Positions 1-64,000 of a stretch of 64,000 nt of DNA are shown here, one piece after another. Numbering within the stretch: the stretch's first letter is position 1; every line of letters starts with the position of its first letter. The DNA comes from an uncultured Sphingomonas sp. (GTDB lineage Bacteria > Pseudomonadota > Alphaproteobacteria > Sphingomonadales > Sphingomonadaceae): assembly GCA_913775315.1 (NCBI GenBank), contig CAJYIX010000037.1, positions 1-64,000 of the forward strand. Reading direction: 5' to 3'. The notes under the pieces were generated by a model. That model was not told the origin of the DNA. It made no database searches and saw only the letters and a program-made list of their open reading frames with translations. Both the position numbers and the translations under genes were made by a program.

Positions 1-64
1 TCTTCGGAAAAAACGGTCGCAGTCGCTCCATCTGCTCGTCGGTCAGCCAAAACAGGTCGCTCAT
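1..64 (-). CDS. IS5-family transposase, N-terminal fragment (runs off the window)
   Basis: Reading leftward from the ATG at 64-62 gives MSDLFWLTDEQMERLRPFFP, the typical opening of IS5-family (IS427/IS1031-like) DDE transposases, which cut and paste their own element. A GAGGAG ribosome binding site lies at 71-76 on the minus strand, 6 nt before the ATG. Only 21 codons are inside the window, so intactness of the catalytic domain is unknown. Confidence 0.75.
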   Translation of the reverse strand, partial: MSDLFWLTDEQMERLRPFFPK

Positions 65-127
65 CCTAGTCTCCTCGCGGAGTCTGAATCAGATCGCGAC
101 GCTCACATCAATGGGTCCTGACCCTAA
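1..127 (-). mobile_element. Left part of an IS5-family insertion sequence
   Basis: The window opens inside an insertion sequence: a transposase start (1-64, minus strand) followed by its leader. At about 114-127 lies GGGTCCTGACCC, an imperfect palindrome of the kind seen at IS5-family ends, so the element's terminus is placed here. The rest of the element lies left of the window, so the other terminal repeat and target duplication cannot be checked. The boundary is approximate. Confidence 0.6.
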
Positions 128-316
128 CATCCGGCTTCGGCCGCCGCTCCCGAGAGGTACATAGGGGCGGCACGAGGGTCTGAGCCGAAGATCGCCGCTG
201 AGATAGGGGCGATACCGATGACAGCATCAAGATCGAACGTCAGCGGCCTTTGCCCCTGACGCGATAACGCGCGTCGCGAGCGGACGCTTCCCCCAGCGAA
301 TCAACAGGAGAAGAAG

Positions 317-655
317 ATGAAGCGTAAATACGCCTTGGTCGCGGTGGCGGTCGTGCTCACAGGCTGCACGAGTGCCGAAGAGAAGATCTGCAGGGCGCAG
401 TTCAGCGAAACCCTGCTGAACCCCGAAACCGCCAAATTCAGCGACTTCAAGCCAATCGACGCTCAGGAGCTTGACGGAGATCCGCTCTACGCTGGGCTCA
501 AGCGGCTCACCGGCCGGATCGTCTCACCCACGAACGCCGCCTACTACGGCATCAAGGTCAAGGCACAGGGCGAGCTTGGCAACGAGATCACCAAGCGCCA
601 GCTCTGTGCGGTCAACGCGGCCAAGGACACGTGCTTCTGCGTCCCCGCTAGCTGA
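317..655 (+). CDS. Small lipoprotein of unknown function
   Basis: This 112-residue protein starts with a lysine/arginine-rich n-region, a hydrophobic stretch and a lipobox (LTGC, cysteine at residue 17), so it should be lipid-anchored in the envelope. The mature part has four more cysteines, three of them close to the C-terminus. An AGGAG site stands about 5 nt before the ATG. The stop codon overlaps the start of the next gene (TGATG), so the two are likely translated together. I do not recognise the family. The position between an IS and an integrase suggests accessory DNA. Confidence 0.7.
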   Translation: MKRKYALVAVAVVLTGCTSAEEKICRAQFSETLLNPETAKFSDFKPIDAQELDGDPLYAGLKRLTGRIVSPTNAAYYGIKVKAQGELGNEITKRQLCAVNAAKDTCFCVPAS

Positions 656-921
656 TGGGACGCCTCATCCTGGCGATTATCGCCTTCGTGCTGGCGATCG
701 CGGTCATCAAGATGGTGATCGTAGCCCTCGTCATCGCGGGCCTGATCTTTCGCACCAAGGAAACGGTCGGGCTGCTGGCGATCGGCGGGGCGTTCACCTT
801 CATCGCCGCCTTTCCAGTGATCGGGCTCAGCCTGCTTGCGATCGGTATCGTCGCCGCGATCGTCCACTCGATCAAGAAGGACAAGGCAGTCGCCGCTATC
901 GATGACCCGCCTCAAGAATAG
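655..921 (+). CDS. Small membrane protein of unknown function
   Basis: An 88-residue protein with about three hydrophobic helices (roughly residues 3-32, 41-52 and 54-70) and a short charged C-terminal tail (KKDK...DDPPQE) likely in the cytoplasm. Its ATG overlaps the stop codon of the upstream lipoprotein gene, pointing to translational coupling and a joint envelope role. A terminator-like hairpin follows. No family was recognised and no catalytic motif is visible. Confidence 0.6.
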   Translation: MGRLILAIIAFVLAIAVIKMVIVALVIAGLIFRTKETVGLLAIGGAFTFIAAFPVIGLSLLAIGIVAAIVHSIKKDKAVAAIDDPPQE

Positions 922-945
922 CCACCACAGCCATCACACCCACTC

Positions 946-981
946 AGCCCCTCGGTTCACCGCCGGGGGGCTTTGTTGTTT
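946..981 (+). terminator. Rho-independent terminator-like hairpin
   Basis: AGCCCC (946-951) pairs with GGGGCT (967-972). A second small stem, CGG/CCG (953-955 with 960-962), sits inside the loop, and the T-rich tail TTGTTGTTT follows. It ends the lipoprotein/membrane-protein unit just before the integrase ribosome binding site. Confidence 0.6.
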
Positions 982-993
982 CTGGAGAACAAC

Positions 994-2145
994 ATGATCA
1001 ACATAACCAACGCGGCCACCCTGGCTGGCGCCTTACGAATGCCGGCTGACGTCCTGCTTAAGCGATTGCTACAACTGCGGCACGACCAACTCGTCGCCAA
1101 TGTCGACAGCCAAAGCGATATCGGCGACCTTCGCCAGCACAAGATCGGCGGCTTTACGGATCTCACGTTCGATAAGGCACGCCGCAAGGCTCAGGAGCTG
1201 CGTGGCCGTGTCGTCGTCGGGGAGAACCCGACCGAGGAGCGCAAGCTGAAGCGGCAGGTCCCCACCGTCGCCGAGCTGGCGGAGCGCTATATGGCGCACG
1301 TTCGCAGCTACAAACGCAGCGCCGACATCGATCAGCGCTACCTCAACAACCACATCCTGCCCCGGTTCGGCCGGATGCGACTGGACGAAATCACTCAGGA
1401 GCAGGTCGTCGCGTGGCTGGACGCGAAAGTGAAGAAGGAGGGTTATGCGCTCGGCACGCGCAATCGGCTGCACGTCGTCCTCAGCTACATGTACAAGCTC
1501 GCCAAGCGCTGGGGCATGCCTGGATCGGACGTGAATCCGCTGCTCGGTGTGCCGCTCCCCAATCCGAACAACGAGCGCGAACGGTTTCTGACCCCCGAAG
1601 AGGCTCGGCGTTTGAAGGCTGGTGCCGAGGCAGACGACAATCCGATGATCAAGCACATCGTCGCCCTGCTGCTGCTGACGGGATGCCGAAAGCGCGAGCT
1701 GCTGGACGCCCGTTGGGAGGACTTCGACCTCACCGCTCGTCAGTGGAAGGTGCCGATGGCGAAGAGCGGCAAGCGTCGATTCGTGCCGCTGTCGTTGGAA
1801 GCGATCGCGGTGATCGAGCAACTGCCGAGGTGGGAGGGGTGCCCTTGGCTGGTACCGAACCCCGAGACGAAGTTGCCCTACACGTCGATCTATTACGCGT
1901 GGCACCGATCGACCAAGCGAGCGGGCCTAAAGGGTCTGCGTATCCACGATCTCCGGCATAGCGCCGCCAGCAACATGGTGAACGCCGGTCAGTCGCTCTA
2001 CGTCGTGGGTCAGGTGCTCGGGCACGCTCAGCCCCGCACGACGCAACGATACGCCCACCTCAGTCAGGACACCCTTCTCGCCGCCGTCGATGCGGCGGCT
2101 GGGTTCATGGGCACGACCTGGACCGAGACCGCACCCGCATCCTGA
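994..2145 (+). CDS. Tyrosine-type site-specific integrase
   Basis: A 383-residue phage/island integrase that cuts and rejoins DNA at attachment sites. The N-terminal part has a degenerate arm-binding segment ([20 protein letters not shown]) as in P4-type integrases, then a SAM-like core-binding domain (about residues 85-185). The catalytic domain shows the first arginine (TGCRKREL), the box-II HDLRH motif with GHA shortly after, and the tyrosine nucleophile in TQRYAHL. The ATG at 994 is preferred over an upstream in-frame TTG at 973 because TGGAG lies 6 nt before it. No tRNA gene is adjacent, so its attachment site is not evident. It probably belongs to a small or decayed element together with the left-hand genes. 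Confidence 0.9.
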
Positions 2146-2511
2146 CACGCCACGTCCCCAAGCTCGGATCGAGAGTGCGCTCCTCTCGATCTGGGCGGGC
2201 GATGGGTCAAATGGGTGGCCCGCCAACCGGCGAATGGCACGTTCGATTGGACCCGCATCGCAACAGCGGAGGGCAGTGCGGTTGGGTCCTCGATGGGTCG
2301 AGGCCAACTCGTCGCCCGAACCGGCCAAATTTTCGTTATTTTTCTTCAACTATTTGTAATTACACGGGAAATCTGTTCATGCTGGTCTCTGCTCTCATGG
2401 GGCTGGAGACGATGCAGGCCGCGTACGCGCACGCGATCGCGAGCGACTATCGCTTCTATTCCTACGGGGACGCCTCGCTGTTGCTTCCGTGAGCGCGCGT
2501 CCCCGCGGAAC
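2146..2511. other. Gene-poor stretch after the integrase
   Basis: No convincing gene. It holds a bulged inverted repeat at 2282-2307 (TTGG-GT-CCTCGA, tggg, TCGAGG-CCAA) and an AT-rich segment at about 2331-2378, unusual for this genome. A 37-codon reading frame at 2379-2492 has no clear ribosome binding site. The repeat plus AT-rich DNA beside an integrase may be the remains of an attachment region; that is inference. Confidence 0.4.
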
Positions 2512-2886
2512 TTACTTCAGCGTTGCCAGATACTTGACGATCGCCGCCCGCTTGGCGGGGTCCTTGACGCCCTGGTACATCATCTTGTTGCCCGGCGCCC
2601 AGGCGCGCGGGTCGGTGAGGAAGGCGTCGAGATTGGCGGGCGTCCACGCCGCCGTGCCCTTGGCCTTCAGCGCCGGCGAATAGGCAAAGCCCGGCGCGCT
2701 CGCGACCTTGCGACCGACGACGCCGTGCAGCGACGGGCCGACTCGCTTGGTGCCCGGCGTCACCGCGTGACACGCCGCACACGGCGCGAACGCCTGCTTG
2801 CCGGCGTCGGGTGCCGCCTGCCCCGCCAGTGCCGGCGTGCTCGCCATCAGGGCCAGACCCAGCTTCGCGATCGTCGATCCACGCAT
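2512..2886 (-). CDS. Class I cytochrome c (c2/mitochondrial type), periplasmic
   Basis: A small soluble electron carrier. The start MRGSTIAKLGLALMASTPALA is a signal peptide cleaved near ALA-GQ. The mature part has the haem motif CAACH, the conserved RVGPSLHGVVGR segment, and GNKMMYQG, supplying the methionine ligand. The chosen ATG (2886) has AAAGGA 8 nt upstream; in-frame ATGs at 2895 and 2910 would extend the n-region. About 100 mature residues is normal for the family. It is transcribed away from the EAL gene, so the two share an intergenic region. The partner (an oxidase or bc1 complex) is not in the window. Confidence 0.88.
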   Translation of the reverse strand: MRGSTIAKLGLALMASTPALAGQAAPDAGKQAFAPCAACHAVTPGTKRVGPSLHGVVGRKVASAPGFAYSPALKAKGTAAWTPANLDAFLTDPRAWAPGNKMMYQGVKDPAKRAAIVKYLATLK

Positions 2887-3057
2887 CCGCAACATCCTTT
2901 CAACGTTCATTTTATTCTGCGGTCGCTTTGATACGCCCGCGCGCTTGAACGCAAGCTGCATACGTCGTCTCGCCGCCCAGCGGTGCGCGCGCCTGTGCGC
3001 GATAGCGGACACAGCCCGCTAAGTCTTTGGCAACGCTCCGCCGCTAAGCCGGACCGG

Positions 3058-4581
3058 ATGAGTGCGGGGCTAATCTTGGGCGGCGGCGGCGCGGCGGCGA
3101 TCAGCCTTGCGCTTCTTTGCTGTGCCGCGGCGATGCTCGTCCTCTGGAATGTCGAGCGGCGGCGGATGCGTCGCCTGATCGTCGCCGCCAGCGTGGTGAT
3201 CGGCGGCGAGCGGGCCGCCCGCTCCCCCGACGCGCTGCTGCGCCGGATCGGCGAACTCGCCGACCTGCGCGGCCGGGCCGCACAGACGCACGGCGTCACC
3301 GGCCTGCCCACGCGGGAGCCGCTGATCGCGCGGATGCACGCCGATGGCCGCGGCACGCTGGCGATCTTTGCCCTGGCCGATGTCAATCGCCTGAGCGCGT
3401 TCGACCCCGATCTGGGCGACGAAGTGCTCCGCCTGCTGGCGCACCGGATGGTCGCGATGATCGGTGCGCGGCGCCTGGTGGCGCAGGTCGACCGCAGCCA
3501 TGTCGCTGTCTGGATCCACGCAGCCCCCGCCGCGGCGATGGCGGAGATCGAGGCGCTGGCCTATGCGATGGGCGACCGGCTATCGGCGGGCGGGCGCGAG
3601 ATCGTGCCGGTGATCGGCGTGCGGCACGCGGTGCTGGGCGGTGGCGATCCTGCGGCAGAACTGATCCTGACCCGCACGCTCGCGGCCTTTTCGGCACCCG
3701 TCGGGGCCGCCGACGCCGAACCGATCGACATCCAGGCGATCGCGCGCGAACGCTATCGGATGGAGCAGGACCTGCGTCACGCGGTCCAGCGCGGCGAGCT
3801 TCGCCTCGACTTCCAGCCGCTGATCGATGCCGAAACCGCCCGCGTCGTGGGGGCGGAAGCGCTGATCCGCTGGCGTCATCCGACCCGCGGTCTCGTCTCC
3901 CCCGGCCAGTTCGTGCCGGTGATGGAGGCCAGCGGCCTCGCGCCGGAGATCGGCACCTGGGCGCTCAATACCGCGATCCGCCATGCGGCGGCGTGGCGGC
4001 GCGAGGGGCTGGGCCGCCTGCGCATCGCGGTCAACGTGTCGGGCCGGCAGCTGGAGGCGCACGACCTCGACCGCCTCGTCGCGCGGACGCTCGCCCGCCA
4101 CAATATCGGCCCCGATGCCGTCGAGATCGAGCTGACCGAGAGCGTCGCGCTGGGCGACGGTGCGGCGGGGCGCGCGACCTTCGACGCCTTGCGCGCAATG
4201 GGCGTCCGCGTCGCGATCGACGATTTCGGCACCGGCTATTCGAGTTTCAGCACGCTGCGCACGCTCGCCTTCGACAAGATCAAGATCGACCGCGAGTTCG
4301 TGTCCCATGTCGATGCGAGTCGCGAGCGGCAGGCGATCTGCCAGAGCATCCTTGCACTGGGGCGCGGCCTCGGCATCCGGGTGCTGGCCGAGGGCGTGGA
4401 GCGGGCGGAGGAAGTCGCCTGGCTACACCGCCATGGCTGCCGCCATTTCCAGGGTTATTTCTTTGCCGCACCGCTCGATCCCGCGAGCTTTGCGGCCTTC
4501 GTTCGCGACCAGGATGCGCTGTCAGCGCGGCTGGCGTCTGCGATCGACAAACCGACAGTTGAGGAGCGTTTATGGGCATGA
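3058..4581 (+). CDS. Membrane-anchored EAL phosphodiesterase with degenerate GGDEF domain
   Basis: A 507-residue protein expected to hydrolyse cyclic-di-GMP. One N-terminal transmembrane helix (residues 5-30) precedes a GGDEF-like domain whose signature is lost (HVAVWI in its place), so it should not make c-di-GMP. The EAL domain looks intact: EALIRW near residue 268, the metal-binding region with ELTES, DDFGTGYSS near 388, KIDREF and EGVE. The ATG at 3058 is chosen since upstream codons would run into the divergent cytochrome promoter. The stop overlaps the next gene by 10 nt, so it is likely co-translated with the LysM lipoprotein. Confidence 0.88.
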   Translation: MSAGLILGGGGAAAISLALLCCAAAMLVLWNVERRRMRRLIVAASVVIGGERAARSPDALLRRIGELADLRGRAAQTHGVTGLPTREPLIARMHADGRGTLAIFALADVNRLSAFDPDLGDEVLRLLAHRMVAMIGARRLVAQVDRSHVAVWIHAAPAAAMAEIEALAYAMGDRLSAGGREIVPVIGVRHAVLGGGDPAAELILTRTLAAFSAPVGAADAEPIDIQAIARERYRMEQDLRHAVQRGELRLDFQPLIDAETARVVGAEALIRWRHPTRGLVSPGQFVPVMEASGLAPEIGTWALNTAIRHAAAWRREGLGRLRIAVNVSGRQLEAHDLDRLVARTLARHNIGPDAVEIELTESVALGDGAAGRATFDALRAMGVRVAIDDFGTGYSSFSTLRTLAFDKIKIDREFVSHVDASRERQAICQSILALGRGLGIRVLAEGVERAEEVAWLHRHGCRHFQGYFFAAPLDPASFAAFVRDQDALSARLASAIDKPTVEERLWA

Positions 4582-5306
4582 CGTGGCGGACGATGGGGGC
4601 GGCTTCGCTCGCGCTGGCACTGGCGGCATGCGGCGGCGGCCCGCGGGTGGAGAAATCGGCCCCGCCGCCGCCCGCCAGCGGCAATGTCGCCACCGAAGTC
4701 GACGCGATCGCCGCGATGCTCGACCGCGGTGAAGCCAAGTTCGCGCGCAAGCGGATCGCCGCGGCGCTGAAGCGTGATCCGATGAATGCGAGTCTGCTGT
4801 TGCTGCGCGATTCGATCGAGCGTGATCCCATCGACCTGCTCGGGCCGCAAAGCTATCCCTACACGGCGAAGCCCGGCGACACGATGCAAGGGATCGCCGC
4901 ACGCCTGCTCGGCAACCGGCTGAAGGCGTATCAGCTGGCGCGCTACAACCGGATCGAGGTGCCGGCATCGCTGACCGTCGGCACGGTCCTGCGCATCCCC
5001 GGCCAGCCGCCGCGCCCGCCGGCGCCTGTGCCGGTGCGTCGCCCCGATCCGGCGCCGACGCGCCCGGCCCCTGCCCCCGCGGCACGGCCGAAACCTACCC
5101 CCGCCGCACCCGCCACCCCCGTCCGCAATCCCGCGGCGGCGGCACGGGCCCGGTCCGCGGGACTGGCTGCGCTCAATGCGGGCAAGGCGGGTCAGGCCGT
5201 CGGCCTGCTTCGCCGCGCCGCCGCGCTCGATCCGGGCAACCCGGCGATCGCGCGCGACCTTGCCCGTGCCGAGCGGATCGCCGCGGCAGTGCGCGCGCGG
5301 CGGTAA
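4572..5306 (+). CDS. LysM-domain lipoprotein with TPR-like C-terminus
   Basis: A 244-residue envelope protein. A signal peptide with lipobox LAAC (Cys about 20) anchors it. Residues ~45-80 look like one tetratricopeptide-type helix pair, and residues 96-140 form a LysM module (YTAKPGDTMQGIAARLLGN ... GTVLRIPG) that normally binds peptidoglycan. A long Pro/Ala-rich linker then leads to a second helical repeat (LNAGKAGQAVGLLRRAAALDP). GAGGAG lies 5 nt before the ATG at 4572, inside the end of the EAL gene. The arrangement suggests a wall-binding sensor or scaffold coupled to c-di-GMP turnover or to the kinase module 70 bp downstream. Confidence 0.75.
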   Translation: MGMTWRTMGAASLALALAACGGGPRVEKSAPPPPASGNVATEVDAIAAMLDRGEAKFARKRIAAALKRDPMNASLLLLRDSIERDPIDLLGPQSYPYTAKPGDTMQGIAARLLGNRLKAYQLARYNRIEVPASLTVGTVLRIPGQPPRPPAPVPVRRPDPAPTRPAPAPAARPKPTPAAPATPVRNPAAAARARSAGLAALNAGKAGQAVGLLRRAAALDPGNPAIARDLARAERIAAAVRARR

Positions 5307-5376
5307 GACGATCTAAACGCCGCGTTGATAATGCGGTCACTTCGGATGGCCGCGTATCGGGCCGGAGAGGAACGGC

Positions 5377-7023
5377 ATGCAGACGCTGGGACGGTATCGG
5401 ATCGAGGGATTGCTGGGCGAAGGCGCGATGGCGGAAGTCTATCGCGCCCACGACCCCGACATCGGCCGCGCCGTCGCGGTCAAGATCCTGAAGCCCGACT
5501 TCGCCCGCGACGCCGACCTCGAGGCCCGCTTCCTGCGCGAGGCGCGGGCCGCGGGCGCGCTCAGCCACCAGAATATCGCCACCATTTACGACGCGGGCGA
5601 GGCGGCGGGTGTCGCCTATATCGCGATGGAGCTGGTGGAGGGACAGCCGCTCGACGCGGTGCTTGCGGCGCAGGGGCGGCTTCCCTATGAGCGCGTGCTG
5701 TCGATCGCCCGCCAGCTCGCCGACGCGCTCGCCTATGCCCACCGCGCGGGGATCGTCCACCGCGACGTGAAGCCGTCGAACATCCTCGTGACCGCAGATG
5801 GGCGGCAGGTGAAGCTCGTCGATTTCGGCGTCGCCCGGCTGGGCGAGGCGGATGCGGGGCAGCTCGGGCGCACCCATGCCGGCCAGCTCGTCGGCACGCC
5901 GCGCTACATGAGCCCCGAACAGGCGCTCGGCCTGCCCGTCGACCACCGCGCCGACCTGTTTTCGCTCGGCGTCGTCCTCTATGAGATGATGACCGGCAAG
6001 GTCGCCTTCCCCGGCACCGGCCTTGCCACCATCGCGATCCAGATCGCGCAGGAGCGGGTCGAGCCGGTCGGCCGCATCGTCGGCGACTGTCCGCCGGGCC
6101 TGTCCTTCATCATCGACAAGCTCCTGTCGAAAAAGCCCGAGGCGCGGTTCCAGGACGGCACGCAGCTCGTCGCCGCGCTGGACCGTGAGATCGGCCAGGC
6201 GAAGGAGGCGGAGCCCACGCGCCGCGGCCTGCCGCTGCGCGTCAAGCTGCCGCTCGCGCTCGCTACGGTCACCGCGATCGCGCTGGCGGGCAGCATCGTG
6301 CCGATCCTCGACCGACAGGAGGGTGCGCTCGATCGCATGGCCGTCGTTTCGGGCGAGACGATCGCCTCGTTCGTGACCAGCAACGCCGCCGTCCTCGCCG
6401 CCGACAATGCCGGGCTGCCGGCCGAGCAGCAGGACTGGACCCCGCTTCAAGCCTTTGTCGCTGCGGCCGCGCGCGACGCGAACGTGCGAGAGATCGTCGT
6501 CGCCGACGCGAACGGCACCGTCCGCGCCGCCACCGACCCTGCGCGCGTCGGCACCCGCTATGCAGCGCCGGCAAGCGAGCCGGCGTTCGGCGGCGACGCG
6601 ACGCAGGCTACCGATCGCGGGCGCGGCCCCGGCATCCGCTTCGTCCGGCCGATCGACTATGCCGGGATCGAGTTCGGCCGCGTCGATCTCGTTCTGAAGC
6701 GCACCGCGCTCGACGGCGCGGTGGCGCAGGCGAGGACGATGCTGACGCTGCTTGCCGCGATCGTCATGCTGGCGGTGCTCGGCGTCGGTTATCTAAGCGG
6801 CGCGCTCGTCGCCCGTCCGCTCCGCCGGCTGCGCAGCGCGCTGACGGAAGCGGCCGGGAGCGGCTTCGCCCTCCGCATCTCGCACCGCCGGCGCGACGAG
6901 TTCGGCGCTGTCTTCGACGCGTTCAACAAGACGGCTGAGGCGACGGAGACGCGCCTGTCGGCCGAACCCGGCGCCCCGCCCCCCGACCTTCGCGCGACGT
7001 GTGTCGTCGCACGCGCCGCCTGA
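5377..7023 (+). CDS. Ser/Thr protein kinase with periplasmic sensor and C-terminal HAMP
   Basis: A 548-residue Hanks-type kinase. Residues 7-265 form the kinase: glycine loop GEGAMA, lysine K36 (VAVK), HRDVKPSN with catalytic D130, DFG at 149-151 and APE-like SPEQ. A transmembrane helix (about 289-309), a ~140-residue extracytoplasmic region resembling a Cache-type sensor, a second helix (455-478) and a HAMP domain (to ~530) follow. There is no output domain after the HAMP. The first gene of a kinase-FHA-phosphatase operon, it probably phosphorylates the FHA protein or its partners. Such trios often regulate type VI secretion, but no secretion genes are visible here. Confidence 0.9.
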   Translation: MQTLGRYRIEGLLGEGAMAEVYRAHDPDIGRAVAVKILKPDFARDADLEARFLREARAAGALSHQNIATIYDAGEAAGVAYIAMELVEGQPLDAVLAAQGRLPYERVLSIARQLADALAYAHRAGIVHRDVKPSNILVTADGRQVKLVDFGVARLGEADAGQLGRTHAGQLVGTPRYMSPEQALGLPVDHRADLFSLGVVLYEMMTGKVAFPGTGLATIAIQIAQERVEPVGRIVGDCPPGLSFIIDKLLSKKPEARFQDGTQLVAALDREIGQAKEAEPTRRGLPLRVKLPLALATVTAIALAGSIVPILDRQEGALDRMAVVSGETIASFVTSNAAVLAADNAGLPAEQQDWTPLQAFVAAAARDANVREIVVADANGTVRAATDPARVGTRYAAPASEPAFGGDATQATDRGRGPGIRFVRPIDYAGIEFGRVDLVLKRTALDGAVAQARTMLTLLAAIVMLAVLGVGYLSGALVARPLRRLRSALTEAAGSGFALRISHRRRDEFGAVFDAFNKTAEATETRLSAEPGAPPPDLRATCVVARAA

Positions 7024-7032
7024 GGCCAGCCG

Positions 7033-8037
7033 ATGTATCTCCTTCAACTCTATGACGATGCCGTCTCACCCGATCCGGTCGAGGCACGGCTGCTGGGCGA
7101 AGGCAGCCTGATGCTCGGGCGCGATGGTGACGCGGATTGGACGATCGCCGATCCCGACTGTGCGCTGTCGCGCCGCCATTGCCGGCTGAACGCCGCGCGC
7201 GGCGCGCTCAGCCTCGAGGTACTCGGCACCAACGGCATGGTCGACGAGGCGACGGGCGAGCGGGTGGCCGAGGACGGCCCGGCGCTGGTCGCGACCCCCG
7301 CCGCCTGGCGGCTCGGCCGCTTCCGCCTCGTCGCGACGCGCGCGCCGATGGCCGATACCGGGCACGACGCCAGCCGCACGCTCGTGTCGGTCCCGCCGCT
7401 CGATGCGACGCTGCCCGTTCCCGCCGACTGGCAGGACGCGGCCCCCGTACAGGCCTATGCCGAAGGCTCGCTGCTCGAGGCTTTCTGCGAGGGGGCGGGC
7501 CTCGACGCTTCACTCCTGTCGAGCGAGGAGCCAGAGGAGATCATGCGCCGCGCCGGCGCGCTCTATCGCCAGATGCTGCTCGGCGTCGGCGACCTCATGT
7601 CCGAGCGGGACAAGGCGCGCGCCCGCTACAGCCTCGCGCGCACGACGATCGGGGGCGAGGGCAACAATCCGTTCAAATGGGCGCCGTCGCAGCGCCTCGC
7701 CATCGACCTGCTGCTCGCCGGCCCCAGTGGCTTCCTGTCGGGCCCCGCCGCGCTCAAGGCATCGTTCGAGGATGTGAAACGCCACCTCGTCGCGACGTTT
7801 GCGGGGCTTCAGGCCAGTCTGCGCGCCGCGATCGACAGCTTCGAGCCGGCCAAGCTCGACGAGGGGAGCAAGCGCGGTCTGTTCGCCGGCCGCGGCGCAG
7901 GCCTGCGCGATGCCGTCGCCGAACGCCACGCCGCACTGGCGAAGGAAGTCGAGGGCGGCGAGCCCGGTACGCTCGATCGCGCCTTCGTCGAAGGATACGA
8001 CCGGACCGAACGCGAACTCGGGCGCCGGCGCGGGTGA
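7033..8037 (+). CDS. FHA-domain protein, TagH-like
   Basis: A 334-residue protein. The N-terminal FHA domain (about residues 5-100) has the phosphothreonine-binding residues: GRD, SRRHC and the TNG turn. The C-terminal half (about 155-334) resembles the conserved region of type VI secretion FHA proteins (TagH/ImpI), including GGEGNNPFKW, the AIDLLL/GPSGFLSGP segment and helical repeats. It likely reads phosphorylation laid down by the upstream kinase. A GAGG site is 7 nt before the ATG. Its stop overlaps the phosphatase GTG start. TagH-like identity is well supported; a role in secretion is not, as no Tss genes are nearby. Confidence 0.85.
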   Translation: MYLLQLYDDAVSPDPVEARLLGEGSLMLGRDGDADWTIADPDCALSRRHCRLNAARGALSLEVLGTNGMVDEATGERVAEDGPALVATPAAWRLGRFRLVATRAPMADTGHDASRTLVSVPPLDATLPVPADWQDAAPVQAYAEGSLLEAFCEGAGLDASLLSSEEPEEIMRRAGALYRQMLLGVGDLMSERDKARARYSLARTTIGGEGNNPFKWAPSQRLAIDLLLAGPSGFLSGPAALKASFEDVKRHLVATFAGLQASLRAAIDSFEPAKLDEGSKRGLFAGRGAGLRDAVAERHAALAKEVEGGEPGTLDRAFVEGYDRTERELGRRRG

Positions 8038-8777
8038 TCGCGATCCTCAGCCGCCTGCGCCGCGCCGCCGCGCCCCTGCCGCAAACCGGCGCATTCGCCT
8101 CCGCCGAAGCCAGCCATGTCGGCCGCGTCCGGCGCGTGAACGAGGACCGGACACTCGACCGGCCCGATCGCGGGATGTGGGCGGTCGCTGACGGAATGGG
8201 CGGCATGGCACGCGGCGACCTTGCCGCCGAGACCGCGATCAAAGCGCTGTCGGCTCTGGCCGATCAGGGCACCGTCAGCGAGGATGCGGTCACCGCGGCG
8301 CTGGCCGACACCGACCGCCGCCTGCGCGCCGATCCGGCGATGCAGGGCGGCGGCACGACGATCGTCGTTCTGCTCGCCGACGACGCGGGCGCGACGATCT
8401 TCTGGGCAGGCGACAGCCGCGCCTATCGATTGGAGGCGGCGCGCGCGGTGCCGTTGACGCGCGACCACAGCCTCGTCGCCGACCTCGTCGCCGCCGGCCT
8501 GATCGACGCCGCCGCCGCGGATACACATCCCCAGGCCAATGTCGTCACCCGCGCGCTCGGCGCCGGCGACCCCGCGCCGGTCGAACGCCTCCGCATCGAC
8601 TTCACGCCCGGCGACCGGCTGATGCTGGCAAGCGACGGCTGCTATCGCTCGCTCGCGCCGGGGGACGCCCCCTTGAACCTCGACATCGACGATTGCGCCG
8701 CCCGCCTCGTCGCCAACGCCGTCGCCCGCGACGGCAGCGACAACGCCAGTTGCGTCGTGGTGGAGCGCCGTGCCTAA
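8034..8777 (+). CDS. PP2C-family Ser/Thr protein phosphatase
   Basis: A 247-residue PPM/PP2C phosphatase that would reverse the upstream kinase. Motifs in order: VRRVNEDR, ADGMGGMARGD (metal-binding aspartate and glycine), GGTTIVVLL, WAGDSRAY, TRDHS, LASDGCYR and GSDNASCVVV with the last metal aspartate. Length is that of a minimal catalytic domain without membrane anchor. It starts at a GTG overlapping the FHA stop (GTGA), so the pair is translationally coupled. The gene converges on gspF, overlapping its end by 4 nt. A longer frame upstream is only the FHA gene read out of frame. Confidence 0.9.
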   Translation: MIAILSRLRRAAAPLPQTGAFASAEASHVGRVRRVNEDRTLDRPDRGMWAVADGMGGMARGDLAAETAIKALSALADQGTVSEDAVTAALADTDRRLRADPAMQGGGTTIVVLLADDAGATIFWAGDSRAYRLEAARAVPLTRDHSLVADLVAAGLIDAAAADTHPQANVVTRALGAGDPAPVERLRIDFTPGDRLMLASDGCYRSLAPGDAPLNLDIDDCAARLVANAVARDGSDNASCVVVERRA

Positions 8778-10000
8778 ATCTGCACCAGATTGTTGAGGTT
8801 GATGATCGGGAGCAGGATCGCCAGCACCATCATCAGCACCAACCCGCCCATCAGCAGCAGCACCATCGGCTCGACCAGCGCGACTAGCGTCGCGACCAGC
8901 GCGTCGAGCTCGCGCTCCAGCTCGCCCGATGCGCGGCCGAGCGCGGGGGCCAGCCGCCCGCTCGATTCGCCCGAGGCGACGATCGCAACGAGCATCGAGG
9001 GAAACACCCCGCTCTCCGCCATCGCCGCGCGCAGGCTGATCCCCTCGCGCACGCGCCCCGCGATCGCGAGCGCCTTTTCTCGCACGAACAGGTTGGGCGT
9101 AACTGCCGCTGCGGCCTGAAGCGCCTCGACCAGCGGCACCGCGCTTTCGACCAGCGTCGCGAGGCTGCCGGCGAAGCGCGCGGCGTTGAACTGGCGACTG
9201 AACCGCGCGAACGGCCGCGTCTCGCTGAAGAAGCGATGGACGCGCAGGCGATTGGCCGGCACCCGCGCCCAGCGGCTATAGAGCAGGAACGACGTCGCCG
9301 CCGCGATCAGCACGTAGAGCCCGTAATGCTGGATGAACGCGCTCACCGCGATCAGCGCGCGCGTCAGGAACGGCAGTTCGGCCCCGCGCGACACGAACAC
9401 GCGGACGATGTCGGGGACGACATAGACCATGAGCAGCACCATCATCCCGAAGCTGACGCATGCCAGCAGCGCGGGATAGAGGAGCGCCAGTTGCAGCTTC
9501 TGTCCGTTCGCCTGCCGGTTCTCGACGAACTCGGCAAGGTGATCGAGCACGCTCGCCAGCCGCCCCGACTGCTCCCCCGCGGCAACCGACGCGCGATAGA
9601 ATTCGGGGAAGGCCCTCGGATGGAGGCCGAGCGCGGCAGCGAAGCTGCGCCCGTCGAGGATCGCGCCGCGCACGTCGGTGAGCAGCGCGGTGACGGCTGG
9701 CACCTCGGACTGCTGGGCGACCAGCCGCAGCGATTCCTCGATCGTGATGTCGGAGCCGACGAGCGTCGAAATCTGCCGCGTCACCGTCGCCAGTTGCCGC
9801 GCGGTCAACCCACGCCGACGCAGCGACGGCAGCTTCAGCCCGCCGACTGCCGGCCCGGCATCGTTCGCCGGCTCCACCGACAGTGGCAGCAGCGCCTGTT
9901 CGCGCAGCAGCGCGCGTGCGGCGGCGGGCGACGATGCCTCAATAATGCCCTTGCGCGAGCCCCCCTCTCGAGTCGCGGCGCGATAGGCATAGGCGGTCAT
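8774..10000 (-). CDS. gspF: Type II secretion inner-membrane platform protein GspF
   Basis: A 408-residue member of the GspF/PilC family, the polytopic platform around which the type II secretion pseudopilus is assembled. It has the N-terminal YRAATREGGSRKG segment, two repeated GspF domains (about residues 65-190 and 270-395), three transmembrane helices and the C-terminal PMVLLLMGG region. Both halves carry the usual pattern SGRLASVLDHLA / SGRLAPALGRAS. It is alone here: gspE, gspG and others are not within the window, so it may be a detached gene or the end of a cluster elsewhere. PilC of type IV pili is the alternative, but the ending and length fit GspF. Confidence 0.85.
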   Translation of the reverse strand: MTAYAYRAATREGGSRKGIIEASSPAAARALLREQALLPLSVEPANDAGPAVGGLKLPSLRRRGLTARQLATVTRQISTLVGSDITIEESLRLVAQQSEVPAVTALLTDVRGAILDGRSFAAALGLHPRAFPEFYRASVAAGEQSGRLASVLDHLAEFVENRQANGQKLQLALLYPALLACVSFGMMVLLMVYVVPDIVRVFVSRGAELPFLTRALIAVSAFIQHYGLYVLIAAATSFLLYSRWARVPANRLRVHRFFSETRPFARFSRQFNAARFAGSLATLVESAVPLVEALQAAAAVTPNLFVREKALAIAGRVREGISLRAAMAESGVFPSMLVAIVASGESSGRLAPALGRASGELERELDALVATLVALVEPMVLLLMGGLVLMMVLAILLPIINLNNLVQI

Positions 10001-10106
10001 GCGCGCGGGGCTTCGAAGCAGGCCATGGGGGCGTTGCTAAAGGGGAACGCCGCGCCCCGCAATTCGCCGTTTGCGCCGCCGTCGCCCCGCGCTAACGCGA
10101 AAAGCG

Positions 10107-10823
10107 ATGGCAAAGGGCGCGACCAAGCAGAAACCCGGCGGCTGGGGCCGGCGCATCTCGGGCTGGCTGGCAAAGGCCGCGATCGCGTTCGTGCTGCTCA
10201 GCCTCGCCTTCGTCGCGCTCTATCGTTTCGTCCCGCCGCCCTTCACGCTGACGATGGCGGGCGACATCCTCGCCGGGCGCAGCGTGACCAAGGACTGGCG
10301 CTCGCTGGACGAGATCGACCCCGACATGGCGCGCGCGGTGATCGCCGGCGAGGACTCGGCGTTCTGTTCGCACCACGGCTTCGACTATACCGCGATCGCG
10401 GCGGCCGCGATCCGCAACGCCAGCGGCGGCAGGATTCGCGGCGGCTCGACGATCAGCCAGCAGACCGCGAAAAACGTCTTTCTGTGGCAGGGCGGCGGCT
10501 ATGCGCGCAAGGCGGCGGAGGCGTGGTTCACCGTCCTGATCGAGGCGATCTGGGGCAAGCGCCGGATCATGGAAGTCTATCTGAACGTCGCCGAGACGGG
10601 CATCGGCACTTACGGCGTCGAAGCGGGCGCCCGCCGCTACTTCGGCCACGGCGCCGATCGCCTGACCGAGCGGGAGGCCGCACGGATCGCCGCCGTCCTG
10701 CCGCTGCCCAAGAAAAGGGCGGGTGTCGCCCCTCAGGGTTTCACCCGCCGCTATGGCAACACAATCACGCGCCGCATCGGCATCGTCCGGCGCGAGCGCC
10801 TTGACGCCTGCGTGCGCGGTTGA
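10107..10823 (+). CDS. mtgA: Monofunctional peptidoglycan glycosyltransferase MtgA
   Basis: A 238-residue class that polymerises lipid II into glycan strands. A single transmembrane helix (about residues 24-45) is followed by a GT51 domain with the catalytic glutamate in VIAGEDSAFCSHHGFD, then GGSTISQQTAKN, KRRIMEVYLN and GIGTYGVEAGARRYFG. There is no transpeptidase domain, which separates it from class A PBPs. The ATG at 10107 (MAKGATK) is preferred over a more upstream in-frame start. It is a single gene, followed 3 nt later by a convergent small gene. Confidence 0.93.
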   Translation: MAKGATKQKPGGWGRRISGWLAKAAIAFVLLSLAFVALYRFVPPPFTLTMAGDILAGRSVTKDWRSLDEIDPDMARAVIAGEDSAFCSHHGFDYTAIAAAAIRNASGGRIRGGSTISQQTAKNVFLWQGGGYARKAAEAWFTVLIEAIWGKRRIMEVYLNVAETGIGTYGVEAGARRYFGHGADRLTEREAARIAAVLPLPKKRAGVAPQGFTRRYGNTITRRIGIVRRERLDACVRG

Positions 10824-10826
10824 GGT

Positions 10827-11075
10827 TTACTCGACCGCCTTCTGCGCGGCGTCGCCAACCTTCTTGGCGCCGTCGCTGACGCTCTCGGCCGCGCCGGTGA
10901 TCGCCTTGGTCTGCGCGCTCTCGTTACGGTTCTGGTTCATGAGGTAGAAGGCGCCGATGATGACCGCGATCAGCAGAACCACGCCGATCAGGATCGTGCC
11001 GCCCCCGCCGCTCTTGCGCTCGATCACGGTCGTGGTGTGCGGCTGGTCGCTATAGGTCGTGCGTTCCTCGATCAT
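10827..11075 (-). CDS. Small single-pass membrane protein, probable stress gene
   Basis: An 82-residue protein with an acidic/polar N-terminus (MIEERTTYSDQ), a Gly stretch, one transmembrane helix (about residues 28-50) and an Ala/Lys-rich amphipathic tail. The ATG at 11075 has GGAGGG 9 nt upstream, which decides against longer frames. A site matching the EcfG general-stress promoter lies 34 nt upstream. The function is unknown; the tail resembles small stress proteins that lie along membranes. It converges on mtgA. Confidence 0.7.
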   Translation of the reverse strand: MIEERTTYSDQPHTTTVIERKSGGGGTILIGVVLLIAVIIGAFYLMNQNRNESAQTKAITGAAESVSDGAKKVGDAAQKAVE

Positions 11076-11108
11076 GTCTCGGTTCCCTCCGTTGATGATG
11101 GAGCCAAC

Positions 11109-11133
11109 AACCGAACGTGAAAAAGAATGTTCC
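11109..11133 (-). promoter_or_regulatory. EcfG-type stress promoter (predicted)
   Basis: On the minus strand GGAAC (11133-11129), 16 nt, then GGTT (11112-11109). This matches the alphaproteobacterial EcfG pattern GGAAC-N16/17-cGTT, 34 nt before the ATG at 11075. The same spacing recurs at 59100-59124. Confidence 0.45.
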
Positions 11134-11258
11134 CGGCGCGGAATGTTCGCCTTGACAAGCGGATGGCGGAAACCTTCAACCAACTTGCTGGTTCAGGTAA
11201 AGCCAGCTCGCCGCCCCTGCGGCGGGCCAACGAATATTGCCATTTCCGGGGGAAGATC

Positions 11259-12050
11259 ATGCGTGAGACCGTCGCCGTCCTTGCTATCGCCACGACGGCG
11301 GTCGCCGTCGCCAGCGTCGCGATCGGCGCGCCGCAGAACCAGCGTGCGGCGCTGAAGGCCGCGGTCGCGGCCCCGACGCGCACCCCCGCCAACGTCGCGC
11401 GTGACGGTGCGCGCCACCCGGTCGAGACGCTTTCCTTCTTCGGCGTGCAGCCGAACAACACGGTTGTAGAGCTTTATCCGGGCGGCGGATGGTACACCGA
11501 AATCCTCGCGCCCTATCTGAAGGACAAGGGCCAGCTCTGGGTCGCCGCGCCCGAAAAGGCGCTGGGCGGCGTGCAGAAGCTGATCGCGGGCAACAACGCC
11601 GTCTATGGCAAGGTGAAGCTCGCGACCGGCCTCGACGCCGTGCCCGCGGGCAGCGCCGATGTCGTGCTCACCTTCCGCAACGTCCACAACTGGCGCTTCG
11701 GCGGCCAGGATGCGGCGCAGCAGGTGTTCAATTCGGCGTTCCGCATGCTCAAGCCCGGCGGCACGCTCGGCGTGGTCGAGCATCGCCTGCCCGAGGCCCG
11801 CGACGCCGCCGCCGAGGAGAAGAGCGGTTACATGAAGACCTCCTCGGTCATCGGCTTTGCCAGGAAGGCCGGGTTCGAGGTCGTCGGCCAGAGCGAGGTC
11901 AACGCCAACCCCAAGGATACCGCCGACTGGCCGGGCGGTGTCTGGACCCTTCCCCCGACGCTCGCGCTCAAGGACCAGGACCGCGCGAAATACGTCGCGA
12001 TCGGCGAGAGCGACCGGATGACGATCCGGTTCCGCAAGCCGAAGAAGTAA
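11259..12050 (+). CDS. Exported SAM-dependent methyltransferase-like protein
   Basis: A 263-residue protein with a signal peptide (MRETVAVLAIATTAVAVASVAIGA) in front of a class I methyltransferase fold. Visible are the motif I-like VVELYPGGGWYTEIL, DVVLTFRNVHNW, and LKPGGTLGVVEH. The C-terminal half keeps the Rossmann pattern (GFEVVGQSEVN). GGGGGA lies just before the ATG at 11259; upstream ATGs lack a site. Periplasmic methyltransferase-like proteins of this sort are common in alphaproteobacteria, but S-adenosylmethionine is cytoplasmic, so the real ligand or reaction is uncertain. Confidence 0.8.
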   Translation: MRETVAVLAIATTAVAVASVAIGAPQNQRAALKAAVAAPTRTPANVARDGARHPVETLSFFGVQPNNTVVELYPGGGWYTEILAPYLKDKGQLWVAAPEKALGGVQKLIAGNNAVYGKVKLATGLDAVPAGSADVVLTFRNVHNWRFGGQDAAQQVFNSAFRMLKPGGTLGVVEHRLPEARDAAAEEKSGYMKTSSVIGFARKAGFEVVGQSEVNANPKDTADWPGGVWTLPPTLALKDQDRAKYVAIGESDRMTIRFRKPKK

Positions 12051-12119
12051 GGGAAGAAGCGGGACTAGGGCGCCCGGACGGGGTGACGGTCGATGGGTAG
12101 TCGTCCCCACCCTACAGTC

Positions 12120-12140
12120 ATCCCGGACTTGATCCGGGAT
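12120..12140. repeat. Palindromic intergenic repeat unit
   Basis: ATCCCGGA (12120-12127), CTTGA, TCCGGGAT (12133-12140): a perfect 8-bp stem with a 5-nt loop. GTCATCCCGGACTTGATCC-type units are a dispersed palindromic repeat familiar from alphaproteobacterial intergenic regions. Only one copy was noticed in this window. Confidence 0.7.
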
Positions 12141-12173
12141 CCCGCTTCGTCTTCTCAGCGCCGGAGAGATCCC

Positions 12174-12618
12174 ATGCACCTCACTTTCACCAAACGCGCC
12201 GGCAAATATGACGACCTGAAAATCACCCGCGCGTCCGGCCCGGCACAGGCGATCCCCTGCCCCAAAACAGGGCATCATCCCGCGTGACATGGTGCATTAT
12301 GCGGTGGAAAGCGTCCTCGCCGACCGCGGCTTCCTGTCGATGGTGAAGGACGGCGCGGCGGCGGACTTCACCACGCAGGGCGGCGACGGCGAGGAAGGGG
12401 TCGAGCGGCTGGTCGAGACCTTTCGGGCCGAACTCTGGGGCGGCCGCGTGGCCGCCGACGACCTGATCGCCACCTACGAAAATGCGTGCAACGCGCGCGG
12501 CCACCCCGCCGTCCCGGTAACCGCCGCCCACATCGACGCGATCCGCGAGCGACTGACCCGACTGTCCGAACGCTGGGCCGGCCTTGCGGTCAACGAGGCG
12601 ATGACGCTCGAGCTTTAG
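12174..12618 (+). pseudogene. Frameshifted conserved hypothetical gene
   Basis: Two adjoining frames make one protein. The first (12174-12287) has a good GGAG site and runs 37 codons, ending in CPKTGHHPA. The second frame continues from 12289 with MVHYAVESVLADRGF to 12618. Deleting one A from the run AAAA at 12264-12267 gives CPKQGIIPRDMVHYAVESV and a single 147-residue protein. The change is therefore a one-base insertion in a short homopolymer: either a real recent mutation or a sequencing error. The repaired protein has no recognised domain; it is acidic, with a helical C-terminal half. It converges on the next gene, overlapping by 4 nt. Confidence 0.8.
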
Positions 12619-12827
12619 TCGGGCGAACCATCATCGAACAGTGCGTCGCCGTAGGGCAAATCAGCCAGCCGCGCGCGAAAGCATCGCGCGTGACACGGCC
12701 AGGACTGCATTTCGCCGTCGCGGGTTTCGATCGAAAGCGTGCTGGGGTCGGTCCTGCCGCGATCCACCGGCTCGGCGCAGAGGCAACAGACCCCGCCTCC
12801 GATCAGGCCAGCGCGCCGACCATTCAC
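12615..12827 (-). CDS. Small cysteine-rich (zinc-ribbon-like) protein
   Basis: A 70-residue protein starting at a GTG that overlaps the stop of the upstream gene (GTGA). Cysteines come in two groups, VCCLCAEPVDRG and WPCHARCF, spaced like a treble-clef or zinc-ribbon site. The two ends of the protein are polar. It is the last gene of a three-gene unit with the SnoaL-like and amidohydrolase genes. The function is unknown. The reading frame extends further upstream, but that part is only the neighbouring gene out of frame. Confidence 0.6.
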   Translation of the reverse strand: MNGRRAGLIGGGVCCLCAEPVDRGRTDPSTLSIETRDGEMQSWPCHARCFRARLADLPYGDALFDDGSPD

Positions 12828-13204
12828 CCGCCAGCGCGCGGGCCACGGCACGAGACCACCCCCACATACAGCTCGCGCGAGCACCGCCAGCCCTCGCCGC
12901 CTTCGCGCCATTCGGCGAAGTAGGTGCCCGCCAGCCCGGCGTCGCTGCGCCATCGCCCGATCTCCGCCGCGACGCCCTCGCCCGCCTCGACCCGCTCGAC
13001 CTCGCGCACGAAGCGGCCGCCTTCCGCGAGCAAACGACGCCATGCGCGCACGATCGCCGGGCGGCCGACCAGCGGCTCGCCGCCCGCCGGCACCAGCACG
13101 CAGTCGCGTGTGATCGGCCCCACCGCGCCCTCCACGCCGCCCGCCGCGATCGCGGCGTTCCAGTGGAGCCGCGCGGTGCGGATCGCGCGTTCCGTCGGGG
13201 TCAC
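12824..13204 (-). CDS. SnoaL-like / NTF2-fold protein
   Basis: A 126-residue protein of the SnoaL/DUF4440 type: N-terminal helix with ARLHWNAAIAAGG, ITRDCVLVPAGGEPLVGRPAIVRAW, and a C-terminal sheet with YFAEWREGGEGWRCSRELYV. Such proteins form cone-shaped pockets and act as isomerases, cyclases or ligand-binding partners. It begins at a GTG overlapping the stop of the amidohydrolase gene (GTGA) and itself overlaps the next gene. Coupled expression suggests it works on the same substrate class; which one is unknown. Confidence 0.75.
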   Translation of the reverse strand: MTPTERAIRTARLHWNAAIAAGGVEGAVGPITRDCVLVPAGGEPLVGRPAIVRAWRRLLAEGGRFVREVERVEAGEGVAAEIGRWRSDAGLAGTYFAEWREGGEGWRCSRELYVGVVSCRGPRAGG

Positions 13205-14490
13205 TGCGACAGCGGCACCACCGCCCCGCCCTTCATCACGAACGCCACCGTCTTGAGCACGCGCACGTCGCTCAGAGGATCGCCCGCCACCGCGATCAGG
13301 TCGGCGGCCTTGCCCGGCTCCAGCGAGCCGATCTCGCTTGCCAGCCCCAGCAGTTCGGCAGCGTTCACCGTCGCCGCCTGGATCGCCTGTACCGGGGTCA
13401 TGCCGTGCTGAACCATCAGCTCGAACTCATCGGCGTTGCGGCCATGCTTCGAGACGCCGGCGTCGGTGCCGAAGGCGATGCGAACGCCCGCGGGCACCGC
13501 TTTCTCCAGCGCCTTGCCGGTGATCGAGATGCGCCAGTCGATCTTTTTGCGCACCTCCGGCGGATAGGCGTTGGGGTCGCGCGCGATCCGCTCCTTGTAG
13601 CCATTCACGGTGGACAGCGTGGGGATGTAGAAGGCGCCGGCCTTCTTCATCATCGCGATGGCCTCGTCATCCATCAGCGTACCGTGCTCGATCGAGTCCG
13701 CGCCCGCCGCCATCGCCACCTTGATCCCGTCGGCGCCGTGCGCGTGGACCGCGACCTTCTTGCCATAGAGGTGCGCGGTCTGGACGATCGCGTTCGCCTC
13801 GTCGTTGAACATCTGCGCGCCGAGGCCCGCGCCGATGCGGCTGTTGACGCCGCCGGTGGTCGCGATCTTGATGACGTCCGCCCCGCGGCCGATCTGGGTG
13901 CGGACGGCCTTGCGGCATTCCTCGACCCCGTCGCACAGATTGTCGGTATGCGGATGATCGCGCAGATCGTCGTTGAGCCCCAGCCGCGCGTCCATATGGC
14001 CGGAGGTGGTCGAGATCGACCGCCCCGCATCGACGATCCGCGGCCCCGTCGTCCACCCCCGCGCGATCGCATCGCGCAGCGCCAGCGTCGCCCCGTCGTC
14101 GCCCAGATTGCGGACGGTGGTGAAGCCCGCGCGCAACGTCTTCATCCCGTTCCACTGCGCCTCATAGGCGTGCATCTGCGGCCCCTCGGTGAACTCCGAC
14201 AGCAGCCCCTCCTGCCCCGCCCGGTCGGACGCGAGGTGGACATGCGCATCGATCAGGCCGGGCAGCACGGTCTGGCTGGACAGGTCGATCACGCCCGCGC
14301 GGTCGGCGGGCGGCCGGTGCCCATCGATCAGCTCGACGATCCGCCCGTCCCGCACCACGATCGTCGTCGCCCCCCGCACAGGCTTGCCCGGCCGATCGAT
14401 GACCCGGCCCGCGAGGATATAGGTGGTGGCCGGTGCGGGCGCCGCTGCAAGTGGCAGGGCCTGAAGCACGAGCGGCAGGAACAACGGCAT
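13201..14490 (-). CDS. Exported metal-dependent amidohydrolase (imidazolonepropionase/prolidase-like)
   Basis: A 429-residue secreted enzyme. A signal peptide ends near residue 17 (LPLAAAPA). The amidohydrolase barrel has H83 and H85 (DAHVH), the lysine in KIATTGG, VAVHAHG, SIEHGT and the aspartate in AFGTDAGVSKHG, a complete dinuclear metal site. The C-terminal LEPGKAADLIAVAGDPLSDV is standard for the subtype II amidohydrolases. Closest characterised relatives hydrolyse Xaa-Pro or Xaa-Arg dipeptides or cyclic imides. It is the first gene of the coupled three-gene unit. Confidence 0.87.
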   Translation of the reverse strand: MPLFLPLVLQALPLAAAPAPATTYILAGRVIDRPGKPVRGATTIVVRDGRIVELIDGHRPPADRAGVIDLSSQTVLPGLIDAHVHLASDRAGQEGLLSEFTEGPQMHAYEAQWNGMKTLRAGFTTVRNLGDDGATLALRDAIARGWTTGPRIVDAGRSISTTSGHMDARLGLNDDLRDHPHTDNLCDGVEECRKAVRTQIGRGADVIKIATTGGVNSRIGAGLGAQMFNDEANAIVQTAHLYGKKVAVHAHGADGIKVAMAAGADSIEHGTLMDDEAIAMMKKAGAFYIPTLSTVNGYKERIARDPNAYPPEVRKKIDWRISITGKALEKAVPAGVRIAFGTDAGVSKHGRNADEFELMVQHGMTPVQAIQAATVNAAELLGLASEIGSLEPGKAADLIAVAGDPLSDVRVLKTVAFVMKGGAVVPLSQ

Positions 14491-14681
14491 GTGGGCACTC
14501 CCCGAAATTGCCCGCGGTTTGGCGCGGTGCGGATGGCGGGGTTGTTCCCCAGCGGCGCCGTGGTGGCAAGCGGGATGCCGCCAATCCAGCTATCGGCCCG
14601 ATCCCGTTCCGATTGCCGATTAACGACGATTGGATGCGTGCAATCGGTATGGTGCCGCTGGCTGTTACTTGGAGACCGGGA

Positions 14682-15575
14682 TCAACCGCTCGCGGAACCG
14701 TGCCTATAGGCCGTCGCCACGAATGTCGGTTTGCGTTCGCTGCGCTTCGAGGCGTGACATACGTGACGCTCCCACAGCAAGTGATAGCACAATGCGGCTG
14801 CAACGGCCGCCGAGATGCTGGCGAGCATTACCATCGACCATTCGGTGCCGCGACATATCCGCGATACGACCGATATTACCGGACCGTGGGTCAGATAGAG
14901 GCTGTAGCTGATCGTGCCGAGGGTAAGGAACGCCCGGGGAATGTCGACCGACTGCTCAACCAGTCGCGCCTTTGGACTCCGCAGAAACACGATGCCCGCC
15001 AGCGCGCCGGCAACAAACTCAAGATTGATGGGCGCAAGCAGGACGCCGGTGGGTGCCCCCGAAAAGCGACCGATGCAGATAAGGGCCGCCCATGCCGCCA
15101 GGACAGGAACAAGCCGCCCCGCAAGCATCGCCAGCCCGAAGACGAGATAAAAAAGCAATTCGTGCTGCAACGTCCAGGCGACGCTAAGCGCGGCCGGTGC
15201 GCCAAGCGGCAGCAGGGTCAGGCTTGGAAGCCATTGCCACTGCCTTTCGCCTTCGGTGAGGTGAGGGATCGCAACATAAATCGCCGCCAATCCGATTCCG
15301 ACCGGCAGGTACGGAAGGTAAATTCGGCGGGCACGGCTCCCGATATATCTGCTGAAATCTGCAACCCCCCAGCGGTCGCCTGCATGAGCGATCGTAAGCA
15401 CGAAGCCGGAGAGCACGAAAAAGAAATCGACGCGGAAGTATCCGTAACTCGCAATCGTCTGAACGAAACCGCCGGCACCCTTCGCGAAATACTCGGCGGA
15501 AATGTTCGCGTGATATGCTACTACCGCAAGAGCGGCCATGCCGCGACCGGCGTGGAGCGTTTTCAGCATCATCAA
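14682..15575 (-). CDS. Acyltransferase 3 family membrane protein (ExoZ/OafA-like)
   Basis: A 297-residue polytopic protein that would O-acylate a sugar in the envelope. Family residues present: R11 (GRGMAAL), H22 (YHA), the RVDFFFVLSGF motif, and WTLQHELLFYLVFG, which is close to ExoZ of exopolysaccharide synthesis. About eight to nine hydrophobic helices can be counted. It is somewhat shorter than ExoZ (about 320). It stands alone with gene-free, less GC-rich DNA on its upstream side and uses more A/T-ending codons than its neighbours, so it may have been acquired horizontally. The substrate is unknown. Confidence 0.82.
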   Translation of the reverse strand: MMMLKTLHAGRGMAALAVVAYHANISAEYFAKGAGGFVQTIASYGYFRVDFFFVLSGFVLTIAHAGDRWGVADFSRYIGSRARRIYLPYLPVGIGLAAIYVAIPHLTEGERQWQWLPSLTLLPLGAPAALSVAWTLQHELLFYLVFGLAMLAGRLVPVLAAWAALICIGRFSGAPTGVLLAPINLEFVAGALAGIVFLRSPKARLVEQSVDIPRAFLTLGTISYSLYLTHGPVISVVSRICRGTEWSMVMLASISAAVAAALCYHLLWERHVCHASKRSERKPTFVATAYRHGSASG

Positions 15576-15814
15576 CGACGCATAAAGTCACGCCGATATA
15601 ATGGTTCCGGAAAAATCGGTTACGGGTATTTTGCCGGTCCGGAATCGACCTCATCCTTGCGGATGAATCGATGGTTTGACCTGTTCCGTCTCTTTGTATC
15701 CATAGTGAGGCAGCCCGTTTTTCGACCAGGCTTTTGGCCTCGATGGAGCACTTGTCAGCTGTCGCGCAAGTAGCGCCTGGCAATGGGAGCAACGTATTGC
15801 AGCAGAACTGCTTG

Positions 15815-16273
15815 CTAAGCCGGCGCTACCCCCACCACCTCAATCGCGCCCTCGCGGTCCTGATAGTCCACCGCTTCGCCCGGCTCGGCGTCCATCATTG
15901 CCTGGGCGATGGGGGCGGTGAAGGGAATGGCACCGTCGGTCACGTTGGCCTCGTCGCTGCCGACCAGAGTCACGGTGCGGGTCTGGCCGTTCAACCGGTA
16001 CGTAACCCGCGTGCCGAACGCCACTGCATTACCTGCGGGCGCGGGCTGCACCTCCGCCGTGCTCGCGCGGGCGTGCCAGTAGCGCAGGTCGCGGCGGAGC
16101 GCCTTCTGCTCGTCGCCCGACGCCGCCTCGACCGCCGCCTCAAGTTCCGCCACCCGCGCCTCGATCAGCGCAAGGCCGCGTGCGGTGACGAGGTTGGGGC
16201 CGGGCGGCAGCGGCAGTTCGAAGGTCGGCTCGCGATGCGCGTCGTCGTCCTCGCGCCGGAAAGCGACGCTCAT
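15815..16273 (-). CDS. GreA/GreB-family transcription factor
   Basis: A 152-residue protein with the two Gre parts: an N-terminal coiled coil (about residues 25-70, LVTARGLALIEARVAELEAAVEA) and a C-terminal FKBP-like domain with GTRVTYRLNGQTRTVTLVG, PIAQAMMDAEPGEAVDY. Gre factors bind the RNA polymerase secondary channel and stimulate transcript cleavage. The start overlaps the stop of the zinc peptidase gene (ATGA), so the two form an operon. It is probably a second, divergent Gre copy rather than the housekeeping greA. Confidence 0.8.
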   Translation of the reverse strand: MSVAFRREDDDAHREPTFELPLPPGPNLVTARGLALIEARVAELEAAVEAASGDEQKALRRDLRYWHARASTAEVQPAPAGNAVAFGTRVTYRLNGQTRTVTLVGSDEANVTDGAIPFTAPIAQAMMDAEPGEAVDYQDREGAIEVVGVAPA

Positions 16274-17154
16274 ATCGGCTGGTTGAACGTATCGCAGGCG
16301 GCGGGATTGCCGGTCTGCAAGCCGACGCGCAGCCACTTCACGCGCTGGGCCGAGGTGCCGTGGGTGAAGCTGTCGGGCACGACTGTGCCGCCCGCCTCGC
16401 GCTGGAGCGTGTCGTCGCCGATCGCGTTGGCGGCGCGCAGTCCCTCCTCGATATCGCCGGGCTCCAGCCGGTCCTTGTTCTGCGCGGCCCAGACGCCGGC
16501 ATAGCAATCGGCCTGAAGCTCGAGCCGCACCGACTGCGCATTGCCCTGTGCCTCGGGCAGCGAACGCTGCGCCTGGCTGACGCGCTGCGCGTCGCCGGTC
16601 AGGTTCTGGATATGATGGCCGACCTCATGCGCGATCACGTACGCCTGCGCAAAATCGCCCGCCGCACCGAACTTGTTCTGAAGCTCGTCGAAGAAGCTGG
16701 TGTCGAGATAGACGCCCTGGTCGGGCGGGCAATAGAACGGCCCCGCCGCCGACGTCGCCGACCCGCAGCCGGTCGACACGCCGCGCTGATAGAAGTTGAG
16801 CGTCGGCTCGCGATAGGTCTGCCCCTGCGCCTGGAACAGCTTGCCCCAGGTCTGCTCGGTCGAGGCGAGCACCTGGCACGAGAAGCGCCGCTCGGCGGTG
16901 TTGCAGACGCTGGCCCCGCTGGTCGGCGCGCCGTTTCGCGTCGTCGGCGCCTGTCCGCCGCCAGTCAGGCCGCCCAAACCGCCCATCGACAGGAAGATGA
17001 TCCCAACCACGACGAGCAACCCGATGCCACCGCATCCCATCCCGCGCCCCAGGAACAGGGGGAGCAGCCCGAGCAGCGGAAACCCGCCGCCCCCGCCGCC
17101 GCCGGAGCCCAGGTCGCGGACATTGTCGCTGGGATCGAAATCGTCGAGGCGCAT
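16270..17154 (-). CDS. Neutral zinc metallopeptidase, YpfJ family
   Basis: A 294-residue protein: short acidic N-terminus (MRLDDFDPSDNVRD), a glycine stretch, one transmembrane helix (about residues 38-60) and an extracytoplasmic domain with the zinc motif HEVGHH near residue 175 and the further ligand region ELQADCYAGVWA. This is the layout of the putative neutral zinc metallopeptidases (PF04228). The substrate is unknown. Divergent from the patatin gene; co-transcribed with the Gre-like gene. Confidence 0.9.
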   Translation of the reverse strand: MRLDDFDPSDNVRDLGSGGGGGGGFPLLGLLPLFLGRGMGCGGIGLLVVVGIIFLSMGGLGGLTGGGQAPTTRNGAPTSGASVCNTAERRFSCQVLASTEQTWGKLFQAQGQTYREPTLNFYQRGVSTGCGSATSAAGPFYCPPDQGVYLDTSFFDELQNKFGAAGDFAQAYVIAHEVGHHIQNLTGDAQRVSQAQRSLPEAQGNAQSVRLELQADCYAGVWAAQNKDRLEPGDIEEGLRAANAIGDDTLQREAGGTVVPDSFTHGTSAQRVKWLRVGLQTGNPAACDTFNQPI

Positions 17155-17225
17155 CGGCCCGCCCTTTATCTGGTTTGATCGTTACGCCCTCAAATGCTTG
17201 AGCAACCCTCGCCGTTGCAAGGCAC

Positions 17226-18452
17226 ATGACCGATTTTTCATCTGCCCCGCCATTGCCGCGTCGCAGCATTGAACCCATAACCCCTGCCATGGCCGATGCA
17301 GACGCTTCCCCGCCAAGCAAACGCCGTCGCAACGCGGCGATGCCGCTGCCCGATTGCGTCGCGCTGGTGCTGCAGGGCGGCGGCGCGCTTGGCAGCTTTC
17401 AGGCGGGCGTGATCGAGGCGCTGGCGGCGAGCGAGGTCGAGATCGACTGGGTCGCGGGCATCTCGATCGGCGCGGTCAACGCCGCGATCGTCGCGGGCAA
17501 CTCGCCGGACAAGCGGGTCGAGCGACTCCGCGCTTTCTGGGACACGGTGACGGGCGCGCTGCCGAGCTTCCCCATCTACGAGGACGAGCGCATCCGCGAG
17601 GCCGTCCACGAATGGTCGGCGCTGGCGGTGGCGAGCTTCGGCGTCCCCGGCTTCTTCCGCCCGCGCGCCTGGCCGCCGGCGCTGGCGGTGCCCGGCACCT
17701 GCGGCGCGCTAAGCTTCTACGACACTGCGCCATTGGTCGAGACGCTGAACAAGCTGGTCGACTGGGACCTGCTCAACGACGGGCCGGTGCGCGTGTCGGT
17801 GGGCGCGGTCGAGATCCAGTCGGGCAATTTTCGCTATTTCGACAACCGCCTGGGCGATCGGCTCGACGCGCGGCACATCATGGCGTCGGGCGCGCTGCCG
17901 CCGGGGTTCGCGCCGGTCGAGATCGACGGCAAGCTCTATTGGGACGGCGGCCTCGTCTCCAACACCCCGCTGACGCATGTGCTCGACCATCAGGATGAGG
18001 CGATGCTGGTGTTCCAGTGCGATCTCTTCTCCTCGAACGCCGAGCCGCCACGCACGCTTATGGACGTCATGGCCCGCGAAAAGGAGATCCGCTACTCCAG
18101 CCGCACGCGCTGGGTCTCGGCCGAGGCGGTCCGCCGCCGGGGCGTCCGCGACGCGATCCGCCGCGTGCTTGACAAGCTGCCCGCCGGGATGGCGGACGAC
18201 CCGGACGTCGAGGCACTCGCCGCGCTCGCCACCGAACACCCGCTCTCGCTCGTCCAGCTCATCCACCGCGCCAATGCGTGGGAGGGCGGCAGTCGCGACT
18301 ACGAGTTCTCGCAGCGCACGATGCGCGAGCATTGGCAGGCGGGCCGCAATGCTGTCGCCGACACGATGGCGAACAGCCGCGTGCTCGCCGAAAACATCGT
18401 CGACGGCCGCACCGCCGCCTTTGACCTCACCCCTCGTCATCCCCACGGCTAA
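17226..18452 (+). CDS. Patatin-like phospholipase
   Basis: A 408-residue serine acyl hydrolase. It shows the oxyanion loop QGGGALGSFQAG (residues 50-61), the nucleophile in GISIG (S80) and the DGG dyad aspartate at 240, followed by a C-terminal extension typical of DUF3734-bearing patatins. In alphaproteobacteria such genes sit with 3-hydroxybutyrate dehydrogenase, as here (12 bp downstream), which suggests a link to polyhydroxybutyrate or lipid turnover. The start is uncertain: 17226 has only a poor AAGG site, and ATGs at 17289 and 17340 would also leave the domain complete. Confidence 0.88.
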   Translation: MTDFSSAPPLPRRSIEPITPAMADADASPPSKRRRNAAMPLPDCVALVLQGGGALGSFQAGVIEALAASEVEIDWVAGISIGAVNAAIVAGNSPDKRVERLRAFWDTVTGALPSFPIYEDERIREAVHEWSALAVASFGVPGFFRPRAWPPALAVPGTCGALSFYDTAPLVETLNKLVDWDLLNDGPVRVSVGAVEIQSGNFRYFDNRLGDRLDARHIMASGALPPGFAPVEIDGKLYWDGGLVSNTPLTHVLDHQDEAMLVFQCDLFSSNAEPPRTLMDVMAREKEIRYSSRTRWVSAEAVRRRGVRDAIRRVLDKLPAGMADDPDVEALAALATEHPLSLVQLIHRANAWEGGSRDYEFSQRTMREHWQAGRNAVADTMANSRVLAENIVDGRTAAFDLTPRHPHG

Positions 18453-18464
18453 GGAAACGTCGCC

Positions 18465-19247
18465 ATGTTCCTCAAGGGCAAGACCGCCATCGTCACCGGC
18501 TCCACCTCGGGCATCGGCCTTGCCTATGCCAAGGCATTGGCGGCGGAGGGGGCGAGCGTCGTCATCAACGGCTTCGGCGACGCCGATGCGATCGAGAAGG
18601 AGCGCGCCGCGCTCGAGGAAACGAGCGGGGCAAAGGCACTCTACGACGCCGCCGACATGACCAAGCCCGACCAGATCGCGGCGATGGTGCAGCGCGCGCA
18701 CGACGAACTCGGCGGGCCCGACATCGTCATCAACAACGCCGGCGTCCAGCACGTGTCGAAGATCGAGGATTTCCCAATCGACAAATGGGATGCAATCATC
18801 GCGATCAACCTCACCTCCGCCTTCCACGTCATCCGCGCCGCGGTGCCGTTCATGAAGAAGAAGAAGTGGGGCCGGATCATCTCGACCGCCTCCGCGCATT
18901 CGAAAGTCGCCAGCCCCAACAAGGCCGCCTACGTCGCCGCCAAGCACGGGATCGCCGGCCTGACCAAGACCGTGGCGCTGGAGACCGCGACATTCGGCAT
19001 CACCGCCAACGCGATCTCGCCCGGCTATGTCTGGACCCCGCTGGTCGAGAAGCAGATCCCCGATACCATGTCGTCGCGCGGCCTGACCCGTGAACAGGTC
19101 ATCAACGACGTGCTGCTCGACGCCCAGCCCACCAAGGAGTTCGTCACCGCCGAACAGGTCGCCGCCTTCGCGCTGTTCCTGTGCCGCGACGAAGCGGCGC
19201 AGATTACCGGCGCCAACCTGTCGATCGACGGCGGCTGGACGGCGTAA
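18465..19247 (+). CDS. bdhA: 3-hydroxybutyrate dehydrogenase
   Basis: A 260-residue short-chain dehydrogenase that interconverts 3-hydroxybutyrate and acetoacetate with NAD. It has the cofactor motif TGSTSGIG, NNAG, the catalytic serine in STASAHSK, YVAAK with Tyr and Lys, and the family's C-terminal segment (EQVINDVLLDAQPTKEFVT) and IDGGWTA ending that identify BdhA. It follows the patatin gene closely and was probably co-transcribed, consistent with storage-polymer use. Confidence 0.92.
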   Translation: MFLKGKTAIVTGSTSGIGLAYAKALAAEGASVVINGFGDADAIEKERAALEETSGAKALYDAADMTKPDQIAAMVQRAHDELGGPDIVINNAGVQHVSKIEDFPIDKWDAIIAINLTSAFHVIRAAVPFMKKKKWGRIISTASAHSKVASPNKAAYVAAKHGIAGLTKTVALETATFGITANAISPGYVWTPLVEKQIPDTMSSRGLTREQVINDVLLDAQPTKEFVTAEQVAAFALFLCRDEAAQITGANLSIDGGWTA

Positions 19248-19350
19248 AGTCCGCGCCTCATCTTCGCGTACCGCGGCGAAGGCCGGGGTGCGCGAAGGTT
19301 GCGGCACTCGCCGTCCGAAATGCGCGATTGACCCCGGCGCACCGGGCGTC

Positions 19351-20028
19351 ATGATAGCAACCGTGCGTACCCATTTTTTGAAAACAGCCGCCGCCCTCGG
19401 GCTTCCCCTCGCAATCGCCGCGTGCGGTGGTGGCGGCGACCGGACCGAGGTTCGGAGCGCGGCCGCGAAACCCGCGCCGATCCGGTCTGCAACGACGACC
19501 GACTGGCGCGTCGTCGCCTCCGACGCCGATCGCGACCGCATCCGCCGCTGGCGCGATGCCTGGATGGCCGCACTTCCAGCCGCGCGACGCGTCAATGCAG
19601 CGGAGGTCGCGGCGCAGGGCGCGCTTTTCGACCCCGATCGCGCGCTGTCCGACCCGGCCCCGCCCCCCGGCCGCTATCGCTGCCGCGTGTTCAAGCTGGG
19701 CTCCGCGAGCGCCAGCGGCCTCGCCTATGTCGCCTACCCCTATTTCGACTGCCGCGTCGGCGACGAGGGCGAGTTGAAAAGCCTGTTCAAGGAAACCGGG
19801 TCGCAGCGCCCTGTCGGCCTGATCTTCCCCGACAGCCCGACGCGCCAGGTATTTCTCGGCACGCTGGTGCTCGGCGACGAGACCCGCGCGCTCGATTACG
19901 GGCAGGACAAGGACCGCGACATGGCCGGCGTGATCGAGCGGGTGGGCGACAAGCGCTGGCGCCTGACACTCCCCTGGCCGCGGTTCGAATCGCAGGTCGA
20001 TGTGGTCGAGTTGGTGCCCGCCGCCTGA
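19351..20028 (+). CDS. DUF4893-like lipoprotein
   Basis: A 225-residue protein with a signal peptide and lipobox (AIAAC, Cys ~ residue 21), so it should be membrane-anchored in the periplasm. The mature part (DWRVVASDADRDRIRRWRDAW ... GRYRCRVFKLG ... RPVGLIFPDSPTRQVFLGTL) follows the DUF4893 pattern, a sphingomonad/alphaproteobacterial family of unknown role. The ATG at 19351 directly starts the signal sequence. A single gene, convergent with the HD-GYP gene 4 nt downstream. Confidence 0.8.
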   Translation: MIATVRTHFLKTAAALGLPLAIAACGGGGDRTEVRSAAAKPAPIRSATTTDWRVVASDADRDRIRRWRDAWMAALPAARRVNAAEVAAQGALFDPDRALSDPAPPPGRYRCRVFKLGSASASGLAYVAYPYFDCRVGDEGELKSLFKETGSQRPVGLIFPDSPTRQVFLGTLVLGDETRALDYGQDKDRDMAGVIERVGDKRWRLTLPWPRFESQVDVVELVPAA

Positions 20029-20032
20029 GCGA

Positions 20033-21292
20033 TCAGGCGACGCGGCGCTCGCCGGCCGGCAGCCCGCTCGCATCGCCGGCAATCAGTTGCTCGGACAGCG
20101 TCGGCCAGCCGGTGAATGCCCAGTCGAGCGGATATTCCTCGCGCATGATCTGGTCGCCCGACAGGCTTTCCTCGGGCACCACATCCTCGAGCGGCAGCGG
20201 CCCACGCCCCCGGCAGTCCCAGAAGACGCGGACCCTCGGCCGCGAGGCGCGCCGCCCGTTCGGCAGCGTCACCGCCAGCCGGTTCGACCGCATCCGAACG
20301 AGCAGCCCGGGCGGAAACACGCCCACCGTCTTCATGAACGCAAACAGCATCTCGCGGTCGAAATGCCCGGTCCATTCGGCCATCCGCCCGATCGCCTCGG
20401 CGGGAGACCACGCCTTTTTATAGACGCGGTTGGACGTGAGCGCGTCGTACACGTCGCAGATAGCCGCGAGGCGCGCCCAGCGGCTGATCGCCTCGCCCTT
20501 CAGCCGGAAGGGATAGCCCGATCCGTCGATCCGCTCGTGATGGTGGCGGCATACGTCGAGGATGATCTCGCTCATGCCGCCATGCCGGCTGAGGAGGAGA
20601 TAGCCCTGCTCGGGATGCGTGCGGACGATCGCGTACTCCTCGTCGGTGAGCGAGGCGGGCTTGGTCAGGATGTGGTCGGGCACGACCATCTTGCCGATAT
20701 CGTGAAGCAGGCCCGCCAGCCCCAGTTCGAACACTTCCTGCTCGCTCAGCCCCAGCGTGCGGGCCAGACCGGTCATCAGCGCGCTGACCGCCAGCGAATG
20801 GACATAGGTATATTCGTCACGCTTCTTCAGCCGCGTGATCGCGATCAGCGCGTACGGGTTGCGAGAGATAGAGGCGATGACGTCCGCGGCAATCGGCACG
20901 AATGCATCGAGGCGCAGCGTCTCGCCCGCATGGGCCGAAGAGAACAGGCCGGCGATATCGCGGCTGGCGGTCGCCACCATCGCCTGTGCCCGTGCGCGCT
21001 CGTCCTCGAAGCTTGTCGCTGCGTGGGTCGCCAGCAATGCGCGCGGCAGCGTCAGCGGCTCCTGCGCCACCACCGGCGCCGGCGCCGCATCGCCGAGAGG
21101 GATCCCGCGCCGCTCGTCGATCACCACCCCCTTCACGTCGCTCGCCAATATACGGTCGAGGTCGCTCCGGTCGGTCAGTAGGAATCGGGTCAGCCAGAAG
21201 GGATGGTCGGTCCACGATCCCTCGAACCCATGGACGAACATGCCGAGGCGCAGTCGGTCGGGGGCTATCGTTCGAAGGGCAGTCGCGCGCAT
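20033..21292 (-). CDS. HD-GYP cyclic-di-GMP phosphodiesterase
   Basis: A 419-residue protein with an N-terminal DUF3391-like region (LRLGMFVHGFEGSW...) and an HD-GYP domain: HSLAVSALM, LLHDIGK (H197, D198), HPEQGY, HHERIDGSGYP at 251-261, and DVYDALTSNR. All metal-binding positions and the GYP are present, so hydrolysis of c-di-GMP to pGpG or GMP is expected. No membrane segment, so it acts in the cytoplasm. It is monocistronic, reading away from acnA. Confidence 0.92.
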   Translation of the reverse strand: MRATALRTIAPDRLRLGMFVHGFEGSWTDHPFWLTRFLLTDRSDLDRILASDVKGVVIDERRGIPLGDAAPAPVVAQEPLTLPRALLATHAATSFEDERARAQAMVATASRDIAGLFSSAHAGETLRLDAFVPIAADVIASISRNPYALIAITRLKKRDEYTYVHSLAVSALMTGLARTLGLSEQEVFELGLAGLLHDIGKMVVPDHILTKPASLTDEEYAIVRTHPEQGYLLLSRHGGMSEIILDVCRHHHERIDGSGYPFRLKGEAISRWARLAAICDVYDALTSNRVYKKAWSPAEAIGRMAEWTGHFDREMLFAFMKTVGVFPPGLLVRMRSNRLAVTLPNGRRASRPRVRVFWDCRGRGPLPLEDVVPEESLSGDQIMREEYPLDWAFTGWPTLSEQLIAGDASGLPAGERRVA

Positions 21293-21548
21293 TATCCGCC
21301 CGGCATTAGCCGCAATCGATTAAGGGACGATTGAACGTCGCCCCCCCGGTCCGTGCGATTGCGTACCGCCACGGGGATCGTGCGCGCTTATGCCCCGACC
21401 CGAGGTTCGATAGCGCCCCCCTTTCCCGCGGCGCGGCCCCTTGCTAAGGCCCCGCTCGAATCTTCGCATTCGCAACATCGCCGGTTGCGCCCGCGCGGCC
21501 CCCTGGCCGCCTCCCCGCCGCGACCGGACACGACCGGGAAGGCATTGA

Positions 21549-24218
<2,670 letters not shown>

Positions 24219-24238
24219 GGATTGCGACCGTGAAACAG

Positions 24239-24272
24239 GGGGCGGTCCGGTGATAGCCGGGCCGCCCTTTTT
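24239..24272 (+). terminator. Rho-independent terminator of acnA
   Basis: GGGCGGTCCGG (24240-24250) pairs with CCGGGCCGCCC (24257-24267) over 11 positions with one G.U, loop TGATAG, then TTTTT (24268-24272). It is the clearest intrinsic terminator in the window. Confidence 0.85.
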
Positions 24273-24282
24273 CATGCGCCGG

Positions 24283-25059
24283 TCAGACGAGCAGCTTGGC
24301 CCCGACGATCGCCAGCGTCCCCGCCAGCACGGTGCGCAGCACCCGGTCGGGCACGCGGTGCGCGGCTAGGCTGCCCAGCACGATGCCCGGCACCGACCCC
24401 AGCAGCAGCGAGCCGAGCAGGCCAAGATCGACCGATCCCATCAGCCAGTGCCCCGTCCCCGCGATCAGCGTGAGCGGCACCGCATGCGCGATATCCGATC
24501 CGACGAGGCGATTGGTCGGCAATTCAGGATAGAGGATCAGCAGCACCGTCATCCCGAGCGCCCCCGCCCCGACCGAGGAAAGCGCGACCAGCACCCCGAG
24601 CAGCGCGCCGAGCACCACTGTCGCGATCGCAACCTGCCGCGCCGGACGCGGCGGGCGCGAGCGGACGAACGCCGCGACGATCTGCGCGCGAAAGAAGATC
24701 GCGACCGCCGTCGCGATCAGCGCGAGGCCGAGCGTGACGGTAATCACATGTGCCGTCGCCCCCACCGACACGTCCAGGCGGCTGAGGACAAGGAGCGTCA
24801 GGATCGTCGCGGGCACACTGCCCGCAGCCATGCGCCGCACCACGCGCCAGTCGATCGTGCCGCCGGCCCCGTGGACCACCGTTCCCACCGACTTGGTGAC
24901 TGACGCATAGAGAAGATCGGTGCCGACCGCGGTCGCCGGATGGAAGCCGAAGGCAAGGACCAGCAGCGGCGTCATCAGCGAGCCGCCCCCCACGCCGGTC
25001 AGACCCACGAGGATACCGACCATGAGACCGGCCACCGAATAGAGAAGATCGCCCTGCAT
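24283..25059 (-). CDS. TSUP-family (TauE/SafE) membrane transporter
   Basis: A 258-residue inner-membrane protein with about eight helices in two related halves, each opened by a glycine-rich motif (VGLTGVGGGSLMTPLL and SSVGAGALGMTVLL). This is the TauE/SafE/YfcA family, which exports sulfite, sulfoacetate or similar organosulfur anions. The ATG at 25059 is used; an adjoining TTG would add one residue. No sulfur genes are near, so the substrate is open. Confidence 0.88.
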   Translation of the reverse strand: MQGDLLYSVAGLMVGILVGLTGVGGGSLMTPLLVLAFGFHPATAVGTDLLYASVTKSVGTVVHGAGGTIDWRVVRRMAAGSVPATILTLLVLSRLDVSVGATAHVITVTLGLALIATAVAIFFRAQIVAAFVRSRPPRPARQVAIATVVLGALLGVLVALSSVGAGALGMTVLLILYPELPTNRLVGSDIAHAVPLTLIAGTGHWLMGSVDLGLLGSLLLGSVPGIVLGSLAAHRVPDRVLRTVLAGTLAIVGAKLLV

Positions 25060-25216
25060 CAACGCAGCCGTCCGGCCCCGTGGCTGGCATGCGCGCCCGT
25101 GGCGATGGTCATGCTCGGCGTCCTTCTTGAGCGGTCTGGAACCCGAAGCCTACATCGTCCGCGCTCATCGGCGCTGCGGCAATTCCTTGTCCGGGGCCAA
25201 GCAGCGCTCGCGGCGA

Positions 25217-26131
25217 TCAGAAGGCGTAGACCAGCGATGCGCGGCTCGTCGTGTCGGTGCTTACCCGGCCTACCGGCGGCTGCGATTCATATTGGACCAC
25301 GTAGGACAGTTGCATCTGAAGCGGCCCCAGCACCTTGGCGCTGAGCGCCGACACGCTCGAGATCGTGCTGTTCGCCGACTGGAGATAGGCCGATGCGTCC
25401 TGACGGAACGACAGGCTGGGCGACAATTGCCAATCGAAGTCGACCGATCCGCGCGCAGCGATGTTGTTTTCCAGCGTCAGGTCGATGAAGTCGGTACGCC
25501 GGAATGCCGGCCCCAGTTCGACCTCCAGCGACATGCCAGTCCGCTTGATCGGGGTATAGCCCGCGCCCACCGACGCCGAATAGCGGCTGGTATAGCCGAG
25601 GAACCGATCCGCCTCGAACTGCGCCGCGCCATAGAAATAGAGGCGGTCGTCAACCTTGTAGTTGGGCTCGTACGACGCGACGTAACGCTCGCGCGAGACG
25701 ACGCCGAAGCTTTCCTGATAGTCCGCCTGCGCCATCCATTTGTGGCGCCAGCGAAGCCCCTCGCGCGTGACCTCGACCTTGGCGGAGACGCCGGTGTTGT
25801 CCGAATTGCCGCCCTGTTGGAACGCAGCGACCTCGGCCCGCCCCTTGATGAGCGAGAGGAAGTCCGCCTCACGCAGCCGCTGCTGGGCGCTGGCATAGCG
25901 GTCGTTCTTCCATGCCTGTGCGATCCGCGCCATCGCCGGGGCGGCGGGAATCTTGGTCAGGTTGGCGTATTTGACGAGCGTGTCGACCTCGCCCTCGTTG
26001 CCGCTGGCGATCGCGGCGTCGAGCATCGCCTTGAGCTCGACCGGGATCGTCACCGGCTGCGCCTGCTGGATCGGGTCGTCGCCCGACACGATCGCCACGG
26101 CGACGAGGGGGAAGGATTGCAAGAGCGGCAT
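25217..26131 (-). CDS. DUF481-family outer-membrane beta-barrel protein
   Basis: A 304-residue protein of the DUF481 (YdiY-like) type, found in the outer membrane. A short N-terminal hydrophobic segment serves as signal peptide. Residues ~30-95 are a helical leader (VELKAMLDAAIASGNEGEVDTLV), and residues ~100-304 are alternating beta strands ending in an aromatic (SRASLVYAF), the mark of outer-membrane barrels. The function is unknown; related proteins respond to salt or acid stress. Confidence 0.8.
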   Translation of the reverse strand: MPLLQSFPLVAVAIVSGDDPIQQAQPVTIPVELKAMLDAAIASGNEGEVDTLVKYANLTKIPAAPAMARIAQAWKNDRYASAQQRLREADFLSLIKGRAEVAAFQQGGNSDNTGVSAKVEVTREGLRWRHKWMAQADYQESFGVVSRERYVASYEPNYKVDDRLYFYGAAQFEADRFLGYTSRYSASVGAGYTPIKRTGMSLEVELGPAFRRTDFIDLTLENNIAARGSVDFDWQLSPSLSFRQDASAYLQSANSTISSVSALSAKVLGPLQMQLSYVVQYESQPPVGRVSTDTTSRASLVYAF

Positions 26132-26190
26132 CGTCGCCTCCTAACCGCCCAAAGGCGGCGACAGGATGACGCTAGGGCAAGCCCGCCGGA

Positions 26191-26691
26191 TCAGCGAACC
26201 GATCCACCGTGCGTGCGGAGCGCTTCGCCGAAGATCGACAAGAGTTTTTGATAAAGATCGCGCTTGAACGGCACGATCAGGTTGGGGAGTTGCTCCGGCT
26301 CGACCCAGCGCCACGCGCGAAACTCGGGCTCTGCGGTCTCAATGTTCACATCGGTGTCGGTGCCGTTGAAGCGGAACAGGAACCAGCGCTGCCGCTGCCC
26401 GCGCCACTTCCCCTTCCAGATACGACCGATGAGCTCGTCGGGCAGGTCGTAGAAGAGCTCGTCCGGCGCCTCGGCCAGCAACTCCACCTTGTCCGGCGTG
26501 ATCCCCGCTTCCTCGCCAAGCTCGCGGATCGCGGCGTCGAGCGGGGCTTCGCCGGGGTCGATCCCGCCCTGCGGCATCTGCCAGGCCTCCACCACCGAAT
26601 CGAGCCGCTGGCCGACGAACACCTCGCCCCGGTCGTTGAGCAGCATCACGCCGGCGCAGGGGCGATAGGGCAGGTCGGCAATGTCGGACAT
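26191..26691 (-). CDS. rppH: RNA pyrophosphohydrolase RppH
   Basis: A 166-residue NUDIX enzyme that removes pyrophosphate from 5'-triphosphate mRNA, starting decay. The start MSDIADLPYRPCAGVML, the diagnostic WQMPQGGIDPGE, the NUDIX box ending in RELGEEAGI, and KWRGQRQRWFLFRF are all RppH hallmarks. The ATG at 26691 begins the domain; the frame runs on upstream only by chance. It is divergent from the deacetylase gene, with a 51-bp shared region. Confidence 0.93.
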   Translation of the reverse strand: MSDIADLPYRPCAGVMLLNDRGEVFVGQRLDSVVEAWQMPQGGIDPGEAPLDAAIRELGEEAGITPDKVELLAEAPDELFYDLPDELIGRIWKGKWRGQRQRWFLFRFNGTDTDVNIETAEPEFRAWRWVEPEQLPNLIVPFKRDLYQKLLSIFGEALRTHGGSVR

Positions 26692-26742
26692 ATCGGCTCC
26701 GGGGATTGGCGCGGGGGGAGGCGGCCCCCTAACTAGGGATGC

Positions 26743-27684
26743 GTGATCCCGATTGTCCACCACCCCGATTACATCGCCCCCGCCCCCGTTCGCAGCGGCT
26801 ATCAGTGGAACAAGAACGGCCTCGTCCGCGACCTGCTGCGCGCGAGCGACGCCGCGCTCGACTGGCATCAGCCCGAGCCGATGCCGCGCCGTTGGCTGGA
26901 GGCGGCCCACGACGACGATTACGTGGCTGAGGTGATCGAGGCGCGCGTGCCGCCGGTGAAGGAACGGCGCATCGGCTTCCCCGTCACGCCCGCGGTCGCC
27001 GCCCGGTCGCAGGCCGTGCCGGGCGGCACGTACCTTGCCGCGCGGCTGGCGCTCGAACACGGCTATGCGGCGAACACCGCGGGGGGCAGCCACCATGCGC
27101 TGGCGGACACGGGCGCCGGCTATTGCGTGTTCAACGACCTCGCCGTCGCCGCGATCCGGCTGGTGGAGGAAGGGACGGTCGGCCGCGTGCTGATCGTCGA
27201 TTGCGACGTGCATCAGGGCGACGGCACCGCCGCACTCACCGCCGGGCGGCCGGGCATCGCCACCTATTCGATCCACGCCGAAAAGAACTTCCCCGTGCGA
27301 AAGGCCGTCTCGACGCTCGACGTGCCGCTGCCCGACGGCGTGACCGACGATGCGTATCTGGCGACGCTGGAGGAAACGCTGGCGCCGATGATCGACGGAT
27401 TCGGCCCCGACCTTATCCTCTATCAGGCGGGAGTCGATCCGTTCGAGGGCGACCGGCTGGGGCGGTTGTCGCTGACGCTCGACGGGCTGGCCCGGCGCGA
27501 GCGGCTGATCGCCCGCCTCGCCCTTAGCCGCGGCCTGCCCGTCGCGAGTGCGCTCGGCGGCGGATACGGCAGCGACGGGATGGAGGTCGCGGCGCGCCAC
27601 GTCGCCTCGATCCTGACATTGGGCCAGGCGATGCTGGGCGATACCGCCCTTGGACCGGGTCGCGAGGCTGCGGGAACGGTTTAG
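26743..27684 (+). CDS. Histone-deacetylase-like hydrolase (AcuC/HDAC family)
   Basis: A 313-residue zinc-dependent deacetylase of the arginase/HDAC fold. Visible: RWLEAAHDDDYV, GGSHHA (the two active-site histidines), DCDVHQGDGT (zinc aspartate and histidine), YQAGVDPFEGD (second zinc aspartate) and LGGGY. Bacterial members deacetylate acetyl-CoA synthetase lysines, polyamines or small amides. Translation starts at a GTG with AGGGA upstream. It precedes the photolyase gene by 39 bp, so they may be co-transcribed. Confidence 0.9.
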   Translation: MIPIVHHPDYIAPAPVRSGYQWNKNGLVRDLLRASDAALDWHQPEPMPRRWLEAAHDDDYVAEVIEARVPPVKERRIGFPVTPAVAARSQAVPGGTYLAARLALEHGYAANTAGGSHHALADTGAGYCVFNDLAVAAIRLVEEGTVGRVLIVDCDVHQGDGTAALTAGRPGIATYSIHAEKNFPVRKAVSTLDVPLPDGVTDDAYLATLEETLAPMIDGFGPDLILYQAGVDPFEGDRLGRLSLTLDGLARRERLIARLALSRGLPVASALGGGYGSDGMEVAARHVASILTLGQAMLGDTALGPGREAAGTV

Positions 27685-27723
27685 GCCGACGGGCGTCGCC
27701 ATCGCACGTCACGAAAGGCCCGC

Positions 27724-29094
27724 ATGTCCGATCCCGTCATCCTCTGGTTCCGCCGCGACCTGCGCCTTGCCGACCAGCCGGCGCTTGCCGCGGCGTGTCG
27801 GGACGGACCGGTCATCCCGGTCTTCATCCTCGATGACGACGCGCCGAAGCATCACGCGATGGGCGGCGCATCGCGCTGGTGGCTGCACCACAGCCTGGAA
27901 AGCCTCGCCGCCGACCTGAAGGACAAGGGCTCGCGCCTGATCCTTCGCCGCGGCAAGTCGGCCGAGGTGCTGGCGAAGCTCGCCGAGGAAACCGGCGCCG
28001 CACGCGTCCACTGCATCCGCCATTGGGAGCCGTGGTGGCGCAATGCCGAGCGGGCGGTGGCGAAGGACCTCGAACTGTGCTGCCACGACGGCAACTACCT
28101 CGCACGCCCCGGCTCTATCACGACGGGTGCGGGTAAGCCGTTCCGTATCTACACGCCCTTCTGGCGCGCGCTGAAGCAGCACATGCCCCCCGCCGATCCG
28201 ATCCAGCGCCCGCGTGACATCCCTGCGCCTTCGAAATGGCCCAAGTCGGACAAGCTGGCGGACTGGTCACTCCTCCCGACCAAGCCCGACTGGGCGAAGG
28301 GCTTCGACGAGTGGCAGCCGGGCGAGGCAGGCGCGCACAAGCGGCTCGATGCCTTCGCGCGCCACGCGGGCAAGTACGACGAGGAGCGCAACTTCCCCTC
28401 GATCGAGGGTAGCTCTCGCCTGTCCCCGCATCTCCACTTCGGCGAGATTTCGGCCGCCCAAGCGTGGCACAAGACCGCCGACGTGGGCGGATCGGTGCAG
28501 ACGTTCCTGTCCGAACTCGGCTGGCGCGATTATGCGCAGAACGTCATCCTGCAATTCCCCGCATATGCGACCGAGAATGCGCGGGAGAATTTCGACAAGC
28601 TGCCGTGGCGGACGGGCAAGGCGGCGAAGGACGACCTCAAGGCGTGGCAGCAGGGCCACACCGGCTATCCGATCGTCGACGCCGGGATGCGCCAGCTCTG
28701 GCAGACCGGCTGGATGCACAATCGCGTGCGGATGATAACCGCCAGCTTCCTCATCAAGCATCTGCTGATCGACTGGCGCGAGGGGGAGCGCTGGTTTTGG
28801 GACTGCCTGGTCGATGCCGATTACGGATCGAACGCGGTCAACTGGCAGTGGACCGCGGGGTCCGGCATCGATTCGAACATGTTCGTCCGCATCATGGCCC
28901 CCCTCACCCAATCGGAGAAGTTCGACGCCGCCGATTACATCCGCGAATGGGTGCCCGAGCTGAAGGACCTGAAGGACGCTGCGATCCACGATCCGGACGA
29001 AGCGGGGTGCCGTCCCAAGGCCTATCCGCCCAAGATCATCGGCCACCGCGAGGCACGCGAACGCGCGCTGGAGGCAGCGAAGAAAACGAAGTGA
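27724..29094 (+). CDS. phrB: Deoxyribodipyrimidine photolyase
   Basis: A 456-residue flavoprotein that splits cyclobutane pyrimidine dimers with blue light. The N-terminal antenna domain (ILWFRRDLRLADQPAL) is followed by the FAD-binding helical domain with LSPHLHFGEIS, ELGWRDYA, GYPIVDAGMRQLWQTGWMHN, RMITASFLIKHL and NWQWTAGSG. The tryptophans of the electron-transfer chain are in these motifs. It is a class I CPD photolyase by these features rather than a cryptochrome, though that is inferred from motifs alone. Confidence 0.95.
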   Translation: MSDPVILWFRRDLRLADQPALAAACRDGPVIPVFILDDDAPKHHAMGGASRWWLHHSLESLAADLKDKGSRLILRRGKSAEVLAKLAEETGAARVHCIRHWEPWWRNAERAVAKDLELCCHDGNYLARPGSITTGAGKPFRIYTPFWRALKQHMPPADPIQRPRDIPAPSKWPKSDKLADWSLLPTKPDWAKGFDEWQPGEAGAHKRLDAFARHAGKYDEERNFPSIEGSSRLSPHLHFGEISAAQAWHKTADVGGSVQTFLSELGWRDYAQNVILQFPAYATENARENFDKLPWRTGKAAKDDLKAWQQGHTGYPIVDAGMRQLWQTGWMHNRVRMITASFLIKHLLIDWREGERWFWDCLVDADYGSNAVNWQWTAGSGIDSNMFVRIMAPLTQSEKFDAADYIREWVPELKDLKDAAIHDPDEAGCRPKAYPPKIIGHREARERALEAAKKTK

Positions 29095-29131
29095 TTGCCT
29101 AAACCGCCCCTGCTGCCCCAAGGGGCGGCGG

Positions 29132-30364
29132 ATGAGCGGGATGCTTCGCAACAGGGGACGCCGGACGGGCGAGATCAGCGGGCGCGTGCCGGGCTGGCTC
29201 GATCGGTTGTTCGTTCCGCTGCTCGACCGGATCGACCGGGGGCTCACGACCGGCTCGCTCGACGTGACGCTGCCCGGCGGCGGCTTTCGCCGGCTGGGCG
29301 GGCGAGCGCCGGGTGCGGCGGCGGTGGTCGACCTTCGCCACTGGCGCGCGCTCTATCGCCTTGCCACCGGCGGATCGTCGGGCTGGTACGAGGCATGGGT
29401 CGCGGGCGAATGGGCGAGTCCCGACCCGACCGCGCTGTTCGAGCTGTTCGTCGCCAACCGGCAGGGTCTGGGCGACACGGCCCGCGCCCGCCCCTGGTCG
29501 CGGCTTGCACGCCGGATCGCGCACCTTGCCCGCCGGAACGACCGCAAGGGTTCGCGGGCGAACGTCGCCTATCACTACGACCTCGGCAACGACTTCTACG
29601 CCGCGTGGTTGGACGAGACGCTCACCTATTCGAGCGCGATCTTCGCCGACCCCGCCGAGCCGCTGGAGACCGCGCAGCACCGCAAGCTCGCCGCGATTCT
29701 CGAGCGGACGGCGACGAGGCCCGGCGACCGCATCCTCGAGATCGGCTGCGGCTGGGGATCGTTCGCGTCTACCGCGAGTGAAGCTGGCCGCCATGTCCAC
29801 GGCCTGACGCTCTCGACCGAACAGGCGGCGCACGTCCGCGCACTACGCCTCACCGATGTCGAGGTGTCGCTGACCGACTATCGCGACGCCACCGGCACCT
29901 ATGACGCGATCGCCAGCATCGAGATGGTCGAGGCGGTGGGCGAGAAATATTGGCCCGACTATCTCGCCGCCATCGCTCGCCTGCTGAAACCTGGCGGCCG
30001 CGCGGCGATCCAGTATATCGCGATCGACGATGCGATCTTCGAGGCGTACGCACGCAACGTCGACTTTATCCAGACCTATGTCTTTCCCGGCGGGATGCTG
30101 ATCTCCGAAAGCCGGTTCCGCGCGATCGCCGGGCGTGCGGGCCTCGAATGGCGAGACGCCCACGCCTTCGGCCTCGACTATGCCGAAACGTTGCACCGCT
30201 GGCGCGCCGCCTTCGACCGGGCGGAGGCCGAGGGGCGGCTCCCCGCCGACCTCGACGCCGCGTTCCGCAATCTATGGCGCTACTACCTCATGTATTGCGA
30301 GGGCGGGTTCCGGGGCGGCGGGATCACCGTGGCGCAGGTGACATTGGTGAAGCCCGCCGCCTGA
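29132..30364 (+). CDS. cfa: Cyclopropane-fatty-acyl-phospholipid synthase
   Basis: A 410-residue enzyme that adds a methylene group from S-adenosylmethionine to the double bond of membrane phospholipid acyl chains. The N-terminal region (WYEAWVAGEWASPDPTALFELF) and NVAYHYDLGNDFYAAWLDE are family signatures. The SAM site is ILEIGCGWGSFA, followed by LTLSTEQ, SIEMVEAVGEKYW and FIQTYVFPGG. It comes 37 bp after the photolyase gene on the same strand, suggesting joint stress expression. Confidence 0.94.
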   Translation: MSGMLRNRGRRTGEISGRVPGWLDRLFVPLLDRIDRGLTTGSLDVTLPGGGFRRLGGRAPGAAAVVDLRHWRALYRLATGGSSGWYEAWVAGEWASPDPTALFELFVANRQGLGDTARARPWSRLARRIAHLARRNDRKGSRANVAYHYDLGNDFYAAWLDETLTYSSAIFADPAEPLETAQHRKLAAILERTATRPGDRILEIGCGWGSFASTASEAGRHVHGLTLSTEQAAHVRALRLTDVEVSLTDYRDATGTYDAIASIEMVEAVGEKYWPDYLAAIARLLKPGGRAAIQYIAIDDAIFEAYARNVDFIQTYVFPGGMLISESRFRAIAGRAGLEWRDAHAFGLDYAETLHRWRAAFDRAEAEGRLPADLDAAFRNLWRYYLMYCEGGFRGGGITVAQVTLVKPAA

Positions 30365-30368
30365 CCTC

Positions 30369-32471
30369 TTAGTGCTGGCCCGCCTTCACCTGGCGGCGGA
30401 AGCGATGCAGCAGCGGTTCGGTATAGCCGTTGGGCTGATGCCCGCCTTCGAACACCAGCGCGCGCGCCGCCTGAAAGGCGAGGCTGTCATCCCAGTGCCC
30501 CGCCATCGGGCGATAGGTCGGATCGCCCGCATTCTGCGCATCCACCTTCGCCGCCATGCGACGCAGCGCCGCCTCGATCTCCTCGGCGCTCGCGACGCCG
30601 TGACGCAGCCAGTTGGCGAGGATCTGCGACGAGATGCGCAGCGTCGCGCGGTCCTCCATCAGGCCCACGTCGTTGATGTCGGGCACCTTGGAACAGCCGA
30701 CGCCCTGATCGACCCAGCGCACGACATAGCCGAGAATGCCCTGCGCATTGTTGTCGAGTTCCCGCGCGATCTCCTCGCGCGACCAGTTGCGGCCCGTCGC
30801 CAGCGGCACGTCGAGCAGCTTGTCGAGCCTTGGCAGTGCCTCTTCGCGCCGCGCCGCCTGCCGCGCGGCCACGTCGACCTCGTGATAATGCATCGCGTGG
30901 AGCGTCGCGGCGGTGGGGCTCGGCACCCACGCGGTCGAGGCGCCCGATTGCGGGTGCGCGACCTTCTCGCGCAGCATGTCGGCCATCCGGTCGGGCGCGG
31001 CCCACATGCCCTTGCCGATCTGCGCCCGCCCGCCCAGGCCGTGGCGAAGCCCGATCAGGACATTGCGATCCTCATAGGCCTTGATCCACGCGCTCCCCTT
31101 CATCTCGCCCTTGGGGATCACCGCGCCGCCCGCCATCGCGGTGTGGATCTCGTCGCCGGTGCGGTCGAGGAAGCCGGTGTTGATGAAGACGATCCGGTCC
31201 CTCACCGCATGGATGCAGGCGGCGAGATTGGCGGAGGTCCGCCGCTCTTCGTCCATCACGCCGACCTTGATCGTATGGCGGGCAAGACCGAGCAGGTCCT
31301 CGACCGCATCGAACAGGCGGTTGGTGAACGCCGCCTCGTCCGGCCCGTGCATCTTGGGCTTCACGATGTAGATCGAGCCCGCGCGGCTGTTGCGAAAGCG
31401 GCCGAGCCCGCGCAGGTCGTACAGCCCGATCAGGCTGGTGACGATCGCATCGAGGATGCCCTCGGGCGCCTCGGTCCCGTCGATCAGATGCACGGCGGGC
31501 GTCGTCATCAGATGGCCGACATTCCGCACGAAGAGCAGGCTGCGACCTGGCAGTGTCAGCGGCTGATCGCCGACCCGGTACTCACGGTCGGGATTGAGCG
31601 CGCGGGTAACGGTCCGCCCGCCCTTGCCGAACGTCTCCTCCAGATCGCCCTTCATCAGGCCGAGCCAGTTGGCATAGGCGGCGACCTTGTCCTCTGCATC
31701 CACCGCCGTGACCGAATCCTCAAGGTCGACGATTGTCGTCAGCGCCGATTCGAGGATCACGTCGGCGATCCCCGCGGGATCGTCGCGCCCGACCGGATGG
31801 CCGCGGTCGATCACCACCTCGATATGCAGGCCGTGGTGGCGGAACAGCAGGTTCGCGCCGTTCTGGCCGACGAACTGTGAGGGGTCGGCAAGGATCAGCG
31901 CGCCGTCAGTATGTTCGGTCCAGCTTTTGCCCGCCAGCGGCACCGCGCGGTCGAGAAACGCCTTGGCCGCCGCGACGACCTGCGCGCCGCGTTCGGCGTC
32001 ATAGCCGCCGGGCCGCGCCTCGCCCGGCAGCGCGTCGGTGCCGTAAAGCGCGTCGTACAGGCTCCCCCAACGCGCATTGGCGGCATTGAGGAGGAAGCGG
32101 GCGTTGAGCACCGGCACGACGAGCTGCGGCCCAGCCAGCGTCGCCACCTCGGCATCCACATTCTCGGTGCCGATCGTGAAGTCGCCGGGCTCGGGGACGA
32201 GATAGCCGATCTCTCGCAGGAACGCCTGATACTCAACCGGGTCGATCGGCCGGCCCGCATGATCGGCATGCCAGGCATCCAGCCGCGCCTGCATTTCGTC
32301 ACGCGTGTCGAGGAGCGCGCGATTGTCGGGCACAAACCGCTCGAAGATCGCCGCCGCGCCGGCCCAGAACGCCTCGGGCGCGATGTCGAGCCCCGGCAGC
32401 ACCCGGTCCTCGATGAAACGGGCAAGCGGTTCGGCCACCGACAGGGCGGCACGCGAAGTCATGACGGTCAC
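30369..32471 (-). CDS. glcB: Malate synthase G
   Basis: A 700-residue enzyme condensing glyoxylate with acetyl-CoA to malate. Identifying segments are [57 protein letters not shown], the Arg/Glu-rich [30 protein letters not shown] and [21 protein letters not shown]. Length is that of isoform G, not A. A GTG at 32471 with GAGGAG 9 nt upstream is favoured over an ATG three codons later. A MarR-type gene lies 85 bp upstream in the same direction. Isocitrate lyase is not in the window. Confidence 0.96.
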
Positions 32472-32556
32472 AGGGGTCGGCTCCTCGGCAATGAATCATC
32501 GACGCCTGGGGAGGCCCGACGACTTGGAGCACGCCCGGCGCCCGCGATCAAGCCGG

Positions 32557-33033
32557 TCAGACGGACAGGCCGGCGCCCTCCGCCATCGCCGCCGGCGCGA
32601 TCGCCGACACCGCCTGCTCGACCCGGATCAGCATGTCGCGAAGCTGTACGCGCTCGGCATCACTGAACCCGGCGAACAGCGCCCGCTCCATCTCCAGCGC
32701 CTTGGGCGCGACTGCGGCATAGAGCTCGCGCCCCGAATCGGTGAGGTTGAGGACGCGGCTGCGCTGGTCGCCCGGATTGGGCACCCGCGCGACCAGGCCG
32801 CGTTCGGCGAGCGCGATCGCCGCGCGGCTGACCGTCACCTTGTCCATCTGCGTGCGGACGCCAAGTGCCTGCTGCGTCATGCCCTTCCCCTCCGCCAGCA
32901 CGCAGACGAGGCGCCATTCGGGCACGCGCAGGCCGAACATCGACTGATAGATGGTGGCGATCGCACTCGACACCGTGTTGGACGCGAGCGAGAGGCGGTA
33001 GGGCAGAAAAGCGTCGAGATCGAGAACGGTCAC
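32557..33033 (-). CDS. MarR-family transcriptional regulator
   Basis: A 158-residue winged-helix regulator. Residues ~30-130 give the MarR domain: VPEWRLVCVLAEGKGMTQQ, the recognition helix MDKVTVSRAAIALAERGLVAR, and the wing NPGDQRSRVLNLTDSGREL. N- and C-terminal helices make the dimer interface. Translation starts at a GTG with a GGGGGA site upstream. Position 85 bp before malate synthase on the same strand suggests control of glyoxylate or acetate use, or simple readthrough; the ligand is unknown. Confidence 0.88.
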   Translation of the reverse strand: MTVLDLDAFLPYRLSLASNTVSSAIATIYQSMFGLRVPEWRLVCVLAEGKGMTQQALGVRTQMDKVTVSRAAIALAERGLVARVPNPGDQRSRVLNLTDSGRELYAAVAPKALEMERALFAGFSDAERVQLRDMLIRVEQAVSAIAPAAMAEGAGLSV

Positions 33034-33175
33034 TTGGCGTCATCCCCCGGAAATCACGCGAGTCGGACGACGTGCATAGCGCGGGCCGGGTGTATTTGTC
33101 GAAGCATACACCGATCCCGTTTCGGCGCGATCCGGCTTGCCAATCGCGCGCGCGCGACCCATTGCCGTCCGAACC

Positions 33176-33754
33176 ATGCCCATGTCGCCGCCCCCCGATC
33201 TCGCCAGCCTCTCCCTTGCCGACATCGCGCGGCTGGCGGAGGCGGACAAGCTGCCGCCCGTCGACAAGTGGAACCCCGCGCATTGCGGCGACAGCGAGAT
33301 GCGCATCGCCCGCGACGGCAGCTGGACGCATCAGGGCAGCCCGATTTCGCGCCAGGAAATGGTGCGCCTGTTCTCGACGATCCTACGCCGCGAGCCGGAG
33401 GGGAACTTCGTCCTCGTCACGCCCGTCGAAAAGCTCGACATCGAGGTCGAGGACGCGCCCTTCGTCGCGGTCGAGATGAAGGCCGAAGGGTCGGGCGAGG
33501 CGATGCGGATCGCGTTCCGGCTCAACACCGGCGACCTGGTCACTGCCGGCCCCAACCATCCGCTGCGCTTCACCGACGGGCCAGAGGGGCCGCGCCCCTA
33601 TCTGCTCGTCCGCGGCGGGCTGGAGGCGCTGGTCGCGCGGACGGTCTATTACGAGCTGGTCGAGATCGCGCTGGCGAACGGCACGCCGCCCGGCGTCTGG
33701 AGCGACGGCAGCTTCTTTCCCGTGAACGCCGGCGACGGCGCGGTCGCGGCGTGA
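33176..33754 (+). CDS. DUF1285 protein
   Basis: A 192-residue protein with the DUF1285 pattern: DKWNPAHCGDSEMRIARDG, SPISRQEMVRLFSTILRREPEG, LVTPVEKLDIEVEDAPFVAVEM, and a C-terminal SDGSFFPVNA. The fold known for the family is two small beta domains; the function is unknown. It overlaps the following NUDIX gene (GTGA). The start at 33176 or two codons later cannot be separated. The linked genes process nucleotides (NUDIX, CCA enzyme). Confidence 0.87.
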   Translation: MPMSPPPDLASLSLADIARLAEADKLPPVDKWNPAHCGDSEMRIARDGSWTHQGSPISRQEMVRLFSTILRREPEGNFVLVTPVEKLDIEVEDAPFVAVEMKAEGSGEAMRIAFRLNTGDLVTAGPNHPLRFTDGPEGPRPYLLVRGGLEALVARTVYYELVEIALANGTPPGVWSDGSFFPVNAGDGAVAA

Positions 33755-34362
33755 CGCTGGCCCAGCGGCTGGCCGCGGCGATGGCCCGCGCGCCGGCCGA
33801 CGGCGAGCCGCCGATCCCCGGCGACGCCGCGCTCGGCGCCGCCGACCTCGACCCCGGCGGCGATCCGATGCCCGCCGCCGTCCTGATCGCGATCACCGAT
33901 CGGCCCGAACCCGGCGTGCTGCTGACCCGCCGCACTGACAGCCTGTCGCGCCATGCGGGCCAGGTCGCCTTTCCCGGTGGCCGGATCGACGCGGGCGATG
34001 CCGACGCGGTCGCCGCGGCGCTGCGCGAGGCAGAAGAGGAAGTTGCCCTGCCCCGCCATGCCGCGCAGGTGGTGGGCGTCGCCGACCCCTATCGCACGAT
34101 CACGGGGTTTCAGGTAACGCCGGTGCTGGCAGTCGTCCCCCCCGACCTGCCGCTTCGCCCGCAGCCTGGCGAGGTCGCGACGATCTTCGAGCCGCCGCTT
34201 GCCTTCCTGCTCGACCCCGCCAGCCGCGAATGGCGCGACATGGACTGGCGCGGGCGGACGCGGCGGGTGATGGAGATCAACTGGCAGGGCCACCGCATCT
34301 GGGGCGCCACCGCCGCGATGCTCGTCAACCTCTCGCGCCGGCTGGACCGATGGCAGCACTGA
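33751..34362 (+). CDS. NUDIX hydrolase, CoA pyrophosphatase type
   Basis: A 203-residue hydrolase similar to NudL/CoAse, which splits coenzyme A or related pyrophosphates. It has the pre-box motif SLSRHAGQVAFPGGRID, the NUDIX box with REAEEEVAL, and the family C-terminus (IWGATAAMLVNLSRRL). It begins at a GTG overlapping the DUF1285 stop and ends inside the start of the CCA-adding gene (13-nt overlap), so three genes form a tight operon. Confidence 0.9.
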   Translation: MTLAQRLAAAMARAPADGEPPIPGDAALGAADLDPGGDPMPAAVLIAITDRPEPGVLLTRRTDSLSRHAGQVAFPGGRIDAGDADAVAAALREAEEEVALPRHAAQVVGVADPYRTITGFQVTPVLAVVPPDLPLRPQPGEVATIFEPPLAFLLDPASREWRDMDWRGRTRRVMEINWQGHRIWGATAAMLVNLSRRLDRWQH

Positions 34363-35549
34363 ACCCCGCCGACACGCCCTGGGCCGCGCGCGAGGGCTTC
34401 GCCGCGCTGATCGAGGCGCTCGGCCCCGCAGACACGCGCGTCGTCGGCGGCGCGGTGCGGGATACGCTGCTCGGCCTGCCCGTCGCCGACCTCGACCTCG
34501 CCACCCGGCACCGGCCTGAGGAAGTCGTGCGCCGGCTCGAGGCCGCGGGTATCCGCGCGGTCCCCACCGGCATCGCGCACGGCACCGTCACCGCGGTGCT
34601 GCCCGGCGGCCCGGTCGAGGTGACGACGCTGCGCCGCGACGTGTCGACCGACGGCCGGCATGCGACCGTCGCGTTCAGCGGCGACTGGTACGAGGATGCC
34701 GCGCGGCGCGACTTCACGATGAACGCGCTCTACGCCGATCCGGTGACCGGCGAACTGTTCGACTATTTCGGCGGACTCGACGACCTGGCCGACCGCCGCG
34801 TCCGCTTCATCGGCGATCCGCTCCGCCGCATTGCCGAGGATCACCTGCGCATCCTGCGCTTCTTCCGCTTCCTCGCGCGGTTCGGCGATGCCGCGGATGC
34901 CGAGGGGCTGGCCGCCTGCACCGCCCGCGCACGCGACCTGATGGCGCTGTCCCGCGAGCGGATCGCCGATGAGCTCCTGAAACTGCTGATCGCACGCGAT
35001 GCAGTTCCCGTGACGGCGCTGATGGTGGAACGCGGCATCTTCGCACCGGTCCTGCCCGAGGTGACGGCCGATGGCGCTATCCGCCTTGCCGACCTCGCAG
35101 CGACGGAAGCGGATGCCGGCATCTCCCCCCATGCCATCCGCCGGCTGGCCGCACTGATCCCCACCGACCCGGCGGTGGCGACCGAAATCGGCGCGCGCCT
35201 TCGCCTATCGAACGCGCAGCGCAAGCGGCTCGAAAGTGCGGTGCTGCCGCCCGAGGACGATGCCCGCGCGCTCGCCTATCGCATCGGTCACGATCAGGCG
35301 ATCGATCGCCTGCTGCTCGCCGGGCGGTCAATCGAGCCGATCCGCGACTGGACGCCGCCGCGCTTCCCGCTGTCGGGTGGCGTGCTGGTGGCGAGAGGGC
35401 TGCGCAAGGGGCCGCTGGTCGCCGCGACACTCAAGGGGATCGAGGATCGCTGGATCGCCGAGGGCTTTCCCGGCGAGGCCCGGCTGACCGCGCTGACCGC
35501 CGAGGCGGTGGATCAGGCGTTGAGCGAGGAAAGCAGCCGAAGCGCCTGA
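34350..35549 (+). CDS. cca: CCA tRNA nucleotidyltransferase
   Basis: A 399-residue class II tRNA-CCA-adding or poly(A)-polymerase-type enzyme. The nucleotidyltransferase core has VVGGAVRDTLLG, DLDLAT (metal aspartates), the VEVTTLRRDV strand, EDAARRDFTMNALY and FFRFLARFG. C-terminal helices would bind tRNA. Start ATG at 34350 lies within the end of the NUDIX gene. The 3' end overlaps the convergent GGDEF-EAL gene by 37 bp. Both tRNA genes seen here already encode or carry CCA, so its role is repair or poly(A) addition. Confidence 0.92.
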   Translation: MAALNPADTPWAAREGFAALIEALGPADTRVVGGAVRDTLLGLPVADLDLATRHRPEEVVRRLEAAGIRAVPTGIAHGTVTAVLPGGPVEVTTLRRDVSTDGRHATVAFSGDWYEDAARRDFTMNALYADPVTGELFDYFGGLDDLADRRVRFIGDPLRRIAEDHLRILRFFRFLARFGDAADAEGLAACTARARDLMALSRERIADELLKLLIARDAVPVTALMVERGIFAPVLPEVTADGAIRLADLAATEADAGISPHAIRRLAALIPTDPAVATEIGARLRLSNAQRKRLESAVLPPEDDARALAYRIGHDQAIDRLLLAGRSIEPIRDWTPPRFPLSGGVLVARGLRKGPLVAATLKGIEDRWIAEGFPGEARLTALTAEAVDQALSEESSRSA

Positions 35550-37225
35550 TCGGCGGGCAGCGGCTTCGAATAGAGATAGCCCTGCCCATAGCCACAGCCG
35601 AGCGCGGCCAGCGTCTGCGCCAGTTCGGGCGTCTCTATCCCCTCCGCGGTCGTCTGCATGCCAAGCGCCTGGGCAAGGCCGAGGATAGCGCGAACGATCG
35701 CCACCTTGTCCCGATCGGCGAGCATGCCCGACACGAAACTCCGATCGATCTTCAGCACGTCGATCGGCAACCGCTGAAGATAGGCGAGGTTCGAATAGCC
35801 CGTCCCGAAATCGTCCATCGCCAGCGTCGTGCCGAGGTCCTTGAGCGCGCGGATCGCCAGCGACACGCCGTCGGGATCGGCGACGATCGCGCTTTCGGTC
35901 AGCTCCAGCGTCAGCCGCCGGCCGTCGAGGCGGTGGTCCGACAGCGCCTGTTCGACCACCGCGGCCACGTTGTCCCGCTGCAACTGGATCGCCGACAGGT
36001 TGACCGCGACGTTGACACCGCAATTGCCGCCGCGCGCCGCGTCCCATCCCGCGAGCGTGCGCGCCGCCTGGTTGATCGCCCAGCGGCCGAGCGGCACGAT
36101 CAGCCCCGCTTCCTCGGCCACGGGAATGAAGTCGACGGGTGAGATCGCCTGCCCCCGCTCGTTCGTCCAGCGCGACAGCGCCTCGAACGAGGTGACGCGG
36201 CCTGTCGCCAGGTCGCAGATCGGCTGCATGTAAAGCTCTAGCGCGCCGGCATCGATCGCGCGGCGAAGCTCGGTCTCGATCCCGAATTGCCGGCGCGCGG
36301 CGTCGAAGGCGCGGGTCTGGTAGATTTCGGTGCGGCCCGACTTCTTCGACCGCTTCACCGCGAACTGCGCGTGGCGGACGATTTCCTCGGCGTCGTTCTT
36401 GTCGTCGTCGGCCAGCGCGATGCCGATCGAGCAATCGACGCGAATCTCGAAATCCGACAGGCGGAACGGCGTCGCGAGCGAGTCCTCGATCCGCCGCGCA
36501 AGGTGAAGGACCTCGTTCGGCCCCTCGTCGATCGTCATCAGGATCGCGAACTCGTCGCCGCCCGTCCGCGCGATCAGGTCGCGCGCGCGCAGCGCGCCCT
36601 TCAACCGGCGCGCGACCGAAATCAGCAGCTCGTCGCCCGCCAAACCGCCCATGCACGCATTGACCCGGCTGAACCGGTCGAGATTGACCGCCAACACGGC
36701 ATAGCTTTCGCGCCCGCGCTCGGCGATCGCGGCCTCCAGATGGTCGGTGAACCCCGCACGATTCGGCAGCCCGGTCAGGCTGTCGGTCATCATCTCGCGG
36801 CGAAGGCTGTCCTCGGTTCGGTACTGGCCGGTGCGGTCGAGCAACGTCAGCAGGCAGCGATGCTCGATCCCCTGGACCGGCGGGCGCGACAGGCGGACAC
36901 TGAAATAGCGGCAGTCGACATGATCACCGAACTGCCAGTCGAATTCCTCCGCGCGGGTCTCCCCGGCCAGGAACGCGAGGACGCGCGCGCCAAGGAGCCG
37001 CACCAGCGGCGACTGGTCGGCGACGACGCCCAGGCCCGCGCCGCGGAAACTGCTGTTCACCGCCTCGAACGCCAGCCCCCCGTCGCCCAGCGTCAGGATC
37101 GCCGCCGGGATCGGCAGCATCTCGAGCAGCAGCGCACTCGCCTGCGGCCCGTGCGAATGTGGGTCCACCTCGCCCAGCCAGCGGCCGAGCGATTCGGGGA
37201 AGGTCAAGGCTTCGACCGGATACAT
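35513..37225 (-). CDS. PAS-GGDEF-EAL cyclic-di-GMP protein
   Basis: A 570-residue cytoplasmic protein. Residues ~28-140 form a PAS-like sensor (PAAILTLGDGGLAFEAVNSSF). The GGDEF domain has DSLTGLPNRAGF, NLDRFSRVN and an intact TGGDEFAIL. The EAL domain has FEALSRW, LTLELTES, DDFGTGYSN, KIDRSF and EGIE. Both halves keep their catalytic residues, so synthesis and hydrolysis of c-di-GMP are possible. No membrane segments. It converges on cca, overlapping by 37 bp, and reads away from parC's 3' end. Confidence 0.92.
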   Translation of the reverse strand: MYPVEALTFPESLGRWLGEVDPHSHGPQASALLLEMLPIPAAILTLGDGGLAFEAVNSSFRGAGLGVVADQSPLVRLLGARVLAFLAGETRAEEFDWQFGDHVDCRYFSVRLSRPPVQGIEHRCLLTLLDRTGQYRTEDSLRREMMTDSLTGLPNRAGFTDHLEAAIAERGRESYAVLAVNLDRFSRVNACMGGLAGDELLISVARRLKGALRARDLIARTGGDEFAILMTIDEGPNEVLHLARRIEDSLATPFRLSDFEIRVDCSIGIALADDDKNDAEEIVRHAQFAVKRSKKSGRTEIYQTRAFDAARRQFGIETELRRAIDAGALELYMQPICDLATGRVTSFEALSRWTNERGQAISPVDFIPVAEEAGLIVPLGRWAINQAARTLAGWDAARGGNCGVNVAVNLSAIQLQRDNVAAVVEQALSDHRLDGRRLTLELTESAIVADPDGVSLAIRALKDLGTTLAMDDFGTGYSNLAYLQRLPIDVLKIDRSFVSGMLADRDKVAIVRAILGLAQALGMQTTAEGIETPELAQTLAALGCGYGQGYLYSKPLPADQALRLLSSLNA

Positions 37226-37307
37226 CGACGACCGGACTAGGGCCGAACCGTTAAGAGGCGTTGAACTCCGTTGATGCCTTGGGGTGCATCGATTCGATAC
37301 CGTTCAC

Positions 37308-39572
37308 TCAGTCGAAGCGGTTGTTGCGGGGGAAGCCGGTGGGCGGGGTGCGGCCCGCCGCGCCGCGCGCCGCGCGCCATGGCTGCATGTCCGCCTCGGT
37401 CCGGGTGCGCCCCTGCTCGCCGCCCATCGCCCAGGACAGGCCGTCGGCGAATCGGAAGGTGCGCACGTCGGCCAGCCCGCCCTCGCGGAATCGCTGGAGC
37501 TGGACACCCTGCCCGCGCGACATCTCGGCCACTTCGCTCAAGGGAAAGACGCAAAGCTTGCGGTTGTCGCCCGAGGCGGCGACGTAATCGTCGCCCGGCG
37601 AGACGCGCCGCACGACTTTGAGCTTGGCACCGGCGCGCGGGCTGACGATCTGCTTGCCCTTGCGCGTTTCGGCGAACACGTCGCCCTCGCGCACCACGAA
37701 GCCGCGGCCGTCGCTGGCGGCGACCAGCAGTTTCGCATCCGCACCGCCCGCCTTGGCCACCGACACGATCGCGCCGCCACCGTCGAGGTCGATCATCAGG
37801 CTCAAGGGCTCGCCGAAACCGCGCCCGCCGGGCAGCTTGTCGGCGCCCAGCGTGAAGAACCGCCCGCTTTCGGTGGCGACGATCAGCTTGTCGGTCGTCT
37901 GCGCGTGAAAGGCGAAGCGCGCGCCGTCGCCCTCGCGGAACTTCATCGCCTCGGTCGAGGCGAGGTCCACATGCCCCTTCATCGCGCGGATCCAGCCGCG
38001 CTGCGACACGATCACCGTCACCGGCTCGCGCTCGATCATCGCCTCGAGCGGGATTTCGCGCGCGGGGGCGGCCTCCTCGATCGTCGTGCGGCGAGCGCCG
38101 AGCGTGGTTTCGCGCCCGTATCGCTCGCCGATCTTCTTGAGGTCACGCTTCAGCCGGGTGCGCTGCTTCCCCTCACTGGCGAGCAGCGCGGTGAGGTCCG
38201 CCTGCTCCTTGTCGAGCGTATCGCGCTCGCGCCTGAGCTCCATCTCCTCCAGCCGGCGCAAGGACCTGAGGCGCATGTTGAGGATCGCCTCGGCCTGCCG
38301 GTCGGTCAGTTCGAACTCGGCCATCATCACTGCCTTGGGCTCGTCCTCGGTGCGGATGATCTCGATCACCCGGTCGAGGTTGAGGAACGCGATGATGTAG
38401 CCGTTCAGCAGCTCGATCCGGTCGGCGATCTTGTCCAGCCGGTGCTGCGAGCGGCGGCGGAGCACGACGAACTGGTGATCGACCCAGGCCGACAGCGCCT
38501 CGCGCAGGCTCATCACCCGCGGGGTCCGCTGATGATCGAGGACGTTGAGGTTGAGCGGCACGCGTGTCTCGAGGTCGGTCAGGCGGAACAGCCCGTCCAT
38601 CAACGTTGCCGCATCGACGGTGCGCGAGCGGGGCTCGAGGACGATGCGGATCTCGGCATCCGACTCGTCGCGCACATCGGCGAGGATCGGAAACTTCTTG
38701 TCGTTGATGAGCGCGGCGATCGCCTCGATCAGCTTGCCCTTCTGCACGCCGTACGGGATTTCGGTGACGACCACCTGCCAGCCGCCGCCCTTCTCCCGCT
38801 CAATCGTGTAGCGCGCACGAACGCGAAACCCGCCGCGGCCCGTGGCATAGCTTTCGGCGATGGCGGCGGGGCTGTCGACGACAATGCCGCCAGTGGGAAA
38901 ATCGGGGCCGGTCACGTGTTGCAGCACCGCGGCGTCGTCCGCCTCGGGCTGATCGATCAGCATGATCGCGGCGTCGATCAGCTCGGCGGCATTGTGCGGC
39001 GGGATGCTCGTCGCCATGCCGACCGCGATGCCGCTGGCACCGTTGGCGAGCAGGTTGGGGAACAGCCCCGGAAACAGCTCGGGCTCCTGCTCCTCGCCAT
39101 TATAAGTCGGGCGATAGTCGACCGCGTCCTCGTCCAAGCCCGCCATCAGGTCGATCGCGACCTGCGTCAGCCGCGCCTCGGTATAGCGATAGGCGGCGGC
39201 GTTATCGCCGTCGATGTTGCCGAAATTGCCCTGCCCGTCGACCAGCGGATAGCGAAGCGCGAACGTCTGGGCGAGGCGGACCATCGCGTCATAGACCGAC
39301 TGGTCGCCATGCGGGTGGTATTTGCCGATCACGTCACCGACGACGCGCGCACACTTCTTGTACCCGCTTGCCGGATCGAGCTTGAGCAGCCGCATCGCCC
39401 AAAGGAGGCGGCGATGCACTGGCTTCAGCCCGTCGCGCACGTCGGGCAGCGACCGCGCGGTGATCGTCGACATCGCATAGACGAGGTAACGCTCGGAAAG
39501 CGCACTGTCGAAGGGCGCGTCGAGGATGCCGATGGGCGGATTGTCGAGCGGATCGTCGAGGTCGGTGGCCAT
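37308..39572 (-). CDS. parC: DNA topoisomerase IV subunit A
   Basis: A 754-residue decatenase subunit that cuts and rejoins DNA to separate daughter chromosomes. The breakage domain has [43 protein letters not shown] and the active-site tyrosine in [12 protein letters not shown] tower/coiled coil (about 400-470) and beta-propeller C-terminus follow. The protein starts [15 protein letters not shown], and length (754) and the short C-terminus mark ParC rather than GyrA. At the positions equivalent to E. coli Ser80 and Glu84 it has Gln and Asp. parE is not in the window. Confidence 0.94.
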
Positions 39573-39662
39573 TGCGTGTCTGGCTAGCAGAGCGCCGCGT
39601 CGCTTTCCAGCGAACCCGCGGGCGGGGGTGACGCCGCGCTTCCCCCGCGCTACCAGCCGGGC

Positions 39663-40871
39663 ATGGAGAGACTGACCCCGGTGGAACGTGCGGCCGTCGA
39701 GCACGTCGCGGACGCCCCGATGCGCGAACAGGTGGAGGCGTGGTGCGCGATCAATTCGGGCACGCGCAACCTTAAGGGCGTGGCGGCAATGGGCGGAGTG
39801 CTCGCCGACGCGTTTGCGGCGCTGCCGGGCGAGATCGAAATGGTCGAGCCGGCGCCGGTGGAGGCGGTGGAGCCCGATGGCAGCGTCGTCGGCATCGACC
39901 ATGGCCGGCACCTGCACCTGACCGTGCGTCCGCAAGCGCCCGTCCAGATGCTGTTCACCGGCCACATGGACACGGTCTATCCCGCCGAACACCCGTTCCA
40001 GTCGCTCAGCATCCGCGACGACGGCGCGATCAACGCGCCGGGATCGGCGGACATGAAGGGCGGGCTGTCGCTGATGCTCGCCGCGCTCAAGGCGGTCGAG
40101 GCGAGTCCGCTTGCCCCCCGCATCGGCTATGAAGTCGTCATCAATTCGGACGAGGAAACCGGCAGCTTCGCCTCCGCCGCGCTGCTGGCAAGGGCCGCAC
40201 AGGGCAAGGTCGCGGCGCTCACCTACGAGCCTGCGCTGGCCGACGGGATGCTCGCCGGCCCACGCGGCGGGACGGGCAATTTCGCGCTCGTCGTTACCGG
40301 CCGCAGCGCCCATGCCGGCCGCAATCCACACGAGGGGCGCAACGCCATCGTCGCCGCCGCCGATCTCGCGCTGCGCCTCGCCAGGGCGGGCCGCGAGGGG
40401 CTGAGCGTCAACCCCGCGCGGATCGACGGCGGCGGGCCGAACAACGTCGTCCCCGACCACGCAGTCCTCCGCATCAATTTCCGCCCACGCGACGCCGCCG
40501 CGATCGAAGCGGCACAGGCCGCGCTCGACCTCGCCATCGCCGAGGTCGCGGCGACCCACGACGTCCGCATCGACCTGCACGGCAGTTTCAATCGCTCGCC
40601 CAAGCCGCTGGATGCTGGGGCGGAGCGGCTCTTCGGCCTCGTCAAACAGGTCGGGGCCGACCTCGGCGTGCCGATCGCGTGGCAATTCTCGGGCGGCGTC
40701 TGCGACGGCAACAACATCGCGGCGTGCGGGGTCCCCGTCGTCGACACCATGGGCGCCCGCGGCGGCGCCATCCATTCGCCAGAGGAGTTCCTCATTCCCG
40801 AAAGCCTGCCCGAGCGCGCCGCCCTGTCGGCGCTGACGATCCTGCGCATCGCCGAGCGGGGCCGCCCGTGA
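39663..40871 (+). CDS. M20-family peptidase/deacylase in the AST operon
   Basis: A 402-residue zinc hydrolase of the M20 family. It has FTGHMDTVYP (first metal histidine and catalytic aspartate), APGSADMKGG, INSDEETGS (catalytic glutamates), a dimerisation insert (GRSAHAGRNPHEGRNAI) and the last metal histidine in GGAIHSPEEF. M20 includes ArgE, DapE and glutamate carboxypeptidase, all of which act on N-acyl amino acids. The gene overlaps astA (GTGA) and is followed by astB, so it likely removes the succinyl group from an arginine-pathway intermediate. That substrate is inference. Confidence 0.85.
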   Translation: MERLTPVERAAVEHVADAPMREQVEAWCAINSGTRNLKGVAAMGGVLADAFAALPGEIEMVEPAPVEAVEPDGSVVGIDHGRHLHLTVRPQAPVQMLFTGHMDTVYPAEHPFQSLSIRDDGAINAPGSADMKGGLSLMLAALKAVEASPLAPRIGYEVVINSDEETGSFASAALLARAAQGKVAALTYEPALADGMLAGPRGGTGNFALVVTGRSAHAGRNPHEGRNAIVAAADLALRLARAGREGLSVNPARIDGGGPNNVVPDHAVLRINFRPRDAAAIEAAQAALDLAIAEVAATHDVRIDLHGSFNRSPKPLDAGAERLFGLVKQVGADLGVPIAWQFSGGVCDGNNIAACGVPVVDTMGARGGAIHSPEEFLIPESLPERAALSALTILRIAERGRP

Positions 40872-41878
40872 GCTTCCGCATCCGTGCCGCCCGCGACGAG
40901 GACCTCCAGCCGCTCTATGAGATGGCGAAGCTGACCGGCGGCGGCTTCACCAACCTGCCCCCCGACAAGCCGGCGCTGAAGGCAAAGCTGGAGCGCAGCC
41001 ACGAGGCGTTCGGCCGCACCGACGACGCGGTGCGCGACGACCTCTACGTCCTCGTCCTCGAAAATACGGAGACCGGCGAAGTACGCGGCACCTGCCAGAT
41101 CTTCACGCAGGTGGGGCAGCGCTGGCCCTTCTACAGCTATCGCATCGGTACAATTACCAAGCGCAGCGAGGAGCTCGGCCGCACCTTCCGCTCCGAGATC
41201 CTGAACCTCGTCAACGACCTCGAGGGCGCGAGCGAGGTGGGCGGACTGTTCCTGCACCCAGGCGAGCGCGCCGGGGGCCTGGGCATGTTGCTCGCGCGCA
41301 GCCGCTACCTGTTCATCGCCGCGCACCGCGCGCGCTTCGCCGATCGCATCCTCGCCGAACTGCGCGGCGTGATCGACGAGGCGGGCGGCTCGCCCTTCTG
41401 GGACGGGGTAGCGGGCCGCTTCTTCGGCATGAATTTCCAGGCTGCGGACGAATTCAACGCGACCCACGGCAACCAGTTCATCGCCGACCTGATGCCCAAG
41501 CACCCCATCTATATCGCGATGCTGTCGGACACCGCGCGCGCCGCAATCGGCTTGCCGCACCCCAGCGGCCGCGCGGCGATGCGGATGCTGGAGGGCGAGG
41601 GGTTCGCGCATGACGGCTATGTCGACATCTTCGATGGCGGCCCGACCATGACCGCGCGCACCGACGCGGTGAAGAGCATCCGCGAGGCGACCTCGGCCCC
41701 CGTCGCGGCGCTCGTCGATGGCGGCGACTCAAAACTGGTCGCGACCGGCCGGCTTGCCGACTTCCGCTGCGCGTTCGGCCGGGTGGGCACGAGCGAGGGC
41801 GGCGTGACGCTCGACCCCGCATGTGCCGGGCTGCTCGGGATCGAGGCCGGCGCGACCGTTCTGCATGTGGAGCGCTGA
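40868..41878 (+). CDS. astA: Arginine N-succinyltransferase
   Basis: A 336-residue enzyme that opens the AST pathway by succinylating arginine from succinyl-CoA. The family sequence is clear: FRIRAARDEDLQPLYEMAK, GGGFTNLPPD, VRGTCQIFTQVG, FYSYRIGTI, GLFLHPGERAGGLGMLLARSRYLF, ELRGVIDEAGGSPFWDGV and HPIYIAMLSD. Translation starts at a GTG overlapping the M20 stop. The downstream gene astB begins 2 nt after its stop, so all three are one operon for arginine use as nitrogen and carbon source. Confidence 0.95.
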   Translation: MSFRIRAARDEDLQPLYEMAKLTGGGFTNLPPDKPALKAKLERSHEAFGRTDDAVRDDLYVLVLENTETGEVRGTCQIFTQVGQRWPFYSYRIGTITKRSEELGRTFRSEILNLVNDLEGASEVGGLFLHPGERAGGLGMLLARSRYLFIAAHRARFADRILAELRGVIDEAGGSPFWDGVAGRFFGMNFQAADEFNATHGNQFIADLMPKHPIYIAMLSDTARAAIGLPHPSGRAAMRMLEGEGFAHDGYVDIFDGGPTMTARTDAVKSIREATSAPVAALVDGGDSKLVATGRLADFRCAFGRVGTSEGGVTLDPACAGLLGIEAGATVLHVER

Positions 41879-41879
41879 G

Positions 41880-43136
41880 ATGGCGTTGGTGGAAATCAAC
41901 TTCGACGGCCTGATCGGCCCCAGCCACAATTATGCGGGCCTCAGCCCCGGCAACCTCGCCGCCACGCGCAACGCGGGCGCAGTGTCTCAGCCGCGCGCGG
42001 CCGCGCTTCAGGGCATCGCCAAGATGCGCGCGAATATCCGGCTCGGCCTGAAGCAGGGTATCCTCCTGCCCCATGCGCGCCCCGACCGGCGCTGGCTGGC
42101 GAGCCTGTCGACCGACTTCGACGCCGCCGCGCCGCATCTGAAGGCGCAGGCGTTGTCCGCCTCGGCGATGTGGGCGGCCAATGCCGCCACCGTCTCGCCC
42201 GCGCCCGATACCGCCGACGGGCGCTGCCACCTGTCGGTCGCGAACCTCGTGACGATGCCGCATCGCAGCCATGAATGGCCCGGCACGCTCGCGCAGCTAC
42301 GCCTCGCGTTTGCGAGCGACGCCTTCGCTGTCCACGGCCCCGTCCCCGCCCCCTTCGGCGACGAGGGCGCGGCGAATCATATGCGCCTGTGCCCCCGCCA
42401 CGGCGAGCCGGGGGTCGAGGTCTTCGTCTACGGCGTCTCGGGCGGCCCCTTCCCCGCGCGCCAGCATCGCGACGCGAGCGAAGCCGTCGCCCGCGCCCAC
42501 GGTCTCGATCCCGCGCGGACGCTGTTCGTGCAGCAGTCGGTGGAGGCGATCGCCGCCGGCGCCTTCCACAACGACGTGGTCGCCGTCGCGAACGAGCGCG
42601 TGCTGTTCGCGCACGAACAGGCGTTCGCCGACAAGGCCGGCTTCTACGCCAACCTCACCCGCCTGATGCCCGAGGTCGAGATCGTCGAGGTGCCCGCCGA
42701 CCGCGTGACACTCGGCGACGCGATCACCTCCTACCTCTTCAACGCCCAGCTCGTGACGCCGCCCGACGGACTGCCGACGCTGATCGTGCCGACGGAGGCG
42801 CGCGACAACGCCGCCGTCTGGGGCTGGCTTCAGGATCACCTTGCCGGCAACGGCGCGATCCGGCGGGTCGAGGTGGTCGATGTACGCCAGTCGATGGCGA
42901 ACGGCGGCGGCCCCGCCTGCCTTCGCCTGCGTGTCGTCGCCGACCCGTCGATGATCGACCCGCGGTTTCTGGTCGACGAGGCCAAGCTCGACCACCTCGC
43001 CGCGGTGGTCGAGGCGCACTGGCCCGACGCGATCGGTGCCCACGACATCGGCGATCCGGCGCTGATCGAGCGGGTCGAGGCGGCGCGCCGGGCGCTGCTG
43101 AAGGCGCTCGACCTTGTCGAGTTACTTGACAGTTAA
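41880..43136 (+). CDS. astB: N-succinylarginine dihydrolase
   Basis: A 418-residue guanidino-modifying enzyme that turns N-succinylarginine into succinylornithine, two ammonia and carbon dioxide. Conserved parts are EINFDGLIGPSHNYAGLS, HRSHEWPGTLAQ, FVQQSVEAIAAGAFHNDVVAV and the nucleophile segment MANGGGPACLRLRVV. Follows astA by 1 nt. astC, astD and astE are not present in the window, so the last steps must be encoded elsewhere, except possibly the desuccinylase (see the M20 gene). Confidence 0.95.
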   Translation: MALVEINFDGLIGPSHNYAGLSPGNLAATRNAGAVSQPRAAALQGIAKMRANIRLGLKQGILLPHARPDRRWLASLSTDFDAAAPHLKAQALSASAMWAANAATVSPAPDTADGRCHLSVANLVTMPHRSHEWPGTLAQLRLAFASDAFAVHGPVPAPFGDEGAANHMRLCPRHGEPGVEVFVYGVSGGPFPARQHRDASEAVARAHGLDPARTLFVQQSVEAIAAGAFHNDVVAVANERVLFAHEQAFADKAGFYANLTRLMPEVEIVEVPADRVTLGDAITSYLFNAQLVTPPDGLPTLIVPTEARDNAAVWGWLQDHLAGNGAIRRVEVVDVRQSMANGGGPACLRLRVVADPSMIDPRFLVDEAKLDHLAAVVEAHWPDAIGAHDIGDPALIERVEAARRALLKALDLVELLDS

Positions 43137-43202
43137 CCCTGTCCGGTAACGCCGAAACGGCGGTTTTCGGGGTCTGGTACGCATTTTGCGTAACGCTTTG
43201 CC

Positions 43203-43421
43203 ATGTGGCAGAGCGTATCCCGACTATTCGTCATCAAGACGAAGTTCGAAGCCTTTGTCGTCATCTACGGCCTCGGCACCGGAGCCGTGGAGCGCGGCAT
43301 GCACTATCTCCAGCAATATCCGGGGTTCGGCGGCAAGCTCCTGTTCGCTGTCTGCCCGCTCGCCGTGTTCATGGCTGGCGCGCGGATCCTCGACTCGGTC
43401 GAGCGCGGCTACGGGGAATAG
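43203..43421 (+). CDS. Small hypothetical protein with membrane helix
   Basis: A 72-residue protein starting MWQSVSRLFVIKTKFEAFVVIYGLG. One hydrophobic helix lies at residues ~46-62 and another weaker one at 15-27. Basic residues near the N-terminus place it inside. The gene has no strong ribosome site. It lies between astB and the convergent GST gene, with small inverted repeats (43152-43191) upstream. No function can be offered; codon use and the conserved look support a real gene. Confidence 0.55.
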   Translation: MWQSVSRLFVIKTKFEAFVVIYGLGTGAVERGMHYLQQYPGFGGKLLFAVCPLAVFMAGARILDSVERGYGE

Positions 43422-43424
43422 GCG

Positions 43425-44069
43425 TCAAGCAAACGCGTAGGGGCCGCCCTTCGCCAATGCGGTCTGATAGGCCGGGCGCGCATGGATGCGCTTCAGCCAG
43501 TCGATCGTCGCCGGGCGGCTGGCGTCCAGTCCGCCACGGCTCCTCGCCGCCTCCAGCGGAAAGCTCATCATCACGTCAGCGGCGGTGAAGCTGTCACCCG
43601 CAAACCATGGCCGGCCCGCAAGCTCGCGCTCGATATAGTCGAGATGCACGTCGATCATCGGCTGGATGCGCTTCATCGCCACCTTGCCCAGCAGCGGCAC
43701 CTTGCTCAGCACCAGCTTGACGAGCAGCGGCGGCATCACCGACCCCTCCGCATAATGGAGGAAGAAGCGATAGCGCAGCACATCCTCGCGCCGCGCCGGG
43801 GTGCCCAGGCGGCCGTCGCACTTCTCGACCAGATATTCGACGATCGCGCCCGTCTCCGCCACGACCACCCGATCAGCACCCGCGGGGGCGACATCCTCGA
43901 TCACCGGCGACTTGCCGAGCGGATGCACCTGTCGGATTTCGGCGGGCGCGAGCATCGTCGCCTTGTTCCGCTCGTACCGCTTGACCTCATAGGGGAGGCC
44001 CAGTTCCTCGAGCAGCCAGAGCACGCGCTGCGACCGCGAATTTTCGAGATGGTGGACGATGATCGTCAT
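43425..44069 (-). CDS. Glutathione S-transferase
   Basis: A 214-residue protein: N-terminal thioredoxin-like domain (HHLENSRSQRVLWLLEELGLPYEV with the catalytic-site Ser, and PLGKSPVIED, ETGAIVEYL for glutathione binding) and a C-terminal helical domain (RPWFAGDSFTAADVMM). It belongs to the broad bacterial GST class used in detoxification. The ATG at 44069 overlaps the stop of the upstream methyltransferase gene (ATGA). Confidence 0.9.
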   Translation of the reverse strand: MTIIVHHLENSRSQRVLWLLEELGLPYEVKRYERNKATMLAPAEIRQVHPLGKSPVIEDVAPAGADRVVVAETGAIVEYLVEKCDGRLGTPARREDVLRYRFFLHYAEGSVMPPLLVKLVLSKVPLLGKVAMKRIQPMIDVHLDYIERELAGRPWFAGDSFTAADVMMSFPLEAARSRGGLDASRPATIDWLKRIHARPAYQTALAKGGPYAFA

Positions 44070-44902
44070 GCGGGCTCCTCGGGGTTGCAGGCGGTCCAGA
44101 TCCAGGCGGCGGCGGGAAACACGACGCGATCCCCCGAACGCTTCGCCGCGCAAAGCGCCGCAAGCCGTTCGAGCAAATCGCCTTGCCGGTCGCGCGGTGC
44201 GTCGGCGATCGCGCGGGCGACGGGACCGATGCGGCGGAGCAGCGCCACCGCCTCGTCCACCGCATTGGCGCCGTCGCCCGCGACATAATCGTGATCGACG
44301 GCCTCGGCCCGCGCATCGGCCCAGCCGGCAGCGGCCAGGATGCGCTCGACCTCGCCCGCCAGCGCAAAGGCGAACGGCCCCGGCCCGCCCGCCTGCCCAT
44401 CGGCCCCGCCCGCCTCGATCCCGAGCGCCGCCGCCGGTTCGGTCGCCCAGCCGTTCAGCGCGCGCGCTCGAAAGCAACTGAACACGATCCGCCCGCCCGC
44501 CACCGTCACCCGCCGGAGCGCCGCGAACGCCGCGACCGGATCGTCGAAGAACATGACGCCATGCCGCGAAACCAGCCGGTCATAGGAGGCCTCGCCGGAC
44601 AGCGCCGACGCATCTGCGACCCGGAACGCTGCTCGGCCGGCTCCCCGCTTCTCCGCCGCGGCGACCAGCGCGGCGGACAGGTCGACGCCCGTCACAGCCA
44701 CGTCGGGCCGCGCCGCGGCGATGGCGAGCGCGGTCGCCCCGGCCCCGCACCCGACGTCGAGAACGCATGCGCCCTTGTCCAGTCCGTCCAGCGCCGCGAC
44801 CAACAGCGCGGGGTCGAGCCCGGCGAAACTGCGATCCGTCCGCCGCCACTCGGCGGCCCAGGCGTCCCCGACGCGCGCCTGCCAGTCAGCACCGCTCGTC
44901 AT
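44066..44902 (-). CDS. Class I SAM-dependent methyltransferase
   Basis: A 278-residue cytoplasmic methyltransferase. Motif I is VLDVGCGAGATALAIA, followed by VTGVDLSAALV, FRVADASAL, the SRHGVMFFDDPVAAF segment and GGRIVFSCFRA. The layout is that of small-molecule methyltransferases of the ubiquinone/menaquinone-type group. The ATG at 44902 begins MTSGADWQARV. It is translationally coupled to the GST gene. The substrate is unknown. Confidence 0.85.
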   Translation of the reverse strand: MTSGADWQARVGDAWAAEWRRTDRSFAGLDPALLVAALDGLDKGACVLDVGCGAGATALAIAAARPDVAVTGVDLSAALVAAAEKRGAGRAAFRVADASALSGEASYDRLVSRHGVMFFDDPVAAFAALRRVTVAGGRIVFSCFRARALNGWATEPAAALGIEAGGADGQAGGPGPFAFALAGEVERILAAAGWADARAEAVDHDYVAGDGANAVDEAVALLRRIGPVARAIADAPRDRQGDLLERLAALCAAKRSGDRVVFPAAAWIWTACNPEEPA

Positions 44903-45224
44903 GTGAAGGGAGGCTCGAACATCATATCGCGGGTCTAGGGCGCTCGCCCCGTCGCGGCAACGGCGGCGCGCGCTTGCGTTTCTGGCGCGCACGCGCTAGG
45001 CGCGCGACCGTCCGACGAGTGCATGCTCGGCGGCGGAGCAGCCATGCGGCATGTCCGACCGGCCCCGTTCCCTTTCGTATTCGCGATCGAGAACCTTCGC
45101 CCCCCGCTCATGCGCTCGCGCGGATGCCGTAGCGGCATTCGGCCGCCACGGCATTCTGGCCCAAAGACCGCCGGATCCAACCGGCTGGCCGGAAACCGTC
45201 AAAACTGAGGATCAACTCCAACCC
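44903..45224. other. rpsA upstream region without a gene
   Basis: About 320 bp between the methyltransferase start and rpsA. No supported gene is seen; a cytidylate kinase gene (cmk), often found before rpsA, is missing. It must hold divergent promoters. TGAGGA at 45206-45211 is the likely but distant ribosome site for rpsA, and the A-rich stretch before it contrasts with the GC-rich rest. No S1 autoregulatory structure was worked out. Confidence 0.4.
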
Positions 45225-46937
45225 ATGGCTACTAACCCCACCCGCGACGATTTCGCCGCGATGCTCGACGACATGTTCGGCGGTGCCGACAGCTTCGAGG
45301 GCCGTGTCGTCCACGGCACCGTCACCGCGATCGAGAACGACCTTGCCGTCATCGACGTCGGCCTGAAGAGCGAAGGCCGCGTGCCGCTGCGCGAGTTCGC
45401 CGCGCCGGGCCAGAAGGCCGAGCTCAAGGTCGGTGACGAAGTCGAGGTCTATGTCGACCGCGTCGAGAACGCCAATGGCGAAGCGATGCTGTCGCGCGAC
45501 CGCGCCCGCCGCGAAGCCGCCTGGGACAAGCTCGAGCTCGAGTTCAGCCAGGGCAACCGCGTCGAGGGCGTGATCTTCGGCCGCGTCAAGGGCGGCTTCA
45601 CCGTCGACCTGTCGGGCGCCGTCGCGTTCCTGCCGGGTTCGCAGGTCGACATCCGCCCCGTGCGCGACGTCACCCCGCTGATGGACCTGCCCCAGCCTTT
45701 CCAGATCCTGAAGATGGACCGCAAGCGCGGCAACATCGTCGTGTCGCGCCGCGCCGTCCTCGAAGAGACGCGCGCCGAGCAGCGTTCGGGCCTGATCCAG
45801 AGCCTGGCCGAGGGTCAGATCATCGACGGCGTCGTCAAGAACATCACCGACTACGGTGCGTTCGTCGACCTCGGCGGCATCGACGGCCTGCTCCACGTCA
45901 CCGACCTCAGCTACAAGCGCGTCGGCCACCCGTCGGAGATGCTGAACATCGGCGACACGGTGAAGGTGCAGATCATCCGCATCAACCGCGACACGCAGCG
46001 CATCAGCCTCGGCATGAAGCAGCTCGAGAGCGATCCGTGGGATGGCGCGTCGAGCAAGTATCCGGTCGGTGCGAAGCTGTCGGGCCGCGTCACGAACATC
46101 ACCGAATATGGTGCGTTCGTCGAGCTGGAGCCGGGCATCGAGGGCCTCGTCCACGTCAGCGAAATGTCGTGGACCAAGAAGAACGTCCATCCGGGCAAGA
46201 TCGTCTCGACCTCGCAGGAAGTCGAAGTCGTCGTGCTCGAGGTCGACGAGGACAAGCGCCGCATCAGCCTCGGCCTCAAGCAGGCGCAGCAGAACCCGTG
46301 GGAGCGCTTCGCAGAGGCGCATCCGGTCGGCACCGAGGTCGAGGGCGAAGTCAAGAACGCCACCGAGTTCGGCCTGTTCATCGGCCTGGACGGCGACGTC
46401 GACGGCATGGTCCACATGTCCGACATCGCCTGGGGCATCTCGGGCGAGGACGCGCTGGCGCTCCACCGCAAGGGTGAGGTCGTCAAGGCGATCGTCCTGG
46501 CGGTCGAGGCCGACAAGGAGCGCATCAGCCTCGGCATGAAGCAGCTTGAGCGCGGCGCCCCGGTTGCGGGCGGTGCGGCGGCTGCCGGCGGCGCGGGCCG
46601 CGTGGGCAAGAACGAGATCGTTACCGTGACGGTGCTCGAAGTCCGCGACGCGGGCCTCGAGGTCCAGACCGGGGACGACGGCGCCACCGGCTTCATCAAG
46701 CGTACCGACCTTGGCCGCGACCGCGACGAGCAGCGCCCGGAGCGCTTCCAGGTCGGCCAGAAGTTCGATGCGATGGTGACCGGCTTCGACCGTTCGAAGA
46801 AGCCCACCTTCTCGATCAAGGCGATGCAGATCGCCGAAGAGAAGCAGGCGGTCGCGCAGTACGGCTCGTCCGACTCGGGCGCGTCGCTCGGCGACATTCT
46901 CGGCGAGGCGTTGAAGGCGCGCGGCGAGAAGAACTAA
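45225..46937 (+). CDS. rpsA: 30S ribosomal protein S1
   Basis: A 570-residue protein with six S1/OB RNA-binding repeats, which brings mRNA to the small subunit. Repeats begin near VVHGTVTAIENDLAVIDVG, RVEGVIFGRVKGGFTVDL, IIDGVVKNITDYGAFVDLGG, LSGRVTNITEYGAFVELEPG, EVEGEVKNATEFGLFIGLDG and VTVTVLEVRDAGLEVQT. An Ala/Gly linker separates the fifth and sixth. Start MATNPTRDDFAAMLDDMF at 45225. It is followed by a strong hairpin and then ihfB, the usual order in proteobacteria. Confidence 0.97.
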   Translation: MATNPTRDDFAAMLDDMFGGADSFEGRVVHGTVTAIENDLAVIDVGLKSEGRVPLREFAAPGQKAELKVGDEVEVYVDRVENANGEAMLSRDRARREAAWDKLELEFSQGNRVEGVIFGRVKGGFTVDLSGAVAFLPGSQVDIRPVRDVTPLMDLPQPFQILKMDRKRGNIVVSRRAVLEETRAEQRSGLIQSLAEGQIIDGVVKNITDYGAFVDLGGIDGLLHVTDLSYKRVGHPSEMLNIGDTVKVQIIRINRDTQRISLGMKQLESDPWDGASSKYPVGAKLSGRVTNITEYGAFVELEPGIEGLVHVSEMSWTKKNVHPGKIVSTSQEVEVVVLEVDEDKRRISLGLKQAQQNPWERFAEAHPVGTEVEGEVKNATEFGLFIGLDGDVDGMVHMSDIAWGISGEDALALHRKGEVVKAIVLAVEADKERISLGMKQLERGAPVAGGAAAAGGAGRVGKNEIVTVTVLEVRDAGLEVQTGDDGATGFIKRTDLGRDRDEQRPERFQVGQKFDAMVTGFDRSKKPTFSIKAMQIAEEKQAVAQYGSSDSGASLGDILGEALKARGEKN

Positions 46938-46964
46938 GACCTTTCGGGAAACCGGATGGGAATC

Positions 46965-47002
46965 GGGCGGCGGGTGCATTCGCATCCGCCGCCCATTTCA
47001 TT
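46965..47002 (+). terminator. Terminator-like hairpin after rpsA
   Basis: GGGCGGCGGGTGC (46965-46977) pairs with GCATCCGCCGCCC (46982-46994): 13 pairs with one G.U and a 4-nt ATTC loop. The tail ATTTCATT is only moderately T-rich, so termination may be partial. Confidence 0.65.
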
Positions 47003-47149
47003 GGGTCTCACCCCAATGGATCATCGGTACGGGACAGGTTTCAACGCCACTACCGATTGATGGAGATTAGCCCTATGCGCTAGGGTACGTCGTTAGCGGA
47101 CTTATCTCGATCGATCGTCGGATCGATATCCGCAGGGGCATGATTTGAC

Positions 47150-47434
47150 ATGATACGTTCCGAACTCGTCCAGCTACTGGTCCGCGACAATCCGGATCTT
47201 GCGGTCCGTGACGTCGAGCGCATCGTCAACATCTTCTTCGACCAGATCACCGCGCGCCTGTCGGAGGATGGCCGCGTCGAGCTGCGCGGTTTTGGCGCCT
47301 TCTCGACCCGCGCACGCGATGCCCGCACCGGCCGCAACCCGCGCACGGGCGAGGTCGTGCCGGTGGATGCCAAGCGCGTCCCCTATTTCAAGCCCGGCAA
47401 GGAAATGCGCCAGCGCCTGAACGTCGGCGAATAG
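47150..47434 (+). CDS. ihfB: Integration host factor subunit beta
   Basis: A 94-residue DNA-bending protein of the HU/IHF family: [21 protein letters not shown] helical base, [23 protein letters not shown], and the DNA-clamping arm with [11 protein letters not shown] and the conserved proline region, then [14 protein letters not shown]. It pairs with IhfA (not in this window). Placement after rpsA is typical and confirms the beta subunit. The ~150 bp between the rpsA hairpin and the ATG should contain its promoter. Confidence 0.96.
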
Positions 47435-47476
47435 CTTGCCTTGCGCCGCGGCCGCCTTATGGCGGGCGGGCGGCAT

Positions 47477-47797
47477 GCGGGCGTGGCGGAATGGTAGACG
47501 CAACGGACTTGACGCGAAAATTGAGTGCGCGCCGGGAAACCGGCGACGTAGAACCGCTCAAATTCGGGGAACCCTGTCAGATGGCGATCCCGAGCCAAGC
47601 CTGGCGGCCCAAGCTGCCGGGAAGGTGTAGAGACTAGACGGGCGGCGCCTAAACCCATCACGGGCATGGCGAAGGGATAGTCCAGACCCCGAACGCTTGC
47701 GGCCCCTCGGGGCCGGGCGGCGGCGAAAGCCGTGGCGGGTACGAAAATCCGGTGGGCCGAACGGCCCGTGGGGGTTCGAGTCCCCCGGCCCGCACCA
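47477..47797 (+). tRNA. tRNA-Leu(UAA) split by a group I intron
   Basis: Exon 1 is 47477-47510 and exon 2 is 47744-47797; the mature tRNA is 88 nt with encoded CCA. The acceptor begins GCGGGCG and ends GCCCGC-A-CCA. The anticodon arm after splicing is ACGGA-CTTAAAA-TCCGG, giving anticodon UAA. The long variable arm GGGCC-GAAC-GGCCC is typical of leucine tRNA. The T arm is GGGGG-TTCGAGT-CCCCC. The outermost anticodon-stem pair (A.G) and the last acceptor pair are mismatched. The intron interrupts the anticodon after U34, the same place as the classic cyanobacterial and plastid intron. Confidence 0.92.
47511..47743 (+). ncRNA. Group I intron (IC3-like) in tRNA-Leu(UAA)
   Basis: A 233-nt self-splicing RNA. 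P1 is formed by ACTTGA (47507-47512) and TTGAGT (47521-47526), putting the splice-site U47510 opposite G47523, the required U.G wobble. Core elements are visible in order: P (AATTCGGGGAA, from 47561), Q (GATCCCGAGCCAAGC, 47586-47600), R (GTGTAGAGACTAGACGG, from 47625) and S (AAGGGATAGTCCAGA, 47672-47686). P7 pairs GACT in R with AGTC in S. The last intron base is G (47743), the omega-G. It is too short to encode a homing endonuclease and none is present. Confidence 0.9.
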
Positions 47798-47835
47798 GCC
47801 CTTTCCGGTTTCCGCACAGCCGATAGGATCGGGAT

Positions 47836-48597
47836 ATGACCGCCGAGATCGCGCTTGCAAGCTTTGTCGAGAAAGCACTCGCGCAAACCCCACGACCGCT
47901 CGTTGTTGGCCTGTGCGGCGCACAGGGCAGCGGCAAATCGACCCTCACCGAGGCCCTTGCGCAAAAATTCTCGGGTACGGCGATCCTGTCGATCGACGAC
48001 CTCTATCTCCCTCAAGAAGAACGGCAGCGACTGGCCCGCGACGTCCATCCGCTCTTCGCCACGCGCGGGGTGCCGGGGACGCATGACGTTCCACTCGGCA
48101 TAGCGACGCTAAACGCGCTTCGCGAAGGACGACAGGTCCGACTGCCCCGCTTCGACAAGTCGCATGACGACCGGCTGCCCGAGCGCGATTGGCCGCTATC
48201 CCCGCCCCGCCCGCGGCTCGTAGTCTTCGAGGGCTGGTGCGTCGGGGCACGGCCGATCCACGGCGACTTGCGCCCGCCGATCAATCGACTGGAGCGCGAC
48301 GAGGACCCGGACGCGACATGGCGGCGCACCTGGAACGCCGCGCTCGCTGCCGACCTTCCACCCCTGTTTGCGGCGATCGACAAGCTGGCGCTGCTCGCCG
48401 CACCGTCATGGGACGTGGTGCTGGGGTGGCGCCGCGAGAAGGAGGCGGCTTTGAAGCCAGGCCCCATCCGCGTGGAGGAAGCAAGCTTGAGCCGCTTCGT
48501 CAGCCACTACGAGCGTCTGACGCGGCACATCCTGAACGAGATGACCGAACGGGCGGATCTCGTCATTCCGCTTGCCGAAGATCGCTCTATTCGATGA
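47836..48597 (+). CDS. P-loop kinase, D-glycerate 3-kinase-like
   Basis: A 253-residue kinase with Walker A GAQGSGKST (about residues 28-36), SIDDLYLPQEERQRLA, the diagnostic FATRGVPGTHDVPLG, LPRFDKSHDDRLP and FEGWCVGARP. This is the pattern of the YggC/plant GLYK group, which phosphorylates glycerate; the precise substrate is inferred. It lies 38 bp after the tRNA-Leu gene and converges on rimM with an 11-nt overlap. Confidence 0.82.
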   Translation: MTAEIALASFVEKALAQTPRPLVVGLCGAQGSGKSTLTEALAQKFSGTAILSIDDLYLPQEERQRLARDVHPLFATRGVPGTHDVPLGIATLNALREGRQVRLPRFDKSHDDRLPERDWPLSPPRPRLVVFEGWCVGARPIHGDLRPPINRLERDEDPDATWRRTWNAALAADLPPLFAAIDKLALLAAPSWDVVLGWRREKEAALKPGPIRVEEASLSRFVSHYERLTRHILNEMTERADLVIPLAEDRSIR

Positions 48598-49087
48598 AGG
48601 CGTTGTTGACGACGAGTTCGGCCTCGTCCCAGTGCGGCACCGCCTGCGCCGTCAGCGGCACGAGGAAGCGGCGGCCGCCCGCGCGCTCGATCTCGACCAG
48701 GTCGCTCGCGCCGTAATTCTCGACCGCGACGACGGTGCCGAGCGGTTCGCCCGTTTCGCTGCGCGCGGCAAGGCCGATCAGGTCGGCGTGATAATATTCG
48801 CCCTCGTCGAGCGGCGGCAGGCTCGAGCGCGGTACGGTCAGCGCGGTGCCGCGCATCGCTTCGGCCGCGGTGCGGTCGGCCACGCCCTCGAACCGGGCGA
48901 TATCCTGTCGCAGGCTCACCAATTTCAGCGTGCCGCCATTGAACAGGCGATAGGATGCGAGGTCGTCGGCGAAGATCTTGAGCTTCACCTCGCCGCGGAT
49001 GCCATGCGCGCCGGTGATCGCTGCCAGCGTGACGGGCCGGTCCGGGTCCGCCGGGGACGGCGCCTTGCTGTTCGCCGGATCGGTCAC
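48587..49087 (-). CDS. rimM: Ribosome maturation factor RimM
   Basis: A 166-residue factor that helps the 30S head mature and binds S19. The N-terminal RimM domain has VTLAAITGAHGIRGEVKLKIF, and the C-terminal PRC-barrel has YYHADLIGLAA, GTVVAVENYGASDLVEI, FLVPLTAQAVPHWD. The GTG at 49087 has AAGGA 8 nt upstream and is preferred to ATGs further up. Third gene of ffh-rpsP-rimM; the expected trmD and rplS are not downstream. Confidence 0.92.
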   Translation of the reverse strand: MTDPANSKAPSPADPDRPVTLAAITGAHGIRGEVKLKIFADDLASYRLFNGGTLKLVSLRQDIARFEGVADRTAAEAMRGTALTVPRSSLPPLDEGEYYHADLIGLAARSETGEPLGTVVAVENYGASDLVEIERAGGRRFLVPLTAQAVPHWDEAELVVNNAFIE

Positions 49088-49171
49088 GCGCAAAATCCTT
49101 GCAATGCTACGAAGCATCGCCCGTCGCCGCGCGCGCCGGAATCGGCGCACCGCGCGGCGACGGGCAAGCCC

Positions 49172-49582
49172 TTACGCCTCGGCGCTCTCTTCGGCCGGAG
49201 CCTCTGCGGGCGCGTTTTTCGCCGCTTCGGCGGCTTCCGCTTGCGCCTTCAGCTTCTCGGCCTTCTCCTCGGCGCGCTCGGTCGCCTTCTCGCCGGGCTT
49301 CGCCTTGTTCGGGTTGTTGCGCGCGGCGCGTTCACGGACGCCCGCGGCGTCGAGGAAGCGGGCGACGCGGTCGGTCGGCTGCGCACCGACGCTCAGCCAG
49401 TGCTTCGCGCGATCGGTGTCGAGCTTGACGCGCTCGTCCGAATCCTTGGCGAGGAGCGGGTTGTAGGTGCCGATCTTCTCGATGAACTTGCCGTCGCGCG
49501 GGCTGCGCGCGTCCGCAACGACGATGCGGTAATAGGGACGCTTCTTCGAGCCGCCGCGCGACAGACGCATGCTGATTGCCAT
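49172..49582 (-). CDS. rpsP: 30S ribosomal protein S16 with long C-terminal tail
   Basis: A 136-residue S16. Residues 1-85 are the standard ribosomal protein ([46 protein letters not shown]). Residues ~86-136 are an Ala/Glu/Lys-rich tail ([13 protein letters not shown], then [13 protein letters not shown]) not found in E. coli S16 (82 residues). Such tails occur in several alphaproteobacteria. It sits between ffh and rimM in one operon. Confidence 0.94.
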
Positions 49583-49610
49583 TGTTCGTACTTTCCTTCG
49601 CTTGAGTTCG

Positions 49611-51104
49611 TTATTTCTTCTTGATGAGGTTTTCGAAGCCGGGCGGCAGCTTGGGCATCTCGCCCCCGCCGCCAAGGCCAGGGAGCCCCCCGCCCGCCTT
49701 CGACATGAAATCGCCCATCGCCGGCCCGCCCAGCGCATTGCCGATGCCGCCCATGCCGCCGCCGGGGCCGCCCTTGCCGAGCATCGCGGCCAGCCCCTTG
49801 ATGCCGCCCATCTTCTTGATGCGCTTCATCGCGGTCGCCATTTCCTGATGCATCTTTAGGAGCTTGTTGACGTCCTGCACGGTGGTGCCCGACCCCTTGG
49901 CGACGCGGATCTTGCGCTTGGCATTCAAAAGCTCAGGCTTGGCGCGCTCCTTGATCGTCATCGACCCGATCATCGCGTCCATGCGCAGGAGGATCCGCTC
50001 GTCCATGTTCGACGCGGCCATCGCGGCCTGCGCCTTCTTCATGCCGGGGATCATACCCGCCAGCGCACCCAGACCGCCCATGCGACGCATCTGCGCCAGC
50101 TGGCTGCGCAGGTCGTTCATGTCGAACTGACCCTTGGCCATGCGCGCGGCCATCTTCTCGGCATCGTCGGCCTGGATCGCCTCCGCCGCGCGCTCGACCA
50201 GGCTGACGACGTCGCCCATGCCGAGGATGCGGCCGGCGACGCGCTTGGGGTGGAACGGCTCGATCGCGTCGAGCTTTTCGCCGACGCCCGCAAACTTGAT
50301 CGGCTTGCCCGTCACCGCGCGCATCGACAGCGCCGCGCCGCCGCGCGCATCGCCGTCCATCCGCGTCAGCACGACGCCGGTCAGCGGCACCTGCTGGGAA
50401 AAGTTGGTGGCGACGTTGACCGCGTCCTGACCGGTGAGCGAATCGACGACGAGCAGGATCTCGTTCGGTTTCGAGATGTCGGCGACCGCCTTCATCTCGT
50501 CCATCAGCGCCTGATCGACGTGCAGGCGGCCCGCGGTGTCGAGCATCACCACGTCGAAGCCTTGCAGCTTCGCGGACTGGAGCGCGCGGCGGGCGATGTC
50601 GACGGGCTGCTGACCCGCGACGATCGGCAGCGTCGCCACCTCGATCTGGGTGCCGAGCACCGCAAGCTGCTCCTGCGCGGCCGGGCGATTGACGTCGAGC
50701 GACGCCATCAGCACCTTCTTGCCGCGCTTCTTGACGAGGCGCGAGAGCTTGGCCGTGGTCGTCGTCTTGCCCGAGCCCTGAAGCCCGACCATCATCACGA
50801 CGGCGGGCGGCGTCACGTCGAGATTGAGGTCGGCGCTGTCCGACCCCAGCATCTCGACCAGCGCGTCGTTGACGATCTTGACGACCTGCTGCCCCGGGGT
50901 GACCGAGCGCAGGACGTTCTGGCCGACCGCTTCCTCGGTCACCTTGTCGACAAAGGCGCGCGCGACGGGCAGCGCCACGTCGGCTTCGAGCAGCGCGATC
51001 CGCACCTCGCGCATCGCACCGCGCACATCGGCTTCGGTCAGCGCGCCGCGGCCGCGCAGACGGTCGAAGACGCCGCCAAGCCGATCGCTGAGACTGTCGA
51101 ACAT
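49611..51104 (-). CDS. ffh: Signal recognition particle protein Ffh
   Basis: A 497-residue SRP GTPase that targets nascent membrane proteins. N domain (residues 1-90), G domain with [39 protein letters not shown], and a methionine-rich M domain (from about 330) with the RNA-binding segment and [18 protein letters not shown]. The tail is Gly/Met-rich (GGMGG) ending [11 protein letters not shown]. First gene of the operon with rpsP and rimM. Its receptor ftsY is encoded 3.6 kb to the right. Confidence 0.97.
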
Positions 51105-51313
51105 GCGCTTTCAACTCCGTTTCCGCGGGCCGACCGGCGTAACGCAAAATGCGCCGGCGGACGAAACCTCGTCGGCCGGCGTACCCCTTGGGGCGCTCTG
51201 CATCACGATCCGCTCGGAGCGTTGGCCGCGGCGCATAGCGCAACACCGGCCACGACGCAACGCCGCAGGGCGATTAACGGCTTCTTGACACGACCTGTGC
51301 CACCCGGGGCCCG

Positions 51314-52948
51314 ATGGGGAGCGATCGACACGCCATGCGGAAGACGGAAGCGGCCGAGACCGGCGACAGCCAGCGCCTGACCGGCGCGATCAGCGTTGCC
51401 GCGATCCTGCTGTTCGTTGGCATCGGTTCGACCGTCCTTTCGCAGCTTGTCGGCCAGCATCTGGGCACGCGCGACGGCGCGGACGAGATCCTGGTCATCG
51501 CGCTCCTTCTCAACACCGCGCTGATCCTGATCGGATGGCGACGCCATGCCGGGCTCGTAGGCCAGGTGCGCGGCCATGCCGAGGCGGAGGCGCGCGCCCG
51601 CGCCCTTGCCGCGCGCGACCCGCTGACGGGCTTCCACAACCGCCGCAGCCTTGCCGATGAGGGAGCGGCGATGCTCGTCGACGCGGAGCGGCGGGGCAAG
51701 GCGACCGCGCTGATGATGCTCGACCTCGACCACTTCAAGAGCGTCAACGACATGCACGGCCATGCCGTCGGCGACACCCTGCTGCGCATCGTCGCACAGG
51801 AAGTGAAGGCGATCACGCCGACCAGCGCGCTCCATGCGCGCCTCGGCGGTGACGAGTTCGCGATCGCGATGATCTTCGATTCGAACGCACCCGAGGTGGT
51901 GGAGCGCGTGGCCGAACGCCTCGTCGCGCGCCTTGCCCAGCCCTTCGATGCCGAGGGGCAGAAGCTGCACATCAGTTGCTCGCTCGGCCTCGCCCGCTCC
52001 GACTTCGGATGCCGCTCGATCGAGGCGCTGATGCGCGCGGGCGACATCGCGATGTATGCGGCCAAGAAATCGGGCCGCAACCGCTTCGCCTGGTTCGACG
52101 AATCGATGGAGCGCGAGCTCAAGGCTCGCAACGACTTGGAGCAAGGCCTGCGCATCGCCATTCCGGGCGGCCAGATCGTCCCCTATTTCGAGCAGCAGAT
52201 CGACCTCGCCACCGGCGAACTGACCGGATTCGAGGTGCTGGCTCGCTGGGAGCATCCGACCCGCGGCGTGATCGGCCCCGACCGCTTCATCCCGATCGCC
52301 GAGGAAACCGGCATGATCGCCGAGCTGTCGCTGTCGATCATGCGGCAGGCGTTCACCGCGGCGCGCGACTGGGACCAGGCGCTGACGCTGTCGGTCAACA
52401 TCTCGCCATGGCAGCTTCGCGATGCGTGGCTGGCGCAGAAGATCATCAAGACGCTGACCGAGACGGGTTTTCCCGCCAGCCGGCTCGAGATCGAGATCAC
52501 CGAAAGCGCGCTGTTCGACAATCTCGCGCTAGCCCAGTCGATCGCCGGCAGCCTCAAGAACCAGGGCGTCCGCCTCGCGCTCGACGATTTCGGGACGGGC
52601 TATTCCAGCCTCGCGCACCTGCGCGCGTTGCCGTTCGACCGGATCAAGATCGACAAGTCGTTCGTCACCTCGATCAACGAGGCGCCCGATTCGGCGGCGA
52701 TCGTCACCGCGATCGTGCGGCTGGGCGAGAGCCTCAACCTGCCCGTGACGGCCGAGGGGGTCGAGGACGGCGCGATCGCCGCGCGCCTGATCGCAATGGG
52801 CTGTGCGAAGGCGCAGGGCTGGCATTATGGCAAGCCGCTGTCGCCAGTGGGCGTGCGGTCGCTACTTGCCGAGCGCCACCTGATCGTCGGCGCCGCGCCC
52901 GCGACCAGCAATGTCGAGCCGATCACCAGCCGGCGTCGGGCCGGCTGA
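51314..52948 (+). CDS. Membrane GGDEF-EAL cyclic-di-GMP protein
   Basis: A 544-residue protein. Two transmembrane helices (about residues 23-45 and 58-75) anchor it, without a recognised sensor domain. The GGDEF domain has DPLTGFHNRRSL, LDLDHFKSVND and LGGDEFAIA; the EAL domain has EVLARWEHPTRG, LEIEITESAL, DDFGTGYSSL, KIDKSF and EGVE. EVL replaces EAL but the glutamate is kept. Either activity is possible. ATG at 51314 or 51335. It converges on the DUF924 gene with a 26-bp overlap. Confidence 0.9.
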   Translation: MGSDRHAMRKTEAAETGDSQRLTGAISVAAILLFVGIGSTVLSQLVGQHLGTRDGADEILVIALLLNTALILIGWRRHAGLVGQVRGHAEAEARARALAARDPLTGFHNRRSLADEGAAMLVDAERRGKATALMMLDLDHFKSVNDMHGHAVGDTLLRIVAQEVKAITPTSALHARLGGDEFAIAMIFDSNAPEVVERVAERLVARLAQPFDAEGQKLHISCSLGLARSDFGCRSIEALMRAGDIAMYAAKKSGRNRFAWFDESMERELKARNDLEQGLRIAIPGGQIVPYFEQQIDLATGELTGFEVLARWEHPTRGVIGPDRFIPIAEETGMIAELSLSIMRQAFTAARDWDQALTLSVNISPWQLRDAWLAQKIIKTLTETGFPASRLEIEITESALFDNLALAQSIAGSLKNQGVRLALDDFGTGYSSLAHLRALPFDRIKIDKSFVTSINEAPDSAAIVTAIVRLGESLNLPVTAEGVEDGAIAARLIAMGCAKAQGWHYGKPLSPVGVRSLLAERHLIVGAAPATSNVEPITSRRRAG

Positions 52949-53468
52949 GATAGGCTTGCTCGGCGGGCGTGTTCTCCCGCCCCAGCGCCGCGTTTCGCGA
53001 CGGGAAGCGGCCGAAGTCATCGATCACCGCGCGATGCTGCCGGGCGAAATCGAGCGAGTCGGCATCGCCCAGCGCCTCGAACAGCCGCACGCATTCGGCC
53101 TGTGCGCCCGCATCCTCGGCATGCATGAACGGCATGTAAAGGAACTTCGCGCGGGCTGGCGGCAGTAGCGCGTCATACCCCTTGGCCACGCCCTCGCGCG
53201 CCAGTTGCAGGGCCAGTGGATCGGCGGCGAACGCTGCGCCCGAGCCGCGGTGGAGGTTGCGCCCGAACTGGTCGATCAACACGATCGCGGCGATCAGACT
53301 GTCGGCATCGTCGCTCCACCCCGCCGCCCCGTTCGCCACCACCGCCTCGCGCAGCTCGCCGAAGCGCCGCGCGATTTTCGCGTCGAGCGCGTCGTCCTTG
53401 GCGAAATGCTGCTCGGGCGTGCATTCGCCGAACCAGAAATCGAGAATGGCGGCGGCGTCCTTGTGCAT
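52923..53468 (-). CDS. DUF924 protein
   Basis: A 181-residue protein matching the DUF924 (YqcI/TPR-like) pattern: ILDFWFGECTPEQHFAKDDALDAKIARRFG, VLIDQFGRNLHRGSGAAFAADPLAL, and LYMPFMHAED, HRAVIDDFGRFPSRNAALGR. It is predicted to be all-helical and cytoplasmic; function unknown. AGGGGA precedes the ATG at 53468. It is divergent from mtaB. Confidence 0.88.
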   Translation of the reverse strand: MHKDAAAILDFWFGECTPEQHFAKDDALDAKIARRFGELREAVVANGAAGWSDDADSLIAAIVLIDQFGRNLHRGSGAAFAADPLALQLAREGVAKGYDALLPPARAKFLYMPFMHAEDAGAQAECVRLFEALGDADSLDFARQHRAVIDDFGRFPSRNAALGRENTPAEQAYLSRPDAGW

Positions 53469-53550
53469 CGGTCCCCTTTCGCGGCAATGGACTTCCGGGG
53501 CCATCGCTCCTAAGTCCCGCCCATGTTCGCCGCCAAGCGCCCGGGCTGAC

Positions 53551-54732
53551 ATGGCCGAGATCGTCACGCTGGGCTGCCGCCTCAACCTCTCCGAAAGCGA
53601 AACGATCCGGTCGATGCTGGGCGATCGTCCGGTCGCGGTCGTCAATTCGTGCGCGGTGACGGGCGAGGCCGTGCGACGCTCGCGCCGCGCGGTGCGGCGG
53701 CTAGCGCGGCAAAATCCCGACGCGGAGCTCGTCGTCACCGGCTGTGCCGCGACGATCGACCCGGCGGGGTTCGCGGCGCTGCCCGGCGTCACCCGCGTCG
53801 TCGCCAATCCGCTGAAGCTGTCGCCCGAGGCATGGGGCGCACCGGCCCCCGCCGCCCTGCCCCCCTCGCCCCACGCCCGCGCGCTGGTCGAGGTGCAGAA
53901 CGGATGCGATCATCGCTGCACCTTCTGCATCATTCCCGCCGGCCGCGGCCCCAGCCGATCGCTGCCCGCCGGCGGCGTGGTCGATCGGATCGCAACACTG
54001 GTGGCAGCCGGCCATCGGGAGGTCGTGCTGACCGGCGTGGATCTCACGAGCTACGGTGCCGATCTGCCCGGCGTGCCGACGCTCGGCCATCTGGTCGAAC
54101 GCATTCTGCGGCTCGTCCCCGACCTTCCCCGCCTGCGCTTATCATCGATCGACCCGGCCGAGGTTGACGATCGCCTGTTCGCGCTGCTTGCGCACGAACC
54201 GCGAGTGATGCCGCACCTTCATCTGTCGATGCAGGCCGGCGACGACCTGATCCTCAAGCGGATGAAGCGCCGCCACAGCCGCGCACAGGCGGTGTCGCTG
54301 GTAAAACGGCTCCGCGAAGCGCGTCCCGATCTCGCCGTCGGCGCCGACCTGATCGCCGGCTTCCCGACCGAGAGCGAGGCGGCGTTCGAGAACGGCCGCG
54401 CGCTGATCGAGGAATGCGGCATCGTCCACGCACACATCTTCCCCTTCTCGCCCCGCGAAGGCACCCCCGCCGCGCGAATGCCGCAGGTCGACCCCGTGCT
54501 GGTGCGCGAGCGCGCCGCCATCCTGCGCGATACCGCCGCCCGCGTCCGCCGCGACTGGCTGGCGGGCCTCGTCGGCACGGTCCAGTCGGTGTTGGTCGAG
54601 CGCCCCGGCGATACCGGCCATGCGGAGAACTTCGCCGAGGTCCGCTTCGCCGCAAGGCACGAGCCCGGCATCCTTATTTCGGCGCGCATCACGGCCGCCG
54701 CCGACGACCATTTGATCGGAGAAGCTGAATGA
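53551..54732 (+). CDS. mtaB: tRNA t6A37 methylthiotransferase MtaB
   Basis: A 393-residue radical-SAM enzyme that converts t6A to ms2t6A at position 37 of tRNAs reading A-starting codons. The UPF0004 domain supplies cysteines C9 (LGCRLN), C34 (NSCAVTGEAV) and one in VTGCAAT. The radical-SAM cluster is CDHRCTFC, followed by GRGPSRSLP and HLHLSMQAGDDLILKRMKRRH; a TRAM-like end closes it. Shortened N-terminal spacing is as in MtaB rather than MiaB. The stop overlaps ftsY (ATGA). Confidence 0.92.
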   Translation: MAEIVTLGCRLNLSESETIRSMLGDRPVAVVNSCAVTGEAVRRSRRAVRRLARQNPDAELVVTGCAATIDPAGFAALPGVTRVVANPLKLSPEAWGAPAPAALPPSPHARALVEVQNGCDHRCTFCIIPAGRGPSRSLPAGGVVDRIATLVAAGHREVVLTGVDLTSYGADLPGVPTLGHLVERILRLVPDLPRLRLSSIDPAEVDDRLFALLAHEPRVMPHLHLSMQAGDDLILKRMKRRHSRAQAVSLVKRLREARPDLAVGADLIAGFPTESEAAFENGRALIEECGIVHAHIFPFSPREGTPAARMPQVDPVLVRERAAILRDTAARVRRDWLAGLVGTVQSVLVERPGDTGHAENFAEVRFAARHEPGILISARITAAADDHLIGEAE

Positions 54733-55658
54733 ACGGCCCAAGCTGGCATGAAAAGCTGCTCGGGGGCTTTCGCAAGACCTCCGACCGGCTGATGGGCAAT
54801 CTTGCCGGCCTATCGCTCGCCCGGCTCGACGACGAGACGCTCGACGAGATCGAGGAGGCGCTGATCGCTTCCGACCTCGGCCCCGAAACCGCCGCGCGCG
54901 TGCGCCAGCGGCTGGCCGAGGGGCAGTATGAGCGCAACATGGAGGAACTCGGCATCCGCCTCGTCGTCGCCGAGGAAGTGGAAAAGGCGCTGCAAAAGGT
55001 CGCCAAGCCGCTGGAGATCGAGGCCTTTCCGCGGCCGCAGGTGATCCTCGTCATCGGCGTCAACGGTTCCGGCAAGACGACGACGATCGCCAAGCTCGCC
55101 AAGACGCTGGTCGATCAGGATTACGGCGTCATGCTGGCGGCGGGTGACACGTTCCGCGCTGCCGCGATCGGCCAGCTTCGCACCTGGGCCGACCGCATCG
55201 GCGTGCCGATCGTCTCGGGTGCCGAGGGTGGCGACGCGGCGGGCATCGTCTATGAGGCGGTGAAACAGGCGACCGCGACGGGCATCGACGTTTTGATCGT
55301 CGACACCGCGGGTCGGCTCCAGAACAAGCGCGAGCTGATGGACGAGCTTGCCAAGATCCGCCGCGTGCTCGGCCGTCTCAACCCCGCCGCGCCGCATGAC
55401 GTGGTGCTCGTCCTCGACGCAACGACGGGTCAGAATGCGCTCAGCCAGATCGAGGTGTTCAAGGAGGTCGCCGGTGTCACCGGCCTCGTCATGACCAAGC
55501 TCGACGGCACCGCGCGCGGCGGCGTGCTCGTGGCGGCGGCGGAGAAATACGGCCTGCCCATCCACGCGATCGGCGTCGGCGAAAAGGCCGACGACCTTCG
55601 CCCGTTCGACGCGCGCGAAGTGTCGCGGATCATCGCCGGGGTGGAGGAATTGCTGTGA
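54729..55658 (+). CDS. ftsY: Signal recognition particle receptor FtsY
   Basis: A 309-residue SRP receptor GTPase. It lacks the acidic A domain of E. coli FtsY and is essentially the NG core: N domain 1-95, GVNGSGKTTTIAKLAKTL, DTFRAAAIGQLRTW, DTAGRLQNKRELMDEL, TKLDGTARGGVL and the GVGEKADDLRPFD closing loop. The short form is normal for alphaproteobacteria. It overlaps mtaB and the following membrane-protein gene, forming a three-gene operon. Confidence 0.96.
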   Translation: MNGPSWHEKLLGGFRKTSDRLMGNLAGLSLARLDDETLDEIEEALIASDLGPETAARVRQRLAEGQYERNMEELGIRLVVAEEVEKALQKVAKPLEIEAFPRPQVILVIGVNGSGKTTTIAKLAKTLVDQDYGVMLAAGDTFRAAAIGQLRTWADRIGVPIVSGAEGGDAAGIVYEAVKQATATGIDVLIVDTAGRLQNKRELMDELAKIRRVLGRLNPAAPHDVVLVLDATTGQNALSQIEVFKEVAGVTGLVMTKLDGTARGGVLVAAAEKYGLPIHAIGVGEKADDLRPFDAREVSRIIAGVEELL

Positions 55659-56275
55659 GCACGGCCAAGCCGCCCCTCTCCCCTGCCCTCCGCATGGCGG
55701 TCGACTATGGCCCGCTTGCGGTCTTCTTCGCGGTCAACGCGCTGGCGCCGGGGAACGAGATCGGCCGCATCCTCGCCGCCACCGCCGCCTTCATGGTGGC
55801 GATCGCCGCAGCGCTGATCTTTTCATGGGTGAAGGCCGGGCACATCTCGCCGATGCTGTGGCTGTCGGGCGGGCTCGTGCTCGTGTTCGGCAGCCTGACA
55901 CTCTATTTCCACGACCGCACCTTCATCCAGGTGAAGCCGACCTTCGTCTATGCGATGTTCGCGGTGCTGCTGGCCTATGGCCTCGCGACGGGCAAGCCGC
56001 TACTCCAGAATCTGCTCGAAAGCGCCTATCCCGGATTGTCGGCAAAGGGGTGGCGGCAGCTGACGATCAACTGGGCGGCGTTCTTCGCGGTGGCGGCGGT
56101 GGGGAACGAGGTCGCCCGCGCGAGCCTCAACTGGGATCAGTGGGTGACGTTCAAGACGTGGGGGATGATCCCGGCGACGCTGATCTTCACCTTCGCCAAC
56201 ATCCCCATGCTGCTGAAGCACGGCCTGCAGCTCGACAAGCGCGAGGAAGCCGCCGTCCCGCCGCCCGAGGGCTGA
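55655..56275 (+). CDS. Septation protein A / YciB-like inner-membrane protein
   Basis: A 206-residue polytopic protein of the YciB/IspZ family with about six helices: VDYGPLAVFFAVNAL, IFSWVKAGHISPMLWLSGGLVLVFGSLTLYFHD, the conserved IQVKPTFVYAMFAVLLAYG, and LTINWAAFFAVAAVGNEVAR. The family affects cell envelope and division in enterics. It begins at a GTG overlapping the ftsY stop and is followed by a perfect hairpin. Confidence 0.9.
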   Translation: MSTAKPPLSPALRMAVDYGPLAVFFAVNALAPGNEIGRILAATAAFMVAIAAALIFSWVKAGHISPMLWLSGGLVLVFGSLTLYFHDRTFIQVKPTFVYAMFAVLLAYGLATGKPLLQNLLESAYPGLSAKGWRQLTINWAAFFAVAAVGNEVARASLNWDQWVTFKTWGMIPATLIFTFANIPMLLKHGLQLDKREEAAVPPPEG

Positions 56276-56285
56276 CACGCAAAAG

Positions 56286-56314
56286 GACGGCCGGCGGTTG
56301 GGGCGCCGGCCGTC
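56286..56314 (+). terminator. Hairpin after the ftsY operon
   Basis: GACGGCCGGCG (56286-56296) and CGCCGGCCGTC (56304-56314) form a perfect 11-bp stem with a 7-nt loop. The tail TATTCA is poor in T on this strand; on the other strand CTTTT follows the stem, so it may also terminate leftward transcription from the entericidin gene. Confidence 0.65.
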
Positions 56315-56371
56315 TATTCACCGCGGCAAGCCGCCGACTGGGCGGCCGAAACGCCGCCGCGGCGAAACCGT

Positions 56372-56515
56372 TTACTCCTTGCCCTTCTGGCCCGACGCCT
56401 TCTCGACGGCGCTGCCCGCCGACTTCAGGTCCTTGCCCGCACCGCCCACGGTGTTGCAGGCGCCGAGCGTCATCATCGCGGCTAGGCCGGCCATCGCGGC
56501 AATCTTCGTCTTCAT
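56372..56515 (-). CDS. Entericidin-family small lipoprotein
   Basis: A 47-residue protein: signal peptide MKTKIAAMAGLAAMMTLGAC with lipobox cysteine, then NTVGGAGKDLKSAGSAVEKA, the entericidin A/B signature. These envelope lipoproteins respond to stress and stationary phase. GAGGAG lies 7 nt before the ATG at 56515. It is the last gene of a leftward series of stress-type genes. Confidence 0.88.
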   Translation of the reverse strand: MKTKIAAMAGLAAMMTLGACNTVGGAGKDLKSAGSAVEKASGQKGKE

Positions 56516-56573
56516 CGATCGTCTCCTCTTCATGGGATCATTGCCCGCGGCCGGGCTGCGAGCGCCGGGGAAG

Positions 56574-56714
56574 CTATTTCTTCGGCTTGGCGTCGGCATC
56601 CGCCTTTTCGGCCTCGCCGCGGCGCACCGCGGCGTCGTCGCCGATCAGCTTGCCGATCGCGGCGCGCGCGGCGCCCTTTGCGGCCTTGGCCTCGTTCTTC
56701 GGCTTGTCGGTCAT
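56574..56714 (-). CDS. Very small CsbD-like protein
   Basis: A 46-residue charged protein: MTDKPKNEAKAAKGAARAAI at the start, then IGDDAAVRRGEAEKADADAK. The repeating pattern GKxxGD...GExEK resembles CsbD-family stress proteins. Its ATG overlaps the stop of the PAS-LuxR regulator gene (ATGA), with GGGAG 8 nt upstream, supporting real, coupled translation. The function is unknown. Confidence 0.7.
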   Translation of the reverse strand: MTDKPKNEAKAAKGAARAAIGKLIGDDAAVRRGEAEKADADAKPKK

Positions 56715-58222
56715 CCGCCATTCTCCCGTCGTTCGGCGATCAGCGCCTCGCCGTCGAAGCCACGCGTCCGCGCCCAGGCGGCGGCGGCGGTACGGCGATT
56801 GACGCCGATCTTGGAATAGATGCGTGCGACATGGTTGCGCACGGTGTTGCCCGAGACGCCGAGCGCCCGCGCGATGCTCTTGTCGTCGAGCCCGCGACAG
56901 ATTTGCGCCAGCACCTCACGCTCGCGCGGGGTCAGGTCGTCGATCCCCGCACCGTTCTCGTCGGGCTGCGGCGCGCGCAGCCGGGCGAGCTTGTCCATGA
57001 TCGACCGGCTGAACCAGCGCGTGTCCTTCATCACCGCCTCGATCGCCTCTACGAGCTCGATCTCGGTCGCCTTGCGCTGGGTGATGTCCTGGAACGCCCA
57101 GAGCACGCAGTCGTCGCCGCCGATCCGGATCGAGACGGTGGAGACGAGACAATCGATATGCCCGCCTTCGCGCGCAGCGATCCGCACCTCGTGGCCGCGC
57201 AGGTCGCGGCCGTCGGCGATCGCCTGTTCGACCTCGCGCCGCGTCCGCTCGTCGGCCCATAGACCTGCCTCGGCTAGCGAGCGGCCGATGATCGTCGGCT
57301 CCTCATGCCCGGTCAGGCCTGAGAAGCTCTCGTTGATCTCGCACAGGCGATGGCCGTCGCGCGCGCCGATCGCCATCGGCACCGGCGCCATCTGAAAGGT
57401 GCGCGTGAACCGCTCCTCGCTATGCCGCAGCGCCGCCTCTGCCGAGCGGCGCGGCTCGAGGTCGGCGAAGGTGAACAGCATGCACGGCTCGCCGCTCATC
57501 TCGATCGGCTGCCCCGCAACGATGACGAGCTTGGTGCCGCCGCCGGGCAGTTCGAGCTCGGCCTCCATCTGCGGGATCGTGCGCCCTTCGGCGAGGCGCG
57601 ACTTGGCAAGCTCCCGATCGGTCGCCTCGCGCAGCACGTCGATGTCGTAGACGGTGTGCGCCATCACCTGGTCGCGCGCGTGCCCGGTCATGTCGAGGAA
57701 ACCCTGGTTGACCTTGACGTAGCGAAGGTCCGCCAGCCGAGCGATGACCGCCGGCGCCGGATTCGCGTTGAACGACTGTTCGAAGCGATCCTCCGCCTCG
57801 AACCGCGCGGTCACGTCCTGGATGACGAGCACGACCATCGCCGGCTCGCCCTCGTCATCGTCGTTGAGAACGAGGCTGCGCACCTGATGCACCCAGCGCG
57901 GCGTGTCGTCCTCGTCGACCGACACCTCCACGACGACTTCGGAGAAGCGGTCGCCCGCGACGACGCGCTCGATCGGATAGTCGTCGGCGGCCAGCCGGTG
58001 GTTGTTGCGATAGCGCAGGCGAAACCGCTCGCGATACTCGTCGACCGTCCGGCCGAGTTCCTCCAGGCGCTCGACCCCGTGCATCGAAAGCGCGGCATCG
58101 TTCGCCCAAAGGAGCGTCTCGTCCGGGTCGATCAGGATCACGCCCTCGTCGAGCCCGGCGATGATCTGGCGCAGATGGCGCAGGTCGACGGACTCGCGAA
58201 GGGGCTTGAGCTGGCTCGCCAT
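56711..58222 (-). CDS. Triple-PAS LuxR-type response regulator
   Basis: A 503-residue regulator with three PAS domains (about residues 15-135, 145-260 and 270-390: LRQIIAGLDEGVILIDPDE, NPAPAVIARLADLRYVKVNQ, MAPVPMAIGARDGHRLCEIN) and a C-terminal LuxR/GerE helix-turn-helix (LTPREREVLAQICRGLDDKSIARALGVSGNTVRNHVARIYSKIG, around 435-485). No kinase domain or membrane segment, so it probably senses a cytoplasmic signal such as redox or light and binds DNA directly. It is flanked by CsbD genes, possible targets or partners. Confidence 0.9.
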   Translation of the reverse strand: MASQLKPLRESVDLRHLRQIIAGLDEGVILIDPDETLLWANDAALSMHGVERLEELGRTVDEYRERFRLRYRNNHRLAADDYPIERVVAGDRFSEVVVEVSVDEDDTPRWVHQVRSLVLNDDDEGEPAMVVLVIQDVTARFEAEDRFEQSFNANPAPAVIARLADLRYVKVNQGFLDMTGHARDQVMAHTVYDIDVLREATDRELAKSRLAEGRTIPQMEAELELPGGGTKLVIVAGQPIEMSGEPCMLFTFADLEPRRSAEAALRHSEERFTRTFQMAPVPMAIGARDGHRLCEINESFSGLTGHEEPTIIGRSLAEAGLWADERTRREVEQAIADGRDLRGHEVRIAAREGGHIDCLVSTVSIRIGGDDCVLWAFQDITQRKATEIELVEAIEAVMKDTRWFSRSIMDKLARLRAPQPDENGAGIDDLTPREREVLAQICRGLDDKSIARALGVSGNTVRNHVARIYSKIGVNRRTAAAAWARTRGFDGEALIAERRENGG

Positions 58223-58233
58223 GCGCGTCTCGC

Positions 58234-58701
58234 TCAGGCGCGGCGCCCGTGAATTAGCGCGCCGATCGCATAGCCGCCGGCCAGCGCCGCAATCACCGCC
58301 CAGACCGGCGCGTCGCCGCGTACCGCCGCCTTGGCATGCTTCGCACCGCGGCGAAGCTCCTTCTCAGCGCGCTTCGCCCCGTGGCGCAGCTCGTGCTCGG
58401 CATGCTTGGCACCGCGGCTCAGGTCGCGCTCTGCCTTGTCGGCCTCGTGGCCCAGATTCTTGCCCGAGCGGCCGACCAGATCGGCCGCACGGTCGCGCGC
58501 CCGCTCGATCAGCGAGGCGGTCACATCGGCAACGTCGCCCGCCGCCGATTGGGCGCGGCCGAGCAGGTTCTCGGCACCGCCGGCGACCTGATTCTTGACG
58601 CCGTTGGCCTGCATCTCGCGGTTACCGATCAGGTCGCCGACCGCCTCTTCGACCTTGCCGCCGGCATAGCGGACGTCGCCGCCCAATTCATGCTTGTTCA
58701 C
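58234..58701 (-). CDS. CsbD-family stress protein with membrane tail
   Basis: A 155-residue protein. The N-terminal CsbD repeat (GGDVRYAGGKVEEAVGDLIGNREMQANG) is followed by a long amphipathic helical region (residues ~45-125, with repeated GAKHAEHELRHGAKRAEKEL units) and a C-terminal transmembrane helix (VWAVIAALAGGYAIGALI). CsbD proteins are abundant in general stress responses. It lies 12 bp before the PAS-LuxR gene and 25 bp after the lipoprotein gene, probably one transcript from the EcfG-like promoter. Confidence 0.85.
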   Translation of the reverse strand: MNKHELGGDVRYAGGKVEEAVGDLIGNREMQANGVKNQVAGGAENLLGRAQSAAGDVADVTASLIERARDRAADLVGRSGKNLGHEADKAERDLSRGAKHAEHELRHGAKRAEKELRRGAKHAKAAVRGDAPVWAVIAALAGGYAIGALIHGRRA

Positions 58702-58726
58702 CGAAAATCTCCTGTCTGGCTCGGGA

Positions 58727-59050
58727 TCAGAGCACGACGCCGCAGGTCGCGGCCGCCTTGCCCACTTCGAGCGCCACCTTGGGATCCTTGATCTCGCCCG
58801 CCACGCGGATGAGGTCGCCGCCCGTCAGTTGACCGGGGTTCGGGTCGTCGCGGCGATAGGCCGCCGCCGCCTTGCCCAGTTGCTGGAGTTGGCCGAGCGA
58901 CAGCTCGCGCCCCAGCCGGTCGCCGACGCACTGCGACCGTGCCTGGTCGAGGCCGTAGCGCTGGAGCCCGTCGGAGATGCGCGTCGACGGCGCGGCGCAG
59001 GCGGCAAGTCCGCCCGCAGCGACGGCGATGATCGAAAGCGTCTTCTTCAT
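58727..59050 (-). CDS. Small lipoprotein of unknown function
   Basis: A 107-residue protein with signal peptide and lipobox (LAAC, Cys18). The mature part is helical (ISDGLQRYGLDQARSQCVGDRLG, LGQLQQLGKAAAAYRRDD) and ends in a second cysteine region (KAAATCGVVL); two cysteines may form a disulfide. Expressed from the EcfG-like promoter 50 nt upstream. Family not recognised. Confidence 0.75.
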   Translation of the reverse strand: MKKTLSIIAVAAGGLAACAAPSTRISDGLQRYGLDQARSQCVGDRLGRELSLGQLQQLGKAAAAYRRDDPNPGQLTGGDLIRVAGEIKDPKVALEVGKAAATCGVVL

Positions 59051-59099
59051 GCCCGTCTCCGCAACTCGAACGCACCAACAGCGGCGGGTTCGGGCGGAA

Positions 59100-59124
59100 A
59101 ACCTATGATAGGTTAGGGCGTTCC
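59100..59124 (-). promoter_or_regulatory. EcfG-type stress promoter (predicted)
   Basis: Minus-strand GGAAC (59124-59120), 16 nt, GGTT (59103-59100), located 50 nt before the ATG at 59050. Identical elements and spacing to the site at 11109-11133. It would drive the lipoprotein-CsbD-PAS/LuxR series under general stress. Confidence 0.5.
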
Positions 59125-59145
59125 TGGTATCTTTGCCCCTGACCC

Positions 59146-59310
59146 TTAGTGGTCATCTACCATGACCGATGCCGCGCGCTCGGCGTAAAGCGTCGCAAAC
59201 TGTTCATGCAGAACACGATTTCCCGCCTCGGCGCTGCGCGCCGCCAGATCGCGGTGATCCGCACTGCGGCGCAGGAAATAGTCGCGCTCTTCGCTGGCGG
59301 TGCGGCTCAT
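59146..59310 (-). CDS. Small hypothetical protein
   Basis: A 54-residue protein, MSRTASEERDYFLRRSADHR at the start, helical and highly charged, with HEQFATLYAERAA near the end. A GAGGA site lies 7 nt before the ATG at 59310, which favours this start over one nine codons upstream. The gene reads in the same direction as the stress cluster but has its own gap from it. No function known. Confidence 0.6.
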   Translation of the reverse strand: MSRTASEERDYFLRRSADHRDLAARSAEAGNRVLHEQFATLYAERAASVMVDDH

Positions 59311-59468
59311 CGGAACATCCTCGGTCTGAAGCCCCACGCATATCCGAGCGGTCCGGGGGGCGATATGGTGCGGACCGACCCCCCAACTAGTGCAAGCCCC
59401 GCGTCCGTTCGGGTGGCTTGACGCGCATCGCGGGCCATGCGCTTTGCAGCGAGACTGCGGAGATTTGT

Positions 59469-60362
59469 ATGAGCGGAAATCGATTGTACGGCTGCGTTGA
59501 GGCGGGGGGTACGAAGTTCGTCTGCTCGCTCGGCAATGACGACAGGCTGATCGGCGAGCGGGCGTGGATTGCGACCACGACGCCCGAGCAGACGCTGGCC
59601 GAGGTCCGTGCGTTCTTCGCCGCCGCCGCTGACCGGCACGGCCCGATCGAGGCCTATGGCATCGGCAGCTTCGGCCCGATCGACCGCGACCGCGCCTCCC
59701 CCGGCTGGGGCACTATCCTGAGGACGCCCAAGCCGCATTGGAGCGACGCCGCGCTGGTCGCCGGCATCGTCGGCGATGCAGGCGTGCCCACTGGCTTTGA
59801 CACCGACGTCGCCGCGGCGGCGATGGCGGAGGCGACGGTGGGCGCGATCGGCGGGATCGTCGTCTATGTGACGGTCGGCACCGGCATCGGCGGCGGGGTG
59901 GTCGCGGACGGCGTGCCGCTCGACGGCGAGCGCCATGCCGAAATGGGCCATTTCCGCGTGCCGCGCCATCCCGCCGACACCGGCTTTGCCGGACGCTGCC
60001 CCTATCATGGCGACTGCTTGGAGGGGATCGCGTCGGGTCCGGCGATCGTCGACCGCTGGGGCTGCTCGCTGTCCGACCTGCCTGAGGATCATGTGGGGCA
60101 CGAGATCGTCGCCCAGGCGCTCGCCCACCTGTCGATCACGCTGATCGCCACGCTGTCGCCGCGCCGCATCGCGCTGGGCGGCGGCGTGCTGCACACCCCC
60201 GGCCTGATCGACCGCATCCGCGCCGAGGCACGGCGGCTCAACAACGGCTATCTGCTGCCCGACGATATGATCGACACCGTGGTCGCCCCGACCGCGCTCG
60301 ACGGCGATGCCGGCCTGCTCGGCGCGCTGATGCTGGCGCGGCGGGCGGCGGAGATCGACTGA
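59469..60362 (+). CDS. ROK-family sugar kinase (fructokinase-like)
   Basis: A 297-residue kinase. It starts YGCVEAGGTKFVCSLG (phosphate-binding loop), has SFGPIDRD, FDTDVAAAAMAEA with the catalytic aspartate, YVTVGTGIGGG, and the ROK zinc motif GHFRVPRHPADTGFAGRCPYHGDCLEG. The ending includes RIALGGGVLHTPG. These features match bacterial fructokinase/mannokinase. Start at the ATG 59469. Single gene, next to the genomic-island junction. Confidence 0.9.
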   Translation: MSGNRLYGCVEAGGTKFVCSLGNDDRLIGERAWIATTTPEQTLAEVRAFFAAAADRHGPIEAYGIGSFGPIDRDRASPGWGTILRTPKPHWSDAALVAGIVGDAGVPTGFDTDVAAAAMAEATVGAIGGIVVYVTVGTGIGGGVVADGVPLDGERHAEMGHFRVPRHPADTGFAGRCPYHGDCLEGIASGPAIVDRWGCSLSDLPEDHVGHEIVAQALAHLSITLIATLSPRRIALGGGVLHTPGLIDRIRAEARRLNNGYLLPDDMIDTVVAPTALDGDAGLLGALMLARRAAEID

Positions 60363-60416
60363 TCACCCCGGCGAGGACCCTTTCCTACAGACCGCCGGGG
60401 CGGGCTTCATGGGGTG

Positions 60417-60683
60417 ATGGCCGATCGGACGATTCGTGTGGTGCTCGATTTCGAGCGCAAGTGTCAGCACGCGGAAATCCGGTGCCGCGCCTGCCAGCGA
60501 ACCGTCATTTTGCCGCCGAAGATGGTCGCCAGCGTCTATGGCGCGACGACGCACGTGCGAGACGCCGAGCGACGCTCTCGCTGCCGGGGATGCGGCGGAC
60601 GCGGCGCGACGATCCGCGGCGTGTTTCGCGACTATCACGGCTCAAACATCGCAAGAAACGATGGTAGCGGAGGAGGGACTTGA
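60417..60683 (+). CDS. Small protein with two CxxC pairs; C-terminus runs into the tRNA scar
   Basis: An 88-residue basic protein (MADRTIRVVLDFERKCQHAE start) with CRAC and CRGC pairs that could bind zinc. Its last residues, from about 83 on, are encoded by the antisense of the tRNA-Met fragment, and its TGA stop (60681-60683) lies in the T-arm. This tail would be the same before the island entered because it is displaced host sequence. An alternative GTG start is one codon upstream. Weak ribosome site; moderately confident as a gene. Confidence 0.5.
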   Translation: MADRTIRVVLDFERKCQHAEIRCRACQRTVILPPKMVASVYGATTHVRDAERRSRCRGCGGRGATIRGVFRDYHGSNIARNDGSGGGT

Positions 60684-60709
60684 ACCCCCGACACGCGGAT
60701 TATGATTCC
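60662..60709 (-). other. 3' fragment of elongator tRNA-Met(CAU): attachment scar of a genomic island
   Basis: Read on the minus strand from 60709 to 60662: GGAATCATAATCC (anticodon loop with CAT), GCGTGTC, T-arm GGGGG-TTCAAGT-CCCTC, acceptor CTCCGCT-A and CCA. The D-arm, the 5' acceptor strand and part of the 5' anticodon stem are missing; base 60710 already breaks the stem. Integrases commonly use the anticodon-loop to 3' end of tRNA genes, leaving such a displaced half at the far end of the island. Confidence 0.8.
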
Positions 60710-60742
60710 CAATTAAGCTTTTGAGAAAGCCGCCCTTTGCCT

Positions 60743-60761
60743 CCAAATCCGCGAGATTTGG
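60743..60761. repeat. Inverted repeat at the island edge
   Basis: CCAAATC (60743-60749), CGCGA, GATTTGG (60755-60761), ending 3 nt before the ATG of the winged-helix gene. It could be that protein's operator, or a recombinase/excisionase arm site, since it is only 34 bp from the tRNA scar. Confidence 0.5.
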
Positions 60762-60764
60762 GCC

Positions 60765-61556
60765 ATGCAATTTCAACAGGTTACAAGCGATTTTCCAACC
60801 AACAACGCAGGCGAAACTGAGCCAGCGCGACCCTGTGACGTGCGTGCGCTCAGCCGGACCATCGTAAACCGCCTTGTCGGCAGGGACCCGCATTTCCGAG
60901 GACGAATTAATCGATCAAGCTACGATGTCGACGATCGACGTGCGCGGGTTGCGCGACGCTACGGAGATGGGTCGAAAAGCGGGACCGGTCGCTGGATACG
61001 GGCCTACTTGCGCGCAGCGCGCGAGTTCGACGTGCATTGCAGGCGAGAGAGCGGGCGATCGCCGCTCGGCGCGTCAGGTTTGCAGGTGCTAGAGGCGATT
61101 TTATTGAACCACTGGCATGACTTCCGCTCCGGTCATATCGATCCGGCGCTCTCGCAGCTGGAAGCTGCCACCGGCTATGCACGCACGACGATCGTGGCGA
61201 TCCTAAAAAGACTCAAGCAGCACGGGTTCATCGATTGGGTTCGTCGAACGCAGAACCTCCATCGTGCCGGCAAGGCTGGCCCTCAACGCTGCCAGGTCAA
61301 CAACCTCTATTTCATCGATCTGCAGCGCCTGCCCAGCGCCGTCTCTTCGCGCTTCCAGCAGCTCTTACGTGCCGTTCTAGGGAAAGCTGAGCAGCCAACA
61401 CTCACGCCAGCCACTTCATCGACAGGTGCCTGGAGCTTTACGCAGACAAAAAACGCAGACCTCAACCGGGCTCTTGCTTCTGTCGAGGCAGCACTAGCGA
61501 GGAATGAGCGCGAGTTGCATTTCCATACCGTCTCCGGGGATCAGAATAAGATTTGA
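60765..61556 (+). CDS. Winged-helix (HTH) protein, replication-initiator-like
   Basis: A 263-residue basic protein. The central part, about residues 105-165 (SPLGASGLQVLEAILLNHWHDFRSGHID, LSQLEAATGYARTTIVAILKRLKQHGFIDWVRRTQ), is a winged-helix DNA-binding domain like those in plasmid/phage replication or regulatory proteins found in sphingomonad accessory DNA. The N-terminal region is Arg-rich. The ATG at 60765 has no clear ribosome site and lies next to an inverted repeat. No catalytic motif; not an integrase. Family name not certain. Confidence 0.6.
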   Translation: MQFQQVTSDFPTNNAGETEPARPCDVRALSRTIVNRLVGRDPHFRGRINRSSYDVDDRRARVARRYGDGSKSGTGRWIRAYLRAAREFDVHCRRESGRSPLGASGLQVLEAILLNHWHDFRSGHIDPALSQLEAATGYARTTIVAILKRLKQHGFIDWVRRTQNLHRAGKAGPQRCQVNNLYFIDLQRLPSAVSSRFQQLLRAVLGKAEQPTLTPATSSTGAWSFTQTKNADLNRALASVEAALARNERELHFHTVSGDQNKI

Positions 61557-62088
61557 TGATGAACGCCTTCGGCGTGCTCACCTCGATTGCCCCTACAGAT
61601 CTAATGGGAACGCCCTCCCCCACGACAGCGCTCGCGGAGAGGCTGCGATCGGGTGGCTGCGCCGCCCGCTGCTCGGCGTAGGGGTGAGCAGGAACCGTGC
61701 CGCGTAATTCGCTCCTCCGCTCTCGCCCAGTTGCGGCCGCTTGCAAGAGCTTCCTAGCGCTCCAATCCCGATTATTAGTTCATCTCTGACAAAGGGCGAA
61801 GATGGCGCCGGTCCAGCCAGCGCAACTCGGCGCGCGCACGGTTCAATATCACGGAGGACGGCACTCCCCATGCTGGGTTGGCGCAGCGCTCCTTTTCGGG
61901 CTCGGCCTGCGTGATTTCAGCGGGCCTCCAGGTCTCGGATTCCTACGCGCTCCGAATAGCAGGTCGATTCGGGCCTAGCACGTTGCTTGCCATCGGCTAT
62001 CGGCGAAAAAGCTGTCGTAGCGGTTGCCCGCGCGCGCCGGGCCGGTAAGTCTTTGCTACTTCTCGATCGCTGCTGGCTGGTTTAGCTT
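61557..62088. other. Gene-poor island stretch
   Basis: About 530 bp with no supported gene. Reading frames of 67-94 codons occur on both strands but have no ribosome sites or recognisable sequence. It presumably carries the promoter of the NTPase gene; TTTAGCTTATG (62081-62091) leads into its ATG without a Shine-Dalgarno. Confidence 0.4.
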
Positions 62089-64000
62089 ATGCGAATGGAC
62101 GACGAAGATCTTCAACAAATCCTTGGCCGCTTCGAAACCGAGCTTTCCGCAGGACGTCACGACGAGGCCCGCGGAGAGTTGCGGCACCTATTGTTCGGCT
62201 TAGCTGATTCACCGATCGAAGGTTCAGTTGGTGACGCCGTTCGGCTTTTGGCGGGCATGACACACCCGCCGGTCAAGGCTGCGGCGTTGGTGCTCCGCTC
62301 CCTCGGCGAGAACGACCTCCTTCAGGTTAACGCTGCGAATCAGCTAGCGAGGTACTCCGTCGAGCTGGCCGAGAAAGCGCTGCCGGGCTTTACTAACATG
62401 CTTGGCGTGAAAGGCGGCTCACAGAATTTCGAGAAGTTCAACGTCCTCTGCGGCTCAAAGAACTGGGTGGAAGCTAAGCTCGCACCTCTCGTGGTACCCT
62501 ATGCAACCTTCGAATCGCTGCTGGCTGCGCGAAAACAAATTCTGGCGCCGCTCGCTCACGGACGGCTCCTAGAGTTCGGCGGCGTGTACCGCCTTCCGGA
62601 GATCAGAGATGCGGTCGAAGCCGTATTCGCGAGCATGGAAGCGGTAAGCAAGGTGGCGGTGACGCTCGCCGCCGACGTCGAGAACGCTGAGAACGTCATC
62701 GACGACGCGTTGCACTTGGCGTCCGCCAGTCCTTCATTCGTGTCGACGAATTACCTCGCTCCGTTCTTGGCATGCGCACGAGCGCGGCTCGCTGAATTTA
62801 TATCATCCCTTCGGGGCAGGTTTACCGCAATCATCAACCAAGATTGGTCGGGAGAGGAACTGCCAAAACGCTATCCCCTGCTTGAAAAGGGGCGGGACCT
62901 GCGAATCCTCGTACCTTGTAGCAGCGACGGACGCGGGGCCGCTACCGACGTCCGCGTCACAGTCACGAGCGACAGCCAGCACGTCTTCTTCATAAACGAA
63001 GAAATAGCGCTGGGCAGCATCTCACCGGGGAGGTTCTCCATCGGCCTGGACGTCCACGTGGTCGACCCTGCGGACGAGGTCTCCGCAATGCTGGAGATCG
63101 AGTGGGGGGAAGTCGGCACCCCGAGGAGGCAAAGCACTCTGTTCGAGATAAGAGTGCTTGCACAAGCTACGGGAATTGACTGGGAAAGTTATGCCTTCGC
63201 TGACCCATACGGTACTTCACCGGCGGAGGGCGAAGACTTTGTAGGACGCCACGAGCAGGTCCAGACACTTGTAGCTCGCATGCTTCGACGGCCGATGGAC
63301 CCCTCGTATGTGACCGGTCAGAAGCGGGTAGGCAAGACATCGCTCGCCAAGGGTGCGGCACAAGCTGCGAAGGTCCGCGACCCGCAAGGGAAGCTCTCTT
63401 GGGAGTACATTCTCTTGGGAGAGATCGCGCACGAAGATCCACGCGTCTCTTTACGCCAACTTGGCGAGCGTATCGAGGAGTTCGTCGTCGGCGCTTTTCC
63501 CGGTAGCACGACACTGCCGCGCGGATCTTACGACGGTTCCCTGTCGCCACTCATAAGGCTGGCCAATGCCGCGAAGGCGGCGGATCCTGAACGACGTTTT
63601 GTGGTCATCATCGACGAGTTCGACGAGATGCCTCAGGAACTATATTTGCAAGGCAATCTGGCCGACACCGTGTTCGCGAACATACGCGCGCTCACGACCA
63701 CCGGCAACCTATGCCTGCTGCTTGTCGGCGGCGAGAACATGCCTTTCGTCATGGACAGGCAGGGTCAGCGGCTCAACAAATTCTCGCGAGTGAACCTAAC
63801 CTATTTTGATCGATCAACCGAGTGGGATGATTACGTCCGCCTCGTTCGCCACCCCTCGCGAACCGTCCTAAACTGGCATGAGGACGCGATCGTAGCGGTT
63901 TACGACCTTACGGCAGGCAACCCTTACTTCACTAACATCATATGCTCCAAGGTCTTTTCGAGGGCGCTGCGCGGGCGCGACATAGATATCACGCGAGAGG
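62089..64000 (+). CDS. Large STAND/AAA-type NTPase, 3' end beyond the window (defence candidate)
   Basis: Open from the ATG at 62089 (or 62095) to the window end, 637 codons without a stop. Residues 1-270 are mostly helical and unrecognised. About 275-378 is a beta-rich module (RDLRILVPCSSDGRGAATDV ... LGSISPGRFSIGLDV). The NTPase starts FVGRHEQV at 384, with Walker A GQKRVGKT (410-417) and Walker B VVIIDEFDE (D509, E510), then a sensor-like LLLVGGENMPF and winged-helix-like AVYDLTAGNPYFTNIIC. GQ-RVGKTSL is typical of STAND-type signalling ATPases. Codon use (ATA, TTA, AGG) is unlike the host. An antiviral role is inference from family and island context. Confidence 0.8.
   Translation, partial: MRMDDEDLQQILGRFETELSAGRHDEARGELRHLLFGLADSPIEGSVGDAVRLLAGMTHPPVKAAALVLRSLGENDLLQVNAANQLARYSVELAEKALPGFTNMLGVKGGSQNFEKFNVLCGSKNWVEAKLAPLVVPYATFESLLAARKQILAPLAHGRLLEFGGVYRLPEIRDAVEAVFASMEAVSKVAVTLAADVENAENVIDDALHLASASPSFVSTNYLAPFLACARARLAEFISSLRGRFTAIINQDWSGEELPKRYPLLEKGRDLRILVPCSSDGRGAATDVRVTVTSDSQHVFFINEEIALGSISPGRFSIGLDVHVVDPADEVSAMLEIEWGEVGTPRRQSTLFEIRVLAQATGIDWESYAFADPYGTSPAEGEDFVGRHEQVQTLVARMLRRPMDPSYVTGQKRVGKTSLAKGAAQAAKVRDPQGKLSWEYILLGEIAHEDPRVSLRQLGERIEEFVVGAFPGSTTLPRGSYDGSLSPLIRLANAAKAADPERRFVVIIDEFDEMPQELYLQGNLADTVFANIRALTTTGNLCLLLVGGENMPFVMDRQGQRLNKFSRVNLTYFDRSTEWDDYVRLVRHPSRTVLNWHEDAIVAVYDLTAGNPYFTNIICSKVFSRALRGRDIDITRE

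Follow-up and report, generated by a model that had tools for sequence, protein, structure and literature searches.

A group I intron in the tRNA-Leu(UAA) gene of an uncultured Sphingomonas and the common exon type of its carriers

The gene for tRNA-Leu(UAA) in a 64,000-nt stretch of DNA from an uncultured Sphingomonas sp. (the whole of which is called the window below) contains a group I intron of 233 nt, inserted directly behind U34, and we put at roughly 90% the probability that this identification and the ability of the intron to splice hold together. It is an unexceptional example of an established kind of intron, whose presence beyond the cyanobacteria has received too little notice. What is new is that its carriers have a common exon haplotype at the conserved rpsA-ihfB locus, while a host gene tree calls for nine changes of intron presence. 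The existence of intron-bearing and intronless alleles at one locus of one genus allows the spread of an endonuclease-free ribozyme to be addressed directly. Introns of this class turn up repeatedly in Alphaproteobacteria and on many phage contigs. Two points are worth following up, the copies on phages and the probable movement of the ribozyme together with its exons.

Introns in proteobacterial tRNA genes are exemplified by those in tRNA-Ile(CAU) of Azoarcus and tRNA-Arg(CCU) of Agrobacterium. These introns are small, like the one described here, but they differ from it in the tRNA and in the splice site. According to the available portions of the respective papers, tRNA introns occur in alpha- and beta-proteobacteria (PMC4033280) and in the tRNA-Ile2 genes of Acidovorax and Burkholderia (PMC8450103). 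A published gammaproteobacterial intron resides in the same tRNA as ours and is likewise proteobacterial, but the paper left its structure and type undetermined. In the open-access literature (titles and the beginnings of abstracts) we found no report of tRNA-Leu introns in Sphingomonas.

The interrupted gene and its junctions

The tRNA gene and its neighbours are arranged as follows:

45219-46937, + strand: rpsA, 30S ribosomal protein S1, upstream (NCBIfam NF004955, 1000 bits, cut-off 878; start codon assumed)
47150-47434, + strand: ihfB, integration host factor beta, 42 bases before the tRNA (TIGR00988 and NF001222, above cut-offs)
47477-47510, + strand: 5' exon of tRNA-Leu(UAA), final base U34 (spliced form tRNA-Leu(taa), 88 nt)
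47511-47743, + strand: group I intron, 233 nt, terminal G at 47743 (Rfam RF00028, 40.5 bits; our model R1, 257.2 bits)
47744-47797, + strand: 3' exon of tRNA-Leu(UAA), CCA encoded (from the spliced reconstruction)
47836-48597, + strand: P-loop kinase-like gene, downstream (PF00485, 27.6 bits, cut-off 22)

Excision of 47511-47743 leaves a complete 88-nt tRNA-Leu(UAA) with the anticodon at position 34, just as the original prediction, made from the sequence alone, had proposed. Among 120 junction pairs tried by excision around both intron ends, two read as Leu(UAA); the second, 47509/47745, is shifted by one base at each end and gives an 86-nt form with the anticodon at 33. The last base of the intron is a G (47743), the junction itself being set by the tRNA fold, and the reconstruction and the intronless relatives together place the junction exactly. 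An endonuclease gene would be too large for an intron of 233 nt, so the claim that none is encoded there holds as well.

On the unedited window, the sole find of ARAGORN at this place is a broken 'tRNA-???' at 47708-47797; in intron mode the program proposes a tRNA-Ser(GGA) with 231 nt removed, which we rejected. tRNAscan-SE 2.0 is, according to its authors, not designed for detecting such introns (available portion of PMC8450103), and since ARAGORN misses the gene, lists of tRNA genes will often lack it.

By analogy with the group I family, from which the self-splicing chemistry and its efficiency are presumed, the pre-tRNA would be transcribed with its anticodon loop interrupted after U34, and the intron would fold as a small group I ribozyme in which the guide GAGU base-pairs with ACUU at the end of the exon. 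The first attack, after U34, would come from a guanosine lodged in P7, and the second, after the terminal G at 47743, from the freed U34, joining the exons into the 88-nt tRNA-Leu(UAA).

The matches to TIGR00988/NF001222 and PF00485 bear out the placement of the gene between ihfB and a kinase-like gene; the latter reaches no NCBIfam cut-off. The context had also been described as non-mobile. This is true of the locus itself; plasmids and phages, however, carry such genes too.

Fold and family assignment

The fold was studied in an alignment of 19 distinct same-genus introns (A1), comprising helices P1 to P9 with P7 as a pseudoknot, and in a broad set collected with a covariance model (R1), which was built from A1 without the P7 pairs and matched all 100 sources given, yielding 101 rows, 99 of them distinct. 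An earlier, motif-based extraction of the core had lost 62 of 296 rows, including all 11 cyanobacterial rows used later, and was replaced by the covariance-model alignment (A2). The helices, all on the + strand, are:

47507-47526: P1, exon ACUU (47507-47510) with guide GAGU (47523-47526); U.G in 19/19 genus and 95/99 broad rows
47528-47548: P2, 47528-47535 with 47540-47548; both-side changes in 6/8 pairs
47554-47645: P3, 47554-47559 with 47640-47645; second pair C-G in 4 rows including the window, U-A in 15/19
47564-47593: P4, 47564-47569 with 47588-47593; genus and broad alignments
inside 47564-47593: P5, 47573-47574 with 47583-47584; no P5abc extension
47600-47621: P6, 47600-47605 with 47616-47621; both-side changes in 4/6 pairs
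47630-47683: P7 (guanosine site; pseudoknot with P3), 47630-47636 with 47678-47683; invariant in the genus
47646-47671: P8, 47646-47649 with 47668-47671; inner helix 47654-47656 with 47662-47664
47686-47740: P9.0, 47686-47689 with 47737-47740; both-side changes
P9a: 47695-47698 with 47715-47718; both-side changes
P9b, with a GAAA loop: 47720-47724 with 47729-47733; both-side changes

In the genus alignment 97.4% of 1097 cells pair and 20 of the 58 pairs exhibit changes on both sides, while none of 500 shuffles was as high on any of five measures; shifting the partners by one to three columns, as a control, left 30-43% paired. P4, P5 and P7 are invariant within the genus and hence uninformative there. 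The second pair of P8 is G-C in 5 rows, including the window, and A-U in 14/19, and the window copy has the rarer form of the compensated pairs in P2, P3, P8 and P9.0. Among the 99 distinct rows of the broad set both-side changes were found in 44/58 pairs, with the P7 pseudoknot included; that alignment was fitted to R1, so its counts lean towards the structure, those of P7 less so, as it stands outside the model. The last pair of P7 is A-U in 84 rows of the broad set, as in the window, C-G in 12 rows, which appear to be mainly cyanobacterial, and G-C in two. The fold from P3 to P9, with the P3/P7 pseudoknot, is backed by covariation and two controls, and the U.G pair of P1, P7 and the terminal G, all of which had been read from the sequence in the original prediction, are present.

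A match to the Rfam family Intron_gpI (RF00028) covers 47501-47701 and model positions 1-253 (40.5 bits, E 7.1e-9 in a search of 651 bases). The score lies below the gathering score of the family, 50 bits, which is a curated threshold and not a molecular property; at gathering scores, Rfam has no match anywhere in the whole window. The same family scores above 50 bits in 3 of 21 same-genus introns, and in a search of the window's own genome at E up to 10 the intron is its single match. R1 gives 257.2 bits (positions 1-247) for the window intron, whose row belongs to the training set of that model. Two other families with matches here were rejected: tRNA-Sec on the same bases (23.8 bits, gathering score 47) and LOOT RNA (RF03000) on 47646-47750 (25.4 bits, gathering score 46.4). 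The first hairpin of LOOT RNA coincides with P8 of the intron, and LOOT RNA and small tRNA introns possibly have a motif in common.

Group I introns of tRNA genes are placed in subgroup IC3. The window intron lacks the P5abc extension, its P5 consisting of two pairs and an 8-nt loop, in agreement with the absence of P5a-d from IC3 (available portion of PMC11835236).

Occurrence in bacteria, phages and plasmids

Within the genus, 21 of 295 genomes, the window's own included, have a group I match (E <= 0.01), and all 21 introns interrupt tRNA-Leu(UAA) at the same site. In a sample of the class, 35/385 genomes match, again counting our own; loci were taken from 29 of the 34 others, five with weak matches being left out. 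Fifteen of these 29 loci are tRNA-Leu(UAA) genes cut after 34 (including L215, perhaps a contamination), ten have a different tRNA or junction (Lys, Arg(CCU), Thr and some that occur once each) and four are ambiguous. A copy in an alphaproteobacterium had been regarded as out of place, but these samples speak against it, with tRNA-Leu(UAA) introns in 21/295 genomes of the genus and, to the extent that the loci were read, 15 of 384 other genomes of the class.

A scan of genome contigs with a 20-base core returned at least 119 stretches, and one of viral contigs with a narrower form of the core at least 120; in both cases the numbers are counts and not frequencies. A first classification of the loci by trial excision, in which Leu(UAA) was called when within 2.5 points of the best score, was ambiguous, since displaced junctions scored as well as the true one or better. 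The counts given here therefore come from a second pass guided by the model, while the genus alignment and the exon analysis use first-pass junctions, which for the 21 genus loci equal the reading by eye.

The second pass covered 80 of the at least 119 genome loci, with one row dropped because its match was shorter than 170 bases. Out of 80 model-matched rows drawn from those stretches, 52 are tRNA-Leu(UAA) and 14 ambiguous; the 52 comprise 31 from Alphaproteobacteria, 11 from cyanobacteria, 3 from other Pseudomonadota, 2 from Betaproteobacteria, 3 acidobacterial ones, and one each from Gammaproteobacteria and Bacteroidia. Among the taxa with such introns are Caulobacter, Bradyrhizobium, Rhodobacteraceae and Acidobacteriota. 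Betaproteobacterial introns were found in tRNAs with the anticodon CAU, taken for Ile2; rows read as CAU and cut after 36 score 87-96 bits with R1, against 160-261 for the alphaproteobacterial Leu rows. The gammaproteobacterial isolate Carnimonas nigrificans has its tRNA-Leu(UAA) intron (L271) near uvrC-like and phosphatidyltransferase genes, and this intron groups weakly (100/31) with alphaproteobacterial ones. On another genome contig (L249) two or three intron cores lie within about 0.5-1.3 kb, on opposite strands.

The corresponding pass over viral contigs took 80 of the at least 120 loci and gave 83 model-matched rows, four rows with matches shorter than 170 bases being dropped; 52/83 are tRNA-Leu(UAA) cut after 34, 8 are other tRNAs and 23 are ambiguous. 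Two of the contigs, L131 and L142, are densely packed tRNA arrays, in which 22 and 30 tRNAs, respectively, are intact over the part examined, and homing endonucleases are encoded on L131 and L155. L113 carries a tail fibre protein and L097 a UvsX-like recombinase. Cyanophages such as S-TIM5 have tRNA-Leu genes with no interruption that match the L113 exons at 93-94% identity; on sequence comparison these genes represent a natural empty site for the L113 intron. Named examples are Agrobacterium phage Atu_ph07, with a 278-nt intron in tRNA-Leu(UAA), and Gordonia phage Daredevil, with an intron in tRNA-Lys(UUU). In five viral loci (L132, L151, L158, L180, L199) two or three intron cores lie within about 0.5-1.3 kb, and part of the L113 intron, used as query, matches at 74% a stretch of Pelagibacter phage HTVC120P (H26) that lies under a capsid gene annotation.

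As of 2014, all observed phage group I introns resided in protein-coding genes (available portion of the review PMC3984707), and the phage copies found here, located in tRNA genes, are unlike those known to it. In 2019 introns were reported in tRNAs of Lak phages, which are phage tRNA genes too; the portion of that paper available (PMC6784885) names Tyr and Thr and does not mention group I. No report of group I introns in phage tRNA-Leu was found in the open-access literature, at the level of titles and abstract beginnings.

Introns in tRNA-Leu(UAA) were found on a conjugative Bradyrhizobium plasmid and on a Mycetohabitans megaplasmid. In addition, a portion of the intron has matches of 60-80% in 1281 plasmid records, most of them from Escherichia, Klebsiella or Salmonella; among the matches listed, those of E. 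coli cover intron positions 7-185 at about 79%. In one of them, E. coli plasmid pB4-L (L241), the intron-like stretch adjoins tmrB and aac(3)-II, and the trial-excision script gave tRNA-Leu(UAA) among other readings.

Intron tree, exon haplotype and mode of spread

The intron tree comprises 101 introns and 213 columns. Its 100 sources are 15 of the 21 genus loci (near-copies left out), 14 of the 29 class loci, 2 plasmids, 51 of the at least 119 genome stretches and 18 of the at least 120 viral ones, with some non-Leu introns kept. Support is below 80 for 49 of 96 inner branches, bootstrap values had yet to converge and some branches were flagged as long, which makes the branching order within the large set described below uncertain. 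The window intron falls with three other rows (100/97) into a sphingomonad group of 17 rows (88/93), which lies inside a set of 80 rows (99/97) made up of introns from Proteobacteria, phages and a few other bacteria. Its nearest relative is the intron of G316, equal in the columns compared to that of Sphingomonas yantingensis DSM 27244, which has 93% identity to the window intron over 212 columns; this places the window in the genus Sphingomonas. The same group (88/93) unites 14 of the 15 same-genus introns in the tree with Sphingobium; the exception, that of carrier L033, clusters instead with L231 (90/94), which comes from a different family of the class. Two introns from Acidobacteriota adjoin the sphingomonads (20-row set, 87/88) and have the sphingomonad exon type; both come from metagenome bins, in which a binning error is possible, and for L309 the Pfam names of the neighbours leave the owner of the contig undecided.

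The tRNA lies within 600 bases after ihfB, with rpsA upstream, in 19/21 carriers and 44/54 intronless loci. These 54 are a non-random sample, having matched the initial query or a tRNA pattern (among the matches listed), and two of them belong to other genera; the pattern matches tRNA-Leu(CAA) as well, so its tally of 260/295 is not a count of empty sites, and matches with the UAA anticodon were used alone. On a host tree of 63 rows, built from two short sequences, ihfB and part of rpsA (19/60 inner branches below 80), intron presence needs nine changes, at least five of which are forced by the starred branches, and is nevertheless far more clustered than shuffled labels (0/500 as low). Within the window clade, which comprises five carriers, the intron and host trees agree, L041,(L051,(L001,L050)), and there the intron is vertically inherited.

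The exons of the carriers are strikingly uniform. The haplotype GCGGGCG (acceptor), CGGA (anticodon stem) and GGGGG (T stem) is present in 19/21 carriers, the remaining two being one base off, but in only 4/54 intronless genes. For 12 of the 19 carriers in the tree, the exons are 17-24% from the nearest intronless relative but 6-10% (median) from more distant carriers. For the other seven, the window clade included, the nearest intronless relative is L423, which has the same exon type and similar distances, so that there the intron alone was gained or lost. In five independent pairs on starred branches, exon type changed in step with the intron in four, against it in none, and did not differ in one (p 0.125).

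The likely reading of these patterns is a gene replacement in which the intron travelled along with its exons, the independent events being few (p 0.125). The whole tRNA-Leu(UAA) gene, exons and intron, would replace the resident allele beside ihfB via homologous recombination, and the intron, having no mobility gene, would be a passenger of the tRNA gene, sometimes precisely lost. We give about even odds to such passenger spread within the genus. The original prediction had offered ancient inheritance or lateral transfer into the same site, which is too simple: inheritance in the window clade is vertical, and across the genus the unit seems to have been exchanged. The association may also reflect a selective tie between exon type and intron, although P1 needs only ACUU. 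More tentatively, and with the odds somewhat against it, intron-bearing tRNA-Leu(UAA) genes may be a travelling unit, carried by phage tRNA arrays and conjugative plasmids and taking the place of resident genes at the native locus across species, classes and phyla. If so, the sphingomonad-type genes in Acidobacteriota would be a cross-phylum case, and the site common with cyanobacteria would point to one old, repeatedly circulated element.

Passenger spread has to be weighed against movement of the intron alone, inserted many times into resident tRNA-Leu genes, e.g. by reverse splicing. Patchy presence at one conserved locus, the lack of a homing gene and the grouping of the L033 intron with that of another family would all fit, but such insertions should leave resident exons around the intron, while the exon type common to carriers is rare among the intronless genes read, and we regard this explanation as unlikely. 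A single ancestral intron-bearing gene followed by many losses, with the exon type ancestral and the intronless alleles replaced or drifted, fares slightly better, yet we still doubt it. It would accommodate the one moderately supported group formed by 14/15 same-genus introns with Sphingobium, as well as L006 and L423, which look like precise losses (or gains of the intron alone); on the other hand, it needs many losses, most of them with exon changes in several stems, and leaves the likeness of carrier exons across distant hosts to be reconciled with the 17-24% difference of 12/19 carriers from their nearest intronless relatives.

Two further explanations concern the origin and the state of the window copy rather than its spread in the genus, and both appear very improbable. 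Recent lateral acquisition of the intron, at the same tRNA site, from a cyanobacterial or plastid donor was suggested by the position and anticodon, and the coincidence is real: the introns of both lineages have the same tRNA, core and U34/A35 site, the latter shared with all 11 cyanobacterial introns analysed. These 11, however, form with L215 a distant set (100/100) on a branch of length 1.37, in a tree that includes no plastid intron, while the window copy lies among sphingomonads. L215, from class genome G396 (contamination 5), does join the cyanobacteria, yet on a long AT-rich branch; this tRNA-Leu intron has 25% GC and may be plastid or other contamination. As to the state of the gene, a dead tRNA with a decayed intron could be suspected from two mismatches in the mature form that the original prediction did not mention, G7.G66 (also in L049 and L050) and A27.G43 (also in L049, L050 and L051), and from the rarity of UUA, which makes up 4/1587 leucine codons in 43 ORFs picked by script. 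However, the mismatches are common to sister species and hence maintained, and the R1 score of 257 bits lies within the range of 246-276 of 15 genus rows, all of them training rows. Nor was a second UAA gene found in the draft assembly, which has 39 tRNA genes over the cut-off, with Leu CAA, CAG, UAG and GAG intact, but whose tRNA set is incomplete (no Cys, no Ile); likewise, a pattern search revealed no intact UAA gene in 14/21 same-genus carriers among the matches listed. With demand for UUA this low, an intron in tRNA-Leu(UAA) may be tolerable.
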